A stretch of 64,000 nucleotides of DNA from the NCBI RefSeq assembly GCF_022810765.1, contig NZ_CP094494.1, forward strand, positions 744,001 through 808,000. The letters run 5' to 3'. The position numbers and the translations under genes were made by a program. This DNA comes from Winogradskyella sp. MH6 (GTDB lineage: Bacteria > Bacteroidota > Bacteroidia > Flavobacteriales > Flavobacteriaceae). The notes under the pieces are model-generated. The model was not told the origin of the DNA. It worked only from the letters and a program-made list of their open reading frames with translations, and did no database searches. Positions 1-64,000 of the stretch are shown one piece after another; positions within the stretch are counted from its first letter, which is position 1; the number at the start of each line of letters is the position of its first letter.

Positions 1-1
1 A

Positions 2-26
2 AGACTGCCAATTTAATTAGCAGTCT
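2..26. terminator. Stem-loop at window edge
   Basis: AGACTGC (2-8) pairs with GCAGTCT (20-26) around an 11-nt loop. It lies just past the stop codon of the first minus-strand gene, where a terminator is expected. The T-tract for that strand would be beyond the window edge, so strength cannot be judged. Confidence 0.5.
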
Positions 27-34
27 CTTTAATA

Positions 35-403
35 TTAAATCTTTGCGATCTTTATAATAGTATATTTTTCGTAGGTTTCTTTGTAACCATATTCATCTTC
101 TTCCTCATAGGTTTCAATCTTATAGGTTATCTGAAAACGCTCACCTATCATATCATCCGATTTTAGGTTTACTGTTTTTAAAACCTCTTCTGTTACCTCA
201 TAGAAATACATAATATCCTCATCATCTTCATCGTCTTCACCTTGCACCAAAAAGGCATAACCATCTTCTTCATCATAACCATCAAAAGTAGCCATGATTG
301 TTTCTGTATCTTGTTCTTTTGTCACTTTTTTATTTTCGTCAATTGCGTTTACACTAAACGCTATAATTGAAAACACGAATACTAAGAAATGTTTGTTTTT
401 CAT
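35..403 (-). CDS. Small secreted acidic protein, unknown function
   Basis: 122-aa protein with an N-terminal signal peptide (positively charged start, hydrophobic stretch FLVFVFSIIAFSVNA, residues 5-20). The mature part is rich in Asp and Glu, with runs such as GEDDEDDEDIMYFY. It is probably exported to the periplasm or beyond. I recognise no domain. The ATG at 403 is the only start that gives a complete signal peptide. Acidic clusters could bind calcium, but no EF-hand pattern is visible. Confidence 0.7.
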   Translation of the reverse strand: MKNKHFLVFVFSIIAFSVNAIDENKKVTKEQDTETIMATFDGYDEEDGYAFLVQGEDDEDDEDIMYFYEVTEEVLKTVNLKSDDMIGERFQITYKIETYEEEDEYGYKETYEKYTIIKIAKI

Positions 404-572
404 TTTAATTTATACGTTTATAGGCATTCTCATTGTCTATACATCTAGAAAACACCTTTTGTTTATTTTGTTTTATTGCTGGGAGTTTACCACCTCAAGC
501 CCATATCTTTTAGATCACTATCTAAGACAATGATATCTGTGGTATAATTGTGAAGAATTTACTGTCCTTTGT

Positions 573-1349
573 CTAAAACAATTTTAGAATAAACATATCT
601 ATAACTTCTACTAAGATTAGAATGATAATAATCCATTCTAGTCGACTACTTTCTCTATGATCCATAATATCTTTAAAGAGTTCTAAATTCTCTTTAATAA
701 TCTCTATCCTATCATGGATAACATGGTAACGATCCTTAAGGTCGAAGGTCTGTTTTAAATCAGAATTTAACTTGTTTAACTGTTCGTCTTCCCAAGTTAT
801 TTCTGGTGAATCAAAAATATACAGGTTTTCAGAAATCTTGTTTTTTATATTTAGAATCTTACCAATGAAGCGTTTTAACTTATTCCCTGAAATATCGAGC
901 TTTCCTTTAGCTTCTAAATATTTGGTGTGTTCATTAGTCTCTATTAATAAGGCTTCTGTAATTTCCGAAAAACGGTTTAAGGCTACAGATTGCGATGCAT
1001 TAAGCATCACTAATCGTATCATTTCGCTATTAAAGTCTGGCAACACAATACTTTCAAAATTTACTTGAAGTGTATTGGCTTGTATTTCTACGTTAACCTC
1101 TTCGGAAATTTTATCAGCAAAATAAGTATCACAAAACGGTTTAATAGCTTGCAAGGCTTCATTTATTTCTGCTTTTGAAAGGTTGAAAAAGCTCACCATT
1201 CCATATTGAAACAAATAAATATACTTGTCTTTTGAGTGTAGATAAAACAACTCATCACTATCTTGAAACAACAACTGCCAACACAATTGCGGTTTGCTAG
1301 ATTTTATACTGATAGTATTTGCTACCTGATAAGCGACAACTGGTAACAT
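573..1349 (-). CDS. RMD1/Sif2 (DUF155) family protein
   Basis: 258 aa. The middle and C-terminal parts fit the RMD1/RMND1 (DUF155) family: a run around residues 115-135 (RLVMLNASQSVALNRFSEI), a helical segment with ERIEII-like charged repeats, and a single C-terminal membrane helix (LEWIIIILILVEVIDMFILKLF), which is the family's usual architecture. Eukaryotic relatives are inner-membrane proteins linked to mitochondrial translation; the bacterial role is unknown. The start codon overlaps the stop of the upstream VOC gene, so the two are probably co-transcribed and translationally coupled. Confidence 0.75.
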   Translation of the reverse strand: MLPVVAYQVANTISIKSSKPQLCWQLLFQDSDELFYLHSKDKYIYLFQYGMVSFFNLSKAEINEALQAIKPFCDTYFADKISEEVNVEIQANTLQVNFESIVLPDFNSEMIRLVMLNASQSVALNRFSEITEALLIETNEHTKYLEAKGKLDISGNKLKRFIGKILNIKNKISENLYIFDSPEITWEDEQLNKLNSDLKQTFDLKDRYHVIHDRIEIIKENLELFKDIMDHRESSRLEWIIIILILVEVIDMFILKLF

Positions 1350-1762
1350 TATGTAGTAAACATATCCTTAGGTTCTGTAAAACTTTTAAACTCTAACATG
1401 TAATCATTAGGATCTTTAATAAAAAATGATAGATGCTCTCCTGTTTTATCTTTTAAAAAAGTGGTTTTGGTTACAACCTCTAACTTCTGCTTGGTAAGCT
1501 TGGTATAGATTTTTTTCCAATTATCAACATCTACAATAACACCAAAGTGAAAGGATGGCAAAATCTTACCTTCAAATACATAATTTGGATTATTGAAGTT
1601 AAATTTTTCGGCTTTTATAAATGTTATCTGGTGACCAAACAAATTTATATCCACCCAGTTTTCTGAGGTTCTTCCTGCAGATGCTCCAATGTTATTAATG
1701 TAAAAGTCTTGGGTTTCCTTTACACTCAAACACGGTAATGACATGTGAAATGACGTTTCCAT
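1349..1762 (-). CDS. VOC (glyoxalase/bleomycin resistance) family protein
   Basis: 137 aa, the usual length for a single vicinal-oxygen-chelate unit. The two beta-alpha-beta-beta-beta halves are visible: HMSLPCLSVKETQDFYINN near the N-terminus and FHFGVIVDVDNWKKIYTKL near residue 72, ending in DPNDYMLEFKSF, whose Glu is the usual last metal ligand. Such proteins use a divalent metal in isomerase, dioxygenase or resistance reactions; the substrate here cannot be told. It overlaps the downstream RMD1-family gene by one base. Confidence 0.8.
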   Translation of the reverse strand: METSFHMSLPCLSVKETQDFYINNIGASAGRTSENWVDINLFGHQITFIKAEKFNFNNPNYVFEGKILPSFHFGVIVDVDNWKKIYTKLTKQKLEVVTKTTFLKDKTGEHLSFFIKDPNDYMLEFKSFTEPKDMFTT

Positions 1763-1839
1763 AATTTAAGCACTTAGAGTTTATAACTTTTTAATATAAA
1801 GAAAGTTACAAAATTATATAACACCAATTACGGTAATTA

Positions 1840-2163
1840 TTAAAAATCATCATCTTCTGCATCCTCAGCAATCTCAGGATCTTGTACTGCTTCTGGATCA
1901 TCATCGTCATAATCCTCATAATCATCCTCATCGTAATTCTCCATGGTTACCGCTAATTTTGTACTAACTTTAACCAAATACTTGGTATCCTCGGTAGTTA
2001 CCTCAACGGCATCTATAATTTCGTTTTTAGCATTTCTGAATGTTATAATATGATCTTCATCATAACCATCAGGATATTTCTCCACCAATAAGGCTAGTAT
2101 TTCTGGTGTTAGTTTTTTAAAGTCTACAATGACGCGTTTTAAGTGTTGGTCTTTTCTGTTCAT
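1840..2163 (-). CDS. Conserved small acidic protein, unknown function
   Basis: 107 aa. A folded-looking N-terminal part (residues 1-75, including PDGYDEDHIITFRNAKNEI) is followed by a strongly acidic tail of Asp/Glu/Tyr repeats (ENYDEDDYEDYDDDDPE). No signal peptide, so cytoplasmic. It starts 14 bases after the stop of the deoxyhypusine-synthase-like gene and is probably in the polyamine operon. I recognise the type as a small protein common in flavobacteria but know no function. Confidence 0.65.
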   Translation of the reverse strand: MNRKDQHLKRVIVDFKKLTPEILALLVEKYPDGYDEDHIITFRNAKNEIIDAVEVTTEDTKYLVKVSTKLAVTMENYDEDDYEDYDDDDPEAVQDPEIAEDAEDDDF

Positions 2164-2177
2164 CTTGTTAGGTTGGA

Positions 2178-3155
2178 TTACATACCCAAAAGGTACGCAA
2201 AAATTAATGGCGCAACAATAGTTGCGTCACTTTCTATGATAAATTTTGGTGTGTTAATATCTAATTTTCCCCAAGTAATCTTTTCGTTCGGTACTGCTCC
2301 AGAATACGACCCATAACTTGTTGTACTGTCGCTAATTTGGCAGAAGTAACTCCAAAATGGTGTGTCCGTACGTTCCATGTCTTGGTATAACATTGGTACT
2401 ACACAGATTGGGAAATCTCCTGCAATTCCTCCACCTATTTGAAAGAAACCAATTCCATTTTCTGAGTTATCTGTGTACCAATCTGCTAAAAAGGTCATGT
2501 ACTCAATACCAGATTTCATTGTACTGGCTTTAAGCTCACCCTTTAGCACATAACTTGCAAAAATATTACCCATAGTACTGTCTTCCCAACCTGGGCAAAC
2601 AATTGGTAAGTTCTTTTCTGCTGCTGCATACATCCAAGAGTCTTTCAAATCTATTTCGTAATACTCTTCTAATGCACCAGACAATAATAATTTGTACATG
2701 TATTCATGTGGCAAGTAACGCTCACCTTTAGCTTCAGCCTCTTTCCAAATCTTTACGATGTGTTCTTGTATACGTCTAAATGCTTCCTCTTCTGGAATAC
2801 AAGTATCTGTAACTCGGTTTAAACCTTTTTCTAACAAATCCCACTCTTCTTGCGGAGTTAAATCACGGTAGTTAGGCACACGCTTGTAATGGCTATGTGC
2901 TACTAAATTCATGATATCTTCCTCAAGGTTTGCACCTGTACAAGATATGATGTGTACTTTATCTTGACGAATCATTTCAGCAAAAATCTTACCTAGCTCT
3001 GCGGTACTCATAGCACCAGCTAAAGACACTAACATCTTAGCGCCATTATTAAGCTGATCTTCGTACCCCTTTGCTGCATCAACCAAAGCTGCTGCATTAA
3101 AGTGTAGGTAATACTTCTCTATAAATTGTGTTATGTGTCCTTTATTAGTACTCAT
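2178..3155 (-). CDS. Deoxyhypusine synthase-like protein (probable homospermidine synthase)
   Basis: 325 aa from the ATG at 3155 (MSTNKGHITQFIEKYYLHFN). A longer reading from 3218 would run far into the agmatinase gene and adds a non-family sequence. The family signature near the C-terminus, EKITWGKLDINTPKF, contains the Lys that forms the imine intermediate in deoxyhypusine synthases; SCTGANLEED and QIGGGIAGDFPI fit the NAD-binding fold. Bacteria do not make hypusine on eIF5A; relatives in bacteria are known to make homospermidine by transferring an aminobutyl group between polyamines. The ATG lies inside the end of speB (11-bp overlap), so translation is probably coupled. Confidence 0.85.
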   Translation of the reverse strand: MSTNKGHITQFIEKYYLHFNAAALVDAAKGYEDQLNNGAKMLVSLAGAMSTAELGKIFAEMIRQDKVHIISCTGANLEEDIMNLVAHSHYKRVPNYRDLTPQEEWDLLEKGLNRVTDTCIPEEEAFRRIQEHIVKIWKEAEAKGERYLPHEYMYKLLLSGALEEYYEIDLKDSWMYAAAEKNLPIVCPGWEDSTMGNIFASYVLKGELKASTMKSGIEYMTFLADWYTDNSENGIGFFQIGGGIAGDFPICVVPMLYQDMERTDTPFWSYFCQISDSTTSYGSYSGAVPNEKITWGKLDINTPKFIIESDATIVAPLIFAYLLGM

Positions 3156-4086
3156 CTTCGTCATTAAATTTAGAAAATTTATTATTTCCGTTTGAATTGT
3201 TATTGAAATTACTTTCAAAATCGTCGTCTACGTCTTGATCTTGAAACTTATAACTTAACATTTTGTAGTAAAGCTTTGCTGCTAAAAAGTCTGAAGACTT
3301 TTCATTTTCATTTGGGCAAAGCTCAACAATATCAAAACCAACAACATTCTTTTCTTCAAAAACTTGTTTTAAAAACTCTAGTGTTTCATAATAAAACAAT
3401 CCTCCTGGCTCTGGTGTACCAGTGCTCGGCATAATAGAAGGGTCAAAAGCATCTAAATCAAAAGTAATAAAAACATTATCCGTCATTTGATCTATTGCTG
3501 AATCCATCCAGTTATCATCTACAGCCATTTCGTGAGCAAAATACGTTTTTTCTTCGTCCATTACTGTTTTCTCGATAGCATCCATAGAACGAATACCAAC
3601 CTGAATAAGGTTTGTTGTTTGGCTAGCTTCATACACTGCACAAGCATGGTTGCACTTAGAACCTTCATAACTTTCGCGAAGATCGGCATGCGCATCAATG
3701 TGCAACACTGTTAAATCCTCAAACATTTCATTGAAAGCTCTAATAGTACCAATAGAAATTGAATGTTCACCACCAAAAACTGTTACAAACTTGTTCTTTT
3801 TAATGTACTTTTTGGTTGCTTCGTGCACAGCCTCTACCATAGCTTCTGGTGACGCATTTTCCGTAACCGCATCTGCTAAGTGAATACCTTGAAGATACAC
3901 TTCAGAGTCGGTTTCGATATCGTACAATTCCATGTTTTCTGACGCATGTAAAAACGCCTCTGGGCCTTTATCTGCTCCTTTTTGCCATGTACTTGTACCA
4001 TCGTAAGGTACTGGGATTAAAACAATCTTTGACTGATCTAATTTTGAATGCTCTGCTGGAATACCAGCGTAAGTTTTTGTTTTCAT
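3145..4086 (-). CDS. speB: Agmatinase (ureohydrolase family)
   Basis: 313 aa. The binuclear manganese motifs are present: GGEHSISIG (about residue 104), HIDAHADLRESYEG (about 130) and TFDLDAFDPSIMPSTG (about 208), followed by GTPEPGG. It would convert agmatine to putrescine and urea in the cytoplasm. It sits 70 bp downstream of arginine decarboxylase and overlaps the deoxyhypusine-synthase-like gene, so substrate assignment is supported by context. After the catalytic domain (about residue 281) there is an Asp/Asn/Ser-rich low-complexity tail ending in NDEDEY, which is unusual for the family. Confidence 0.9.
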   Translation of the reverse strand: MKTKTYAGIPAEHSKLDQSKIVLIPVPYDGTSTWQKGADKGPEAFLHASENMELYDIETDSEVYLQGIHLADAVTENASPEAMVEAVHEATKKYIKKNKFVTVFGGEHSISIGTIRAFNEMFEDLTVLHIDAHADLRESYEGSKCNHACAVYEASQTTNLIQVGIRSMDAIEKTVMDEEKTYFAHEMAVDDNWMDSAIDQMTDNVFITFDLDAFDPSIMPSTGTPEPGGLFYYETLEFLKQVFEEKNVVGFDIVELCPNENEKSSDFLAAKLYYKMLSYKFQDQDVDDDFESNFNNNSNGNNKFSKFNDEDEY

Positions 4087-4156
4087 TTTTTTAATTCCTG
4101 AAAGGGAAGTTAATTATTTATTTTTATTGTTTGTTTTTATTTGACTCTGAATACTT

Positions 4157-5548
4157 CTAATATCCTAAAATATTCAGTAAATCTTCACTTTTTTGTTGTT
4201 CTGCGAAAACTTCGGTTGTTAAGTTTCCGTTATCATCGCGTTGAATTAATATATGTTTTGGACTTGGTATTAAACAGTGTTGCAATCCGCCAAAACCACC
4301 AATCGTTTCTTGATATGCTCCTGTATTAAAAAAGCCTATATACAACGGTTTGTCTTTGTGATACTTTGGTAAATAAATAGCATTGACGTGTTGTTCGCTG
4401 TTGTAATAATCATCACTATCGCAAGTTAATCCACCCAATAACACACGCTCATAACCTTCTTGCCAACGGTTGATTGGCAACATGATAAAGCGTTTGTTTA
4501 TTGCCCAAGTGTCTGGTAATGTTGTAATGAAAGATGAATTAATCATGTTCCATTTTTCACGATCGTTTTGTTGCTTTTGGTATAACACCTTGTAAATGGC
4601 ACCTCCACTTTCACCCACAGTAAAACTTCCAAACTCAGTAAAAATATGTGGTACGTCTACTTCTTCCTGCTCGCAAAAAGTTTTTATCTGGTTAACAATT
4701 TCATCTACCATATAGGCATAATCAAAATCGAAAGCCAGTGAGTTTTTAATTGGAAAACCTCCACCAATATTCAAACTATCTAAAGACGGACAGATTTTCT
4801 TTAGCGACGTATATACTTTAAGACATTTGGTCAACTCGTTCCAGTAGTATGCATTATCTCTAATACCAGTATTGATAAAGAAGTGCAGCATCTTAAGCTC
4901 TACTTGCTCGTTGTTTTGAATCTGATTTTTATAAAACGGCACAATGTTTTTGTAACCAATACCCAAGCGCGACGTATAAAACTCGAACTTAGGCTCTTCT
5001 TCAGAAGCTATTCTAATACCTACTTTAAATTTGCCATTAATCTCTTCGGTAAGTAAATCTAACTCTTCATAGTTGTCTATGATTGGTATACAGTTTTGAT
5101 GACCTCCGTTGATTAAATCGGCAATATTATTAATGTACTTTTCGCGCTTAAAGCCGTTACTAATTACAAAGGTTTTGTCTGTAATTTTTCCTTCTTTCTT
5201 AAGGCTATTTACAATATCAATATCGAAAGCCGAAGAGGTTTCGATATGAATATTGTTCTTTAAACCTTCGTCTAATACATGCTTAAAGTGCGAACTCTTT
5301 GTACAGTAACAATAATTGTATGTTGCTTTATAATTATGTTTTGCAAAAGCATCTGCAAACCACGACTTGGCACGTTGTATGTTGTTAGATATTTGAGGCA
5401 AATAGGTGAACTTTAAAGGTGCACCGTATTGCTCTATCAATTTCATTAAATCTATACCATGAAATTGAAGTGCGTTTTCCTCTAGGTGAAATTCTTCTTG
5501 AGGAAAGTAAAAGGATTGATCGATAAGATCAATGTATTTTGTATTCAT
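4157..5548 (-). CDS. speA: Arginine decarboxylase, PLP-dependent fold III
   Basis: 463 aa, alanine-racemase/ODC-like fold. Lys84 in CYCTKSSHFKHVL is the expected PLP Schiff-base lysine; SLNIGGGFPIKNS binds the cofactor phosphate; GLTCDSDDYYN carries the active-site Cys of this decarboxylase fold. It is much shorter than the roughly 650-aa enterobacterial SpeA and matches the compact Bacteroidota type. Product agmatine feeds the next gene, agmatinase. A diaminopimelate or carboxynorspermidine decarboxylase is the alternative, but adjacency to agmatinase favours arginine. Confidence 0.85.
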   Translation of the reverse strand: MNTKYIDLIDQSFYFPQEEFHLEENALQFHGIDLMKLIEQYGAPLKFTYLPQISNNIQRAKSWFADAFAKHNYKATYNYCYCTKSSHFKHVLDEGLKNNIHIETSSAFDIDIVNSLKKEGKITDKTFVISNGFKREKYINNIADLINGGHQNCIPIIDNYEELDLLTEEINGKFKVGIRIASEEEPKFEFYTSRLGIGYKNIVPFYKNQIQNNEQVELKMLHFFINTGIRDNAYYWNELTKCLKVYTSLKKICPSLDSLNIGGGFPIKNSLAFDFDYAYMVDEIVNQIKTFCEQEEVDVPHIFTEFGSFTVGESGGAIYKVLYQKQQNDREKWNMINSSFITTLPDTWAINKRFIMLPINRWQEGYERVLLGGLTCDSDDYYNSEQHVNAIYLPKYHKDKPLYIGFFNTGAYQETIGGFGGLQHCLIPSPKHILIQRDDNGNLTTEVFAEQQKSEDLLNILGY

Positions 5549-6235
5549 TTTTGTTTAATTCTCGTTTGTGTTTTTCAGAAAAAAAATAAAGGTATAAAGA
5601 TATATTTACAATTAATGTTAACTCTATATCAAATCTGAAATTGGCTTTCTGTAGTTGGCACAAAGCCATAACTATGCTGGCTAGCAGCTATCGGAGAAAC
5701 GGGAGTTAGCTTTAAATTTCGGATGCTTATCTTATAAGCTGCTTTTGAATATGACTTCCTAATTTTCAAAAGCCCGAACGTAAAAACAGTTTTCAATGTG
5801 TTCAGCTAAATTTAGAATCTGTTGTGTTAGTGACTCTAAATTTCGCAGCAAATGTATACTATTTTTTAATACGCAACACTTTTTTGTATTTTTTTTACAT
5901 ATGACCTTAATGATAGGGCTAGTAGCCCCACTTTTAACACGGCATAAAGTCGGCATATAGTCGGTATATATTTGGTATAAATTGGGTTTGGATAGCTGCT
6001 TTTACCTTGTTTAACTTACTTATAATGGTATTTTGTGGAAATACATATGATTGCACAGTGCTTTTTTTTGCTTACTACCCTTTTTATCGAGTTAAACATG
6101 AAAATGGTGCTTTCTGTGCTGCTTCTATTTGCGATAATAAAAAACTGGCTTATACTAAGACCTAACTAAAAAACTTTATCTTTAATCCCGTAACTGACAG
6201 TTATACGTATTCCAAGGTAAAAAACAAGTGTTTTT
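5549..6235. other. Noncoding accessory stretch between speA and the IS110 transposase
   Basis: About 690 bp with no convincing gene. A 65-codon reading on the minus strand (5759-5956) has no recognisable features. A GC-richer block at 5640-5760 has short hairpins (for example GCTGGCTAGCAGC at 5678-5690) and contains GTTAGC and GTTGGC words reminiscent of the cassette-like flank at 8205-8345. Closer to the transposase, TAACTGACAGTTA (6191-6203) is a perfect odd palindrome and may be part of the IS right end. Confidence 0.5.
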
Positions 6236-7228
6236 TTAATAATTTACAGCTGCTATATTTACAAAGGGCGTACCTCTTTTTATTACTGCAAAACTTCTTG
6301 CCAATATTTTGTTTCTAACATTGTTTAAGGCTATCATTTTGTGTTTACCTTCTTCGAGTTTTCTATGGTAGTATTTCTTAAGTTCTTGGTCTGATTGAAT
6401 AGCTGATACGGCTGCCATGCTCAATAGGGTCTTCATTTTTCTATCACCTATATAATGGCTCTGTTTTCGCCGTCTTATTGAGCTTCCTGAACTGTACTCG
6501 AACGGTGCTATACCACAATAACTTGAAAAGGTTCTCCATGTACTGAATTTAATAAAGTTAGAGGTGTGGTAGAGCAATTGGCAGCTAAGTATAAGACCTA
6601 CGCCTTTTACCGAACGCAGCAACTCATAGTTTTGCCTTAAGGTATCATCGGTCTTTACCAATGTTTTCATCTGGCTTTCTAAGGCTTCTATTTGTTTGTC
6701 TATATGTTTTATAGATCGTTCTAAAATCTTGCAGCAAACATCTGTGGATGGGCTTGACAGCAAGTGCTTGTTTTCTTTTAATGTAGATTTTAACCCACTT
6801 CGATCTTTAACCAATTGGTCTCTTAATGAGAGTATTCTTCCCAGTTCTTGAAAGATCTGTGGTTTCATATGACTTGGCTGAAGCTCTTCTCTATACATCC
6901 ATCCGAACCTGGCTATCATATAAGAGTCTAGCTTGTCTGTCTTCTCTCTTGTAAGACCTGTACTGCGCTTTATGCGCATAGGACTTTCTTCTACATAACA
7001 AACTCCACTTTCTGATAAAAAAACAGATAGCTTTAGTGAGTAATTGCCCGTATTTTCGAAACATAAAAAATAAGAATCACTGCCAACTTGGTGATTTGCC
7101 CATTTAAGGAGTTTTGAATAACCTGCTCTATCATTGGTAAATACAGCATGATGCTCGCTTTGGTATGCTGTAGCATCTATGGTTTTCTTGGATACATCTA
7201 TCCCGATTACATCTCTAACATTTTTCAT
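6236..7228 (-). CDS. IS110-family transposase (DEDD recombinase)
   Basis: 330 aa, typical IS110 length. The N-terminal RuvC-like DEDD domain starts with IGIDVSKKTIDAT (Asp11), followed by CFENTGNYS (Glu) and EKTDKLDSYMIARFG (paired Asp). The C-terminal Transposase_20 domain has SVKGVGLILSCQLL, a helix-hairpin-helix-like stretch, then FSSYCGIAPFEYSSG, where the conserved Ser of the Tnp domain is expected, and ALNNVRNKILARSFAVI. It appears intact. Such enzymes recombine DNA guided, in the IS110 group, by a bridge RNA from the element's noncoding end. Confidence 0.92.
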   Translation of the reverse strand: MKNVRDVIGIDVSKKTIDATAYQSEHHAVFTNDRAGYSKLLKWANHQVGSDSYFLCFENTGNYSLKLSVFLSESGVCYVEESPMRIKRSTGLTREKTDKLDSYMIARFGWMYREELQPSHMKPQIFQELGRILSLRDQLVKDRSGLKSTLKENKHLLSSPSTDVCCKILERSIKHIDKQIEALESQMKTLVKTDDTLRQNYELLRSVKGVGLILSCQLLYHTSNFIKFSTWRTFSSYCGIAPFEYSSGSSIRRRKQSHYIGDRKMKTLLSMAAVSAIQSDQELKKYYHRKLEEGKHKMIALNNVRNKILARSFAVIKRGTPFVNIAAVNY

Positions 7229-7430
7229 ATATTTAAAAAAATTATCATTAATGATGTTTTGTAACTATTTCCTTTAATGAGCCTATAGGGCTAGGTATTC
7301 CAATTAGTTCTTCAAAACATCCTACAAGAGACAGAGAGGACTATTACGTGTAATGGATATTATCTAAAGACCGTTCGAGTTCTCCTCTCTTCTCTTGTTA
7401 AATTTAATGATATCAAAGTAAAGGAGACCG
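7229..7430 (-). ncRNA. Candidate IS110 bridge RNA in the 5' noncoding end
   Basis: About 200 bp upstream of the transposase has no gene. CAAGAGA (7325-7331) plus AGAGAGGA (7333-7340) pair with TCCTCTCT (7383-7390) plus TCTCTTG (7391-7397): 15 base pairs with one bulged C and a 42-nt interior, the look of a bridge RNA binding loop. The interior holds a smaller ATTAC/GTAAT hairpin (7343-7354). ATCATTAATGAT (7244-7255) is a perfect palindrome next to the transposase start. Position and folding fit, but guide pairing was not shown; the stem could belong to an interrupted cassette site instead. Confidence 0.35.
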
Positions 7431-7469
7431 TTACCTGCAAGCTGAAAAAACCAACTCGACCAAATCAAA

Positions 7470-8204
7470 ATGACGAAAAACCTCTACCTGAATTTATTAC
7501 TTTTTATTTCAGTTCTGTTAGTAGGTTTTTACTTTACGTCTGAATTAAATAATTTATGGATTGCTCATCTGTATCATCTAGGAATAATGGCTTTAGCTGG
7601 ACTAATTCTTATCGCATCTGAAAAAGGAAAGCTTCCTAAAAAAGAAAAAGCCGAATTTAAAATCAATAAGATTATTGGAATTATAACTGGAATAATCGGA
7701 CTTATAGCCGTTTGTAATCTTATTCCTGTTCTTGCGAGCAAGATGGCTGGAATCGACATCACTAAGCATCCTATTATCATTGGTTTGAATCTAATGGTTC
7801 CAATTCTAATCTCTATATCAATATTCGAGGAGGTTTTATTTCGTAGAGTTTTAGCACAAAATATTAAAAACACTCTCGGAATTAGAAAAGGAATTTGGAT
7901 TTCGGCTTTTATTTTTGCAATTGCTCATATCTATTCTGATACTGGAATTTTACCGTCTTTCATCGCTGGAATAGTATTAGCCTATATTTACTTTAAAACA
8001 AATAGTATTTATTTGAACATTTTTGCTCATTTGTTTTATAATATCACAACCTACTATCTATTAGCAGTTTTTAGAGATAAAGATAAACTGGAATTAATAT
8101 ATAATTATCAAACCATAGCGTTATTAATTTCATTTGGAATTGTACTTATAGTTGGAATGACAAAAATTTTGAATAAAAAAGCCAGCAGGCAACAACGTAT
8201 ATAA
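7470..8204 (+). CDS. CPBP family intramembrane metalloprotease (CAAX protease-like)
   Basis: 244 aa with about seven or eight hydrophobic helices. The glutamic-protease motifs are present: FEEVLFRRVLAQ (EExxxR), FAIAHIY (FxxxH) and HLFYNITTYY (HxxxN), all predicted within the membrane. Members cleave prenylated proteins in eukaryotes; in bacteria they are linked to bacteriocin immunity or membrane-protein processing. The gene sits alone between an IS110 element and a structured repeat-like flank, and its last codons (SRQQRI) appear to run into that flank, so it may be a mobile cassette. Confidence 0.88.
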   Translation: MTKNLYLNLLLFISVLLVGFYFTSELNNLWIAHLYHLGIMALAGLILIASEKGKLPKKEKAEFKINKIIGIITGIIGLIAVCNLIPVLASKMAGIDITKHPIIIGLNLMVPILISISIFEEVLFRRVLAQNIKNTLGIRKGIWISAFIFAIAHIYSDTGILPSFIAGIVLAYIYFKTNSIYLNIFAHLFYNITTYYLLAVFRDKDKLELIYNYQTIALLISFGIVLIVGMTKILNKKASRQQRI

Positions 8205-8345
8205 TCCATTGATAGTGAGAGCCTACTTCTGAAAATCCCTGCGGATTTTCAGTTTGGTGTGTACTTGTAAAAGTTAGTGCTAACCCACGCAACTACTCAT
8301 AGCCGAGACCGTTGGACGCAATTCAAAATCCAAACAAGATTTTTA
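8205..8345. repeat. Cassette-like structured 3' flank of the CPBP gene
   Basis: About 140 bp, GC-richer than its surroundings, with a strong hairpin (8229-8252) and an end motif GAGACCGTT (8305-8313) that is repeated exactly before the CPBP gene (7424-7432). Bases after both copies are also alike (ACCTGCAA and GGACGCAA). GTTGGAC at 8311-8317 fits the GTTRRRY right-core pattern of integron attC sites, but no clean left core was found. Confidence 0.4.
8229..8252. terminator. Strong hairpin after the CPBP gene
   Basis: CTGAAAATCC (8229-8238) and GGATTTTCAG (8243-8252) form a perfect 10-bp stem with a 4-nt loop. It could end transcription of the CPBP gene, though there is no T-run directly after it, or be the folded arm of a recombination site. 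Confidence 0.4.
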
Positions 8346-8492
8346 GACCATTAAGGAGCTTTTGTTGTTTAAGACATGAAAATTCCCTCACTACAATCAG
8401 CACTTTACTCAACCAAAGGTATTAATAACTAAAGTGTATTTTATATCTTTAACCAAACGCTTTAGTTTAGAGGTAAACAAAACCTAGATTTT

Positions 8493-8909
8493 ATGAAAAC
8501 ACAAACATTAACACAGAGCAACACATTCAAAACTTTTGGTTTTGCAATGGTTTTAATGATGACATTATTTACGTTTAATACCGCTTTCGGTCAAACTAAA
8601 GAAGTTACACAAGAGCGTACCATAAAAGGTCTCGTATCTAACGAAGATGGTCCTTTACCTGGTGCTAACATTACATTAGATGGCACCAGAGTTGGCGCTG
8701 TAACAGATGATGAAGGTAAATTTACATTTCCGAAGAAATTAAAAACTGGTGATGTATTGGTCTTTAGCTATCTTGGTTACGAAACCCAAAAGGTATCTAT
8801 AACAGATAAAACAAGCTTTATTATTTTAGAGCTTACACCAGATATGGTAGAAATGATTGGCGCTGTAGACACCAACAAACCTTACAAGTCTAAACGCAAA
8901 AAGAATTAA
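8493..8909 (+). CDS. Secreted carboxypeptidase-regulatory-like (CarboxypepD_reg) domain protein
   Basis: 138 aa. Signal peptide at residues 1-34 (hydrophobic FGFAMVLMMTLFTFNTAFG before QTKEV). The rest is one CarboxypepD_reg-like domain: IKGLVSNEDGPLPGANITLD, then VTDDEGKFTFP and VLVFSYLGYETQKV, the same beta-sandwich that begins SusC proteins, but here alone with a basic C-terminal tail (KSKRKKN). Likely periplasmic or outer-membrane associated. It is 9 bp before the transglutaminase gene, so the two are probably co-transcribed. Confidence 0.85.
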   Translation: MKTQTLTQSNTFKTFGFAMVLMMTLFTFNTAFGQTKEVTQERTIKGLVSNEDGPLPGANITLDGTRVGAVTDDEGKFTFPKKLKTGDVLVFSYLGYETQKVSITDKTSFIILELTPDMVEMIGAVDTNKPYKSKRKKN

Positions 8910-8918
8910 GTGTAAGTT

Positions 8919-9941
8919 TTGCAAAAAACGTTTCTATTACTACTACTGCTTTTTTTAAGTTTATGTAGGCTTAATGCTCAAATCGCAGACTTTGACCATA
9001 TAGATTTTAAAAAAGCAGATAGTATTGCCTTATCATTAAAAGGTGAAAGCCTTACAAATCTACCTGAACTTTCTTTTAAACTCACCAATACACTAAACAC
9101 AGATGTAGAAAAGTTTAGAGCCATTTATAAGTGGGTTTGCGACAATATTGCTAACGACTACAATCTTTACCTACAAAACGACCGACAACGACAACGTTTT
9201 AAAGATGATAGCTTAAAGCTTGATACCTGGAGTACAAAATTTAGATCTAAGCTTTTTAGCAGGCTGCTTAAGAAAAAACGAACTATTTGCACAGGTTATG
9301 CCTATTTGGTAAAAACTTTAGCTGATTTTGCCAATCTAAAATGTGAGATAGTACAAGGTTTTGGTCGTGTAAGTACCACAAATATTGAAACTTTAGATTT
9401 ACCCAATCACTCATGGAATGCTGTAAAACTTAAGAGCAAATGGTATTTGTGTGATCCTACTTGGGCCAGTGGCATTCCAAACCCTAAGACCAACAGATTC
9501 TATTTTCATTATAACGATGGCTTCTTTTTAGCAAACCCAAAGCTGTTTGCCATAAATCATTTTCCTGTTGATAAACGTTGGTGGCTTTTAGATGATGATG
9601 AGATTCCTACATTTGATACTTTTTTAAAAGCGCCAGTATTGTATGGTAATGCCTATAAAAATCTAGAGCTGCACAATGCTCCTCAACAAATGCATCATAC
9701 TATAAAGCCTCATCAAAAAGTGGTATTCAAGTATGAATTAAAAAACAACACAAAGCCAAAAAATGTAAAACTTGGTTTTGACAATGGTTTTAGTACCTGG
9801 AAAGACCAACCTACTTCAATTTCTATTAAGGATAAATCTCTAGAGCTGGAACATCAGTTTAACCAAACTGGTTTTTATGATGTGCATCTGTATATCGATG
9901 ATGATTTAATATCAACTTACACTGTTGACGTTAAAAAATAG
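8919..9941 (+). CDS. Secreted transglutaminase-like domain protein
   Basis: 340 aa from a TTG start at 8919; this start gives a complete signal peptide (KTFLLLLLLFLSLCRLNAQ). The transglutaminase/cysteine-protease core has the triad Cys in RTICTGYAYLVKTL, His in PNHSWNAVKL and Asp in WYLCDPTWASG. The C-terminal third is a beta-rich domain, possibly Ig-like. Bacterial members of this kind are usually thought to act as proteases or in cell-surface crosslinking; the substrate is unknown. Follows the CarboxypepD_reg gene closely. Confidence 0.85.
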   Translation: MQKTFLLLLLLFLSLCRLNAQIADFDHIDFKKADSIALSLKGESLTNLPELSFKLTNTLNTDVEKFRAIYKWVCDNIANDYNLYLQNDRQRQRFKDDSLKLDTWSTKFRSKLFSRLLKKKRTICTGYAYLVKTLADFANLKCEIVQGFGRVSTTNIETLDLPNHSWNAVKLKSKWYLCDPTWASGIPNPKTNRFYFHYNDGFFLANPKLFAINHFPVDKRWWLLDDDEIPTFDTFLKAPVLYGNAYKNLELHNAPQQMHHTIKPHQKVVFKYELKNNTKPKNVKLGFDNGFSTWKDQPTSISIKDKSLELEHQFNQTGFYDVHLYIDDDLISTYTVDVKK

Positions 9942-10066
9942 ACTTGCACTTCTATAAATTAACAATAATAAATTAGTGTTAAGCTTTTTCCTTTCAACTT
10001 CACTTTCACTAAATTCGTTATTTAGACACGATTAATAAGTGTCGTTAACATACAGAAAAGGCAAGA

Positions 10067-10861
10067 ATGGATAAGAAGTTATTAATGGTAATAAATGAGC
10101 AGAAATCTGCTATTAAAGTACCTATGATTTTAAAAGAGGAATCTCAACGTTTTACCAAATTACTCTTTAAAGCTTTTTTTGATAGTGACACTAATACCGA
10201 AGAGGCATTTATTGTTTTAGAACCTCTGTTTATATCTTTAAGAGATATTGCCTGCCCAAAAACCAAAGGTAAACCTTGCAAACGTTGGACTGACTTTTTA
10301 ACAAACATTCCAGATTTGTATTGCAGTTTAAAAAAAGATGCTGAAGCTATTCTTAATAACGATCCTGCTGCAAAATCGCTCGAGGAAATCTATATGGCTT
10401 ATCCTGGTTTTTTTGCTATTTCAATCTATAGAATGGCAAGGATTTTCCACAACTTAAAGCTTCCTATAATTCCTAGGTTAATGACTGAATATGCACATCA
10501 AATAACAGGTATAGACATTCATCCTGGAGCAACTATAGGTAGTTCCTTTTTTATAGATCATGGTACAGGTGTTGTAATTGGTGAAACCACAGAAATACAC
10601 GATAATGTAAAGATATATCAAGGTGTTACATTAGGTGCATTAATCGTAAGGAAACAAGATCAGTTTACGAAACGTCACCCAACAATAAAAAATAATGTAA
10701 CGATTTACGCTAATGCAACAATCCTTGGTGGAGATACTGTTATTGGCGAAAATAGTATTATTGGTGGCAACACTTGGTTAACAACCTCAGTACCAAAAAA
10801 CTCCACAGTAATCCACAATCATAAAGTTGAAATTTACTCTAAAAAAACACAGGCTAAATGA
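10067..10861 (+). CDS. cysE: Serine O-acetyltransferase
   Basis: 264 aa. N-terminal helical domain, then the left-handed beta-helix of hexapeptide repeats: [58 protein letters not shown]. The His in [11 protein letters not shown] and the Asp/His pair in GIDIHPGA are active-site residues of the family. It makes O-acetylserine from serine and acetyl-CoA for cysteine synthesis. Its stop codon overlaps the start of cysM (ATGA), so the two are a translationally coupled pair. A GACAC/GTGTC inverted repeat (10025-10043) lies upstream. Confidence 0.92.
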
Positions 10862-11736
10862 ACAAGACGTTAATTGATAGAATAGGAAATACTCCTCTTG
10901 TAAAATCGATAGCTTTAAACACTAATCCTAATGTGAGTCTTTATTTTAAGCTAGAAGGTAATAATCCTGGTGGCAGTGTTAAAGATAGAGCTGCCCACAA
11001 CATGATTAAAAGTGCCTTGGAAGCTAAGCGAATAAACAAATCTTCAAAATTAATTGAAGCCACAAGTGGAAATACTGGTATTGCCCTTGCTATGATTGCT
11101 GCTATCTACGGATTAGATATAGAACTTGTTATGCCAGAGACAGCAACAAAGGAACGTGTGCAAACTATGAAAGCTTATGGCGCTAAAGTAACTCTACATC
11201 CTGATGGTATAGAAGGCGCTCGTGATTATGCCATAGACAAGGTTAAAAACGAAGGCTACTTTTCATTTAATCAGTTTGAAAATAATGATAATTGGAGGGC
11301 GCATTATAAATCTACTGGTCCAGAAATTTGGAGAGATACTGAAGGTGCTGTGACGCATTTTGTTTCTGCCATGGGAACCACTGGTACAATTATGGGCACT
11401 TCAACATATTTAAAGGAACAAAACAAAGGTGTTGAGATTGTTGGTGTGCAACCTACAGACGACTCTAAAATACCTGGTATTAGAAAATGGCCAGAAGCTT
11501 ATTTACCTAAAATTTTTGATGCTTCTAAAGTAGATCGTGTTATAGAAGTTAGCCAAGAAGAAGCTATTGCTATGACTCGTAGACTGGCAAAAGAAGAAGG
11601 TCTTTTAGCTGGTATGAGTAGCGGAGGTGCTACAACTGCCGCTTTAAAACTTGCTAACGAGTTAGAAAGCGGTGTTATAGTTAGTATTATCTGTGATCGT
11701 GGAGATCGGTATTTGTCTTCAGATTTATTTGGCTAA
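10858..11736 (+). CDS. cysM: Cysteine synthase B (O-acetylserine sulfhydrylase)
   Basis: 292 aa, PLP-dependent fold II. Lys42 in [14 protein letters not shown] is the PLP lysine; [13 protein letters not shown] is the substrate loop; [13 protein letters not shown] binds the PLP phosphate; [13 protein letters not shown] near the C-terminus contains the Ser that contacts the PLP ring nitrogen. The length and KDRAA rather than KDRxA of longer CysK suggest CysM. It uses the O-acetylserine made by CysE, whose gene overlaps this one by 4 bp. Confidence 0.92.
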
Positions 11737-11738
11737 GA

Positions 11739-12578
11739 TTACAACATCTTCAAGGTATTAACCTCTTGTTCTGTAAGATGTTTCCAATGTCCTCTAGGAA
11801 TATCTTTTTTGGTTAAGTGACCAATAGCTACACAATCTATTTTTACCAAATCGTATTTCAACGTATCAAATATGGTACGTAATATGGTATTCCCAGTGTT
11901 TTTGATTTTTATGCCTACTTTATTTTTAGACTCTCCTTCGACATAGCTTATATCTTCAACAGTAATTAAATTACCATCTACATTAAAGCCTTCTTTTATC
12001 TTTTTTAAGTCTTCAAACTTTAAGTTTTTATCTAACTCTACCTGAAACAATCGTGCTACACCATTTTTAGAATTGGTAAATTTTTGCACTACGTTGTCAT
12101 CATTAGTAAATAACAAAAGTCCAAGCGAATTTCTACCCAAACGACCTATTGGTCTAATATTAGCACTGGTTGCATTGGCTACTAAATCCATTACCGTTCT
12201 ACCCTTACCTTCTGCTGTAGTTGTTGCAAACCCTTTTGGCTTATTTAGTAACACATATACCTTAGGTTCTGGCGCAATACGCTGACCATCAAAACGCACA
12301 TCGTCTGTACGCTTTACTTTGTAACCCATTTCGGTTACGACCTTTCCGTTAACAGTTACTAAGCCAATGGCTATGTTTTCGTCAGCTTCACGACGCGAAC
12401 ACATGCCAGAATTGGCAATATATTTATTTAGGCGAATTTCATCTGGATTAGATGTCGCTTTTGGTTTTGGTTTCTTTTTGAAAGGAGCATTACCTCTCGC
12501 AAAACTTTTAGATTTGCTGTTAGCTTGTCCTCTTCCTGAAGTTTTTCCTTTTCCTTTGCTATCTTGATGTCTGCTCAT
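11739..12578 (-). CDS. RluB/RsuA-type pseudouridine synthase homologue lacking the catalytic Asp
   Basis: 279 aa. A basic Lys/Ser/Gly-rich N-terminal tail (1-48), an S4 RNA-binding domain (IRLNKYIANSGMCSRREADE), then the pseudouridine-synthase fold (VYVLLNKPKGFATTTAEGK). The catalytic motif GRLD is here GRLGRNSLGLLLFTND: Gly replaces the nucleophilic Asp. The later RxVRRxF motif is also altered (NTILRTIFDTLKYDLVKID). It may bind rRNA without modifying it. It converges with cysM with only 2 bp between stop codons. Confidence 0.85.
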   Translation of the reverse strand: MSRHQDSKGKGKTSGRGQANSKSKSFARGNAPFKKKPKPKATSNPDEIRLNKYIANSGMCSRREADENIAIGLVTVNGKVVTEMGYKVKRTDDVRFDGQRIAPEPKVYVLLNKPKGFATTTAEGKGRTVMDLVANATSANIRPIGRLGRNSLGLLLFTNDDNVVQKFTNSKNGVARLFQVELDKNLKFEDLKKIKEGFNVDGNLITVEDISYVEGESKNKVGIKIKNTGNTILRTIFDTLKYDLVKIDCVAIGHLTKKDIPRGHWKHLTEQEVNTLKML

Positions 12579-12659
12579 ATTTAAATTTTTGGCAAAGGTA
12601 TAATATTAGTTAATACCAACGACTTTATTTTTTGGTTGTTTGTTCTTACAACAAAAACA

Positions 12660-13562
12660 TTACAAGCGATTTAAAACCACTGAAACATCTATGAGTAAAA
12701 TAGAAAACACTCCTGCTACTATGATGAATTTTAAAATGTTATGAAGAATGAGGTAATGCGTTTTTTTGTTCGATTTCCATAGGATTAACAAGAAAAGTAA
12801 AAGCAACACTATACTTAAATAAAAGAAATAGTACATATACCCTATTTTAAAAAACAAAATTAGTGCTATTGCCGAACCTATTGTTAGTAATGCTAAAACC
12901 GTTAACATTACCTTAGAAGTTCGCTCTCCATAAACTACAGGAACTGTTTTATAATCTAATGCTAAATCTCCTTTAATATTCTCTAAGTCTTTGCTAAACT
13001 CTCGCATAGATACCAACAAGAACAAAAAGATGGCATGGGCAAAAATGACCAATTCAAAATTTCGATAATAAATAAATATGGCAAAAAACGGAGTTACGGC
13101 AAGTATAGCAGACACCAAATTACCAATAACTGGTTGCTTCTTTAATTTATGCGAATAGAACCATATAGCGAAAATGTAGAGCGCAAAAAATATAACAGCT
13201 CTAAAGGACACATAACTTGCAAAGACAACTGCTAAAAAATTCAACACAAAGTAAAATGACAACTTTGTATTTTGACTTACCAAACGGTCTAACATAGTTT
13301 TTCTTGGCCTATTAATTAAGTCTTTTTCGGAATCGTAAAAGTTATTGATAATATAACCTGCGGCTATTGTTGCAGATGATGCTAATACCAACATAAGCAA
13401 ATTAACATCAAACAATACTTCTTTTAAAGGCTTATCGTGTGCAAAAATGTAGATAGATGCTAGATATTGAGCAATGACTACAACCAAGATATTGTAACCA
13501 CGCACCACCGAAAACAGGCTGAAGAATTTTAACAGAATATGTTTCTGCCTTCTTGTTAGCAT
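12660..13562 (-). CDS. UbiA-family prenyltransferase (GGGP geranylgeranyltransferase-like)
   Basis: 300 aa from the ATG at 13562 (MLTRRQKHILLK). A GTG at 13586 would add eight residues but lies inside a terminator stem. About eight or nine membrane helices. First Asp-rich motif NNFYDSEKDLINRPRKTM and second motif DLENIKGDLALDYKTVP are those of UbiA enzymes, which attach isoprenoid diphosphates to acceptors. Flavobacterial members are commonly named geranylgeranylglycerol-phosphate geranylgeranyltransferase. It follows two mevalonate-pathway genes that make its isoprenoid donor. Confidence 0.82.
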   Translation of the reverse strand: MLTRRQKHILLKFFSLFSVVRGYNILVVVIAQYLASIYIFAHDKPLKEVLFDVNLLMLVLASSATIAAGYIINNFYDSEKDLINRPRKTMLDRLVSQNTKLSFYFVLNFLAVVFASYVSFRAVIFFALYIFAIWFYSHKLKKQPVIGNLVSAILAVTPFFAIFIYYRNFELVIFAHAIFLFLLVSMREFSKDLENIKGDLALDYKTVPVVYGERTSKVMLTVLALLTIGSAIALILFFKIGYMYYFFYLSIVLLLLFLLILWKSNKKTHYLILHNILKFIIVAGVFSILLIDVSVVLNRL

Positions 13563-13577
13563 ATATTTAGAATTAAA

Positions 13578-13610
13578 AAACCTCACAAATTACTAGAATC
13601 TGTGAGGTTT
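13578..13610 (-). terminator. Rho-independent terminator between mevalonate kinase and UbiA genes
   Basis: AAACCTCACA (13578-13587) pairs with TGTGAGGTTT (13601-13610), a 10-bp stem with a 13-nt loop. On the minus strand it is followed by a T-run (complement of AAAAAA, 13575-13580). It would end or attenuate the mevalonate operon before the UbiA gene. Confidence 0.75.
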
Positions 13611-13629
13611 AAATGTAATATTTTTAGTT

Positions 13630-14559
13630 CTAAAAGTTGTAAACAACTTCTAATTTCTGACCTTTTAGAGCTGCTTTAGCTCTTTCTATATCTTCGGTAA
13701 AGCCTAAGATATAGCCACCTCCACCAGAACCACAAAGCTTAAGGTAGTAGTCATTAGTTTCAATACCTTTTTTCCATAATTCATGGAATTGATTTGGTAT
13801 CATAGGTTTAAAGTTATTTAATACAATCTTAGATAGCTGCTTTGTATTTCTAAACAGAGATTTAATATCACCTTTTAGGAAATCATCTACACAAGCATCG
13901 GTATGTTTAATAAACTGCTCTTTTAGCATACTACGGAATCCTTCATTCTTCATGTTTTCCATAAAAATACTAACCATTGGTGCAGTTTCGCCAACAATAC
14001 CACTATCTAATAAAAATACAGCTCCTTTACCTTCTGTACTTTGAGATGGTATGCCTGTAGCCTCAATATTATCTTTAGAGTTAATTAATATTGGTAAACT
14101 TAAGTAACTATTTAAAGGATCTAACCCAGAAGATTTACCATGAAAGAACGATTCCATTTCAGAGAAAATAGCTTTAAGCTTTAATAGCTTTTCGCGCGTT
14201 AAATTTTCTAAAACTGTAATCTTTTCTTTAGCATACTTATCATAAATTGCCGCAACCAATGCTCCACTACTTCCTACACCATACCCTTGCGGTATAGACG
14301 AATCGAAGTACATACCAGCTTCAATATCTTCCTTAAGTTTATCTATATCAAAAGACACTAAATCTTTGTCTAAACTTTCTAAATAAGACGCAAAACGTTT
14401 TAAACTTTCGTTAGATTTTAAAGCCTCTTCAGAGGGATTTTCATCAACCTTTAAAGCTCCGTTGTAAAAATTATAAGGAATAGATAAACCCTTAGAATCT
14501 TTAATGATTCCGTACTCACCAAAGAGTAGAATTTTTGAGTAGAAAAGAGGTCCTTTCAT
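13630..14559 (-). CDS. GHMP kinase, probable mevalonate kinase
   Basis: 309 aa from the ATG at 14559 (MKGPLFYSKILLFGEYG); a TTG 15 bases upstream is less likely. GHMP motifs: LLFGEYGII (motif 1), PQGYGVGSSGALVAAIYDKY (ATP-binding motif 2, about residue 96) and KLCGSGGGGYILGF (motif 3, near the C-terminus). It would phosphorylate mevalonate with ATP. It is next to diphosphomevalonate decarboxylase and shares its direction, so a mevalonate-pathway role is well supported, although phosphomevalonate kinase is not excluded. Confidence 0.85.
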   Translation of the reverse strand: MKGPLFYSKILLFGEYGIIKDSKGLSIPYNFYNGALKVDENPSEEALKSNESLKRFASYLESLDKDLVSFDIDKLKEDIEAGMYFDSSIPQGYGVGSSGALVAAIYDKYAKEKITVLENLTREKLLKLKAIFSEMESFFHGKSSGLDPLNSYLSLPILINSKDNIEATGIPSQSTEGKGAVFLLDSGIVGETAPMVSIFMENMKNEGFRSMLKEQFIKHTDACVDDFLKGDIKSLFRNTKQLSKIVLNNFKPMIPNQFHELWKKGIETNDYYLKLCGSGGGGYILGFTEDIERAKAALKGQKLEVVYNF

Positions 14560-14636
14560 ATTGGTATTAAACAATTTCTTTTAACAAATATACGGATTAA
14601 TCTGCTATATGGTTTGCATTCAAGACCTAAGCCATG

Positions 14637-15716
14637 TTATTTTTCAATTAATTGTGCACCTTTACCTGTAAAATCAGTGATAAAATGACCATTTTGGCAG
14701 TACTCAGCTAATTTATCATTTATAAACTTTAGCACACTTTCTTTTTCATTTTCAGGATATAACATATGTACATTTGCGCCTGCATCTAAAGTAAAACACA
14801 CATTAGAATTATTCTCGGCTCTATACTTCCAGATTTTATTGATTATTTCTAAAGTATTGGGCTTCATTAAAATGAAATAAGGCATACTCGTCATCATCAT
14901 AGCATGAAGCGTTAATGCTTCACTTTCAACAATTTTTATAAAGTTTTGTAAATCACCAGATGCTAAAATTTTTTTGAGTTTTGCTAAATTATCATGAGCC
15001 TGAGCAAAACGTTGTTCAGCAAAAGGATGACCAAACATTAGTTTATGACCAACTGTACTGCTCACCTGCTTTTCGCCTTTATCTACTAAAAGGATGGTAT
15101 CTTGATAATTTTTGAAATTAGGATGTACTTCGCCATCAAATTTAATTCCGTACAAATCTGAACTTTCTGTGCTTTCATTTTGTCCCCAAACTACCAACTC
15201 ACCTTCAATGCTTCTACAGGCACTACCAGAGCCTAACCTGGCTAAGAAGGACGCTTTTTTATTGAAATATTCTGAAGTGTAATCAGCACCTATATCTACC
15301 TCAACACTCATTAAACACAATGCCAAAGCACTCATACCTGATGCCGAAGAGGCAATACCTGAACTGTGTGGAAAGGTATTAGAGGTTTCAATCTTAAAAT
15401 GATAATCTCTTAAAAATGGCACGTATTCTTCAATACGCTCAAAAAAGGTTAGGATTTTTGGTTTGAAGGCTTCGTTTTGTTCTCCTTCAAAATATACATC
15501 AAAACTAAATCCTTTACTTTCTTTTTTAGTGTACGTAAGCTGCGTAATAGTCTTGCAATTAGAAAGCGTAAAGCTTATTGAAGGGTTTTCTGGAATTTGA
15601 TTTTCCTTTTTTCCCCAATATTTTACCAATGCAATATTACTTGGAGACTCCCATTTCACTGAGCCACTTTCTACATTAGAGTTGTAATTTTTAAGAATAA
15701 AATCTTCGGCTATCAT
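14637..15716 (-). CDS. mvaD: Diphosphomevalonate decarboxylase
   Basis: 359 aa. WESPSNIALVKYWGKKENQI near the N-terminus and ENPSISFTL are substrate-binding hallmarks; FPHSSGIASSASGMSALAL is the GHMP ATP-binding loop; FLARLGSGSACRS and the C-terminal FTLDAGANVHMLYP carry conserved catalytic and phosphate-contacting residues including the Asp. It converts mevalonate diphosphate to isopentenyl diphosphate with ATP. It is followed by the GHMP kinase gene and preceded, 3 bp away, by a DUF1697 gene. Confidence 0.92.
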   Translation of the reverse strand: MIAEDFILKNYNSNVESGSVKWESPSNIALVKYWGKKENQIPENPSISFTLSNCKTITQLTYTKKESKGFSFDVYFEGEQNEAFKPKILTFFERIEEYVPFLRDYHFKIETSNTFPHSSGIASSASGMSALALCLMSVEVDIGADYTSEYFNKKASFLARLGSGSACRSIEGELVVWGQNESTESSDLYGIKFDGEVHPNFKNYQDTILLVDKGEKQVSSTVGHKLMFGHPFAEQRFAQAHDNLAKLKKILASGDLQNFIKIVESEALTLHAMMMTSMPYFILMKPNTLEIINKIWKYRAENNSNVCFTLDAGANVHMLYPENEKESVLKFINDKLAEYCQNGHFITDFTGKGAQLIEK

Positions 15717-15719
15717 AAT

Positions 15720-16256
15720 CTAATTTTCTGCCGACAAAGATAGTAACTTTAGCATTGTTTTATAGTTTCTTGCCGTGGCATTAACCTTAAGTTTTCTTTC
15801 AAAATAATTAAGGCTAAATTTTGCATTGCCATAACCCTTGTTTGAATAGAAATAAAGACAATCATTTGTGATATGATACTCCTCATTTTCATAGGTTTTC
15901 TCATAAGCTTCCTGAACCAAATCCTTATCTGGACTATGAGATAATATGGCAAAATAGCTGTTGATTTTTTTGTCTTCGGAAAACGGACAATTATCAAATA
16001 TTTTTTGCAGCTGTTGTCTTGTTCTTACCATCACAGATACATCAAATCCAAAATGATCAGCAATGGACTTTTGAATTGAATTTTCTATCTCTTGTACATT
16101 AGTTTCTGCAACTTTAAATATCACATTACCGCTTTGGATATAAGTTTTTACATTAGAAAATCCAATCTTAGTTAACAAGTCTCTTAACTCTGCCATTGGC
16201 ACCTTTCTGTGTCCGCCAACATTAATTCCTCTTAGTAAAGCTATGTATGTTTTCAT
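15720..16256 (-). CDS. DUF1697 domain-containing protein
   Basis: 178 aa, cytoplasmic. The DUF1697 signature is clear at the N-terminus: YIALLRGINVGGHRKVPMAE, then LTKIGFSNVKTYIQSGNVIF. No catalytic function is established for the family. Its start overlaps the stop of the upstream flavoprotein gene by 4 bp (ATGA) and its stop is 3 bp before mvaD, so it is inside a tight operon with no obvious functional link. Confidence 0.88.
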   Translation of the reverse strand: MKTYIALLRGINVGGHRKVPMAELRDLLTKIGFSNVKTYIQSGNVIFKVAETNVQEIENSIQKSIADHFGFDVSVMVRTRQQLQKIFDNCPFSEDKKINSYFAILSHSPDKDLVQEAYEKTYENEEYHITNDCLYFYSNKGYGNAKFSLNYFERKLKVNATARNYKTMLKLLSLSAEN

Positions 16257-17470
16257 TTACCAGCAATTGATTGAGAAACTATATAAGCTCCGGTCCAAGC
16301 ATTCTGAAAATTAAAACCACCTGTTACTGCATCTACATTAATAACCTCACCTGCAAAATATAAGTTTGGAACTAACTTACTTTCAAAGGTTTTAAAGTTT
16401 ACTTCCTTTAAATCTACTCCTCCTGCTGTAACAAACTCTTCTTTAAAGGTGCTCTTGCCTGTTACCTGAAAAACCGCCTGTGTTAACTGCTCTGCTAAAG
16501 CAGTCAGTTGCTCTTTATTAAGATCTGCCCAACGTTCATTCTCTGAAATATTTGAAGCTAAGACTAATTTCCTCCACAATCGCTTTGGCAAATCGAACTG
16601 TGCAGTACCATAAATCTGTTTCTTGGCTAAATCTTGTTTTAAATCTTTTAATTGATCTAGACAATCTTCAAAATCTTGTTTTATAAAGTTAATTTCAATC
16701 TTAAAATTATAATTAAGCTTTGCTAACTCTACTGCACCATAAGCCGATAATTTTAAAATCGCTGGCGCACTCATACCTACATGAGTTATAAGCAAAGGAC
16801 CTTCAGAAAAAAGATCTGTATTTAAAACTTTTACTTCTACATTTTGCGCTACAACTCCTGGTATATCTTTTATGCGCTTATCTTTTATATCAAAAGTAAA
16901 TAACGAAGGGACTGGCGGAATTATAGAATGTCCTAAATCCTCTAAAAGATTCCAGACTTTAGGGTTGCTTCCTGTGGCCAAAACTATTTTTTTTGCTTCA
17001 ATATCTCCTTGTGATGTATTAACTGTAAATCCATTATCAGTAGGTTTTATTGATTTTACAGAATGGTTATACAACACCTCAACCTTATGCTTTTTAGCTT
17101 CAAACAAAAAGCAATCTATGATAGTCTGAGACGAATTTGAGACTGGAAACATCCTACCATCTTCTTCTATCTTTAATTCTACTCCACGCTCTTCAAACCA
17201 TGCAATAGTATCTCCTGTCATAAAGGTATGAAAAGGTCCAAGCAACTCCTTTTCACCTCTTGGATAATTTTGCACCAATTCTGAAGGTATAAACTCTGCA
17301 TGTGTAACGTTGCAACGTCCACCACCAGAAATTTTCACCTTTTGCAAACCTTCTTTACCGCGTTCTAAAATGGCAACTGATAATTCAGGATGCTTTTCCG
17401 ATATGTTTATTGCAGCAAAAAATCCAGCTGCACCTCCACCAATAACAATTATGTCTTTTTGTGCGTTCAA
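16253..17470 (-). CDS. NAD(P)/FAD-dependent oxidoreductase, YhiN/HI0933 family
   Basis: 405 aa. FAD-binding Rossmann motif IVIGGGAAGFFAAINI at residues 9-24; family signature KISGGGRCNVTHAEF (about 46-60); second dinucleotide site IVLATGSNPK; C-terminal FAGEVINVDAVTGGFNFQNA, which closes the FAD site. The family (HI0933, BaiN-like) contains flavoproteins of mostly unknown substrate. No signal peptide. First gene of the compact operon leading to the mevalonate genes. Confidence 0.88.
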   Translation of the reverse strand: MNAQKDIIVIGGGAAGFFAAINISEKHPELSVAILERGKEGLQKVKISGGGRCNVTHAEFIPSELVQNYPRGEKELLGPFHTFMTGDTIAWFEERGVELKIEEDGRMFPVSNSSQTIIDCFLFEAKKHKVEVLYNHSVKSIKPTDNGFTVNTSQGDIEAKKIVLATGSNPKVWNLLEDLGHSIIPPVPSLFTFDIKDKRIKDIPGVVAQNVEVKVLNTDLFSEGPLLITHVGMSAPAILKLSAYGAVELAKLNYNFKIEINFIKQDFEDCLDQLKDLKQDLAKKQIYGTAQFDLPKRLWRKLVLASNISENERWADLNKEQLTALAEQLTQAVFQVTGKSTFKEEFVTAGGVDLKEVNFKTFESKLVPNLYFAGEVINVDAVTGGFNFQNAWTGAYIVSQSIAGK

Positions 17471-17539
17471 AATGATGATTTAAGAAGATTTTATGAGTAA
17501 ATCTTTGTTAAAACTAACTTCTATAGTTATTCTTAACCT

Positions 17540-18364
17540 ATGAAAATATTTACAATGATACACTTTAAAAGATTAATATTAATAACGCTGATTGCGGTTT
17601 CTTGTCAATCTGCTGGTCAACTCAAAATAGAAGGTAGTATTAATAATTCTATAAAAGAGGCTTCTGCTGCTGAAGTTATACCTCAATCGGATTTAATTTG
17701 GACTATTGAAGATTCTGGAAACGACAGTAATTTGTTCGGATTAGACTCTAGTGGAAAAATTGTAAAAAAAATAACGATTACTAATGCCAGTAATATTGAT
17801 TGGGAAGATTTAACTTCTGACGCGCAAGGAAATATCTACATTGGCGATTTTGGAAACAACAATGAAAAAAGAGAGCATTTTAGGATTTTAAAAATCAATC
17901 ATAACGACTTAGATAGCGAAACTGCTGAAGCTGAAATTATCGACTTTACTGTACCAAAAAAGAAATATTCTAAAGACTTTGAAGCGTTCTTTTTGTACAA
18001 TAATTCATTTTATCTTTTTAGTAAAGAAACGAAGAAATTCATCACATTAAAAGTACCTAACTCACCAGGAAAACATGAAGCTATTTTAAGATCTGATTTT
18101 AATTTAGACGGTAAAAACAATAAAATTACTGCTGCTGACATTAGTGATGATGGCAAAAGCATAGTACTTCTAAACCATAATAAATTGTGGAAGCTCACAG
18201 ATTTTAAAAATGATGATTTCTTCTCTGGAAATATTGAAGAGATACTTTTTGACCATAACTCTCAAAAAGAAGGTATTTGCTTTAAAAATAACTCTATGGT
18301 TTACATAACAGATGAACGTAATGGAGATGAAGGCGGCAATATTTACAGTTTTAAACTCAACTAA
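17540..18364 (+). CDS. Putative lipoprotein with beta-propeller-like repeats
   Basis: 274 aa. The N-terminus (KRLILITLIAVSCQSAG) looks like a lipoprotein signal with the acylated Cys at about residue 22. The body has repeating strand-turn patterns such as TNASNIDWEDLTSDAQGNIY and ITAADISDDGKSIVLLNHN, and a final GICFKNNSMVYITDERNG, typical of six-bladed propeller (SdiA-regulated/NHL-like) proteins. Function unknown. A second ATG at 17555 is an alternative start. It converges on the phosphoesterase gene with a 4-bp overlap of 3' ends. Confidence 0.7.
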   Translation: MKIFTMIHFKRLILITLIAVSCQSAGQLKIEGSINNSIKEASAAEVIPQSDLIWTIEDSGNDSNLFGLDSSGKIVKKITITNASNIDWEDLTSDAQGNIYIGDFGNNNEKREHFRILKINHNDLDSETAEAEIIDFTVPKKKYSKDFEAFFLYNNSFYLFSKETKKFITLKVPNSPGKHEAILRSDFNLDGKNNKITAADISDDGKSIVLLNHNKLWKLTDFKNDDFFSGNIEEILFDHNSQKEGICFKNNSMVYITDERNGDEGGNIYSFKLN

Positions 18365-21300
18365 AAGTTTAACCCAAAACCAAAAGAAAATCTTAAACCA
18401 TCTTCTCCTGTAAAGAAATTAAATGTTCCTGCTACAGAATCTGCTGCTGCAACCCAAAATCCACCTCCATAAGAGTTGTGCCACTTTTCTGATGTATCAT
18501 TTTTCACCCAAACTCTACCAAGGTCTACACCAGAAAAGATTCCAATTTGTATTGGAAACCAATTTGTTTTAAAACTATTAAAGCTATACCTTAAATCTGC
18601 ATTGGTTACTAAAGAATTTTTTCCTGTAAAACGCTCGGTTCTATAACCTCTTAATCCTGCTCCACCATCACCAATATTGGCTCCTTGAAAAAACAAAAAA
18701 TCATCTCCAAATCGCAATTGTGTTCTTATATCTGTCTTTAGAACCAGCTTTCTATTAATACTCAATGCATTATAGAATCCAAGATGGGCATTTACGTAAC
18801 CAAAAATATTATTCAACTCGTTAATCTCTGTTTTGGCACCAGCTATAATATTAAAATCCATACCTCTTGAAGTTGCAATTTCGTCGTCTGCACTATGATA
18901 ATCATACTCAGCTTCTAAAGCGGTAAAGAAGCGTCTTTCAAAAAACTCTTCATCTGCCGTAGGAGCAAAATCTGTAATAAATCTATTACTTGTCTCCTCT
19001 AATTCTATACCTTCAAAAACTGCTTTAAATCCATATTCGCTACCATATCCAGAATTTTTAACCGCACCTACATTTAGGCCTATTATTCCTGTCTTTACAC
19101 GATTGTAATCCAAGCCTAAGTCATCATCATTATTTACTGTTTCGTTACCAAAACCAAAGAAATTATTGGTGAAATTTTCACTGGTAAAAATACCACCCAA
19201 CTTTAAATTCCAATCTCCAAAAATATTGGCAAACTGCCCATTATATCTAACATCAAAACCCTCTGTAGCAAAATAATATCCTGCCTTAAACCTATGCTGT
19301 TGAGAAAACGGATTACGCTCAAAACCTTTTTTAGTTTTGGTTAGACTTATACCGACTTTAAGACCATCATCTGGATTAAAACCAAGACTTGGTGTTATAA
19401 CACCTGTCTTTGTTATAAACTTCTGAAAATCATAAAGGTTAGACTTATAATTATCCGTAAACTTTATTTGACCTCCTTTATTTTTTTCAACAGTATTTTT
19501 TTTGGATTTATGATCGTAAACCTTAATACGTCTTCCTTCATTGATGATGTAAGTGTCATTACCTTGCCCTCCTATAAGTCTCGTATAAATTAAGTTATTG
19601 GCTTTACCATTGACCTCAAAAATATCATCGTCATCTAAGCCATAAACCCAAATTTCTTTGGTAATATCTCTATGATACGTTCTATCTACAATAACATCTG
19701 CTTTTTCTCCACCTTTATTTCTCCAAATTTGTACTCTGGTTTCTTTATCGGCAACTCTGGTTATTTCTATAAAATCGTCTTTATCTGTTGCTGTAAGAAT
19801 CACCAATTCATCTAAATAGTTAGAATAGCGCGTTGCGATATCCAATAAATTGTCTCGCCTTCCTTTTAATTTGGTTTTTATATCTTCTATAGTTTCACCT
19901 TGAATCTCTTCTGGTAAATTTGAAAAAGCCTCTTCTATAATTTCATCTGTAATCTCATTTTGAAGGAATTCGGCTTGCTCTAACCATACAGATTTGTCGG
20001 ATTGCTTTATTAAAGCTTTATCAAGTTTGTGACCTGCGCTATTTATCCATTTGATGTCTTTTAATTCAGAATCATATACCTGTAGCTGATTTGTGGAGCT
20101 AGATATAGTTCTTCCAATGTCTAGCAAAGTACCATCAAAATTAGAAAACACCTGATCTCTATCTCTTGGTATTGCTCTGTAAAGTTTATCACCATTAGGT
20201 TGATCAAATTGAGCCCATCGCCATTGATCTTGGTGTCTGTCCCAATCTCCCAAAAGCATATCAAAGAGTCGTGCTCTAACAAAAGCGACTTCATCTATTT
20301 TATACTCCTCATCTTTTCTTATTTTTTCAATAATATCGTGGGTGCTTTCGATATCATCTGCATATCCAAAGTTTTTATCGTTAGAATAATTATCCTCTGG
20401 CCGCTCTTCTATCATATACAACTCACCGCCATATTCATCATTATACTTGCCTAAATGCTTGTGCTTGGGTATATAATATAATTTTGGGTTGGTATGTAAA
20501 ACCTGTGCTGCATTAGATAGTTTAGGAACCACCAAAAAAGCATAAGGATGTGCTGCTGTGTAAAAATCTAAAATGAGATCTTCAACAATGGTTTCATCAA
20601 ATTCATTTTTAACAAAATTATCTTTAAAAACTACAGTTTGAATGTATTGTGTTGCACTTTTTCTTAAGGCACGCATGTTTAACTCTCTTCCGTCCTTTAA
20701 CTTTAATCGCAAAGAGCGTGTTTGGTGTCCTCCTCCTTTGCGAACAATTTCTAAACCACCGTATAACGTATCTAATGTGGCAACTTTTGCTGTTATTTTT
20801 TTACTATACACATCTCTATAGTTTTCTCCCCAAATGGCTTCAAAAAAACCTGATTTATCTGTTTCCTCTTTTGAATAAATAGAAACTTCTACTGTATTAG
20901 GAAAACTATCTGGTAATGTTGATATATCAAAATCTGGTTTATTTGGCGGTATAACTTCTTTTTGAAATATTACTTTTGGTTCTCCTCCTATGGCACTAAA
21001 AAACTGTACCCAAGAACTACCATCTTTGTATACTACAAGTTTTGCAAAACCTTGTTTTCCATAAGAAAACAACCCATTATCACTTAAGGTTGCATAAGAT
21101 TCTTTTGAGCCAGAACCAGAGACTACTTGTTTTATTCTCCCTTCCTCTATGTATTGTAAGGTATGTTCATGACCAGATACAAAAACAAGTTTTGGACTAT
21201 CTACTGCCAGAGTTTCTAAACGTTTCATTAACTCGTTATAACGCTCATTGTAGCGATCTTGAATAGAAACTCCTCCCTGAGTTCTAACCTGAGCCACTAG

Positions 21301-22077
21301 CGTTGCTAAACCTGGAACTGGTATTTTCTTTTGACCTGGAAAAATATGTTTTGAAGCAGCAAACTGACCTCCATGTACACCATTAGTATACATTGGGTGA
21401 TGCATAGCAAACACTATTGTTTTATTCTGGGCTTTTTTTAATTCACCTTCAACTTCTAAGAAAAATCGTTCTCTGGTTTTTATTTCGCATTCGTCGTTAA
21501 TACCTGGATTATCGTTCCAATTTTCTAAATACCATTGCGTGTCTATGATAATAAGTTGAACCGTTTCACTAACGTCTATACTTTCTAACGGACAACCATT
21601 TTCTGGTTGAAACGTGTTTTTCCCTAAGGCTTTTTCAATATATTTTTCCTGACGCTTTACGCCTTCTAATCCACCTGCATACCACTCGTGATTACCTGGA
21701 ATAAATATTGTTTTGCCAATAAAATTTTCAACTGCTCCAACTTGGGCGTTAAGAGCATTCTCAGCTTCTGCTCTGTCTTTATGTTCCTTTTTGGGTAATC
21801 CTGCCGGATAAATATTATCTCCGAGATAAAGCGTGTAATCTTCTTTTGAAACTTGTTGTTCAGCCAGATGTTTTTTAAAAGCCTCTAGTCCGTCTGAGTA
21901 ACCATTCATAGGTGATTTGCCTGCATCACCTACTAAATAGAATACATTGTCGATTGGTTTATCTGGCAAACTCTGAAGCGTAAAGTCATCTTCTGCGTAC
22001 TGCGCTTTGTATGTGGCGCAAGCATGACTTAAAATCACTAAAACAAGTATGGTAATTTTTCTGTATATCAATTTCAT
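18361..22077 (-). CDS. Metallophosphoesterase fused to an outer-membrane beta-barrel
   Basis: 1238 aa. Lipoprotein-type N-terminus (VLVILSHACATY, Cys20). Calcineurin-like phosphoesterase motifs: LVGDAGK (48-54), YLGDNIYPAG (84-93), IPGNHEWYAGG (126-136), FAMHHPMYTNG and FVSGHEHTLQY. A middle domain has IPRDRDQVFSNFDGTLLD and GGQGNDTY. The last third is beta-barrel-like with an Omp85-type motif GDGGAGLRGYRTERF and an aromatic C-terminal residue (FGFGLNF). This suggests a phosphoesterase tethered to or passed across the outer membrane. Substrate unknown. Confidence 0.85.
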   Translation of the reverse strand: MKLIYRKITILVLVILSHACATYKAQYAEDDFTLQSLPDKPIDNVFYLVGDAGKSPMNGYSDGLEAFKKHLAEQQVSKEDYTLYLGDNIYPAGLPKKEHKDRAEAENALNAQVGAVENFIGKTIFIPGNHEWYAGGLEGVKRQEKYIEKALGKNTFQPENGCPLESIDVSETVQLIIIDTQWYLENWNDNPGINDECEIKTRERFFLEVEGELKKAQNKTIVFAMHHPMYTNGVHGGQFAASKHIFPGQKKIPVPGLATLVAQVRTQGGVSIQDRYNERYNELMKRLETLAVDSPKLVFVSGHEHTLQYIEEGRIKQVVSGSGSKESYATLSDNGLFSYGKQGFAKLVVYKDGSSWVQFFSAIGGEPKVIFQKEVIPPNKPDFDISTLPDSFPNTVEVSIYSKEETDKSGFFEAIWGENYRDVYSKKITAKVATLDTLYGGLEIVRKGGGHQTRSLRLKLKDGRELNMRALRKSATQYIQTVVFKDNFVKNEFDETIVEDLILDFYTAAHPYAFLVVPKLSNAAQVLHTNPKLYYIPKHKHLGKYNDEYGGELYMIEERPEDNYSNDKNFGYADDIESTHDIIEKIRKDEEYKIDEVAFVRARLFDMLLGDWDRHQDQWRWAQFDQPNGDKLYRAIPRDRDQVFSNFDGTLLDIGRTISSSTNQLQVYDSELKDIKWINSAGHKLDKALIKQSDKSVWLEQAEFLQNEITDEIIEEAFSNLPEEIQGETIEDIKTKLKGRRDNLLDIATRYSNYLDELVILTATDKDDFIEITRVADKETRVQIWRNKGGEKADVIVDRTYHRDITKEIWVYGLDDDDIFEVNGKANNLIYTRLIGGQGNDTYIINEGRRIKVYDHKSKKNTVEKNKGGQIKFTDNYKSNLYDFQKFITKTGVITPSLGFNPDDGLKVGISLTKTKKGFERNPFSQQHRFKAGYYFATEGFDVRYNGQFANIFGDWNLKLGGIFTSENFTNNFFGFGNETVNNDDDLGLDYNRVKTGIIGLNVGAVKNSGYGSEYGFKAVFEGIELEETSNRFITDFAPTADEEFFERRFFTALEAEYDYHSADDEIATSRGMDFNIIAGAKTEINELNNIFGYVNAHLGFYNALSINRKLVLKTDIRTQLRFGDDFLFFQGANIGDGGAGLRGYRTERFTGKNSLVTNADLRYSFNSFKTNWFPIQIGIFSGVDLGRVWVKNDTSEKWHNSYGGGFWVAAADSVAGTFNFFTGEDGLRFSFGFGLNF

Positions 22078-22116
22078 ATTTAAATATTATAGCATAAAAA
22101 ACTATACTAACCAAAA

Positions 22117-23679
22117 TTAAGAACTGCAAGACAACATAGAGCATCCTACTTTATGCCTTGCCCATTCTGGTCGTTTAGCAAACCATTTTTCATTTTCTGG
22201 CTGTTCGTCGTAAGGATACTTTAGTAATTGAAACAGCGCATTCAACAAATCGTAATTACCTTTATCTGCATCGTCAATAGCCAATTGTGCCATATAATTT
22301 CTAAGCACATATTTTGGATTAACAGCATTCATTTGGGTTTGGCGTTGTTGGTCATTTGCTTCTTCTAATTTTAATCTTTTGTCGTAATTATTAAACCAAG
22401 ATTTCCATTTCATTTCTATTTCGTCCTTAATCTCTTCAGGTTTGTAAAAAGCCTCTTCTACAACCTTTAAACTTTCTTCAGCTTTTCCTTTTCTATGATT
22501 AGACAGTAATCGATAAAAAATGGTCATATCGGTTTCAGACAATAAAAGACATTCTTCTAAATCTTCAACCAATTTCTTATCTCCTTCTTCAATAATTTCT
22601 AATCCTAATTTTGAACGCATCATGTTCAAAAATTGAATTTCAAAATCTGTTTGATACTGATTTAAAACAGTTTCAAAAGGTTCTGCTTCTTCAACTAGAG
22701 GATATAATGCGTTAGCAAGTTGCAATAAATTCCAAAGTGCAATATTTGGCTGATTACCATAACGATAACGTTTATGTTCTCGATCTGTGGTATTTGGTGT
22801 CCACCCAAAATCAAAATCTTCTAACCAACCATAAGGTCCATAGTCTATCGTTAAGCCTAAAATTGACATGTTATCTGTATTCATAACACCATGCACAAAA
22901 CCGACACGTTGCCAATGGATTATCATATCTAAAGTTCTATCTGTAACCGCTTTAAAAAATTTGATATAAGTTTCTTTAGAAGGTTCACCAAGCTTAGGAT
23001 AAAAGTATTTTATGGTATAATCTGTAAGCTTTTTGAGATTTTCAATATCATTTCTAGACGCAAACAATTCAAAATTACCAAACCGAACAAACGTTGGTGC
23101 CACTCTACAAACAATTGCGCCTTTCTCATAAGCTGCATTACCATTGTATAGCATATCTCTTAAGACATCATCTCCTGAAAGCATAAGACTCAGAACTCTA
23201 GTTGTTGGCACTCCCAAATGGTGCATGGCTTCGCTGCAAAGGTATTCTCTAATAGATGATCTTAAAACTGCTAATCCGTCTCCTTGGCGAGAATAAGGAG
23301 TTTCTCCTGCTCCTTTTAACTGTAAAACCCAACGTTTTTGATTGTGCACAACTTCGAACAAATTGATTGCTCTGCCATCTCCCAACTGTCCAGCCCAATT
23401 ACCAAACTGATGTCCTGCATAAGCCATAGCATATGGTTCTGTATTTTTATAAACTTCAATACCTGAAAAAACATTTAAAAAATCCTTAGAACCAACATCA
23501 ACTGTATCAATCCCTAAACTTTCAATCATTTCTTGAGATACATGAATTAATTTTGGAGATGAAGGTACTTTTGGCTTTACATAAGAATACATAGCACCAA
23601 ATACTTTTCTTCTGGCATTATCCAAATTGGTGTCGGGCGATAACTCCTTATTAAAACTATCTGCTATTTTTAATTCCAT
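22117..23679 (-). CDS. selO: Protein adenylyltransferase SelO (YdiU family)
   Basis: 520 aa, full length. Pseudokinase-fold AMPylase. AYAGHQFGNWAGQLGDGRA is the family signature near residue 88; LQLKGAGETPYSRQGDG contains the nucleotide-binding Lys; GVMNTDNMSILGLTIDYGPY holds the metal-binding Asn and Asp. It ends in VGCSMLSCSS, with two Cys where some homologues have a Cys/selenocysteine pair. SelO transfers AMP to proteins and is linked to redox stress. Monocistronic here. Confidence 0.92.
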   Translation of the reverse strand: MELKIADSFNKELSPDTNLDNARRKVFGAMYSYVKPKVPSSPKLIHVSQEMIESLGIDTVDVGSKDFLNVFSGIEVYKNTEPYAMAYAGHQFGNWAGQLGDGRAINLFEVVHNQKRWVLQLKGAGETPYSRQGDGLAVLRSSIREYLCSEAMHHLGVPTTRVLSLMLSGDDVLRDMLYNGNAAYEKGAIVCRVAPTFVRFGNFELFASRNDIENLKKLTDYTIKYFYPKLGEPSKETYIKFFKAVTDRTLDMIIHWQRVGFVHGVMNTDNMSILGLTIDYGPYGWLEDFDFGWTPNTTDREHKRYRYGNQPNIALWNLLQLANALYPLVEEAEPFETVLNQYQTDFEIQFLNMMRSKLGLEIIEEGDKKLVEDLEECLLLSETDMTIFYRLLSNHRKGKAEESLKVVEEAFYKPEEIKDEIEMKWKSWFNNYDKRLKLEEANDQQRQTQMNAVNPKYVLRNYMAQLAIDDADKGNYDLLNALFQLLKYPYDEQPENEKWFAKRPEWARHKVGCSMLSCSS

Positions 23680-23844
23680 ATAGACGTTATGAAGACTCTT
23701 AAGTCTGAAATGTAATGTTGGTGGTTGCGACTTATTGTAATATCTATGTATAAAAATACAATTTAGTAATTACTAACTAAACTAATTAAATGTTAAGTCT
23801 TGTAATTTTCGTAATTTAGACCTAATTAATAATCTACGTTACTT

Positions 23845-25116
23845 ATGGCAAAGTCTCTTATTGAAGACACACAGGAATATGTTTTTAATCTTTTATCCGA
23901 TAAACTTCCTAACACTTTTATATACCATAATTACACACACACACAACGCGTATTAAAAAGTACTCGAGAACTTATTGAGAATTCTAAAGTTACTAAAGAA
24001 GAAGCTCAAATACTGGAACTTGCTGCCTTATTACATGATATAGGTTATACTGTTAGCGCTGAAAATCATGAGGCTGAAAGCGCAAAGCTTGCTGAAACTT
24101 TCTTAAAAGAAAACGATGTTGATGAGGCTATCATCAAAGCTGTATCAGATTGCATTATGGCAACAAAATATGATAAAGCACCTAGCAACAAACTTGAAGA
24201 AATTATTAGAGATGCTGATATATCGCATTTTGGCAAGAAGTATTTTGATGAGGCTAGTGAATTTCTTAGAAAAGAACTTGAGCTTAGAGCTATTAAAAGC
24301 TATTCGCCTGCTGAATGGCGAGCAGAAAACATTAAAGTTCTTACTGCTCATAGTTTTTACACAGAATATGCCTTAAAAAACTGGCAGCCTCGAAAAGAGA
24401 AGAACTTGGCTAAGTTGATGGGCAAAAAGAAAAAACGCAAAAAGAAACTCGATGTTGAAAAACTAAAAGCTAAATACAAAGCACAATACAAAAATGAAAG
24501 CCCAGAGCGTGGTGTACAAACATTCTATAGAACTGCACTAAGAAATCACATTAAACTGAGTGATATTGCCGATACAAAAGCCAATATACTACTCTCGGTT
24601 AATGCTATTATAATTTCGGTTGTACTTGCCAATCTTATTTCAAAATTAGACACTAATCCTTATTTGACGTGGCCTACAGTAATATTTTTATCGTTTTGTG
24701 TAATTTCTATGGTGCTCTCAATTGTAGCAACTAGACCCAACGTTACTAGTGGAGAGTTTACCAAAGAAGATGTAGAAAACCAAGAGGTAAATCTTAGTTT
24801 TTTTGGAAACTTTCATAAAATGGAACTCAAAGAGTTTGAATGGGCTATAGGAGAAATGGTAAAAGACAAAGATTATATTTATAAGGCACTTACGAAAGAT
24901 TTATACTTTCTGGGAAAAGTTTTGGAACGTAAATACAGATTGTTAAGAATAACCTATACTGTATTTATGATAGGAATTATAACCTCTTTAATATCATTTG
25001 CTATTGCTGTAAAAGACAATCCTAACGTTGACATTAAAGATGTTTTGCCCGAAACCAATACCGAAACAGGTTTTATAAATTCAAAAAAAGAAAGCAATAT
25101 TGACTTTATGATTTAA
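23845..25116 (+). CDS. HD phosphohydrolase domain fused to a Pycsar-type membrane effector domain
   Basis: 423 aa. Residues 1-180 are an HD domain: His28/His32 in YHNYTHTQRV, His64-Asp65 in LLHDIGYTV, Asp123 in IIRDADISHFG, so metal-dependent hydrolysis is likely intact. A very basic linker (184-215, LMGKKKKRKKKLDVEKL) leads to a Pycsar-effector-like (DUF5706) domain: LSDIADTKANILLSVNAIII at 238-257, a second helix at 275-296 ending SIVATRP, and a third at 368-389. Pycsar effectors disrupt the membrane on binding cCMP or cUMP. No cyclase gene is adjacent. The gene converges with a GAF protein (11-bp overlap). Confidence 0.82.
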   Translation: MAKSLIEDTQEYVFNLLSDKLPNTFIYHNYTHTQRVLKSTRELIENSKVTKEEAQILELAALLHDIGYTVSAENHEAESAKLAETFLKENDVDEAIIKAVSDCIMATKYDKAPSNKLEEIIRDADISHFGKKYFDEASEFLRKELELRAIKSYSPAEWRAENIKVLTAHSFYTEYALKNWQPRKEKNLAKLMGKKKKRKKKLDVEKLKAKYKAQYKNESPERGVQTFYRTALRNHIKLSDIADTKANILLSVNAIIISVVLANLISKLDTNPYLTWPTVIFLSFCVISMVLSIVATRPNVTSGEFTKEDVENQEVNLSFFGNFHKMELKEFEWAIGEMVKDKDYIYKALTKDLYFLGKVLERKYRLLRITYTVFMIGIITSLISFAIAVKDNPNVDIKDVLPETNTETGFINSKKESNIDFMI

Positions 25117-27484
25117 TGGTTTCCATTAAATCATTGTAAGTGTAGAAGTTCTTATCATCATTTTCATTATGATACAGAATACTTACCCTTAATGCTTTTA
25201 ATCCTGTGACACCTTGTAAGTCTTCGAGCTCTAAAACTTCCATGTCTTTATCTAGGACGTTTTTAGACTGCAGAAAGCTAATATACCTTTTGTATTCATC
25301 TTCATCCTCTTTTTGAGAATAGACAATGGTTAGCTTCCCTTTTTCGGTAATTCGCTCTTCTGTTCCTTTTATAAAAGCTTTATCTACACGCTTTTTAACT
25401 ACTTCGTAACGTGCGTTATAAGTACCATCTACATCAAAACGTTTTTCATCCATTCTAAAACGAATTGAAAGCGGCTGATTAAACACCAATACCATAGAAG
25501 CAACATCTAAACTTATCGGGTATTCGTGTTGATTTTGATAATACGAATTTTCCATTTCGCACATTACCTGTAACTGCCACAACCTTAGATTATAGAGGTA
25601 AATCGTATTAAAACTATCTTGCTTAGTAATAGATTCGCCTATATACATATTATGCTCTACACCATCAGTTTTAAAGCGTTCAAAGAAATGAGGGTACATT
25701 TCTTGCGCTTCTAGCTGTTTTTCATCAAGTAAAGAGGACATATTGGTATTGATTAATTTTACCGTGTCATCATAATGCTTTCTGTAGAAATAAATAACAT
25801 TTAAATCTTCATCTATTTTACTAAAATAGTCTTCGATGTCCTCTTTGATATCAGGTTCGGTTTGAGCAATCAACTCAAAAACAGGTTTAACCTCATCCTT
25901 CAAAAAAACGGAGATTGCATGCTCGCTATCTACTTTAAAATTTGACCTTAAATCATTACAGTATTCATTTACCTGAAATTTAATCTGCTCTAAAATAGGT
26001 AGACTCTTCTTCTGAAGTGTTTTATTCAATATTTTTTCTGCCAAACTTAATTGAAGCGATAAATCTTTTTGTGTTGCCTCGTTTCTTGCATTAGAAGACC
26101 CTTTAACATCTATTTGCCCAAATAATGGATATACATTATCAAAAGCTATCTTCTTAAACGTTGGTGATTCACCAGTTTGGTATTGTTTTTTGATATAATT
26201 TCTTGCCTCTTGTACAAACTTCCAATGTACACTAGAGTGAATTGAAGTACATTCTTTCTGAATTATAGCTTCTACTAAATTCTCTTCCTCTGCTTTTGAT
26301 CGTTCTACAGCAGAAACGATAAAAGGCATAACATCCACAAGTTTATTAACATTAACACTATTTAAAACCCTTGGCTGTTCAGATACTATTTCTAAGATAC
26401 CCATCAACCCTTCGTCATTTGCAATTGGTGCAAAGATGGCGCTTTGTATACCTTGTTCATACAACACTTTAATGTGAGGTTCATCACAATCTGAATCCTC
26501 ATACATGTTTTTTACATTAGAAATAGTAAAATACTTCTTCTCTTTAAGCAACCTATTATAAGACCATTCACATAAGGCATCTTTACAGTAAGAAGCTTCT
26601 AACTCATTGAGAAGATAGCTTGTCATTCCGGTACCATATACCCTTACGAAAGAATCGTCATCCTTATTGTAAATTGAAAAACCAACATTAATATCCTTTA
26701 TCCCTAAAAGCGAACGAAAAATTTCATGGAAATCTTCCATAAAGGCTTCGTCTTTTCGTTTGCCTTTACCGAGTAAAGACGATTTTATGTTAGATATAGA
26801 TTGGTCGTCTGTAACATCAAAAACATTTGAGATTACAAATCCTTTGAAGTCGTAACTATTTGGTGGGAATTTTGCTTTCCAGAGTTCTAAATCCTCAAAA
26901 CCATCTATGAGTTGGTCATAATCCTCAGGAGTAATCTTTATAGCATTCTCATTTGGAGTGATTTCTATAAAATCTGCATTATACAGAATTTTATAATAAC
27001 GCATTACGCCTTTTTTATCTGGAATTTCATAAAAAAAAGGCCTTTTAAAACTTAGGTCATAACCATAACAAACCTTTAGTATAATAGAACAAGCAATAAT
27101 ATAATTATGATCCTCTGGAAGATTTTTAATTTCTAATTCGAAATCTTCACCAGCATCTTTCAAAATCGTTTTAAAGCGCTCGGAAGCATTAAACACCACA
27201 TCCTGTAAAGGAATTGATGCCGTCTTAATTTCGTTATGAGTTAAAATAGGACTGAATGAATCTTGAAGGATACCTGCTATTTCATCTTCGTACTTTTCAA
27301 ACAAAGAAGGATCGCTAAAACCGTCTCTTAAAATAGGGTTTTCTTTAGCTATTTTTAATACGCGCTCAGCATTAGAGACCACTGCTTTACTATCGGAGTG
27401 CATAAGCAGTTCATACGTTTCTAGTAGCTTATTAAAGCTAACCTTTATATTTAAAGGCGACTCTTTATGGTTATAAATATTCAA
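25106..27484 (-). CDS. Large GAF-domain protein, function unknown
   Basis: 792 aa, no signal peptide. Roughly residues 245-425 fit a GAF sensor domain (FRSLLGIKDINVGFSIYN, then SAIFAPIANDEGLMGILEIV). The flanking regions are mostly helical and I recognise no enzymatic domain; there is no histidine kinase or GGDEF motif. It may bind a small ligand or nucleotide. Its 3' end overlaps the end of the HD/Pycsar-like gene on the other strand, which may be coincidence. Confidence 0.75.
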   Translation of the reverse strand: MNIYNHKESPLNIKVSFNKLLETYELLMHSDSKAVVSNAERVLKIAKENPILRDGFSDPSLFEKYEDEIAGILQDSFSPILTHNEIKTASIPLQDVVFNASERFKTILKDAGEDFELEIKNLPEDHNYIIACSIILKVCYGYDLSFKRPFFYEIPDKKGVMRYYKILYNADFIEITPNENAIKITPEDYDQLIDGFEDLELWKAKFPPNSYDFKGFVISNVFDVTDDQSISNIKSSLLGKGKRKDEAFMEDFHEIFRSLLGIKDINVGFSIYNKDDDSFVRVYGTGMTSYLLNELEASYCKDALCEWSYNRLLKEKKYFTISNVKNMYEDSDCDEPHIKVLYEQGIQSAIFAPIANDEGLMGILEIVSEQPRVLNSVNVNKLVDVMPFIVSAVERSKAEEENLVEAIIQKECTSIHSSVHWKFVQEARNYIKKQYQTGESPTFKKIAFDNVYPLFGQIDVKGSSNARNEATQKDLSLQLSLAEKILNKTLQKKSLPILEQIKFQVNEYCNDLRSNFKVDSEHAISVFLKDEVKPVFELIAQTEPDIKEDIEDYFSKIDEDLNVIYFYRKHYDDTVKLINTNMSSLLDEKQLEAQEMYPHFFERFKTDGVEHNMYIGESITKQDSFNTIYLYNLRLWQLQVMCEMENSYYQNQHEYPISLDVASMVLVFNQPLSIRFRMDEKRFDVDGTYNARYEVVKKRVDKAFIKGTEERITEKGKLTIVYSQKEDEDEYKRYISFLQSKNVLDKDMEVLELEDLQGVTGLKALRVSILYHNENDDKNFYTYNDLMETIKS

Positions 27485-27582
27485 TGAATAAAAGTAGTTT
27501 TATTTCCTAAGTTACAAATTTTTAATGTAGTCGTGTTTATTTAGACGAACTTACACTAATATTTGTTATAATAAACCAAGAA

Positions 27583-29700
27583 CTAAATCTTCTTTATACT
27601 TATAGCAAAACCACCACCTTCAGCTAATTTTAGACTTAATTTAGAACCTTTAGAAACCTCTATTTTTTCAATTGTTATATCTAATGGATTATTATCCCAA
27701 TGTGCATTTTCTCCATCTTTGTAGATGATAGCTTCGTACTTTTGGTTATCATCTAAAAAGTCAAACGTTAAATCTAAAGTTCTTGCGTTTTCATCTGTAA
27801 TACCACCAACAAACCAATCACCTGTTTCACGTTCTTGTCTTGCTATAGTTACATAATCTCCAACTTCGCCATTTAACACTTTGGTTTGTTGCCAATCTAC
27901 ACCAACATCTTTTATAAATTGAAGTGGCTCTGGATTCGCTTCGTAATGCTCTACTAAATCAGCAGCCATTTGTATAGGACTATAAATCACCACATACAAA
28001 GCTAATTGCTGAGCAATAGTGGTGTTTACTTGATTGTCTGGTTTGTATTCATCAAACTTAATATTGAAAATACCAGGTGTAAAATCTATAGGACCAGACA
28101 ACATTCTTGTAAAAGCTACAATTGGCAAATGCTCTGGCGGATTACCACCATCACTAGCCCAGGCATTAAATTCTTGACCTCTTAAACCTTCACGAGAAAT
28201 GATATTTGGATAAGTTCTACGTAAACCTGTTGCTTTAATCGGCTCGTGCGCATTAACTGCAACTTCATATTCCGCTGCCTTTATAGCTGCATTGTTATAG
28301 TGATTTACCATATACTGTCCGTGATGGTATTCTCCTTTTGGAAGAATCTTACCAACGTAACCCGATTTCACCGAATGCATACCATATTTCTGCATTAAAG
28401 CATAAGCTGTATCTTGTTGTTTTGTATAAGTTTCTGTTGCTGCAGATGTCTCGTGGTGCATGATAATTTGAACACCTTTTTCTTTGGCATATCGTGTTAC
28501 CTCGTCTAAATCGTAATCTGGATATGGCGTCACAAAATCGAATACTCCTTCTCTATCCTCAAAACCAATCCAGTGTTCCCAACCTGTATTCCAGCCTTCA
28601 ACCAAAACACCTTTCATGTTGTTTTTTGCTGAGAAGTCTATAAAATTCTTAACGTTTTCAGTTGTAGCTCCGTGTTTACCGTGTGCTCCTCCTGTGTCTG
28701 TCCAAGTACTCATATTCTGTGTCATACCATAGTCCCATGAGGATTTCCCTAAGTGCATTTCCCACCAAACACCTGTATATTTCATTGGTGCAAACCACGA
28801 CACATCTCCTAACTTGTTTGGTTCGTTCAAGTTCACAATAAGTTTTGACTCTATTAATTCTGATGCATTATCAGTGATTTGAATGGTTCTCCAAGGAGTG
28901 TGAAAAGGCACTGTTTTTTTAACTTTGTAGTCTGTGTTTCTAGAACCAACAAGGTTACTTTTTAAGTCAAAATTTTCAGTATCAACCTTCAAAGTCATTC
29001 CTGAATAATCTAATAAAGCGGCTTCATGAAAACTTAAATGCGTGCCATCTTCACCAACCATTGTCACAGGTGTGTTAACCGCATTTTCTGGGATATACGT
29101 TTGCGCTAAGTCATTATGGTTAGCGTATTGCAATGCATCCAATTCTGATAGTTTTGTTGTATTATATAAATGCTCATAAATATCCCAATCACCAGGAATC
29201 CAAAACGTTTTATAGTCTTCGGTTAAATTGAACTCTGTATGCTCATCTTTAATCAGTGCTTCTGTCCAACCGTTTTGTTCAGGGAATTCATATCTGAACC
29301 CAATACCATCGTCATATACTTTGAAAACAATGTTCATTGAGCGTGCAGCTTCATTATTTTCCTGAAGTTCTACTTTTAACTCGTTGTAATTGTTTACTAC
29401 ATCCAATTGTTCACCCCAAGGCATTTGCCAAGTTTCGTTAAAAGATGATGTTGCTGTATGCTTTATTTTGAAGTTTTCGCCAAAGTCTTCAGCATCCTTA
29501 AAATCGAAACCTAAATACGATGTATCTACAACTGTTTTATTGTTAAACATAACAGTGTAAAACGGTTTTCCTTTTGCATTAACATTAAAGTTAACAGCTA
29601 TTTCAGAGTTAGGTGATTTGACCTCTAGGATCTGTTCCTTTTCTGTTGAACAAGCATAAAGCGCTAAAACAAATAGAGGTAAAATATATTTAAATTTCAT
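27583..29700 (-). CDS. Glycoside hydrolase family 97 lipoprotein (SusB-like alpha-glucosidase)
   Basis: 705 aa. Lipoprotein signal FVLALYACSTEKEQ. N-terminal beta-sandwich, then a (beta/alpha)8 barrel with VEGWNTGWEHWIGFEDREG, HHETSAATETY and NAHEPIKATGLRRTYPN (the two Glu expected as bases in inverting GH97 enzymes), and GLRGQEFNAWASDGGNPPEH (the probable acid Glu). This favours an inverting alpha-glucosidase like SusB rather than the retaining alpha-galactosidase branch. Last gene of the maltodextrin operon. Confidence 0.9.
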   Translation of the reverse strand: MKFKYILPLFVLALYACSTEKEQILEVKSPNSEIAVNFNVNAKGKPFYTVMFNNKTVVDTSYLGFDFKDAEDFGENFKIKHTATSSFNETWQMPWGEQLDVVNNYNELKVELQENNEAARSMNIVFKVYDDGIGFRYEFPEQNGWTEALIKDEHTEFNLTEDYKTFWIPGDWDIYEHLYNTTKLSELDALQYANHNDLAQTYIPENAVNTPVTMVGEDGTHLSFHEAALLDYSGMTLKVDTENFDLKSNLVGSRNTDYKVKKTVPFHTPWRTIQITDNASELIESKLIVNLNEPNKLGDVSWFAPMKYTGVWWEMHLGKSSWDYGMTQNMSTWTDTGGAHGKHGATTENVKNFIDFSAKNNMKGVLVEGWNTGWEHWIGFEDREGVFDFVTPYPDYDLDEVTRYAKEKGVQIIMHHETSAATETYTKQQDTAYALMQKYGMHSVKSGYVGKILPKGEYHHGQYMVNHYNNAAIKAAEYEVAVNAHEPIKATGLRRTYPNIISREGLRGQEFNAWASDGGNPPEHLPIVAFTRMLSGPIDFTPGIFNIKFDEYKPDNQVNTTIAQQLALYVVIYSPIQMAADLVEHYEANPEPLQFIKDVGVDWQQTKVLNGEVGDYVTIARQERETGDWFVGGITDENARTLDLTFDFLDDNQKYEAIIYKDGENAHWDNNPLDITIEKIEVSKGSKLSLKLAEGGGFAISIKKI

Positions 29701-29702
29701 AG

Positions 29703-31358
29703 TTATTCTTTTTCGATGAGTACGATATTAAAATCTGAATTAATAGTAATTTTTCCATTTTCTACGGTTGCTGTTTCACCTGAATAAGCATCTCTCAATA
29801 CAGTGCCTTCTTCATAAATTTTGGATACATCAATAATTTTCTCGCCTTTATCTAAATCTAAACCTATAACAACCAAATCATTAAAGTCACCTTTTTGATA
29901 ACTTCTATAAAACAGATACGGTTCTTGAGTTATCATCTGGTGAGTACCAGCTCCAATAGACGGATGACGCTCTCTAAATTTACCCAATTTTTGCCAGTGT
30001 TCTAGGACTTCTTTTGTTTTTATATCTGATTTTACAGCATCCCAATTCATAAACGAACGTAAGGTTGCATCACCTTGAGTGCCTTCAATCACTAAAGATC
30101 TTGCAGATTCATCACCATAATATACTTGTGATGTTCCTGGAGATAACAGTAATTTGTTAGCGGTCTCAAATGGTTTTTCCCTTTTAGGATCGAATGGATC
30201 ACCATCATCATGAGAGCTTAAATAATTTAATACACCAAACCCTTTCAACTCGTTATTTAAAATACCTGAATAACGTTTGAATAATTCTTCGTAACCATTT
30301 CCTTTAGCATTCCATTTGAATTCGAAATTGATTTGCGCATTGAACATATCATCATAATAGTTCACTTTTTTATCACCATAATCAAACATTTTTCCTCCAC
30401 TGATGCCGTAGTTATAAACTTCACCTACCAGATAAAAATCATTATCATCCATAACTTTTTCTGGATTGTTCTTTTTGAATTCCGCAAAAGCATAATCACA
30501 CTCTTTTTTGAATTCTTCCCACACATAGGCTTCGGTATGTTTTACTGTATCGCATCTATAACCATCAACACCAAACTCGGTGATGTAATCTGTAAGCCAC
30601 TTCATGATATAAAAACGTGGTGCTCTTGGGTGGCCAGTTCTTTCGAAAAACTCGTCTAACTCTTTTACTTCTTGCTCAAAACGTCCTTCAGCTTTCCATT
30701 TTTCAACCAGTTGCGGAGGTAACTCTACATTTTCATTGCTTTCAGTTCTGATGTCTGGTAGGTTTTTCACCAAAGTACAACTTACGGTATGTTCATAATT
30801 ATCATAAGTGCACTGTACATCTGTACGCACCCATTCTTCTGGCCAAACTGGGTCTTTTTCTGTTACAGGACCTGTGTGATTAATCACTGCATCCAACACA
30901 ATACGAATGCCTCTAGCATGCGCTTCTTTTACCAATTCGTGTAAATCTTCTTTAGTACCAAAATTTGGATCTATACTTGTCCAATCTTTTGCCCAATAAC
31001 CATGAAAACCGTAAGTGACTCCTGTTCCTTCGTCTGTTCCTCCATGGATTTGCTCTACGATTGGTGTCATCCAAATGGCATTGATGCCCAAATCGGTAAA
31101 ATAGCCTTCTTTTATTTTTTGTGTAATCCCTTTGATGTCGCCACCTTCAAAACCACGCAATTTTCCTGTTTCATTTGTTCTATTGAAGTTAACATCGTTT
31201 GATGTATCCCCATTATTGAACCTATCGGTTAACAAAAAATAGAGATTCGCTCCTTCCCAAACAAATGGCGCCTTTGGTTTTTCTTCGACTACAGTTCTAT
31301 TTTCTTTACAGCTAAGCATTGAAAAAGCTATAATGGTTACTAAAAAATATTTGTACAT
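29703..31358 (-). CDS. Alpha-amylase family (GH13) lipoprotein
   Basis: 551 aa from the ATG at 31358 (MYKYFLVTIIAFSMLSCKEN), which overlaps the previous gene's stop (TAATG); an upstream in-frame start would lack a sensible signal. GH13 motifs: DAVINHTGP (region I), DGYRCDTVKHTE (nucleophile Asp), FYLVGEVYNYG (acid Glu) and LSSHDDGDP (third Asp). Lipobox MLSC is followed by KEN. Acts on alpha-1,4-glucans in the periplasm or at the surface. One of three consecutive GH13 genes. Confidence 0.92.
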   Translation of the reverse strand: MYKYFLVTIIAFSMLSCKENRTVVEEKPKAPFVWEGANLYFLLTDRFNNGDTSNDVNFNRTNETGKLRGFEGGDIKGITQKIKEGYFTDLGINAIWMTPIVEQIHGGTDEGTGVTYGFHGYWAKDWTSIDPNFGTKEDLHELVKEAHARGIRIVLDAVINHTGPVTEKDPVWPEEWVRTDVQCTYDNYEHTVSCTLVKNLPDIRTESNENVELPPQLVEKWKAEGRFEQEVKELDEFFERTGHPRAPRFYIMKWLTDYITEFGVDGYRCDTVKHTEAYVWEEFKKECDYAFAEFKKNNPEKVMDDNDFYLVGEVYNYGISGGKMFDYGDKKVNYYDDMFNAQINFEFKWNAKGNGYEELFKRYSGILNNELKGFGVLNYLSSHDDGDPFDPKREKPFETANKLLLSPGTSQVYYGDESARSLVIEGTQGDATLRSFMNWDAVKSDIKTKEVLEHWQKLGKFRERHPSIGAGTHQMITQEPYLFYRSYQKGDFNDLVVIGLDLDKGEKIIDVSKIYEEGTVLRDAYSGETATVENGKITINSDFNIVLIEKE

Positions 31359-32773
31359 TATTGTTTGATTAAAATGTGAAATGCCCAAGGCTTTATATCA
31401 AAAGCATCACCTGAAAGTATCGCTTTATTGTTTGTTATATAATCTAAGTATACACCTTTTGGAATAGTGATTTTATTTCCTTCGTTTGAAAAATTCCCAA
31501 CAAACAAAATAGTTTCATCACCTTTAGAACGTTCAAACATTAAAATATCAGTTTCTGACTCCAAACGCTTATAATCAGCAGCATTTTTACCACCATTCAA
31601 GGCTGGATTGGTGTTTTTAAGCTCTCCTAGTTTTTTTAACAAATTGAAATATTCACCCTTAGTTTTCGGGATAGAATCTTTTTCAAAAAACTTAAGGCGA
31701 TGCGCCATATCATACTCCTGTCCACTATAAATTAATGGCATTCCTGGCATCATATATTCTAGTGCAGTAAATATGTCTTTTTTATCTCCCATGCGCTCTT
31801 TTATGGTTCCATTCCATGAGTTTTCATCGTGATTGGTCACAAAATTCATAAGAATATCATCGGCTTCATAATCCGTTGAAACTTTAGCCATATACTCATC
31901 AAAATCCTGAGTTGTTTTTTCGTCTTTTGCCATTCCATTCATTAAATGGTGACCATTCCAAGCATACGCCATATCAAACAGTTCGCCTTTTAGTAATTCT
32001 GGCTCCCAAGCTTCAGCTAACATAAAAACGTTTTTCTCGCTTCTTAACTTAGAAATAGCCGTTTCCCAAAAATCGACAGGCACAGAACCTGCAACATCAC
32101 ATCTAAAGCCATCTACACCTTCATCTTTTACCCAATACAACATATCCTCAATCATTTCCTTACGCATGTCTTGATTGTCGTAGTTTAAATCTGCAACATC
32201 CGTCCAATCTGTACCTTCTGGATGAACAACTTCGCCATCTTTGTTTTGTGTATAATAATCTGGATGATTTTTTAGCCACTCATGATCCCAACCTGTATGG
32301 TTTGGTACCCAATCTAAAATGACATAAATGCCATTCTCGTGAGCCGTTTTAACTAATTTTCTGAAATCTTCTTTAGTTCCAAATTCAGGATTGATTTTAG
32401 TAAAATCGGTTACTGCGTAATAACTCCCTAAATATTTAGCCTGTTCCTCTTCTGGAAATTCTGAAGCAAACTTTCCTCCCTCGGCTTTTCGTTTGGTTTC
32501 AGAAATAGGAAAGACTGGCATTAACCAAATGACTTTTACACCCAGTTCTTTTAGCGTTGGTATGTCTTTGGTAAATTCATCAAAAGTACCTTCTGGCGAG
32601 TATTGACGAATATTGGCTTCATAGATTACAGCCGTTTCCAAAATCTCATCTGAAATCGGTTCGATTTCTACACTGGTTTTTGGCTCGTCTTCTACTATTT
32701 TAGTTTCCTTTTTTTCTTCTTTGCAACTTGCAAACAGAGCAATTGCAAAAAAGGTAAATATTAGTTTTTTCAT
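31358..32773 (-). CDS. Alpha-amylase family (GH13) lipoprotein
   Basis: 471 aa, a compact GH13. Lipobox FASC followed by KEEKKE, resembling the Bacteroidota surface-export signal (K followed by acidic residues). Motifs: DWVPNHTGWDH (region I), DGFRCDVAGSVP (nucleophile), FMLAEAWEPE (acid) and FVTNHDENSW (third Asp). Downstream gene starts on the stop codon (TAATG), so translation is coupled. Substrate specificity within GH13 cannot be told from motifs. Confidence 0.92.
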   Translation of the reverse strand: MKKLIFTFFAIALFASCKEEKKETKIVEDEPKTSVEIEPISDEILETAVIYEANIRQYSPEGTFDEFTKDIPTLKELGVKVIWLMPVFPISETKRKAEGGKFASEFPEEEQAKYLGSYYAVTDFTKINPEFGTKEDFRKLVKTAHENGIYVILDWVPNHTGWDHEWLKNHPDYYTQNKDGEVVHPEGTDWTDVADLNYDNQDMRKEMIEDMLYWVKDEGVDGFRCDVAGSVPVDFWETAISKLRSEKNVFMLAEAWEPELLKGELFDMAYAWNGHHLMNGMAKDEKTTQDFDEYMAKVSTDYEADDILMNFVTNHDENSWNGTIKERMGDKKDIFTALEYMMPGMPLIYSGQEYDMAHRLKFFEKDSIPKTKGEYFNLLKKLGELKNTNPALNGGKNAADYKRLESETDILMFERSKGDETILFVGNFSNEGNKITIPKGVYLDYITNNKAILSGDAFDIKPWAFHILIKQ

Positions 32774-32775
32774 GA

Positions 32776-34668
32776 TTACTTTATTTTAAGTATGAATGAT
32801 TCTAAAGGTTTTATATCAATACGAACTTGGGCTTTACCGTCTTCAACTTTTAAAGTTGAAGTATAATTCTTGTACAACTGGTCTTCAACTTCATAATTCC
32901 CATCTTTCAACTCTAATTTTGAGACCAAATCTTCTGGTAATTGCAATTCAAAACCATAATTGTTTTCGGTATTAAAGTTTGAAATTATGATTAGTTTTTC
33001 ATCTTCACTCCAACGTGCAAAACTCAATACTTTATCATTATACCATTCTGTATGTTGTTGGTTGTAATGTTGTAAATCTTGATAGTCTCCCATTAAGGCA
33101 TCACTGCTAATCGTGAAGTTTAATAAGCGCTTGTAAAAGTCTCTCAATGATTTTTCATCTTCGGTAGATTGACCACCATCAAACTGCTTATTGTTTACCC
33201 AACGCACAACGCTTGGCACGCTTCCATAATCAAAAATCGAAGTTCGTGTTGGGTCGCCAAAACCTAAATCTTCCTCAGCTTTTTCACCAAATTCCTGACC
33301 AAAATATACCATTGTTGGCGATGTACTTATAGTTGCAGAAACCACCATTGCTGGCTTTCCTTTTTCGGCATTACCTGCAAAATCTGGACTCGCAATACGT
33401 TGCTCATCGTGGTTTTCTAAAAAGTGAAGCATGTGGTGTTCAATATCTTTCAATTCCTCTTGAATTGGTGGAATATTGTTTGTGCTACCGTGACCTTGCA
33501 TTACGTGTTTTAAGGTATCGTACAATTGCACCTTATCGTACAGATAATCCATTTTTCCTTTTTTAATGTAATCTCTGTACAAATGTGGTTGGTAAACCTC
33601 AGCTAATAGAAATGCATCAGGATTCTTCATCTTGATATGCGAATTCATATAACTCCAAAATTCCACAGGTACCATTTCTGCCATATCAAAACGAAAACCA
33701 TCAATGCCTTTTGCTGTCCAATACAAGGCTATGTCTTTAAACTTTACCCAAGAACTTGGTACGGTTTTGTCTTTCCAAAAGTTATAATGTGCTTTGTAAT
33801 CTTCATTATCAAAACCTTCAGGCAATTCATCAAAATCCTTTTGACCGTCTGGATTTATTCCGTAGTTAACTTTTACAGTTTCGTACCAATCGTGCATTTT
33901 AGGTTGCGACGCTCTTGAACCATTGCCTGTCCATTTTGCTGGAACTTCTTCAAACTTACCATCGGCTTCTGAATGATTTTCGCCACCTAAAGGTTGGTAA
34001 CCGTTTTCCCAATTTGGCACTTCAAAAGTTTCGCCTGGATTGTAATAAAAGTTATTATTGACTGCGTAAGTCACGGTTTTATCATCTTCTGCACCAAAAT
34101 CCGTTGTACCTTCAGGATTAGTTAGACTTTGATAATTACGCGCCACATGATTTGGCACAATATCGATTATAATTTTTAAGCCTGCCTTATGTGAACGCTC
34201 TATTAAAGCTTCAAACTCTTGTAATCTATTTTCAACATTTTCAGCTAAATCAGGATTCACGTTATAATAATCCTTTACAGCATAAGGGGAACCTGCACGA
34301 CCTTTCACCACATCTGGATCATCATTTGAAATGCCGTATTTTGTGTAATCTGTAATTACATCGTGATGTGGTACACCTGTGTACCAAATATGCGTCACTC
34401 CTAAATCCTTGATTTCAGCAAGTGCTTTGTCTGTAAAGTCGTTGAATTTACCAACTCCATTTTCTTCAAGTGTCCCCCAAGGTTTATTGGTTGTATTTGT
34501 GTTTCCGAATAAACGTGTAAACACCTGATATACGACTTCCTTCTTTTTTATTTTGGGCATTTTTTCTACTGTTTTTTCGGTAAGTGTAGTCTTTTCTTTT
34601 GATTCATTTTTACAAGCCAAAAAGGTAAGCAATAGAAAAGCTATAATATATGTTGTTTTTGTTTTCAT
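32776..34668 (-). CDS. Alpha-amylase family (GH13) lipoprotein
   Basis: 630 aa from the ATG at 34668 (MKTKTTYIIAFLLLTFLACKNES); a TTG six bases upstream is less likely. Lipobox FLAC. GH13 motifs: DIVPNHVARNY (region I), DGFRFDMAEMVP (nucleophile Asp), FLLAEVYQPH (acid Glu) and LENHDEQRIAS (third Asp). A C-terminal beta domain ends at IKPLESFILKI. Ends 3 bp before the next GH13 gene. Confidence 0.92.
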   Translation of the reverse strand: MKTKTTYIIAFLLLTFLACKNESKEKTTLTEKTVEKMPKIKKKEVVYQVFTRLFGNTNTTNKPWGTLEENGVGKFNDFTDKALAEIKDLGVTHIWYTGVPHHDVITDYTKYGISNDDPDVVKGRAGSPYAVKDYYNVNPDLAENVENRLQEFEALIERSHKAGLKIIIDIVPNHVARNYQSLTNPEGTTDFGAEDDKTVTYAVNNNFYYNPGETFEVPNWENGYQPLGGENHSEADGKFEEVPAKWTGNGSRASQPKMHDWYETVKVNYGINPDGQKDFDELPEGFDNEDYKAHYNFWKDKTVPSSWVKFKDIALYWTAKGIDGFRFDMAEMVPVEFWSYMNSHIKMKNPDAFLLAEVYQPHLYRDYIKKGKMDYLYDKVQLYDTLKHVMQGHGSTNNIPPIQEELKDIEHHMLHFLENHDEQRIASPDFAGNAEKGKPAMVVSATISTSPTMVYFGQEFGEKAEEDLGFGDPTRTSIFDYGSVPSVVRWVNNKQFDGGQSTEDEKSLRDFYKRLLNFTISSDALMGDYQDLQHYNQQHTEWYNDKVLSFARWSEDEKLIIISNFNTENNYGFELQLPEDLVSKLELKDGNYEVEDQLYKNYTSTLKVEDGKAQVRIDIKPLESFILKIK

Positions 34669-34724
34669 TATCAATTGTAGACCTGCAAGGTTTTGAAAAC
34701 CTAACTAGGTCTTGGTATTTAGTT

Positions 34725-37205
34725 TTATCTGTCTAATTTTATTTTAATTTCTTTTTCGGTTGCAGTATCCCAAGTCACATTAAGCGTTAGAGTTTTATAT
34801 TTTGAATTATACTTCCCTTCAACCTTTTCCTTTCCTATTTTAATCTTCTTTGGTTTATTTTCAATGTTGTGGATTGTTAAAGCAATGTTTTTTGTGTCTG
34901 CTGAATAGTTAGCTCCTGTTTTAGCTTCAAACTCTACTTCTAACCAATTGCCATCAACTTCGGCTTCAAACTCTAAAATTTGAAAAGCTTCATTCTCGAT
35001 TGAATTGGCTGTTTTTCCATTATCAAAATAGAATTCTCTCTCAGACTCTTTTACAGAAGTATCGTGATAGTATTGTAGTTGAAATGTACTATCATCATAA
35101 TTTTCGGTAGTTTGAACCACATCGGTTAAAGGAACAAAAGCACCTGCTCTAACATAAACAGGGATAAAATCTTCTCGCAACTGAACGGTTTTTGTTGTAC
35201 CTCCTTCGGTAATATTATCGGTTTCAATATCAAACCATTTTGAACCTTTTGGGAAGTAGACGTCTTGCTCTTTTTTACCAGCTTCTAAAACTGGTGATAC
35301 CAAAATATCATTTCCCCATAAATAGGTTTTGGTATAATTGAATAACTCAGGATTACTTGGCTCTTCAAACATTAGTGGACGCATTAATGGTTTTCCGTAT
35401 TTGTGATTTTCATAAACTAAATTGTAGTTATACGGCAGCAACCTATATCGCATCGCAATAGCATAACTTGCCAATCGCTTTGCTTTTTCACTTCTGAACA
35501 CTGGTTCACTTGGCACTTCTTCTTGAGCATGAGGTCTAAATATTGGATTGAAGACACCATACTGCAACCAACGCACATACAATTCGTCATCTAAATTTGC
35601 GCCTGCAAAACCACCTAAATCGCTATGCATATAGGCCAACCCTTGCATTCCCATTTGAAGCGCAATTTCCGGCTGACTTTGCAATCCTCCCCAAGTTCTG
35701 TTAACATCACCAGACCATGGCACCATTCCATAGCGTTGGCTACCAGAATAACCAGCACGCATTAAAATAAATGGTCTTGTTTCTGGAAAATCGCGTTGAT
35801 AACCTTCATAGATTAAACGTGCCCAATCGTGACCGTAAATATTATGAACTTCTGAAGCTGAACCAGTATGATGTTGCACCCAATCTGGATGCACTTCTGG
35901 CTCACCTAAATCTCCCCAAACACCAGCCACATCTTTGTTGGCTAAATCTTTGTAAATGTTCCAAAACCATTGATCTCCTTCTGGTTTATAAATATCAATA
36001 AGTCCTGTATTACCAAAGTAAAAATCATACCTAGCATTATTGCCTACAGAATCTTTCGCTAATACGTTTTTGGCAACTGCTTCATCCCATTTTTTTGACG
36101 TAGTCAACACAAAAGGCTCTGTAATTGTTATGGTTTTTACACCTTTATCATTGAGACGCTTTACCATGCCTTCAAAATCTGGAAATGAATCTCTAAAGAC
36201 TTCCAAATTTCCCATGGTACCTTGTATATCTTTTCCGAACCAGTACAAGTCTAAAATAATAGCATCTACAGGAATTTTTTCTTCTTTGAATTTTGAAATC
36301 GTGTTTTCAACTTCTTCTTGTGAGTGATACCCAAATCGGCTTGAAAAATTGCCCAAAGCCCAACGTGGCAACATAGGTTGCTTTCCTGTGAGATTGGTGT
36401 AATTATTCAGCATGTCATACCACGACTCACCTACAATAATTTGATAGGTTTTACGTCCTGAAACTGTTTCGTAAGTTAAGGTGTTATCGTCTTTGCTATC
36501 TAAATCTAAGTATCCAATTGGTGCATTATCGAAGTGAATCATATATTGATTAGACGATAATACGATTGGCATTGTGAAATTCATTAATTCGCTATATGTT
36601 TCGTAACCATAATGCGCTCTATTGAATAATGGCAAACGATGTCCTCTGCGATTCATACCCAAAGCTCTTGCTCCTCCTCCGTACAACACTTCATCTTTTG
36701 ATAAATTGAATTCTATTTTTTCGGTGGAATCGGCAACGATATTGCCTTTTACCATATCCATTGGCTCGTGCTTACTTTTGTAGTAACCACGTTTTTCAGA
36801 AGTAATGAGTTTGTCCTTGTAGTAGTATGAGATTTGGAAGGGGGATTTCTGGATTTTTACTGTTGTAAAATAGTTACAATTGAGGTTTGAAGGCAAACAA
36901 TCCTTTAAACTGTTTGAACCAATAAATTCTATAATACCACCATCAGTTATTTTAAGACTCACATCAGAGTTTTTATTATGTTGAGCTACAGCGTGACTTT
37001 CTTTTTTTTGACTTTCGCCTTTTGGAATAAACGTGGTCTCAATAGTATTTTGAGAATAAAATTGAAATACATATTCACCATCGTTAGTGGTAACACTTAA
37101 TTTTCCATTTTCAAGTTGATGCGATTGGTATACACGGTTTGGGTTTTGTGCAACTACTGAAACCGTTATGAAGAAAATAGAGATGTATAGGATGATATGT
37201 TTCAT
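34725..37205 (-). CDS. Glycoside hydrolase family 31 alpha-glucosidase, secreted
   Basis: 826 aa from the ATG at 37205 (MKHIILYISIFFITVSVVAQ), giving a clean type I signal peptide. The in-frame extension upstream (SFLRRQES) comes from an intergenic repeat and should be dropped. GH31 motifs: AIILDLYWFG, GVWGDLGEPEVHPDW (the nucleophile Asp) and WSGDVNRTWGGLQ (acid Asp). N-terminal galactose-mutarotase-like beta domain and C-terminal beta domains are present. It would release glucose from the non-reducing ends of malto-oligosaccharides in the periplasm. Confidence 0.92.
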   Translation of the reverse strand: MKHIILYISIFFITVSVVAQNPNRVYQSHQLENGKLSVTTNDGEYVFQFYSQNTIETTFIPKGESQKKESHAVAQHNKNSDVSLKITDGGIIEFIGSNSLKDCLPSNLNCNYFTTVKIQKSPFQISYYYKDKLITSEKRGYYKSKHEPMDMVKGNIVADSTEKIEFNLSKDEVLYGGGARALGMNRRGHRLPLFNRAHYGYETYSELMNFTMPIVLSSNQYMIHFDNAPIGYLDLDSKDDNTLTYETVSGRKTYQIIVGESWYDMLNNYTNLTGKQPMLPRWALGNFSSRFGYHSQEEVENTISKFKEEKIPVDAIILDLYWFGKDIQGTMGNLEVFRDSFPDFEGMVKRLNDKGVKTITITEPFVLTTSKKWDEAVAKNVLAKDSVGNNARYDFYFGNTGLIDIYKPEGDQWFWNIYKDLANKDVAGVWGDLGEPEVHPDWVQHHTGSASEVHNIYGHDWARLIYEGYQRDFPETRPFILMRAGYSGSQRYGMVPWSGDVNRTWGGLQSQPEIALQMGMQGLAYMHSDLGGFAGANLDDELYVRWLQYGVFNPIFRPHAQEEVPSEPVFRSEKAKRLASYAIAMRYRLLPYNYNLVYENHKYGKPLMRPLMFEEPSNPELFNYTKTYLWGNDILVSPVLEAGKKEQDVYFPKGSKWFDIETDNITEGGTTKTVQLREDFIPVYVRAGAFVPLTDVVQTTENYDDSTFQLQYYHDTSVKESEREFYFDNGKTANSIENEAFQILEFEAEVDGNWLEVEFEAKTGANYSADTKNIALTIHNIENKPKKIKIGKEKVEGKYNSKYKTLTLNVTWDTATEKEIKIKLDR

Positions 37206-37219
37206 ATAATTTAAAATAG

Positions 37220-37239
37220 ATTCCTGCCTTCGCAGGAAT
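37220..37239. repeat. Short palindromic intergenic repeat (SFLRRQES type)
   Basis: ATTCCTGC (37220-37227) and GCAGGAAT (37232-37239) form an 8-bp stem with loop CTTC. Followed by GACAAAG, it is the widespread intergenic element that translates to SFLRRQES on one strand. It lies between the esterase and GH31 genes. Confidence 0.7.
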
Positions 37240-37250
37240 GACAAAGCCAA

Positions 37251-38228
37251 TTAATTATTTCCCAAAAAAAACAATAAAGGTTGATTTAACCTAGCGTTCC
37301 AAGAATTTTCCGAATGGTCTGTACCTTCAAAAAACAAGTTCTTGGCGTTATCTTCTGTGTATCCTTTTTGTTTTAAAATCGCGTCAACTCTTGGTGCGTA
37401 TTGTGGATAATGTTCGTCTAAAGTTTTGTTACCGTAATCGAAGTACAATTTGTGTTGTCCAGCTTGTTGCAAATTGGCTTCCATATACTTAAAAATGGCA
37501 TCTGGATAAGGGTTATTGTCAATTGGCATTGCACCAACCCAATGCGTGGATATACAGGCTGCACCACCAAACACTTCTGGATATTCACTAATGGCATACA
37601 TAGACATTAAACCTCCCATACTAGAACCCATCACAAATGTATGTTCTCGATCTTTATAAACTGAATACGTACTATCTATTACTGGTTTTAATTCTTCAAC
37701 CAAAAACTTTAAATAGTTGTCACCATTCAACTTAAAATCTTTTGAACCTGCTATACTTTTTAATTCTGATTTTGCTTCTTCAGAAATGTAATCAAAAGCT
37801 TTTTGAGGAAATAAATCTTGCCAACGAATATCTGCAATGTTATAAACACCAACTACAATAAAATCTTTAGTTTTTCTATCTGACATTAAGGTTGAAGCCC
37901 ATTCATCCACCTTCCATTCTTGCTTGTTCCAAGTTGTGGTACTATCAAACAACATTTGGCCATCGTGCATATATAAGACATTGTATTTTTTGTCTTCGGA
38001 ATAATCTTCAGGCAACCAAACATCAACTGGTCTTGGTTTAATGTATTCTGACGGAAAATCTTCTACTCGCAACAGTTTCCCAGCAGCTAGTTTGGCATTT
38101 TCAACCGTTTTGAATTCAATTGTTGATTTTTCAATTGTTTCGGATTCAGAAGTTTCTTGTTTTGCGTTTTCATTTTTACAGGAAAAAACTATCAGACTTA
38201 AGCAAAAAAGGATATTTAAAGACTTCAT
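37251..38228 (-). CDS. Alpha/beta-hydrolase (esterase D-like) lipoprotein
   Basis: 325 aa. Lipobox IVFSC followed by KNENAKQE. An esterase-D/feruloyl-esterase-like alpha/beta hydrolase: VLYMHDGQMLFD after the first strands, nucleophile elbow GSSMGGLMSMYAI, Asp region and His in GTDHSENSWNARL. In the starch locus it may remove acyl groups from substituted glucans, or be a relative of the carbohydrate-esterase-1 fold with another substrate. Position between GH31 and SusA-like genes supports co-regulation. Confidence 0.85.
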   Translation of the reverse strand: MKSLNILFCLSLIVFSCKNENAKQETSESETIEKSTIEFKTVENAKLAAGKLLRVEDFPSEYIKPRPVDVWLPEDYSEDKKYNVLYMHDGQMLFDSTTTWNKQEWKVDEWASTLMSDRKTKDFIVVGVYNIADIRWQDLFPQKAFDYISEEAKSELKSIAGSKDFKLNGDNYLKFLVEELKPVIDSTYSVYKDREHTFVMGSSMGGLMSMYAISEYPEVFGGAACISTHWVGAMPIDNNPYPDAIFKYMEANLQQAGQHKLYFDYGNKTLDEHYPQYAPRVDAILKQKGYTEDNAKNLFFEGTDHSENSWNARLNQPLLFFLGNN

Positions 38229-38230
38229 AA

Positions 38231-40174
38231 TTACAATTTTGTGGTATAGATGTAACTTCCTTTCTCGTTGAGTTTTATACTATCTCCCCAAGTTAAAGTT
38301 TCTCCTGTAATGATGTTTTTTAAGGTTTTGCCTTTCAATCCCATTTCTTCGTGATACTTTAAATCAATTTCAATAGGCTCATCATTTTTATTCATAATAT
38401 GAACCACTGTTTCGTCTCCATTGGTACGGTATAAAAAGTAAGTGCCTTGAAAAGGTGCAAAATGCTTTGTCTTGCCTTTGTGAATAGCTTCACTCGTTTT
38501 TCTGTAATTTAAAACGGTCTTTAAAAAGGATTGCATTTCTTTTTGGTCTGATGTCAAACCTTCACCTGTAAATGCATTTACTGTATCGCCTTGCCAACCT
38601 CCTGGGAAATCTGTACGGATTAATCCGTGGTCTCCTGGCTTATCAAAATCGTTCATTAAGATTTCTGTTCCGTAGTAAATTTGTGGAATTCTCGGCAACA
38701 TCAAAAGATAACTCAATGCCATTTTTGTATTGATAATATCTCCTTTGAGCTGAGTGAAAATTCGACTCATATCGTGATTATCTGGAAAAGCCATAATCTT
38801 CTCTGGTGCGGTATAAGCAAAATCATTTGCTAAACCTTCATATATCTTTACCAAACCATTGTTCCAACTTTCATCTTCATTTAAAGCCTCAACTAATTTT
38901 GCTTGCATCGCAAAATCCATTGACGATGTTAAATTAGAATCATAGCCATCTTTATTGACATGTCCTTCTTGCCAATACGCAATTAGCAACGGATTTAAAC
39001 TCCACTCTTCTCCAACGATGCTGAAATTTGGATATTCGGTCATAATGGCTCCTGCCCAATCGCTCATAAAATCCTTGTCTGGATATGGATAAGTATCCTG
39101 TCTAATGCCATCCAAACCTAAAACTTCTACCCACCAAATACTATTCTGAATAATATATTTAGCCATAAATGGGTTTTTCTGGTTTAGGTCTGGCATACTA
39201 GGCACAAACCAACCTTGTGACATGCCTTCGTAATCTGCTTTGGAAGCATAAGGATCTTGATTTGTAGTACGTCTATGATTAGACATTTTTGTTGTTTCTC
39301 TGTTCCAATTATCCTTGTTCTGCTCGTAATGCGTTTGGTAATTTACCCAATCTTTAAATGGTAAATCCTTCATCCACCAATGTTCTAATCCGCAGTGGTT
39401 AGCCACTTGGTCCATAATAAGTTTCATATCTCTACTATGAAGTTGGTTGGCTAAGTTTTTATATTCGTTTAAGGTTCCGAAACGTGGATCTACTTTATAA
39501 AAATCGGTCATGGCGTAACCATGATACGAACCTCTTGGCATATCGTTGATTAAAACTGGGCAAGGCCAAACCGCAGTAAAGCCCATCTCATCAATGTAAT
39601 CTAAATGCTCAGTAATTCCTTGAATATCTCCACCATGACGCTTATAACCATCCGTTCTATCGATGCCTTGTTGCAGTAAACCTTCAACCTCATCATTATC
39701 TGGGTTGGCATTTGCAAAACGATCTGGTGTAATAAGATAAATAGCATCAGAACTATTGAAACCTACATAATCTTCAGCAGATTTTTCTCTGGCTTTTAAC
39801 TCGTAGGTTTGCGTTAATTCAGTGCCATCTTCCTGTTTAAAAACAATATTGAATTGACCTGGCTTTACACCTTCAGCAATTTCTAAATCTAAAAACAGAT
39901 AGTTTGGACTATCGGCTTTGTGGACTTCTTTAAGTGTGATTCCAGATTTTGAAATCTCAACTTTGGTGCTTCCAATATTTGGATGTTTTACTAAAAGTTG
40001 AAGCGATTTGTTTTTAAAGCCTGTCCACCAAAATGGCGGTTCAATCTTATCAATATCATTTGCTTCAACTACTGGCTGATCTTCAGTTTCAGTCGTTGTA
40101 GAATCTGCCTTTTCTTTACAAGACCACATTAAAACGATTGAAAAAAGTGTTATAACTAATGATAATTTCTTCAT
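38231..40174 (-). CDS. GH13 neopullulanase/cyclomaltodextrinase-like lipoprotein (SusA-like)
   Basis: 647 aa. Lipobox LMWSC followed by KEKADS. An N-terminal beta-sandwich domain (residues about 45-135; IEPPFWWTGFKNKSLQLLV) is typical of cyclomaltodextrinase/neopullulanase, then the catalytic barrel: DQVANHCGLEHWW, DGIRQDTYPYPD (nucleophile), FSIVGEEWSLN (acid) and FPDNHDMSRI (third Asp). SusA of Bacteroides has this architecture and acts in the periplasm on imported maltodextrins. Confidence 0.9.
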   Translation of the reverse strand: MKKLSLVITLFSIVLMWSCKEKADSTTTETEDQPVVEANDIDKIEPPFWWTGFKNKSLQLLVKHPNIGSTKVEISKSGITLKEVHKADSPNYLFLDLEIAEGVKPGQFNIVFKQEDGTELTQTYELKAREKSAEDYVGFNSSDAIYLITPDRFANANPDNDEVEGLLQQGIDRTDGYKRHGGDIQGITEHLDYIDEMGFTAVWPCPVLINDMPRGSYHGYAMTDFYKVDPRFGTLNEYKNLANQLHSRDMKLIMDQVANHCGLEHWWMKDLPFKDWVNYQTHYEQNKDNWNRETTKMSNHRRTTNQDPYASKADYEGMSQGWFVPSMPDLNQKNPFMAKYIIQNSIWWVEVLGLDGIRQDTYPYPDKDFMSDWAGAIMTEYPNFSIVGEEWSLNPLLIAYWQEGHVNKDGYDSNLTSSMDFAMQAKLVEALNEDESWNNGLVKIYEGLANDFAYTAPEKIMAFPDNHDMSRIFTQLKGDIINTKMALSYLLMLPRIPQIYYGTEILMNDFDKPGDHGLIRTDFPGGWQGDTVNAFTGEGLTSDQKEMQSFLKTVLNYRKTSEAIHKGKTKHFAPFQGTYFLYRTNGDETVVHIMNKNDEPIEIDLKYHEEMGLKGKTLKNIITGETLTWGDSIKLNEKGSYIYTTKL

Positions 40175-40211
40175 AATTAATGTATTTAATGTTCTTGTAA
40201 AACTTAGCAGC

Positions 40212-42518
40212 TTAAACTGTCACTAAGTTATTTGGTGAAATGGTTACCTTTTCCCCATTAACTATTATTTGTAAATCTTTGTCACCATCAACTTCAAAGT
40301 GTGTTTTACCTTGATTAACGATAACTTTTAAAATTTGATGTCTAAAATTCACTTTGAATGAATAGCCTTCCCATTGCTCAGGAATGCGAGGTTCAAAAGT
40401 TAGCATATTGTCCTTAACTCGCATACCACCAAAACCTTCTACAATACTCATCCAGGTACCAGCCATTGATGTGATGTGAAGTCCTTCGTGTACTTCGTGG
40501 TTATAGTCATCTAAGTCTAAACGCGATGTTCTTAAGTAGAACGTGTAAGCTTGTTCCATTCGGTCTAACTTAGCTGCCTGAATACTGTGTACACAAGGCG
40601 ACAATGAACTTTCGTGAACCGTAAATGGTTCATAAAAATCGAAATGACGTTCTAACTCTTCAGTGGTAAAATGGTCTTCAAAGAAATAAAACCCTTGTAA
40701 AGTATCTGCTTGCTTAATGTATGGCGAACGTAAAATTCTATCCCAAGACCACTTTTGGTTAATTGGACGTTGTGACTTGTCTAAATCTGCCACAGTGATT
40801 AATTCCTTATCTAAGAAACCGTCTTGTTGCAAGAATACATTGTGTTCTTCAGAATGTGGGAAGTACATATTATTTGCTACTTCTAACCACTCCGAAACCT
40901 CAGCTTTAGATAATTTAGCCTTATTCATAATACGTGTGTAATCTGTATTATAATCAGCTTCAACCTTGTCTATGCATTCTGCAGCATATTTAATACACCA
41001 CTGTGCAATGTAGTTCGTGTACCAGTTATTATTAATATTGTTTTCGTACTCATTTGGACCAGTTACACCAAGAATGACATACTTGTTTCTGTATGTTGAA
41101 AAGGTTGCACGTTGGTGCCAGAATCTTGCGATACCAATCAATACTTCAAGTCCCATTTCTGGCACATAACTGAAGTCTCCTGTGTAACGGAAATAGTTGT
41201 AAATAGCGAATGCTATAGCTCCATTCCTGTGGATTTCTTCAAAAGTGATTTCCCACTCGTTGTGACATTCTTCACCATTCATTGTTACCATTGGATATAA
41301 AGCTGCACCATTTTTAAAGCCTAATTTTTCAGCATTTTCAATGGCTTTTTCCAAATGCTTATATCTGTAGGTTAACAACATTCTGGCAACGCTTTGGTCT
41401 TTGGTCGCCATATAAAATGGAATACAATACGCTTCGGTATCCCAATACGTACTCCCACCATATTTTTCGCCTGTAAATCCTTTTGGACCAATGTTTAATT
41501 GTGGGTCTGTTCCTAAATAGGTCTGATTTAAATGAAAGATATTGAATCGAATACCTTGTTGCGCTTTTAAGTCTCCATCAATGGTAATATCTGCCATATC
41601 CCAAATCTTAGCCCAAGCTTCTTTTTGAGATTCTAACAAGTTTGAAAATCCAGCTTTTACAGCTGTGTCTAAAACTGAACTTGCTGCATTGATTAATTGG
41701 TCTTTATCGTGATTTCTATCAACCGTGTAACCACCAAATTTATGGATAGCAACGGTCTCGCCTTGCTTTGCATTTTGCGTATATGTAAATGCTATTTTGT
41801 TTGAAGATTTATCAACTGTTGCGTTAGCTTCAACTTCATTTCCATTATGGAAAATACGAGATTCCATAAATGTACAGGTATGGAACTCTGTTTTCATTGT
41901 TTTGGCTTTGATGAATGCTTTTTCACCATCTTGAACTACATCTTGCGTATCCCAAAACTGGTCGTCCCAGTTGGTATCTTCATTTGTAATTCCACTATCT
42001 AAATATGGCTGAAAGGTTACTTTAGTGTCAGCATTTAGTGGTTTTACTTCATAATTTATAGCACCAACTTCATCTTCTGTAAGACTTAGAAAACGTTTCA
42101 CATTAACTTCAACTTCTATATCATTTTGAAGTGTTGCTGTAAAACTTCTAGACAGCCAACCTTCTTTCATACTAAGTTCACGTCTGAAGTTTTCAACCTT
42201 TTTACACGTATGCAGATCTAAAGTTTCATCATTAATCATAACGTTGATACCAATCCAGTTTGGTGCATTTAACACCTTAGCAAAATACTCTGGATAACCA
42301 TTTTTCCACCAACCTACTCTAGTTTTATCTGGATAGTAAACACCTGCGATGTAACTCCCTTGAAACGTAGGTCCGGAATACCTCTCTTCAAAATTGGCAC
42401 GTTGTCCCATTGCACCATTTCCTAAGCTAAAGATACTTTCTGAAGCTTTAACTTTGTTTGGGTCGAATCCTTCTTCGATGATTGACCAAGCGTTAGGTAT
42501 GATATAATCTAAGTTCAT
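40212..42518 (-). CDS. Glycoside hydrolase family 65, probable maltose phosphorylase
   Basis: 768 aa, no signal peptide, so cytoplasmic. GH65 signature GVTGPNEYENNINNNWYTNY contains the catalytic Glu; FMATKDQSVARMLLTYRY and the YWDTEAYCIPFY stretch line the active site of the (alpha/alpha)6 barrel. It would split maltose with phosphate into glucose and beta-glucose-1-phosphate. The adjacent beta-phosphoglucomutase gene strongly supports a phosphorylase; kojibiose or trehalose phosphorylase are alternatives. Confidence 0.9.
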   Translation of the reverse strand: MNLDYIIPNAWSIIEEGFDPNKVKASESIFSLGNGAMGQRANFEERYSGPTFQGSYIAGVYYPDKTRVGWWKNGYPEYFAKVLNAPNWIGINVMINDETLDLHTCKKVENFRRELSMKEGWLSRSFTATLQNDIEVEVNVKRFLSLTEDEVGAINYEVKPLNADTKVTFQPYLDSGITNEDTNWDDQFWDTQDVVQDGEKAFIKAKTMKTEFHTCTFMESRIFHNGNEVEANATVDKSSNKIAFTYTQNAKQGETVAIHKFGGYTVDRNHDKDQLINAASSVLDTAVKAGFSNLLESQKEAWAKIWDMADITIDGDLKAQQGIRFNIFHLNQTYLGTDPQLNIGPKGFTGEKYGGSTYWDTEAYCIPFYMATKDQSVARMLLTYRYKHLEKAIENAEKLGFKNGAALYPMVTMNGEECHNEWEITFEEIHRNGAIAFAIYNYFRYTGDFSYVPEMGLEVLIGIARFWHQRATFSTYRNKYVILGVTGPNEYENNINNNWYTNYIAQWCIKYAAECIDKVEADYNTDYTRIMNKAKLSKAEVSEWLEVANNMYFPHSEEHNVFLQQDGFLDKELITVADLDKSQRPINQKWSWDRILRSPYIKQADTLQGFYFFEDHFTTEELERHFDFYEPFTVHESSLSPCVHSIQAAKLDRMEQAYTFYLRTSRLDLDDYNHEVHEGLHITSMAGTWMSIVEGFGGMRVKDNMLTFEPRIPEQWEGYSFKVNFRHQILKVIVNQGKTHFEVDGDKDLQIIVNGEKVTISPNNLVTV

Positions 42519-42555
42519 TTATTTCTTATTTTGAGCCAAGAACAAAGGCTTATTT

Positions 42556-43212
42556 TTATTCGTTTATCAATTTTTCTATGAATTCTTCTGAGATCTCAGT
42601 AAAATCCTTGAATACATAATCGGCATGTCCCAATACATCTTCACTTCCGATACCAATAGAAATCATATTGGCAACATTAGCCGCTTCTACACCAGCCACT
42701 GAATCTTCAAAAACGATGCAGTTTTCTGGCGCTACATTTAATAGTTTTGCAGCTATCAAAAACACTTCTGGGTCTGGCTTTGCTTTGGTAACATCGTTTC
42801 CATCTACAATAGCATTGAATTGTTCTTTTAAATTAACACGCTCTAAAATGGTTCTGGCATTTTTACTTGCCGAACCAAGCGATATAGGTTGATTATTTTT
42901 ACTTAAGAAGTTAAGTACTTTTGGTACATCTGGAAGAATTTCGGATTCATCCATTTTAGCAATATGGCTTAAGTAATCTTCATTTTTCTTAGCCATTTGC
43001 TGATTAAAATCTTTTTCTGAAAGGGTTTTATTTCCCCAAGCTAAAATCTTTTCGAGTGATTTTACTCGGCTTACACCTTTTAGTTGTTCGTTTTCTTCTT
43101 CGGTAAAGTCTATACCTAAGTCGTTGGCTAGTTTTTTCCACGCCAAGAAGTGGTATTTTGCGGTATCTACAATGACACCATCTAAATCGAATATGAATCC
43201 TTTTTTATTCAT
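42556..43212 (-). CDS. pgmB: Beta-phosphoglucomutase
   Basis: 218 aa HAD-superfamily enzyme. Motif I FIFDLDGVIVDTAKYHFLAW supplies the nucleophile Asp and the acid/base Asp; the cap domain follows (LKGVSRVKSLEKIL, typical of beta-PGM); SLGSASKNA is motif II; KPDPEVFL motif III; VFEDSVAGVEAA motif IV. It converts the beta-glucose-1-phosphate made by GH65 to glucose-6-phosphate. Its stop is about 40 bp before the GH65 gene. Confidence 0.92.
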   Translation of the reverse strand: MNKKGFIFDLDGVIVDTAKYHFLAWKKLANDLGIDFTEEENEQLKGVSRVKSLEKILAWGNKTLSEKDFNQQMAKKNEDYLSHIAKMDESEILPDVPKVLNFLSKNNQPISLGSASKNARTILERVNLKEQFNAIVDGNDVTKAKPDPEVFLIAAKLLNVAPENCIVFEDSVAGVEAANVANMISIGIGSEDVLGHADYVFKDFTEISEEFIEKLINE

Positions 43213-44559
43213 TTAATTATTTTCTATTACTTCATCTACATCATGAACTCTGGACACTAATAAAGCAGCTATAATAAAGGACACACCACTTAAAACAAGT
43301 GCAAAAATTGGTTTGTCATTATATAAGTACTTCACCATTGGACCACCTATTAGTGCATTTAAAATTTGAGGTATAACTATAAAAAAGTTAAAAATACCCA
43401 TATAGACACCCATCTTTCTTGCAGGAATAGAACCTGCTAAAATAGCATAAGGCATAGCTAGAATACTTGCCCAAGCAATTCCAACACCAACCATAGACAG
43501 AATCAACCAATTCTTATCAGGAAGAACATAAAGAGACAATAGTCCCAGAGCACCTATTATTAATGAATATGAGTGGGTCTTTTTACGACCAACTTTTTTT
43601 GCTATTGCTGGTAAGAAAAATGCATATACAGCAGAAACTAAATTGTAAACACCAAAAAGAATTCCAACCCAATCTCCCGCATCCTGAAAACCTTTACTAT
43701 GCGTGTCTGATATATCTAAACCATAGATATGAGATGCTATTGCAGGTGTTGCAAACACCCACATACCAAAAAGACCAAACCAAGAAAAGAATTGAACCCA
43801 AGCCAACTGCCTCATGGTATCTGGCATTTTAGCAAAGTCCGAAAAGATATTTAGTAAACTTGAAGACTCTTCCTCCAAAATTTCACCTTCAGCTTCATGG
43901 ATAAGCTCCATTTCTTCTGGTGTGTATTCTTTTGTAGTTATTACAGTAATTAAAATACTTCCTATTAAAACTGCTGCTCCAATAAAAAATGACAAGAGTA
44001 AATTTAAAGGCACCTCGCCAACAGAAGCTTCATTAGTTACCCCAAACCAATTAGCTAATACGTATGGTAACCAAGACCCAATAACCGCACCAATACCTAT
44101 CAATACAGTTTGAACACTAAAACCTAATGTTCGTTGATCTGAAGGCAGTACATCTGCAACCAGTGCTCTAAATGGTTCCATTGCCACATTGAATGAAGCA
44201 TCCATTATCATTAACATACCTGCTCCAACCCACAATGCTGGCATGTATGCCGTAAACATATCAGAATTAGGCATTAAAATCAAACCAAGAGATGCCAATA
44301 TAGCACCTACCAAAAAATAAGGTCTTCTTCGACCTAGCTTTGTCCAAGTTTTATCACTGTAATGACCAATAATAGGTTGGACAATTAATCCTGTTAATGG
44401 AGCAACAATCCAAAACCATGATAATTCATGTACGTCTGCACCAAAAATTTGAAGTATTCTACTCGCATTAGCGTTTTGCAAAGCAAAACCCATTTGGACT
44501 CCTAAAAACCCGAAACTTAAATTCCAGATTTCCATGAAGCTTAACCTGCGCTTTTTCAT
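43213..44559 (-). CDS. MFS transporter, SLC45/GPH-like, probable maltose importer
   Basis: 448 aa with about twelve membrane helices. SLC45-like N-terminus (LSFGFLGVQMGFALQNANAS, then QPIIGHYSDKTWTKLGRRRP, the loop 2-3 motif). A cytoplasmic charged loop near residues 215-240 separates the halves. First gene after the regulator and directly before pgmB (1 bp apart), which suggests import of maltose for phosphorolysis. Substrate is inferred from context. Confidence 0.88.
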   Translation of the reverse strand: MKKRRLSFMEIWNLSFGFLGVQMGFALQNANASRILQIFGADVHELSWFWIVAPLTGLIVQPIIGHYSDKTWTKLGRRRPYFLVGAILASLGLILMPNSDMFTAYMPALWVGAGMLMIMDASFNVAMEPFRALVADVLPSDQRTLGFSVQTVLIGIGAVIGSWLPYVLANWFGVTNEASVGEVPLNLLLSFFIGAAVLIGSILITVITTKEYTPEEMELIHEAEGEILEEESSSLLNIFSDFAKMPDTMRQLAWVQFFSWFGLFGMWVFATPAIASHIYGLDISDTHSKGFQDAGDWVGILFGVYNLVSAVYAFFLPAIAKKVGRKKTHSYSLIIGALGLLSLYVLPDKNWLILSMVGVGIAWASILAMPYAILAGSIPARKMGVYMGIFNFFIVIPQILNALIGGPMVKYLYNDKPIFALVLSGVSFIIAALLVSRVHDVDEVIENN

Positions 44560-44688
44560 AATAGTATGTTATTGATTTATACTATTCTGACAAGCTATGC
44601 TTATCAAAACTTATTTGTGAAGTGAAAATATAAGTCTTGATTTAAGCTGTAAAGATATAAAAGATTTTAGAAAGCCAATGTTAAATTT

Positions 44689-45747
44689 CTATTTGGTAGA
44701 CTCTCTCTCAATCAATTCGGTTTCAATAACAATGGTTTGAAACTCTTCTTCTTCAGATTCTATTTTGTTTTCTAATTTGTTTATCAATAAGTCTGCCGCA
44801 CGCTCTCCCATCTGTTGCGCATGCTGACTTACAGTAGTTAAACTCGGTGTAGAATGCTTAGATAACACACCATCTGTAAACCCTATAACCTGAATATCAT
44901 TTGGAATATCTAATCCTAATTTTCTAGCCACTTTCATTGCCGATAAGGCATAAAGCTCATTAACAGCAAATATGCCATCAATATCTTTATTAGACTTAAA
45001 AAGCTGCTCTATCTCTTTTTCTAAAGCTTCTAAATGCGATTCATAATCGAGCGTGTCATCGATTTTTAAAATAAGTTCAGCTTTAGGTTGTATTTTATGA
45101 TTCTCCAAAGCCTCAAGATAGCCTTGTGTTCTAAGTTTACCTACGCTAACATAGTCTTTAGTAGTGATTAGCGCAATGGACTTACAATCATTCTTTATTA
45201 ATTTCTCAACAGCATTTTTCGCCCCATTTAAGTCATCTACAATAACTTTATCACAGTTAATATCTGAAACTACTCGATCAAACATAACGATGGGCATTCC
45301 TTGACTCATCGTTTCTTCAAAATGATGATAATCTTGCAACTGCTGTGTTTCTTTTGATATTGAAAGAATAAAACCATCAATACTACCATTAGCAAGCATT
45401 TCCATATTAATTACCTCTTTGGAAAACGACTCGTTTGAAAGCCCTACTATAACATTATAACCTCTTTTATTGGCCACCAACTCAACTCCTCGGATCACCT
45501 TAGAAAAGAAGTGATGTACAATTTCAGGAATGATGATGCCTATGGTGTTTGTTTTACGGTTTTTTAAACTTAAAGCAATATTGTTAGGTCTATAGTTATA
45601 CAACTTTGCAAACGCTTGTACTTTCTGCTTCGTATCCTCACTTATTTCAGCACTGTTTCTCAATGCTTTAGACACCGTAGAAATGGATACTTCTAACTCT
45701 CTAGCAATTTGCTTTAATGTAATTTTTCGTTTCATATTTTTAGCCAT
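44689..45747 (-). CDS. LacI-family transcriptional regulator of the maltodextrin locus
   Basis: 352 aa. N-terminal helix-turn-helix and hinge: ITLKQIARELEVSISTVSKA, then LYNYRPNNIALSLK. The effector domain is periplasmic-binding-protein-like (TIGIIIPEIVHHFFSKVIRG). It sits between the divergent susC and MFS operons. The 18-bp palindrome with a central CG at 45883-45900 before susC fits a LacI-type operator. Start may be the ATG at 45747 or at 45735. The inducer is probably maltose or a related sugar. Confidence 0.9.
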   Translation of the reverse strand: MAKNMKRKITLKQIARELEVSISTVSKALRNSAEISEDTKQKVQAFAKLYNYRPNNIALSLKNRKTNTIGIIIPEIVHHFFSKVIRGVELVANKRGYNVIVGLSNESFSKEVINMEMLANGSIDGFILSISKETQQLQDYHHFEETMSQGMPIVMFDRVVSDINCDKVIVDDLNGAKNAVEKLIKNDCKSIALITTKDYVSVGKLRTQGYLEALENHKIQPKAELILKIDDTLDYESHLEALEKEIEQLFKSNKDIDGIFAVNELYALSAMKVARKLGLDIPNDIQVIGFTDGVLSKHSTPSLTTVSQHAQQMGERAADLLINKLENKIESEEEEFQTIVIETELIERESTK

Positions 45748-45882
45748 AAATCAATGAACGAAGATAACCTTATTTTAACAAATCGAATTCCAAACTCCTT
45801 AATTTTAACTAGATCTAATTGCGAATTCCTCATTTTTTCGCTATTTTACTAAAAATGTTAATGATTGTTAAAAAGTTTTTAA

Positions 45883-45900
45883 CACGAAAACGTTTTCGTG
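45883..45900. promoter_or_regulatory. Probable LacI-family operator upstream of susC
   Basis: CACGAAAACGTTTTCGTG is a perfect 18-bp palindrome with the central CG step typical of LacI-family sites. It lies about 110 bp upstream of the susC start and about 35 bp before TAAATTTA (45935-45942), a near match to the Bacteroidota -7 box, so a bound protein would overlap the upstream promoter element. Confidence 0.7.
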
Positions 45901-46008
45901 ACTTATGTCATGTTTTTTAACACACGAATCACACTAAATTTACATAGATTTAACCCAAGAAGTGAAAATATAAATCAATAAACTAAGCAATTAACTTAAA
46001 AACATTGT

Positions 46009-49000
46009 ATGAAAACATTCTTAAATGCTTTACTGTTCTGTTTGATAATGGTGCCTACAACTTTATTGGCTCAAACAACCGTTTCAGGTACAGTAACAGA
46101 TAAAGCAAACGCTATGCCTTTACCAGGCGTAAATGTACTGGTAAAAGGGACTTCTAGAGGCGCTTCTACCGATTTTGACGGTAAGTTTACCTTAGAAGTC
46201 AACCAAGGAGAAACTATAATCGTTTCATATGTTGGTTACAAAACTCAAGAATTAATATTTGACGGTCAATCTAGTCTTGATATTGCACTCGAAGAGGATG
46301 CAGCACAATTAGACGAAGTCGTACTTATTGGTTATGGTTCTACTACTAAGAAAGATGCCACAGGATCTGTTGATGTTGTATCATCAAAAGATTTTAATCA
46401 AGGAGCAATTGTTTCTACAGATCAACTTTTAAACGGTAAGGCTGCAGGTGTTAGAATTACTAACAATGGAGGTTCACCAGATGCTGCACCTAACATTAGA
46501 ATTCGTGGAGGATCTTCGTTAAATGCGCAAAACAATCCATTAATTGTAATTGATGGTGTACCTATTGGTAACGATAATCCTGCTGGTGTATCTAATCCAT
46601 TAACTTTAGTAAACCCTAACGATATTGAAAGTTTCTCAATATTAAAGGATGCCTCTGCCACTGCAATTTACGGTTCTAGAGCATCTAATGGTGTTATTAT
46701 CATTACAACAAAAAAAGGGACATCTAGTGGAGCAAAATATAATTTCACTACCGACTATTCTGTATCTTCTTTAGGAGATGGATTGGATATGATGGACGGG
46801 AATGAATTTACAAGATTTATCCAAGAATATCATCCAACTAGAGTTGGAGATGCAACAACTATTGGTGGCTTAGGAGTTCCTGTTGGAAGTGTTAACACTC
46901 ACGAAAATGTAGCACAAATAATAAACGGAAGAGCCATTTACAACACCAACTGGAGAGATGCTATTACAAGAACCGCAACGACATCTAATACTAATTTTAG
47001 TGCGAGAGCAAATCTTTGGGATGCTATTCCTTTTAGAGGTTCTGTAGGTTATACCTACGCTGAAGGTGTTGTAAAAAATGATGACTACGAAAGATTAACG
47101 ATGTCTGTAAAGTTAACACCTCGTTTATTAAATGATAATCTTAAGTTAGACATTAACGCTAAGAGTATTTTCGCTTTTAAAAATGCTGTTGATGCTGGTG
47201 GTGCAATAGGTGAAGCTCTTAATTCTGACCCTACTAAACCAATCTTTAATAGAGCTCCAAACAACAGATTTCAAAATTACTATTTAACACTCAATGGAGG
47301 TGGTAACTTTGGTATATTTCAAGCTAACCCACTTGCAAGATTAGAACAAAGAGAGCGTCCTGAAAATGTTTATCGTTTTGTTGGTAATGCAGAATTTGAC
47401 TACACAATGCCATTTTTACCAGAACTGAGAGCAGTTGTAAATCTTGGTTTAGATGCATCTGGTTCTAAAATAGAAGAACGTTTTACTAATGGTGCATTTG
47501 AAACTTTTAGATTAGACAATACTACAGGTTTTGGTGTATTTAATCCTGGTGTTAATTATAAAGAGCAACAACATATTACAAATACTACTTTTGATGCCTT
47601 CTTACAATACAAAAAGGAGTTAACTGATAAATTCATAGACAGCTACGATGTACAGGTAGGTCATTCTTATCAAAACTTTAAAAATGACGGTAATCAAGTT
47701 CGCTATCAATACAACACAGATACTGGTAGAAGAGAATTAGTTTATAACGAGGCTAATCCTAATTTTAGATATTATAACGTTCTAAATTTACAATCATATT
47801 TTGCAAGAGCAAACGTAAGTGTACTTGAGCGCTTCTTATTAACAGCTTCTATTAGAGCTGATGGATCTTCATTGTTTACCAAAGAAAATCGTTGGGGTTA
47901 TTTCCCTGCAGCTGCTTTAGCATGGCAAATAGACGAAGAAGCATTTTTAAGAGATTCTAAAGTTTTTAACTCCTTAAAATTAAGATTAAGTTGGGGTGAA
48001 ACTGGGCAACAGGATATTACAGGCGTAGTAGGCTTTTATCCTTCAATTCCACTATTCTTAGCGGGTGATGCTAATAGTCAGTATTTCCCTAATTCATCTT
48101 TATATTCGGCACAACCTTTCAATCCTAACTTAACATGGGAAAAAACTACAACCTATAACTTAGGTTTAGACTTCTCATTGTTCAATAGCGGATTGCTATC
48201 AGGTTCTTTCGATATATATAAGCGTAAAACTAGAGATCTATTGGCTCAAGCACCTGTACCACCAGGACAAGCTTTAACCAATGCTTTTATCGACAATATT
48301 GGAGAAACAGAAAGTGAAGGTTTTGAACTTAATCTTAACTTAGTTCCAGTAAGCACAGAAGATCTAACCATCAATATTGGTGGGAATTTATCCTACAACA
48401 ACACAGAAGTTACCGACTTAAATGGTCTTGATAATATAAATGCAGGTGGTACACTTAGAGGTACAGGTGCAGACTTATTAAGACATGCTGTTGGTCAACA
48501 AGCAGGAAGTGCTTATGTATTTAAACAAGTATACGATGCCAATGGAGATCCTATTCCAAATGCATTTGTTGATTTAAATGGAGATAATCAAATTACTGAT
48601 GCAGACCGTTACTACAAACAAATTGCACCAAACTGGACTTATGGTTTTAACCTTAATGTAAACTATAAAAACTGGGATTTAAGCTCAAGCTTTAGAGGTC
48701 AGATTGGCGGTAACGTGTATAACTTTGCACAACTTAATTATGGTTGGACCGACAGTGCTGTCTTTAGCAGTCAAAATAACTTAACCAATGTATTAAATTT
48801 CTATGATGGTTCTGCTAATGATGTCATCCAAAATGTAAATGGTAACATCCAGTTCTCAGATTACTACCTAGAAGATGCTACATTCTTAAGATGTGACAAC
48901 ATCGCTTTAGGGTATCGCTTCAGTGACTTGATTAAGGATGGTTCTATGCGTTTATATGCTGCCGTAACTAATCCTTTCTTAATAACTGATTACTCTGGTG

Positions 49001-49086
49001 AAGACCCAGAAAACTTTGGAGGTATTGATAGAAACTTTTATCCTCGACCTACTGTTTATACATTGGGTGTTAATATAGATTTTTAA
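46009..49086 (+). CDS. susC: SusC-like TonB-dependent outer-membrane transporter
   Basis: 1025 aa. Signal peptide (FLNALLFCLIMVPTTLLAQ), CarboxypepD_reg domain (VSGTVTDKANAMPLPGVNV), then the plug (RIRGGSSLNAQNNPLIVIDG and FSILKDASATAIYGSRASNG) and a long C-terminal barrel ending in TVYTLGVNIDF. It forms the barrel under the SusD lid and imports malto-oligosaccharides using TonB. First gene of the plus-strand operon; susD starts 10 bp after its stop. Confidence 0.95.
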   Translation: MKTFLNALLFCLIMVPTTLLAQTTVSGTVTDKANAMPLPGVNVLVKGTSRGASTDFDGKFTLEVNQGETIIVSYVGYKTQELIFDGQSSLDIALEEDAAQLDEVVLIGYGSTTKKDATGSVDVVSSKDFNQGAIVSTDQLLNGKAAGVRITNNGGSPDAAPNIRIRGGSSLNAQNNPLIVIDGVPIGNDNPAGVSNPLTLVNPNDIESFSILKDASATAIYGSRASNGVIIITTKKGTSSGAKYNFTTDYSVSSLGDGLDMMDGNEFTRFIQEYHPTRVGDATTIGGLGVPVGSVNTHENVAQIINGRAIYNTNWRDAITRTATTSNTNFSARANLWDAIPFRGSVGYTYAEGVVKNDDYERLTMSVKLTPRLLNDNLKLDINAKSIFAFKNAVDAGGAIGEALNSDPTKPIFNRAPNNRFQNYYLTLNGGGNFGIFQANPLARLEQRERPENVYRFVGNAEFDYTMPFLPELRAVVNLGLDASGSKIEERFTNGAFETFRLDNTTGFGVFNPGVNYKEQQHITNTTFDAFLQYKKELTDKFIDSYDVQVGHSYQNFKNDGNQVRYQYNTDTGRRELVYNEANPNFRYYNVLNLQSYFARANVSVLERFLLTASIRADGSSLFTKENRWGYFPAAALAWQIDEEAFLRDSKVFNSLKLRLSWGETGQQDITGVVGFYPSIPLFLAGDANSQYFPNSSLYSAQPFNPNLTWEKTTTYNLGLDFSLFNSGLLSGSFDIYKRKTRDLLAQAPVPPGQALTNAFIDNIGETESEGFELNLNLVPVSTEDLTINIGGNLSYNNTEVTDLNGLDNINAGGTLRGTGADLLRHAVGQQAGSAYVFKQVYDANGDPIPNAFVDLNGDNQITDADRYYKQIAPNWTYGFNLNVNYKNWDLSSSFRGQIGGNVYNFAQLNYGWTDSAVFSSQNNLTNVLNFYDGSANDVIQNVNGNIQFSDYYLEDATFLRCDNIALGYRFSDLIKDGSMRLYAAVTNPFLITDYSGEDPENFGGIDRNFYPRPTVYTLGVNIDF

Positions 49087-49096
49087 AAAAAGAATT

Positions 49097-50653
49097 ATGA
49101 AAAAACGAATTTTAATTTTATTCAGTTTAACAATTATAGGCTTCTATATGTCTTGTACAGACGACCTAGATACAAAGCCTATAACTGAATTAACACTTGA
49201 AGAATTATTAGCTTCCGATCCTAATGCAGTAGAAGGACTGGTTTCTAGATTATATGCATCATACGCTTTAACAGGACCAAGTGGCCCTGGTAGTTCAGAT
49301 ATTGAAAGTCCAGATGCAGGTGAAGGAGCTTTTTTGAGAGCAATTATTAATTTGCAAGATTTTACAGCAGATGCTATGAAAAATCGTTGGGGAGATGATG
49401 GTTTAGATCAGCTTACCACAACATCTGCTTGGGACAGAAATAATAAGTTTTTTAGATTATTCTATGATAGAGCTTATTATACTATACCACAATGTAATAA
49501 CTTCTTACAAGCATTAGAAATCGCAGATTTCCCTAATGAAGAAAACATTGTGGCAGAAACAAGATTCTTAAGAGCGCTTGCTTACTACAACATTATTGAT
49601 GTGTTTGGCAAAGGTGTTTTAGCAACAGATGAAAACTTTGGTCAGTCAGAACCTTTACCTGAAGCTTCAAGACAAGTCTTATTTAACTATGTAGAAACTG
49701 AGTTATTAGCAATAGAACCTGTTATTAGTGAAACTTCTAATTATGGTAGAGCTAATAAGTATGTGGTAGATATGCTTTTAGCAAAATTATACATCAACGC
49801 TGAAGTATACACAGGTACAGAAAGATGGGATGATGCAGCAATTTACATTAACAAAGTAATTAATGAAGGTGGTTATAGTTTAGATACTAATTTTATTAGA
49901 ATGTTCTCTTCTGATAATAATATGTCACCAGAAATTATCTTTCCTCTTATAGCAGAATCTGTAACTAGTCAAAGTTATGGTAATACTACGTACATTGTTA
50001 ACGGTAGCTTAAGTGCAGACACTATGCCTTTAGCTCAATTTGGTGCTACTCAAGGTTGGACAGGCCATAGATCTTCAAAAGGATGGTACGGATTATTTGG
50101 AAATAGTGTTGCAGAATTACAAGCTTCTAATGATGTAAGAGCAAGTTTATTTTGGACAGATGGACATAACTACGAAATGAATGATTACAGAGAGTGGACA
50201 GACGGATTCCCTGTAACTAAATTTAGAAATACAGCCTCAGACGGATCAGGTGGTGCGGTTGATTTTTCTGCTACAGATTTCCCTTTCTATCGTCTAGCTG
50301 ACGCATATTTAATGTATGCTGAGTTAGCCCTAAGAGGTGCTGCTAACACATCTATGGGAGATGCCTTGGGTTATGTTAATGCTGTTAGATCTAGATCTGG
50401 AGCTAGTACAATTACAAGTGGAGACTTAACATTAGATTTTATTATAGACGAACGTGGTAGAGAACTTAATTTAGAAGGTCATCGTCGTTCAGATTTAATA
50501 CGTTTTGGTATGTTTACAGGAGGTAGCTACATATGGCCTTGGAAAGGCGGATCAGCTTCAGGATCATCTATACCAGACAGTTATAGATTATTCCCAATTC
50601 CAGCAACTGCCTTACAAGCAAATCCTAACTTAACACAAAATCCAAATTACTAA
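49097..50653 (+). CDS. susD: SusD-like starch-binding lipoprotein
   Basis: 518 aa. Lipobox FYMSC followed by TDDLDTK. SusD/RagB fold with TPR-like helices: NNFLQALEIADFPNEENIVA, ETRFLRALAYYNIIDVFG is the family signature, and the C-terminal FIIDERGRELNLEGHRRSDL with RLFPIPATALQANPNL is the usual end. It closes over SusC and binds the incoming oligosaccharide. Confidence 0.95.
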   Translation: MKKRILILFSLTIIGFYMSCTDDLDTKPITELTLEELLASDPNAVEGLVSRLYASYALTGPSGPGSSDIESPDAGEGAFLRAIINLQDFTADAMKNRWGDDGLDQLTTTSAWDRNNKFFRLFYDRAYYTIPQCNNFLQALEIADFPNEENIVAETRFLRALAYYNIIDVFGKGVLATDENFGQSEPLPEASRQVLFNYVETELLAIEPVISETSNYGRANKYVVDMLLAKLYINAEVYTGTERWDDAAIYINKVINEGGYSLDTNFIRMFSSDNNMSPEIIFPLIAESVTSQSYGNTTYIVNGSLSADTMPLAQFGATQGWTGHRSSKGWYGLFGNSVAELQASNDVRASLFWTDGHNYEMNDYREWTDGFPVTKFRNTASDGSGGAVDFSATDFPFYRLADAYLMYAELALRGAANTSMGDALGYVNAVRSRSGASTITSGDLTLDFIIDERGRELNLEGHRRSDLIRFGMFTGGSYIWPWKGGSASGSSIPDSYRLFPIPATALQANPNLTQNPNY

Positions 50654-50670
50654 TAAACAAAAAACAAAGA

Positions 50671-52032
50671 ATGATGAAAAAAATAAAATTAATTTTATTG
50701 CTATTTGTCACTGTGGCTAGCTTTACTGCTTGCCAGCAAGATGACGATTTAGAGTTTGTGGCAAATGAAGCAGAAGGACTGATGTTTAATACTTCATTTT
50801 TAGATAACTATGTATTAAACTCATCTGTTTCGGGGAATCTAGCTGAGCGTTTCACATGGGGAAGTGCCGATTTTGGGGTACCAACTAATATCACATACTA
50901 TTTACAAGGCGCTACAATGTCTGATTTTTCAGATTACGTAGCAGGAGAAAGTCTTTATGATTTAGGAAGCAATACTGCAAATCCTGAAGCTAATGAAATA
51001 CCTGTAACAGTTGGACAAATGATTGCATTAGCCAACGCTGCAGGATTAGACAATAATGAAGGTACAAATACAGGTACACTTTATTTCAGATTAATGGCGG
51101 TTATTGGTGATGACGGTTTACCATCTTATTCCGCTATTCAAGGACTTAATGTAGAATTACAACAAGAAACTTCAGGTGGAGGATCAGGAATTGAGCCTTC
51201 TATGTGGGGAATTGTTGGTTCTGGTTATAATGATTGGGGCAGTGCTGGTTTGGATGGTGTTTTTTACACTACTTCTGAAGACAATGTTTTTGTGGCTTAT
51301 GCTAATTTAATTGACGGTGAAATCAAATTTAGAGCAAATAATGATTGGGGAACCAATTACGGAGACACAGGTGCTGACGGAACTTTAGATGATGGTGGTG
51401 ACAACATCGCTGTTACTGCTGGTTCTTACAAAATAACTATGAATCTTAATGACAACACCTATACAATGGAACCTTTCACATGGGGAGTTGTAGGTTCTGG
51501 TTATAATGATTGGGGAGCTACTCCAGATGCTAAGTTCTATTACGATTATACAACAGACACTTTTAAAGTTGGTGTAAAATTAATTGATGGTGAAATTAAA
51601 TTCCGTTTAAATAATGACTGGGGAACAAACTTTGGTGATACTGGTGCTGATGGCACTTTAGAAGATGGTGGTGATAATATTGTAGTTACTGCTGGATTCT
51701 ATAATATTACTTTAGATTTCAACAATAATGCTTACACAATGGAAACTGGAAATGTTTTTGGTATTGTAGGTTCTGGTTATAACGACTGGGGAGCTACTGC
51801 TGATTATAGTTTCACACAAGTACAACCAGATGTATATGAAGCAGAAATTGTAGAACTGTTAGATGGTGAAATTAAATTTAGAGTTAATGAAGATTGGGGA
51901 ACTAACTACGGTGACACTGGTGCTGATGGTACTTTAGACGATGGCGGAGATAATATTGTTGTTACAGCTGGCTTATACCGTGTAAAAATGGATGTTGCTA
52001 ATGGCACCTATGAACTGAATAAAATTCAATAA
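50671..52032 (+). CDS. SusE/SusF-like outer-membrane glycan-binding lipoprotein with three tandem repeats
   Basis: 453 aa. Lipobox SFTAC (Cys21) followed by QQDDD. Residues about 30-165 resemble the N-terminal SusE domain. Three tandem repeats follow at residues 178-268, 270-359 and 362-453, each beginning GIVGSGYNDWG and containing DGEIKFRxNxDWGTNxGDTG and GGDNIxVTAGxYxI. These are likely starch-binding modules; Trp and Tyr residues recur at fixed places. A terminator follows the stop. Confidence 0.88.
   Translation: MMKKIKLILLLFVTVASFTACQQDDDLEFVANEAEGLMFNTSFLDNYVLNSSVSGNLAERFTWGSADFGVPTNITYYLQGATMSDFSDYVAGESLYDLGSNTANPEANEIPVTVGQMIALANAAGLDNNEGTNTGTLYFRLMAVIGDDGLPSYSAIQGLNVELQQETSGGGSGIEPSMWGIVGSGYNDWGSAGLDGVFYTTSEDNVFVAYANLIDGEIKFRANNDWGTNYGDTGADGTLDDGGDNIAVTAGSYKITMNLNDNTYTMEPFTWGVVGSGYNDWGATPDAKFYYDYTTDTFKVGVKLIDGEIKFRLNNDWGTNFGDTGADGTLEDGGDNIVVTAGFYNITLDFNNNAYTMETGNVFGIVGSGYNDWGATADYSFTQVQPDVYEAEIVELLDGEIKFRVNEDWGTNYGDTGADGTLDDGGDNIVVTAGLYRVKMDVANGTYELNKIQ
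51202..52029 (+). repeat. Three in-frame tandem repeats inside the SusE/F-like gene
   Basis: Repeat units at about 51202-51474, 51478-51747 and 51754-52029, each about 270 bp, encode closely similar modules. The DNA as well as the protein is similar (for example GGTTCTGGTTATAA in all three), which points to recent duplication or ongoing homogenisation. Confidence 0.85.
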
Positions 52033-52054
52033 TAAAATATCTTATTATTAACCC

Positions 52055-52082
52055 AAAAGGGCTGATTAATGTCAGCCCTTTT
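52055..52082 (+). terminator. Terminator or attenuator after the SusE/F-like gene
   Basis: AAAAGGGCTGA (52055-52065) pairs with TCAGCCCTTTT (52072-52082) around a 6-nt loop and is followed by more T. It lies between the SusE/F-like gene and the secreted amylase and may reduce read-through into the latter. Confidence 0.8.
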
Positions 52083-52097
52083 TTTAAATAATGCCTT

Positions 52098-54971
52098 ATG
52101 AAAAAGATTTACATATTTACATTACTTGCTATATTTTCCTTAGTAGGCTATAGTCAAGTTACAATAACACCAAATCCGTTTGAGGTTGACGAGTCTATCA
52201 CTATTACACTAAATGTAAACAGTACAGCTACTGATTGTAATGGGCTTAGTAACCCTTCAAAAGTATATTTACACTCTGGTGTAGGTGATACCACAGACCC
52301 TTGGACTCATGTAGTGGGTAATTGGGGAATGGATGATGGAATTGGAGAAATGACAAACCAAGGAGGTGGTATTTGGACCATTAGCTTTGTACCTGAAACT
52401 TATTATGGTCTCAGTGCATCAGAAGCTGCAAATGTGGTTAGAATGGGTATGGTTTTTAGAAGTGCTGATGGCTCTCAAGAACTTAAAGCCAATGGCTGCC
52501 AAGATTTCTTTTTTGATGTTGGTACCTTCCAGATGAGTCTATCTTCACCAAGTTCTGAAACAACAATACTAAATTCTGGAGAAAGCCTAAGCATATCTGC
52601 CTCTAATATTGGTGGACCTGCCACCTATACATTATCTGCAAATGGTTCTGTTATTGATACTGCTAATTTTATTTCGAGTTATTCATATACAGATATGAAT
52701 ATTACCGAAAACAAAAACTACGAATTAACAGCAACCTTAAATGGTACAACAATTACAAGAACTTTTAGCGTATTGGTAGATCCTGGTTCTAATTTTGGTA
52801 TAATGACCACTGACTATGAAGATGGCATCAATTATATTGATGACAATACTGCTTTATTGGTATTATATGCCACAGGTAAAGATTTTGTGTATTTAGCTGG
52901 TAGTTTTAACAACTATCAACCTGATGCATCTTATGCAATGAAAAAAGACCCAACAAGAAACAACAAGTTTTGGATTGAGTTAACAGGACTAACGCCTGGC
53001 CAGATCGAAACCTATCAATATTGGGTAGTGGATAAAACTCCTGTAGCAAACTCACCTACTTTGGTTAAAACTGCTGACCCATACTCTACATTAGTCCTTT
53101 CTCCTTTTGATGATCCTTATATTTCTACAGCTTCTTATCCAAACATGCCTACATATCCTGCAGGTCAAGAAAGAGAAGTAACCGTTTTACAAACCGGACA
53201 AACACCATACAACTGGCAGGTAACTGATTTCGAAAAACCAAAAAAAGAAGACTTAATTGTTTACGAACTCTTGGTTAGAGATTTTGATGCCGACAGAAAC
53301 TATCAAGATATCATTGATAGAATAGATTACTTCAAAAACTTAAACATCAATGCCATAGAATTAATGCCTGTTATGGAGTACGAAGGCAACGAAAGTTGGG
53401 GCTATAACACCTCTTTTCACATGGCTTTAGATAAATTCTACGGAACAGAAGAAAAATTCAAAGAACTTATCGATGTTTGCCACCAAAATGGCATTGCCGT
53501 AATATTGGATTTAGCTTTTAATCACGCTTTTGGAAGAAACCCAATGGTGCGCATGTGGATGGACGATCCTGATGGAGATGGTTGGGGTGGACCAAGTTCA
53601 GACAACCCATATTTCAACCAAGTAGCAACGCATACTTATAGTGTTGGTAATGATTTTGACCATTCTAATCCACGCACTAAAGACTTCGTAAAAAGCACAT
53701 TAAAACATTGGATTCAAGAGTTTAAAATAGATGGGATACGCTGGGATCTTACCAAAGGATTTACTCAAAATTGCTCTGCTAGTAACGAAGGCTGTACAAA
53801 TAGCTACCAACAAGATAGAGTTGATGTACTAAAAGAATATGCTGATTACTCTTGGTCTTTAGACCCAGATCATTATGTGATTTTTGAGCATTTAGGCACT
53901 GACAATGAAGAAAAAGAATGGGCAAATTACCGCCTTGATGAAGGTAAAGGCGTTATGATGTGGGGAATTATGACTCATCAGTACAATGAATTAACCATGG
54001 GACAGAATGGAGATAGAAATATAGATAGAATTGGTCATAATGCTCGTACAGGATACAATGGACCAAGAGTGATGGGTTATCCTGAAAGTCACGATGAAGA
54101 ACGTTTAATGTATAAGAATCTTCAATATGGAAACACAAGTAATAGCAGCCATAACGTTCAAGATTTAAATACAGCACTATCACGCATGTCGGCTTTAGCT
54201 GCTGTATCGGTTATGGTTCCTGGACCAAAAATGATTTGGCATTTTGGAGAATTAGGAATGAACAATTCCATATTCACATGTAATAATGGTACAGTAAACA
54301 CCTCTGATGATGCCACACCTGGCGATTGTAAGTTAGACACTAAACCACAACCGCAATGGGCTAATAACTGGTTAACAGATGCTGTAAGAGCGCAGATTTA
54401 CGAAGATTGGTCTAAATTACATAAGCTTAAAATTGAAGAACCTGTTTTTGAAGGCAGCTACACTATGTCTTCAGGTGATTTTACACCTAGAATAGATGTT
54501 TTTGACACCTCTATTCCTACAACTGAACTTCGAAATGTTATAATTTTAGCAAACTTTGATGTTAATACGCAAACCGTTAACACTAATTTCCCTACTGGCG
54601 TAACAGCTACATGGTATGATTTAATGGATGCAACTGGTAATACTACGGTTTCAAATTCAACAACAACTATATCAATACCTGCTGGTCAGTTTAGAATCCT
54701 TGGAAATAGACCATCGAGTGTTCTAAGTATAGACAACGAAGTACTATCAGTATTTACAATATACCCTAACCCAACTCAATCGTCATTCAATATAAACTCT
54801 AATGTTTCTAATATTGAAATTTATGATTTAACCGGAAAAATGGTGAAATCTTTTAAAGGTGATTTTACTAAAAATGACACCTTTGATATTTCTAGTTTAA
54901 ACACAGGAATGTACATTATAAAAGTTGAGGATAGTAATAAAACTAAGACAACTAAGTTAGTCAAGCTCTAA
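52098..54971 (+). CDS. Secreted multidomain GH13 alpha-amylase with T9SS sorting domain
   Basis: 957 aa. Signal peptide (IYIFTLLAIFSLVGYSQ). N-terminal starch-binding-like beta domains (ITPNPFEVDESITITLNVNS; VYLAGSFNNYQPDASYAM resembles CBM48). Catalytic barrel: DLAFNHAFGRNPM, DGIRWDLTKGFT (nucleophile), YVIFEHLGTDNEE (acid) and YPESHDEERLM (third Asp). The C-terminus is a type A T9SS domain: FTIYPNPTQSSFNIN, then IEIYDLTGKMVKSF and LNTGMYIIKVED. It would be secreted across the outer membrane and cut starch outside the cell. Confidence 0.95.
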   Translation: MKKIYIFTLLAIFSLVGYSQVTITPNPFEVDESITITLNVNSTATDCNGLSNPSKVYLHSGVGDTTDPWTHVVGNWGMDDGIGEMTNQGGGIWTISFVPETYYGLSASEAANVVRMGMVFRSADGSQELKANGCQDFFFDVGTFQMSLSSPSSETTILNSGESLSISASNIGGPATYTLSANGSVIDTANFISSYSYTDMNITENKNYELTATLNGTTITRTFSVLVDPGSNFGIMTTDYEDGINYIDDNTALLVLYATGKDFVYLAGSFNNYQPDASYAMKKDPTRNNKFWIELTGLTPGQIETYQYWVVDKTPVANSPTLVKTADPYSTLVLSPFDDPYISTASYPNMPTYPAGQEREVTVLQTGQTPYNWQVTDFEKPKKEDLIVYELLVRDFDADRNYQDIIDRIDYFKNLNINAIELMPVMEYEGNESWGYNTSFHMALDKFYGTEEKFKELIDVCHQNGIAVILDLAFNHAFGRNPMVRMWMDDPDGDGWGGPSSDNPYFNQVATHTYSVGNDFDHSNPRTKDFVKSTLKHWIQEFKIDGIRWDLTKGFTQNCSASNEGCTNSYQQDRVDVLKEYADYSWSLDPDHYVIFEHLGTDNEEKEWANYRLDEGKGVMMWGIMTHQYNELTMGQNGDRNIDRIGHNARTGYNGPRVMGYPESHDEERLMYKNLQYGNTSNSSHNVQDLNTALSRMSALAAVSVMVPGPKMIWHFGELGMNNSIFTCNNGTVNTSDDATPGDCKLDTKPQPQWANNWLTDAVRAQIYEDWSKLHKLKIEEPVFEGSYTMSSGDFTPRIDVFDTSIPTTELRNVIILANFDVNTQTVNTNFPTGVTATWYDLMDATGNTTVSNSTTTISIPAGQFRILGNRPSSVLSIDNEVLSVFTIYPNPTQSSFNINSNVSNIEIYDLTGKMVKSFKGDFTKNDTFDISSLNTGMYIIKVEDSNKTKTTKLVKL

Positions 54972-54992
54972 TTATTAAGTGTTTATTTGAGC

Positions 54993-55022
54993 AAAAAGGC
55001 TTCTCTAAGAGAAGCCTTTTTT
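54993..55022 (+). terminator. Terminator of the sus operon
   Basis: AAAAAGGCTTCTC (54993-55005) pairs with GAGAAGCCTTTTT (55009-55021), a long stem with a small loop and a T-run. It closes the plus-strand starch operon. Confidence 0.85.
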
Positions 55023-55157
55023 AATATTATAAATCCTTGTTTTTATGTAAAAATGGAATAAATATGAGGGGTTATCTAAAATAATTCCGAATAATTTTTC
55101 ATTAGACAAAATTAATTTACTTTTAACTTACGTTAAAAACCCTAACCTCAATTTATC

Positions 55158-56693
55158 ATGATGTACAAACACCTTCTATTTGTATTGCTTTCTATTTCAA
55201 TTATTTCATCATCATTTGCTCAACTAAAACAACATAAGACCTATTACGATAACGGTAAGGTTGAGGAAGAAGGCCAATATAAAAACGACAAAACACATGG
55301 CACCTGGAAGTATTATTACGATGACGGTCAACTATATGCTATTGAGAATTATGATGAGGGTGTAAAGGTTGGTGAATGGGTTTCATACTACGAAAATGGT
55401 CAGTTGGAAACCAAAGCAAACTACGTAAATGGTGTACCAAATGGATTAGCACTAGCCTATTTTGAAGATGGTAGCCTACAAGGAAGAGCAACTATTATCA
55501 ATGGTGTTTTAGAAGGTGACTATATTGCATATGAAGACGTTGACAAAATAAGGGAAAAAGGCACTTATAAAAATGGCGAAAAGGTAGGCTTATGGATTGA
55601 AAACAAGTACTATTCTAATGGAAATTTTAAAGAAGAAGCACAATATTTAGACGGAAAAAAGCATGGATCTCATAAAAAGTATTATGAAAACGGACAAATT
55701 GCGTTAATAGCCAATTACAAAAATGATATTGCTGATGGTCCTTACAAAGAATACAATAAAGATGGTACTTTATCAGAGACTGGAGAAGCTCTCAACGGTG
55801 AGCGCCATGGTGTAAGAAAAGAATACAGATACGGAGAACTTAGCGAACTTACCACCTACAACAACGGCCAAAAAGAAGGAAGATACGAAGATTGGAACAT
55901 TGACAAAAAACAACTAAAAGAAGAAGGCTTTTACAAAAACGACGAAAAGTCTGGCTATTGGAAATTATATGATTCTTATGGCAATATTGAAGAAGAAGGT
56001 CCTTATAAAAAAGATGAAAAAAATGGGTATTGGAAAATTTACTTAACCAACCACCACTCCAAAAAATATAGAATATACAGTGAAGGCAACTACGTTAATG
56101 GCGAACGAGATGGCAAATGGATTTTTTACAATAGAAACGAAGAGCAAGAATACTACACAATATACAAAAACGGTGATGAAGTTGAAAAAGTAAAAGACGG
56201 TATTGAATATATCTCTAAATACGACGAAACTGATAATAGTTACTACACCGAAGGTGAAAAACATTACAAAAACAACAAACTTATTAAAACCATTAAATAT
56301 ATTATAAAAGGCAATACTATAGTAGATAAAGAAGTTTGGGTAAATGGCAAGTTAGAATCTAAAGCAAGTGAAGGCTATGAAAAGCGTATAGATTATTACA
56401 AAATCTACTTTAAAAATAAATGCAGTAAAAAAGCACAAGTAGCACTGCGTATTTTAGATATGAAAACAGATAACTGGACTACCAAAGCATGGTTTAATCT
56501 ACAAACAAACGAAGAAGGTTACCTTGCCGATACTAAAAATGCCATTTTCTATTACTATGCTGAAGACAGTACAGGTAGTTATTGGGGCGGAGAACATCGT
56601 AAAAATGTTGATGGTCGCCAGTTTGGATTTAAAAAAATTGACATGTCTTCTAATGGAAAAGGTAAATATTTTATCACGCTTACCTGTGACTAA
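55158..56693 (+). CDS. Secreted MORN-type repeat protein (YwqK-like)
   Basis: 511 aa. Signal peptide (LLFVLLSISIISSSFAQ). About twelve repeats of roughly 22-24 residues follow the pattern YYDNGKVEEEGQYKNDKTHG-T-W, the YwqK/MORN-like motif, through about residue 400. The C-terminal 110 residues (NKCSKKAQVALRILDMK, ending GKYFITLTCD) are a distinct domain. Probably a surface or periplasmic beta-repeat protein; function unknown. It ends before the terminator at 56795 that precedes the integrated element. Confidence 0.8.
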   Translation: MMYKHLLFVLLSISIISSSFAQLKQHKTYYDNGKVEEEGQYKNDKTHGTWKYYYDDGQLYAIENYDEGVKVGEWVSYYENGQLETKANYVNGVPNGLALAYFEDGSLQGRATIINGVLEGDYIAYEDVDKIREKGTYKNGEKVGLWIENKYYSNGNFKEEAQYLDGKKHGSHKKYYENGQIALIANYKNDIADGPYKEYNKDGTLSETGEALNGERHGVRKEYRYGELSELTTYNNGQKEGRYEDWNIDKKQLKEEGFYKNDEKSGYWKLYDSYGNIEEEGPYKKDEKNGYWKIYLTNHHSKKYRIYSEGNYVNGERDGKWIFYNRNEEQEYYTIYKNGDEVEKVKDGIEYISKYDETDNSYYTEGEKHYKNNKLIKTIKYIIKGNTIVDKEVWVNGKLESKASEGYEKRIDYYKIYFKNKCSKKAQVALRILDMKTDNWTTKAWFNLQTNEEGYLADTKNAIFYYYAEDSTGSYWGGEHRKNVDGRQFGFKKIDMSSNGKGKYFITLTCD

Positions 56694-56794
56694 AGTAAAC
56701 AAACTCCAAAACATAATCTATTCTGTATTTTGAATCTTTATTTCTTCTATAGTAAATAGATATTTTTTATAAACAGAACACGTTTAAAAACAAA

Positions 56795-56820
56795 AAAGCC
56801 GAAACTTTCGTTTCGGCTTT
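56795..56820. terminator. Terminator next to attL
   Basis: AAAGCCGAAA (56795-56804) pairs with TTTCGGCTTT (56811-56820) with a 6-nt loop. T-rich sequence follows on both strands, so it may act in both directions. It ends just before the left att repeat. Confidence 0.85.
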
Positions 56821-56822
56821 TC

Positions 56823-56847
56823 TTTTGTACTGAAGGCGGGACTTGAA
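56823..56847. repeat. attL: left copy of the 25-bp direct repeat
   Basis: Identical to 62338-62362. It contains TACTGAAGGCGGGACTTGAA, which is the 3' end (acceptor stem and part of the T-arm) of the tRNA-Leu gene. After base 56847 the sequence departs from the tRNA (AACCATAAAA instead of CCCGCACGG), so this is a tRNA fragment left by site-specific integration. Confidence 0.92.
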
Positions 56848-56981
56848 ACCATAAAATATCATCAACAACTTTAAATCAATAAAAAAGCACATTTACCGAT
56901 AAATACGATATTTTACGGCGCTTTACAAACTGCATCTGAAATCTAAAATAATTTAATGAGTCCTAAATAGAATTAATTTTT

Positions 56982-57000
56982 GTTGACTAATCGTTGACTA
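56982..57000 (+). promoter_or_regulatory. Left arm-type repeats, probable integrase-binding sites
   Basis: GTTGACTA occurs at 56982-56989 and 56993-57000, start-to-start spacing 11 bp. The same pair at the same spacing is found inside the right end (62266-62282). Paired short repeats inside both ends are typical arm sites for a tyrosine recombinase. Confidence 0.65.
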
Positions 57001-57048
57001 AATATAAAATTTGAACTATTTTTATTGAAGGAATTAAGGATGTGAATT

Positions 57049-58335
57049 ATGGCAACAATAAACTATTTACTACAAAGCACAAGCAACAACGCACCGATTT
57101 ATTTAAGATTATCGCTAAAGAGAAATGCTGTTTACAAACGCAAAACAGGCTTATCAATCAATCCTAAAGAATGGAACAAAGACAAAAAGCAACCCAAACA
57201 AACGACTGCACAAAACAAAAATCTTACTTTCGATTTAAGAAAACTAAAAGACAAAATCTTTGACAAGGTAAATGAAGCACAAACAAAAGGCGAGATTATT
57301 AATGGAACATGGCTACAATATCAAATCGACTTGCACTTTGAAAGGATAGCAGAAAACAAAAAAAGCGAATATGTTATCGACATAATTCAAAGCCTAATCG
57401 ATAACGCTGATTTACGCAAGAACTCTAAAGGCGGTATTGGTTTATCTAAAAGCAGAAAAGACTCTTACAAGTCATTAAAAAGGATATTTACATCATTTCA
57501 GAAAAACAAATCCTATAAAGTAAAAGAGGTAAACAAAAAACTTGCTGATGATTTTCTCAGATTTATGCTCACTGAGTGTAATTATTCAAAATCCTATGCT
57601 ACAAAAAAAATAGCTGATTTAAAGACCGTTTGCTTTGAGGCTGAGTCAGAAGGAATAAAAGTAAACTCACAATTAAGAAAAATAAAAAGTCTTAAGGTAA
57701 AGAACGATTTTGTAATCTATTTAAGCGAGTTAGAATTGATTAATATAAAAGACTTAGAGTTATCATCAGAAGCACTTCAAAACGCACGTAAATGGCTTTT
57801 ATTAGGCTGTAATATAGGTCAAAGAGGTGGTGATTTACTTAATCTTACCGAAAATAATTTCATTACTAGAAATGGATATGACGTTATTGAACTGAAACAA
57901 CAAAAGACAGGCAAAAACATAACAATTCCAGTATTACCAACAACAAAAGAAATTATTGAAACTGGATTACCTTACAAGATATCAATTCAGAAGTTCAACA
58001 AATACATAAAAGATATTTGCAAACTCGCTGAAATCAATGCTGAGGTCGAAGGAAAACTACTAGACAAAGAAAGCAAAAGAAAAAAGCAAGGCTTTTATCC
58101 TAAACATAAGTTAATTACCAGCCATATTTGTAGACGCTCATTTGCTACAAACAACTATGGAAAATTACCGACTGCATTAATAATGCAAATTACTGGACAC
58201 AGTACAGAAAAAATGTTCCTTAATTACATAGGGAAAGACTCTTTAGACTTTGCTCAACAAATTGCAGATTATTATGCTTTACAGTCCATAAAAGATAAAA
58301 AAGAACCTCAACTAAAGATTGTAAAAAATCTTTAA
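57049..58335 (+). CDS. int: Tyrosine site-specific integrase
   Basis: 428 aa, Bacteroidota type. N-terminal arm-binding domain (residues 1-85, RNAVYKRKTGLSINPKEWNK), SAM-like core-binding domain (about 105-215) and catalytic domain with Arg259 in CNIGQRGGDLLNL, His359 and Arg362 in ITSHICRRSFATNNYG, His384 in QITGHSTEKMF and Tyr393 in LNYIG. All catalytic residues are present. It lies just inside attL and would integrate the element at the 3' end of tRNA-Leu. Confidence 0.95.
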   Translation: MATINYLLQSTSNNAPIYLRLSLKRNAVYKRKTGLSINPKEWNKDKKQPKQTTAQNKNLTFDLRKLKDKIFDKVNEAQTKGEIINGTWLQYQIDLHFERIAENKKSEYVIDIIQSLIDNADLRKNSKGGIGLSKSRKDSYKSLKRIFTSFQKNKSYKVKEVNKKLADDFLRFMLTECNYSKSYATKKIADLKTVCFEAESEGIKVNSQLRKIKSLKVKNDFVIYLSELELINIKDLELSSEALQNARKWLLLGCNIGQRGGDLLNLTENNFITRNGYDVIELKQQKTGKNITIPVLPTTKEIIETGLPYKISIQKFNKYIKDICKLAEINAEVEGKLLDKESKRKKQGFYPKHKLITSHICRRSFATNNYGKLPTALIMQITGHSTEKMFLNYIGKDSLDFAQQIADYYALQSIKDKKEPQLKIVKNL

Positions 58336-58566
58336 CACATAAGAATTAAATGCCTAATAAGCTATTATTGTTAAATATTTGTTCAAAACTATTTAACCAA
58401 AAAAAACAATGAGAATAACTCATTGAAATTTGCATTTTTTTAAAATAAATTCAGAATTACCATCCAACACACCTAATTCATTGATAATTATTTAACGTTA
58501 TCTCTATGTTAATAATAGTGTTAAAAAAAAGGGGAATTTTAAAAGTTTAAACCTTAAACGATTTTA

Positions 58567-58574
58567 TACCTTTG
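58567..58574 (+). promoter_or_regulatory. Bacteroidota -7 promoter box
   Basis: TACCTTTG matches TAnnTTTG exactly. No clear -33 TTG at the ideal distance was seen. It would drive the HTH gene and the genes after it. Confidence 0.55.
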
Positions 58575-58702
58575 ATAAACAGATAAGGGCACTATAAAAG
58601 CACCCTTAAATATCTTTAAAGACTTTTAACTTGGAGGTTTAAGTCTTAACTAAAACAAAATTACATTTTTTTTATTAAAAATAATTATTGTTGCTTCTAA
58701 AT

Positions 58703-58726
58703 ATATCAACACTTTCTTGTTGATAT
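58703..58726. repeat. Inverted repeat in the leader before the HTH gene
   Basis: ATATCAACA (58703-58711) and TGTTGATAT (58718-58726) are perfect 9-bp arms with a 6-nt spacer. It may be an operator, an RNA hairpin or a binding site for the HTH/excisionase protein. Confidence 0.5.
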
Positions 58727-58791
58727 TTAATAAAGATATTTACTAGTTGCTTTTATAAGTACCCAATTTATTAACCTAATGATTTAATAAA

Positions 58792-59076
58792 ATGAGTACA
58801 AAAAGTATTCAGTTTGTTCAGGTAACACCAGAACAACTACAAGAAGCCATAATTGATGGTGTGAAAATTCAATTAAACGACCTTAAGCAACATTTTAAAC
58901 CAAAAGAGCCTACTGAGTATCTTACAAGAGCTGAAGTCTCAGAAATGCTTAAAATTGATGTTAGTTCTGTTTACAATTGGACTAAACGAGGCATTCTAAT
59001 ACCTTACCAAATATCAGGTCGCATTTATTTCAAACGTGCTGATATTGAAAACGCAATCGTTAAACTTAAAAATTAA
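58792..59076 (+). CDS. Excisionase-like helix-turn-helix protein
   Basis: 94 aa. The C-terminal half is a MerR-like/HTH_17 winged helix: YLTRAEVSEMLKIDVSSVYN, then GILIPYQISGRIYFKRADIE. Short proteins of this type on integrative elements act as recombination directionality factors or regulators. Position just downstream of the integrase supports that. An N-terminal helix (TPEQLQEAIIDGVKIQLND) may dimerise. Confidence 0.85.
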   Translation: MSTKSIQFVQVTPEQLQEAIIDGVKIQLNDLKQHFKPKEPTEYLTRAEVSEMLKIDVSSVYNWTKRGILIPYQISGRIYFKRADIENAIVKLKN

Positions 59077-59081
59077 AAGAT

Positions 59082-59327
59082 ATGAAGACTCAATACAAGA
59101 AGGTGTTCATCTCTTTTTTTGAAGCACCTAAATCAAGATTAATGGCTTCTTTCGGCACAGAAGTTATGATACAAAATGTTTGTAGGTATGTTGATATGAT
59201 GAGAGACAATAATCAAATAGTAGTTGTAAAACTAGACTATTGCGCAATCACAAATCAACTCGTTGAATACCTAACAACAAATCCCAAATTTTTTCCACCT
59301 AAAAGCCAATTAGATTTATTTGAATAG
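59082..59327 (+). CDS. Hypothetical small element protein
   Basis: 81 aa, starting 5 bp after the HTH gene stop and ending 11 bp before the Rep-like gene, so part of the same transcript. Sequence MKTQYKKVFISFFEAPKSRL continues into an alpha/beta-like stretch and ends in KSQLDLFE, which resembles a beta-clamp-binding motif (QLDLF). It has no membrane helix. The clamp motif would suit a role in replication, but this is inference. Confidence 0.65.
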   Translation: MKTQYKKVFISFFEAPKSRLMASFGTEVMIQNVCRYVDMMRDNNQIVVVKLDYCAITNQLVEYLTTNPKFFPPKSQLDLFE

Positions 59328-59338
59328 CCTTTTGAGCT

Positions 59339-60196
59339 ATGTTTGATGGCTTTAAATTACAATTAGTCAATTCTAATCATATTTTGAATTTTGATGGATT
59401 TGATAAGACGAATACATTTTGTCATGAACTCGGTCACATTCACAAAACCGTTTATCATTACAAGTGCTTATCATTCCATCATTTTTCAGAACATGACAAG
59501 TTATATCTTTATGGAAGTTTTCATAAATTTCACAATAATGGACAACACAATTACAATCAGTTCAGTATTAACAATTTTATTAGTTCAGTCTCAATCTTCT
59601 TAGATATTTTTTCAATAGAAGCTAAAAACTGTATTATCAAAAATATTGAGTACGGTGTAAACATAGAAACAAAGCATAATATCAACATCTTACTTAACAA
59701 CCTTTTACTTCACAAAAACCAAGCACCATTAAAACCGAGATTTTCTGACTTTAGGTTTGAACATCAACGTTATCACTTAAAAGTTTATAATAAATCAGAA
59801 CAGTATTTAAATCTAGTCAACAATAAAAACATTCTAAGATTTGAAATGCGCTTTGAAAGAATGATTAAACTAAATCAAAAAGGAATAAATACCCTCGCAG
59901 ACTTATTATCAAATGAGCACTTAACTTTTTTTAACAACGAATTAGTTGAGATGTGGAATAACATTTTAATGTTCGATTATACCATTAAAGTTGACAGTCT
60001 AAACACAATCCAAAGAAACAAACTAAAAGACTTTTGCAACCCTTCATACTGGCAGAACCTAAAGCCAAACAGAAGAGACAGACAAAAAAAGTACTTAAAG
60101 AATATAATTTTAAAGTATTCTGATAAAATCCAAAGTGAAATAAGTATTCAAATAATAGAAACCTTAAAACAGAACTGTGTAATAATTAACGATTAA
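59339..60196 (+). CDS. Replication-initiator-like protein (phage/plasmid gene II/X or RstA type)
   Basis: 285 aa. GSFHKFHNNGQHNYNQF near residue 54 resembles the G-x-x-KF..G.N core of filamentous-phage and plasmid replication initiators (Phage_CRI/RstA), and YHLKVYNKSEQYLNL followed by NILRFEMRFERM fits their YxK and LRxExR motifs, which contain the nicking Tyr and a conserved Glu/Arg. The C-terminus is helical. If correct, the element replicates as a rolling circle after excision. Homology is judged by eye only. Confidence 0.6.
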   Translation: MFDGFKLQLVNSNHILNFDGFDKTNTFCHELGHIHKTVYHYKCLSFHHFSEHDKLYLYGSFHKFHNNGQHNYNQFSINNFISSVSIFLDIFSIEAKNCIIKNIEYGVNIETKHNINILLNNLLLHKNQAPLKPRFSDFRFEHQRYHLKVYNKSEQYLNLVNNKNILRFEMRFERMIKLNQKGINTLADLLSNEHLTFFNNELVEMWNNILMFDYTIKVDSLNTIQRNKLKDFCNPSYWQNLKPNRRDRQKKYLKNIILKYSDKIQSEISIQIIETLKQNCVIIND

Positions 60197-60313
60197 TATA
60201 ATGTAGTAATCATTACACATCAAGAAAATTAATATACAAAACATCACTTTTGATTTTCACACATAAAAAAAACTTGAATATTCAATCTTTTTTCAAATGC
60301 AATAAATTTACCT

Positions 60314-60321
60314 CGCGCGCG
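60314..60321. other. CG-repeat island upstream of the small membrane protein
   Basis: CGCGCGCG within a very AT-rich region, preceded by ACCT and followed by TATTG. It stands out by base composition and lies about 120 bp after the Rep-like gene; it may mark a nick site or origin, but nothing else supports this. Confidence 0.25.
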
Positions 60322-60349
60322 TATTGTTTTACTTTTATTACCTTACAGT

Positions 60350-60496
60350 ATGAAACGATACAAAAAGAAAAACAAAAAAAAGTATAATGATTACTTTGAC
60401 AACTATTCTAAAAAATATTTGGACAGCTTTAAATTAGGCATAATATACCTCCTCATTGTAATCCTTTTGTTTTTAGTAGAAAAATATATCATTTAA
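60350..60496 (+). CDS. Small single-pass membrane protein (48 aa)
   Basis: ATG at 60350, TAA at 60494-60496. A strongly basic N-terminus (KRYKKKNKKKYNDYF) is followed by one membrane helix (LGIIYLLIVILLFLVEKYII, residues 29-48). The gene is short, but the start/stop and the charge-then-helix layout look genuine. It lies between the Rep-like gene and the toxin-like gene. Function unknown; possibly a small accessory of the element. Confidence 0.5.
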   Translation: MKRYKKKNKKKYNDYFDNYSKKYLDSFKLGIIYLLIVILLFLVEKYII

Positions 60497-60532
60497 AAAC
60501 TTGTGAATTAGGCTCTAAGTAAAAAAATATGT

Positions 60533-60540
60533 TAATTTTG
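60533..60540 (+). promoter_or_regulatory. -7 box of the TAC-like operon
   Basis: TAATTTTG fits TAnnTTTG exactly, about 33 bp upstream of the toxin-like gene's TTG start. The inverted repeat at 60549-60566 lies just downstream, where a bound antitoxin would block transcription. Confidence 0.55.
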
Positions 60541-60548
60541 CCATATTT

Positions 60549-60566
60549 TATAACCTATAAGTTATA
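60549..60566. promoter_or_regulatory. Probable antitoxin operator
   Basis: TATAAC (60549-60554) and GTTATA (60561-60566) are 6-bp inverted arms with a 6-nt spacer, between the -7 box and the start codon. XRE antitoxins usually repress their own operon at such sites. Confidence 0.45.
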
Positions 60567-60572
60567 TTTATA

Positions 60573-60950
60573 TTGAAAAAACAGGCGGTCATATTAAGAA
60601 AAGGTACAAAATTTGATATTTGTTGTGATATCGACCTCCTAGATGAGTTTATGCAATATGTAATGCAAGACGCAAGTCACTTTAAAGAAATGAAGTTAAT
60701 CTTCAGTCAAATACTTGAGGGGCTAAAGTCTAAAAAATATAGCGATGAGCCATTCGGCACTAAGGCGATGAAGCCATTCTTAAATAGAGAAAATGATAGA
60801 ATTATTTGTAATGTAAAAAACAGAAAACGACGAAAGAAATGCATTATTATGTCCGAATTTTATTATAGTAAAAAAACAAACGGTATTGACAAACAGTTAA
60901 GCAATAGATATAAAATAGTTTCAACTTATGATTATGAAATCATTGAATAA
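60573..60950 (+). CDS. RelE/HigB-like toxin, candidate
   Basis: 125 aa from a TTG start at 60573. Residues about 42-105 follow the RelE/HigB/Gp49 pattern: IFSQILEGLKSK, then FLNRENDRIICNVKNRKR, and IIMSEFYYSKKTN, with a basic RKRRKKC stretch that would suit ribosome or RNA binding. Members cut mRNA on the ribosome. It overlaps the following XRE gene by 23 bp, the toxin-first order of HigBA. A low-probability start further in is possible. Homology judged by eye. Confidence 0.65.
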   Translation: MKKQAVILRKGTKFDICCDIDLLDEFMQYVMQDASHFKEMKLIFSQILEGLKSKKYSDEPFGTKAMKPFLNRENDRIICNVKNRKRRKKCIIMSEFYYSKKTNGIDKQLSNRYKIVSTYDYEIIE

Positions 60951-61482
60951 ATTCAAAAACATTCTTACAAACCCGAATTTCGATATTGAACATGAAACTC
61001 AAATGGTACAATCACGTATTTTAAGTTCCATACTCGAGATAATGGATGAAAAAGAATATAATCAATCAGATTTAGAAAGACTTACAGGTTTAAGTCAACC
61101 TTTTTTAAGTAGTATATTTAACAATAAAAAGAAATTGAGCATGAGGCATATTGCCTTAATTCAAGAAGCTCTAGGTGTTATACTACAACCACCTACAGCT
61201 TTATCTAAAGAAGCTCACAACAATAAGTTTTATAATGAAAATGACGAACCTCTTGAAACTGCAAAATTTATTTGGGTTTCAGAAAATTTTAAAGATAAAA
61301 ATCCATTGAAAAATAGAGTTTATTCTAGTTGTGCGTATAGCTTAGTCGTAAACGAATGCCAGTCCTCATATAAAGTCTCTTCAAAAAACACGATAACTGG
61401 TGTAATACGAAAAAGTACGAAACAACGCATCATTGAAGGAAAAATCATTAAGTCTGGAAAAGAAATAAAAACTTACGGTTAA
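60928..61482 (+). CDS. XRE-family antitoxin with long C-terminal extension (HigA-like)
   Basis: 184 aa (the ATG at 60934 is an alternative). Helix-turn-helix at residues about 28-88: ILSSILEIMDEKEYNQSDLE, LTGLSQPFLSSIFNNKKKLS, IALIQEALGVIL. After it come about 95 further residues (FIWVSENF, CAYSLVVNEC) beyond a minimal HigA. TAC antitoxins carry a C-terminal chaperone-addiction region, and this extension could be one. It follows the toxin gene and precedes the SecB-like gene. Confidence 0.75.
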   Translation: MIMKSLNKFKNILTNPNFDIEHETQMVQSRILSSILEIMDEKEYNQSDLERLTGLSQPFLSSIFNNKKKLSMRHIALIQEALGVILQPPTALSKEAHNNKFYNENDEPLETAKFIWVSENFKDKNPLKNRVYSSCAYSLVVNECQSSYKVSSKNTITGVIRKSTKQRIIEGKIIKSGKEIKTYG

Positions 61483-61498
61483 ATAACAAAAAACTGAG

Positions 61499-61972
61499 AT
61501 GCAAAAGACAAACTTTTTCTCTGATATAGAAATTTTAGAACAAAGAGTATTAGAAGCTCATTATTCGGATAGAGTTAATAATGAAACTAACGTAAATTTG
61601 TTAGACTCGGAATTATTCGAAATTAATATTGAATACGACCTTTATATTAATAATCAAGATGATAGGGAACACTACATACTTATAGCGCTTGAAATTAATG
61701 AAAAAAACCAAAATGATGAGGACGCATTAAGTTTAAACATTCTTACTCAAGGTCATTATAAAATAAAACAAGAGGTTAAAAAAAAGGAATATGACTCATT
61801 ATATCATTTCGGCAGTTTATCACTAGGCATTAATCATCTGAGACTAGCATTTTTTAATCTCACTTCATTAACATTGAATACAGGACAATCCCTTCCTTTA
61901 GTTAACATGAGTGCGCTTCATGAAGCCTATGACAAAAAAATAAAAAAGCTTCGAGCAAAAGAAAAAAAATAA
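61499..61972 (+). CDS. SecB-like chaperone of a TAC module, candidate
   Basis: 157 aa. Two antiparallel strands (FEINIEYDLYI; HYILIALEINEKN) and a loop lead to INHLRLAFFNLTSLTLNTGQ and SLPLVNMSALHEAY. The latter align well with SecB's PYARECIASMVSRG and QLNLAPVNFDALF segments, and the overall length fits SecB. In TAC systems a SecB-like protein guards the antitoxin. The gene starts 16 bp after the XRE gene. The preserved order toxin-antitoxin-SecB is the main support. Confidence 0.7.
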   Translation: MQKTNFFSDIEILEQRVLEAHYSDRVNNETNVNLLDSELFEINIEYDLYINNQDDREHYILIALEINEKNQNDEDALSLNILTQGHYKIKQEVKKKEYDSLYHFGSLSLGINHLRLAFFNLTSLTLNTGQSLPLVNMSALHEAYDKKIKKLRAKEKK

Positions 61973-61974
61973 GA

Positions 61975-62202
61975 TTGACTCTATACGAATTTAACCTTCT
62001 AACTAGAGACCAGCAATTAAAACAATTATGGGATTTAGGCACTTACATTGACAACTTTGTTAGTGACTCAGAACGTTGTAATCTTTATGCAATAGGACGT
62101 TTTTTTGTTGAGGTAAGCTACAATCCTAAAACAAATAAAATCGACACAATCAAAAGCTTTAAAACCGGATATCTTTTAGACAAATATTCAAGCCTTAAAT
62201 AG
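61975..62202 (+). CDS. Small conserved protein, fourth gene of the TAC-like operon
   Basis: 75 aa from a TTG start at 61975, two bases after the SecB-like gene's stop. MTLYEFNLLTRDQQLKQLWD, then IDNFVSDSERCNLYAIGRFF and a short beta-like stretch (VEVSYNPKTNKIDTI). I recall similar short proteins in Bacteroidota but no function. Close spacing implies it is translated with the module, perhaps as an accessory. Confidence 0.6.
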   Translation: MTLYEFNLLTRDQQLKQLWDLGTYIDNFVSDSERCNLYAIGRFFVEVSYNPKTNKIDTIKSFKTGYLLDKYSSLK

Positions 62203-62265
62203 AGTATTTCCTAACCAGTATGTAAATAGTACGTTTTGTGTTGATTTACACCTTTTTTTACCTTT

Positions 62266-62282
62266 GTTGACTTATGGTTGAC
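62266..62282 (+). promoter_or_regulatory. Right arm-type repeats, probable integrase-binding sites
   Basis: GTTGACT at 62266-62272 and GTTGAC at 62277-62282, start-to-start spacing 11 bp, the same as in the left end and in the same orientation. It lies about 55 bp inside attR. Confidence 0.65.
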
Positions 62283-62305
62283 CAACAAAGGGTCTTAAAA
62301 AAAGT

Positions 62306-62339
62306 AAAGCCTTGAAAATCAAATGATTAACAAGGCTTT
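62306..62339. terminator. Terminator at the right end of the element
   Basis: AAAGCCTTG (62306-62314) pairs with CAAGGCTTT (62331-62339) with a 16-nt loop. T-runs lie beyond the stem on both strands, so it may end both the TAC transcript and tRNA read-through. Confidence 0.75.
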
Positions 62340-62362
62340 TTGTACTGAAGGCGGGACTTGAA
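62338..62362. repeat. attR: right copy of the 25-bp direct repeat
   Basis: Identical to 56823-56847. It overlaps the 3' end of the complete tRNA-Leu gene. The tRNA is rebuilt here, so integration does not destroy it. Confidence 0.92.
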
Positions 62363-62427
62363 CCCGCACGGCCATAATGGCCATTGGATTTTAAGTCCAA
62401 CGTGTCTACCAATTCCACCACTTCAGC
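62343..62427 (-). tRNA. tRNA-Leu (anticodon UAA)
   Basis: 85 nt. Acceptor arms GCTGAAG and CTTCAGT (one G-U at the end), discriminator A, T-loop GTTCAAG, long variable arm typical of Leu (pairing around GGCCATTATGGCC), anticodon loop CTTAAAA with anticodon TAA at 62391-62393. Insertion site of the integrative element. Confidence 0.95.
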
Positions 62428-62472
62428 ATCCAAGTTACAGACTGTAACTTTAATTGGTATATATTTTTGTAG

Positions 62473-62544
62473 AGCGAAAGACGGGATTTGAACCCGCGAC
62501 CCTCACCTTGGCAAGGTGATGCTCTACCCCTGAGCTACTTTCGC
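62473..62544 (-). tRNA. tRNA-Gly (anticodon GCC)
   Basis: 72 nt. Acceptor arms GCGAAAG and CTTTCGC, discriminator U, T-arm GCGGGTTCAAATCCCGT, anticodon stem CACCT/AGGTG with loop holding GCC at 62510-62512. It lies 45 bp upstream of tRNA-Leu in the same direction. Confidence 0.95.
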
Positions 62545-62639
62545 AGTTTTTAAAGAACTATTTCGCTGTAAAAGCGGATGCAAATTTAAAATAAATCTTA
62601 TAAATGCAAAGCCTTTTTTAAAAATAAATATAATTTATT

Positions 62640-64000
62640 TTAAGCTTGTTTTTTCTTGATCAGCATTCGCTTAATTTCATTGAGTTTCATTAATGCTTCA
62701 ACTGGTGTTAATGTATCTATATCTGTATGTAGAATTTCTTCTTTGATTTCTTCTAGTAAAGGATCATCTAAATTAAAGAAACTCAACTGCATATCGTCTT
62801 TTAAAGACTTTACCTTATCGGTTAATTCTTCACTAGAATGTGATTTTTCAAGTTTAGAAAGAATTTTATTTGCGCGTCTAATAACTTGCTGAGGCATACC
62901 TGCCATTTTAGCTACATGAATTCCAAAACTATGCTCGCTTCCACCCTCAACAAGCTTTCTAACAAAAAGAACGTTGTCTTTTAACTCTTTAACAGCAACA
63001 TTAAAGTTTTTTATTCTAGTGAATGTTTCTGTCATCTCATTAAGCTCATGGTAATGCGTAGCAAAAAGCGTTTTGGGCTTTGCAGGATGCTCGTGTAAAT
63101 ATTCGCTTATTGCCCAGGCTATTGAAATACCATCGTAAGTACTCGTACCTCGTCCTATTTCATCTAACAATACCAAACTACGCTCAGAAATATTATTAAG
63201 GATAGATGCCGTTTCATTCATCTCTACCATAAATGTAGATTCACCCATAGAAATATTATCGCTGGCACCAACACGTGTAAAAATCTTATCTACAAGTCCA
63301 ATTCTAGCTTCCTCAGCAGGCACAAAACTTCCTATTTGTGCCAACAAAACAATTAAAGCTGTCTGTCTTAAAATAGCTGATTTACCAGACATGTTTGGTC
63401 CAGTAATCATAATTATTTGCTGTGTTTCCCTATCGAGATAAACATCGTTAGCGATATAAGCTTCGCCGAGTGGCAATTGTTTTTCTATAACAGGATGGCG
63501 TCCTTCTTTAATGTCTAATTCAAAACTGTCGTCTATTTGAGGATAACTATAATTATTGGTCTTAGCCAAACTCGCAAAACCGCATAAACAATCTAACTGA
63601 CCTATTAATTGTGCATTCTGTTGCACCTGAACGATAAATTGATGCATCCAGTTTACCAACTCAGCAAATAACTGTTGCTCTATGGCCAGAATACGTTCTT
63701 CAGCACCTAATATTTTAGCCTCGTATTCTTTTAACTCTTCGGTAATGTAACGCTCTGCACTTACCAATGTTTGCTTTCGCACCCATTCTTGCGGCACTTT
63801 GTCTTTATGTGTATTTCGTACTTCTATATAATAGCCAAACACATTATTTGAAGCAATTTTAAGAGATGGTATACCTGTACGCTCACTCTCACGCTCTAGC
63901 ATATTATCTAAGTAGTCTTTGCCAGACTTTGATAATCCTCTAAGCTCATCGAGCTCTTCTGAAAACCCTTCGGCAATAGTATTACCTTTTAAAACATTTA
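62640..64000 (-). CDS. mutS: DNA mismatch repair protein MutS, C-terminal part
   Basis: Reading continues past the right window edge, so the N-terminal part is missing; 453 C-terminal residues are visible. MutS core ([34 protein letters not shown]), then the ABC ATPase: Walker [24 protein letters not shown], signature and Walker [15 protein letters not shown] and the switch [10 protein letters not shown]. Sequence ends in [10 protein letters not shown]. It recognises mismatches with MutL. Confidence 0.95.

Follow-up and report, generated by a model that had tools for sequence, protein, structure and literature searches.

A candidate toxin-antitoxin-chaperone module with a SecB-like chaperone on a tRNA-Leu integrative element of Winogradskyella sp. 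MH6

Organization of the locus

The window analysed here is a stretch of 64,000 nucleotides from the genome of Winogradskyella sp. MH6, which consists of one contig of 3.5 Mb. Between positions 60573 and 61972 it holds three plus-strand genes, overlapping or near-contiguous, in the arrangement of a toxin-antitoxin-chaperone (TAC) module: a gene with a TTG start for a toxin of 125 residues, whose predicted model is HigB/RelE-like (60573-60950), a gene for an HTH antitoxin of 182 or 184 residues with a 95-residue C-terminal extension (60934-61482, alternative start at 60928), and a gene for a SecB-like chaperone of 157 residues (61499-61972). The next open reading frame (ORF) on this strand encodes 75 residues, again with a TTG start (61975-62202). 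All four ORFs lie exactly where the initial annotation had placed them, with the toxin first, and the 16-bp gap between antitoxin and SecB-like gene was confirmed. The overlap of toxin and antitoxin genes amounts to the annotated 23 bp if the antitoxin starts at the ATG at 60928, but only to 17 bp from the ATG at 60934. SusC/SusD-like ORFs, recognized by eye, and the genera in which toxin relatives were named point to Bacteroidota, probably Flavobacteriaceae.

A survey of neighbourhoods found toxin, antitoxin and chaperone genes in unchanged order at three further loci, L001, L002 and L003, which together with the window are referred to as the four close loci. As both this order and a palindrome recur there, and the toxin homologues are 54-72% identical to the window toxin (22 aligned), a chance arrangement is unlikely.

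The toxin

Relatives of the toxin occur in Winogradskyella, Algibacter and Flavobacterium. Neither the window toxin nor any of the aligned homologues matched a Pfam toxin family at E ≤ 10 (0 of 23), which we counted against its reading as a TAC toxin, and the window toxin had no match among the PADLOC families at the same threshold. Sequence searches of solved structures gave two weak, unrelated matches for the window toxin and none for its relative at L090. The predicted model, of moderate confidence (pLDDT 76), has a BECR/RelE-like fold and resembles HigB and RelE, as had been proposed for this gene, whose neighbours are the same elsewhere. With Foldseek, the best match of the model had an E-value of 0.10 and none reached 0.001 or below; ParE chains were also among the structural matches. 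Residues K67, R76 and K100 are invariant, and the catalytic basic residues of HigB-TAC are R68, R77 and K95; in this comparison, made without superposition, the first spacing is equal, while that between R76 and K100 is 24 residues versus 18. This second spacing, the model confidence and the Foldseek E-values were likewise counted against the TAC reading. A RelE/HigB-like fold with candidate catalytic residues is moderately supported. As the toxin sequence belongs to none of the Pfam toxin families, the name HigBA-SecB (TAC) given in the initial annotation denotes a likeness in fold and architecture. Judged by sequence, the toxin is a branch that profile libraries miss.

The database record for the toxin of the window genome (P0013) comprises 86 residues and begins at Met 40, and ten further records of toxin homologues have 86-99 residues. 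The TTG start, which is supported by the homologues, seems to be passed over in automatic annotation.

The antitoxin, the palindrome and the chaperone

The HTH domain of the antitoxin spans residues 33-82 (PF13443, E 6.9e-7; PF01381, E 9.3e-7). Behind the QPP motif that ends the conserved part, 95 residues were counted, in line with the approximately 95 extra C-terminal residues noted earlier, and 69-95 residues follow this motif at the four close loci. Among these loci the extension is 23-45% identical, compared with 52-62% for the N-terminal part, and the identities are 58-74% for the toxin and 25-54% for the chaperone. These values, from only four loci, fit a fixed warhead combined with a fast-changing extension and chaperone.

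Upstream of the toxin gene, the previously noted inverted repeat is present as a perfect copy, TATAACCTATAAGTTATA, at 60549-60566. At two or fewer mismatches a mean of 0.04 such repeats per window is expected by chance, and one was present in 4 of 100 shuffles. The candidate operator to which it belongs (60549-60569, plus strand) ends three bases before the toxin start codon. The palindrome TATAACYTATNRGTTATATTT is conserved at all four close loci, ending 2-3 bases 5' of the toxin start codon, which is TTG at three of them and ATG at L003 (palindrome-to-start regions: window, 60549-60573; L001, 7977-8001; L002, 7977-8001; L003, 7975-7998). Such a short distance cannot accommodate a usual leader, and the mRNA of the toxin is possibly leaderless. 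The palindrome would form a hairpin no more stable than those of shuffles (z -0.65), and we therefore read it as a putative protein-binding site.

The 157-residue protein has the SecB fold by which its SecB-like identity was to be judged. PF02556 did not match the window chaperone at E ≤ 10, which we counted against the TAC reading, and matched 21 of 31 members of the chaperone family at E ≤ 1 (best 1.3e-5). The PADLOC profile PD-T4-9_C (PDLC04072) recognized all four aligned chaperones, with E-values of 3.3e-4 for the window and 2.6e-9 for the best. A search with the single chaperone sequence returned only itself among 59 candidates, and sequence searches of solved structures gave either nothing or repeat artefacts and ZapA.

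The carrier element and its relatives

The module lies within a 5.5-kb element bounded by a 28-bp direct repeat of the 3' end of a tRNA-Leu gene. The left att-like copy (56823-56850) is identical at 27 of 28 positions to the right one (62338-62365), which is located in the 3' end of the tRNA-Leu (taa) gene on the minus strand (62342-62427), the integration site. Apart from the TAC and the 75-residue ORF, the element contains four plus-strand genes, encoding a tyrosine integrase (57049-58335; Arm-DNA-bind_5, 6e-8; Phage_int_SAM_5, 1e-7; Phage_integrase, 6.5e-6; PHROG 216, 6.1e-19), an excisionase-like HTH_17 protein (58792-59076; PF12728, 6.9e-12; PHROG 66, excisionase/regulator, 1.4e-9), an 81-residue protein without family match (59082-59327) and a 285-residue Rep-like protein, also without family match (59339-60196). 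The att-like repeats at the tRNA gene and the integrase support, at the level of sequence, the proposal that the TAC is cargo of a site-specific integrative element at tRNA-Leu.

Among 299 family genomes, 29 contain a relative of the Rep-like protein, its own genome included; the phage, plasmid and viral-contig searches returned none. A likeness of this protein to rolling-circle initiators was not confirmed: the window protein matched no family, and among eight relatives five families were matched at chance level, by one member each. Around chosen Rep relatives, 16 stretches (L044-L059) were examined for sister elements; an integrase was found in 14, an HTH_17 protein in 11 and a tRNA gene in 11, and four (L046, L050, L054 and L057) share the tRNA-Leu(taa)/tRNA-Gly pair of the window. 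The repeat test comprised the nine stretches with a tRNA gene downstream of Rep, leaving out L048 and L059, where the tRNA lies elsewhere. In eight of the nine, 15-25 bp of the tRNA end recur exactly upstream of the integrase (counted without a shuffle control); at L054, neither a tRNA-end repeat nor an integrase was found. From start to start, the repeats are 5.6-8.6 kb apart in the sisters and 5.5 kb in the window.

For the cargo, ten ORFs chosen by eye from seven of the 16 stretches were scanned with PADLOC, and nine of them, from six stretches, matched known or candidate defence genes; the exception was the cargo ORF of L057. Inside the repeats lie Tmn (L049), PDC-S49 and PDC-S02 (L050) and a type IIG restriction gene (L052), and in stretches whose right end could not be placed we found a type I methylase (L051), two Druantia ORFs (L053) and a type III methylase with AbiD (L059). 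That some sister elements carry defence genes strengthens the suggestion that the TAC may act against phages. No name for this integrase-HTH_17-Rep element family appears in the literature listings consulted.

The 75-residue gene, counted earlier as a fourth member of the module, was removed from it. Its family has members in 33 of 299 family genomes (its own included) compared with 1 of 397 for the toxin, and is absent beside the TACs of L001-L003, where we disregarded a 29% identical fragment in L003 (E 1.0). Around seven copies, about 0.6-1.5 kb on either side contained no match to toxin, antitoxin or chaperone, and two copies have a Rep relative at a distance of about 3 kb or less (G245 and G286). 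A passenger of the element is its most plausible role. One homologue, at L060 in another genome, is next to a CmdTAC-like locus (6297-7769), near a tRNA-Leu(taa)/tRNA-Gly pair as in the window (tRNA-Leu, 8965-9049); the first 6 kb of L060 contain no att-like repeat of at least 13 bases.

Relatives with and without a chaperone

The toxin profile found a single match among 397 family genomes, the window genome itself, a rarity that we counted against the TAC reading. Among 198 genomes of the class it found four, the window genome included; the other three correspond to L090, L091 and L092. In a separate search, a second match, in G418 and with five internal stops, was dropped as chance. At the distant locus L091 the toxin and antitoxin genes are followed, in the same order, by a third gene that is SecB-like, this gene scoring 24.7 bits against a maximum of 6.3 in 1000 shuffles (821 reported) and showing moderate agreement in a profile comparison (probability 63%, E 7e-5). 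The adjacent set is thus conserved in the window, at L001-L003 and at L091.

L090 and L092 differ from the window module in that toxin (E 6.9e-19 and 2e-16) and antitoxin (E 2.7e-15 and 6.2e-19) are homologous to those of the window, but neither the palindrome nor, within the 3.4 kb examined, a SecB-like gene was found. The next gene at both loci is, by eye, an aminotransferase-like ORF, and both chaperone-less antitoxins have shorter tails.

No toxin relative was detected with tblastn among phages (50,697 records) or plasmids (72,556 records), which also counted against the TAC reading, and 70 pattern stretches from viral contigs contained none either. At L001-L003 no tRNA gene was found, nor, except for toxin, antitoxin and chaperone, any of the proteins of the window element; the TAC is hence not tied to this element.

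Proposed mechanism and alternatives

The TAC, carried as cargo of the 5.5-kb tRNA-Leu element, probably works as a chaperone-guarded, phage-triggered growth arrest. The HTH antitoxin would bind the toxin and, at the palindrome, repress the operon. Because of its long C-terminal extension, the antitoxin would be unstable unless held by the SecB-like chaperone, and would so be addicted to it. If the chaperone were drawn away by a competitor, in the most likely case a phage structural protein just synthesised, the antitoxin would be lost, and the freed RelE/HigB-like toxin may cut translated mRNA and stop growth and phage production. The anti-phage function is inferred by analogy with related systems, and the initial annotation had rightly marked it as such. 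In HigBAC of E. coli C496, which citing papers trace to Mets 2024 and which by its description resembles the window module in combining a HigB-type toxin, an antitoxin and the SecB-like HigC, the lambda tail protein activates the system by drawing off the chaperone, whereupon the antitoxin is lost (PMC11980606). For CmdTAC (PD-T4-9), also from E. coli, it is freshly synthesised capsid protein that removes the chaperone, and the antitoxin is degraded (PMC11618068).

A genuine TAC might instead maintain the element by addiction or stabilisation, without acting on phages. Its location on an integrative element would suit such a role, and loss of the element would deplete antitoxin and chaperone first. 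However, three sister elements with placed ends hold defence rather than toxin-antitoxin genes in the cargo slot, L001-L003 have the TAC without other parts of the element, and phage restriction is documented for TACs assayed in E. coli (PMC9519451, PMC11618068), so that we consider maintenance unlikely to be the main role. Somewhat less likely still is that the first gene encodes a BECR-fold toxin directed at something else, for example a ParE-like one acting on gyrase, or no toxin at all; the ParE chains among the structural matches, the weak Foldseek E-values and the lack of a sequence family speak for it. That a SecB-like export chaperone came to lie behind a plain toxin-antitoxin pair by chance and does not serve the antitoxin is very improbable: two-gene relatives exist at L090 and L092, and TAC chaperones are able to replace SecB in E. 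coli (PMC5105189), but the gene order is constant at the four close loci and L091, tails are shorter in the two antitoxins that lack a chaperone, and PF02556 is above its cut-off in only 8 of 397 family genomes, indicating that a recognisable SecB is generally not required for export in this family.

Going beyond chaperone-guarded growth arrest, we tentatively consider a wider reading, possible though somewhat doubtful as a whole. The toxin family would be a BECR branch outside the Pfam families that is found both in two-gene (L090, L092) and in chaperone-dependent form (window, L001-L003, L091), antitoxin tail and chaperone would form a swappable sensor on a fixed warhead and would diversify in response to phage proteins, and the integrase-HTH-Rep elements of 5.5-8.6 kb at tRNA genes would serve as a vehicle dedicated to moving such defence cargo around the family.

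Comparison with known systems

The toxin-antitoxin-chaperone arrangement is already known; the toxin family, its two-gene relatives and the family of defence-carrying elements are additions. HigBA1-SecB(TA) of Mycobacterium tuberculosis (Rv1955-Rv1956-Rv1957) belongs to another phylum, and its toxin is 6-7% identical to the window toxin over the structural alignment and has no Pfam family in common with it; the window module, in addition, lies on a tRNA-integrated element. CmdTAC shares with it the SecB-like chaperone (CmdC), but its toxin CmdT is an ADP-ribosyltransferase (PMC11618068), whereas the window toxin models as HigB/RelE. The accessible portions of PMC4361572, PMC9519451, PMC11980606, PMC12715929 and PMC12619734 describe no HigB-type TAC from Flavobacteriaceae.

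A 2014 review (PMC4257090) listed among the important mechanistic issues how toxin-antitoxin systems became addicted to chaperones of the SecB type. With one toxin/antitoxin family occurring with and without a chaperone, the addiction step becomes directly comparable, and the window toxin may show how such switches gained their chaperone. A toxin family missed by profile libraries is now added, and the cargo slot of small elements is a place to seek further defence genes.

Other SecB genes in the family

According to a 2014 survey, SecB genes outside the alpha-, beta- and gamma-proteobacteria are mostly associated with toxin-antitoxin systems (44 of 70; PMC4257090). In the family, SecB genes other than the present one are rare: PF02556 matched 16 of 397 genomes at E ≤ 0.01, eight of them above the cut-off and the window genome not among them. 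Inspected by eye, 11 such SecB loci divide into eight CmdTAC-like ones with an ART-like ORF, two with a HEPN-like and one with a HicB-like ORF. The last, at L015 (544-1550), has the HicB-like ORF directly 5' of a SecB-like ORF that is below the PF02556 cut-off and does not match the window chaperone profile. At L007 (1483-2828) and L009 (652-1830) the SecB gene follows, by eye, a HEPN-like ORF and an antitoxin-like ORF whose last residues are LAA, and these loci are possibly TACs with another toxin type. Putative CmdA-like antitoxins likewise end in LAA at L008, L011 and L016, L010 ends in EAA; the LAA ends presumably resemble a degradation tag (ssrA).
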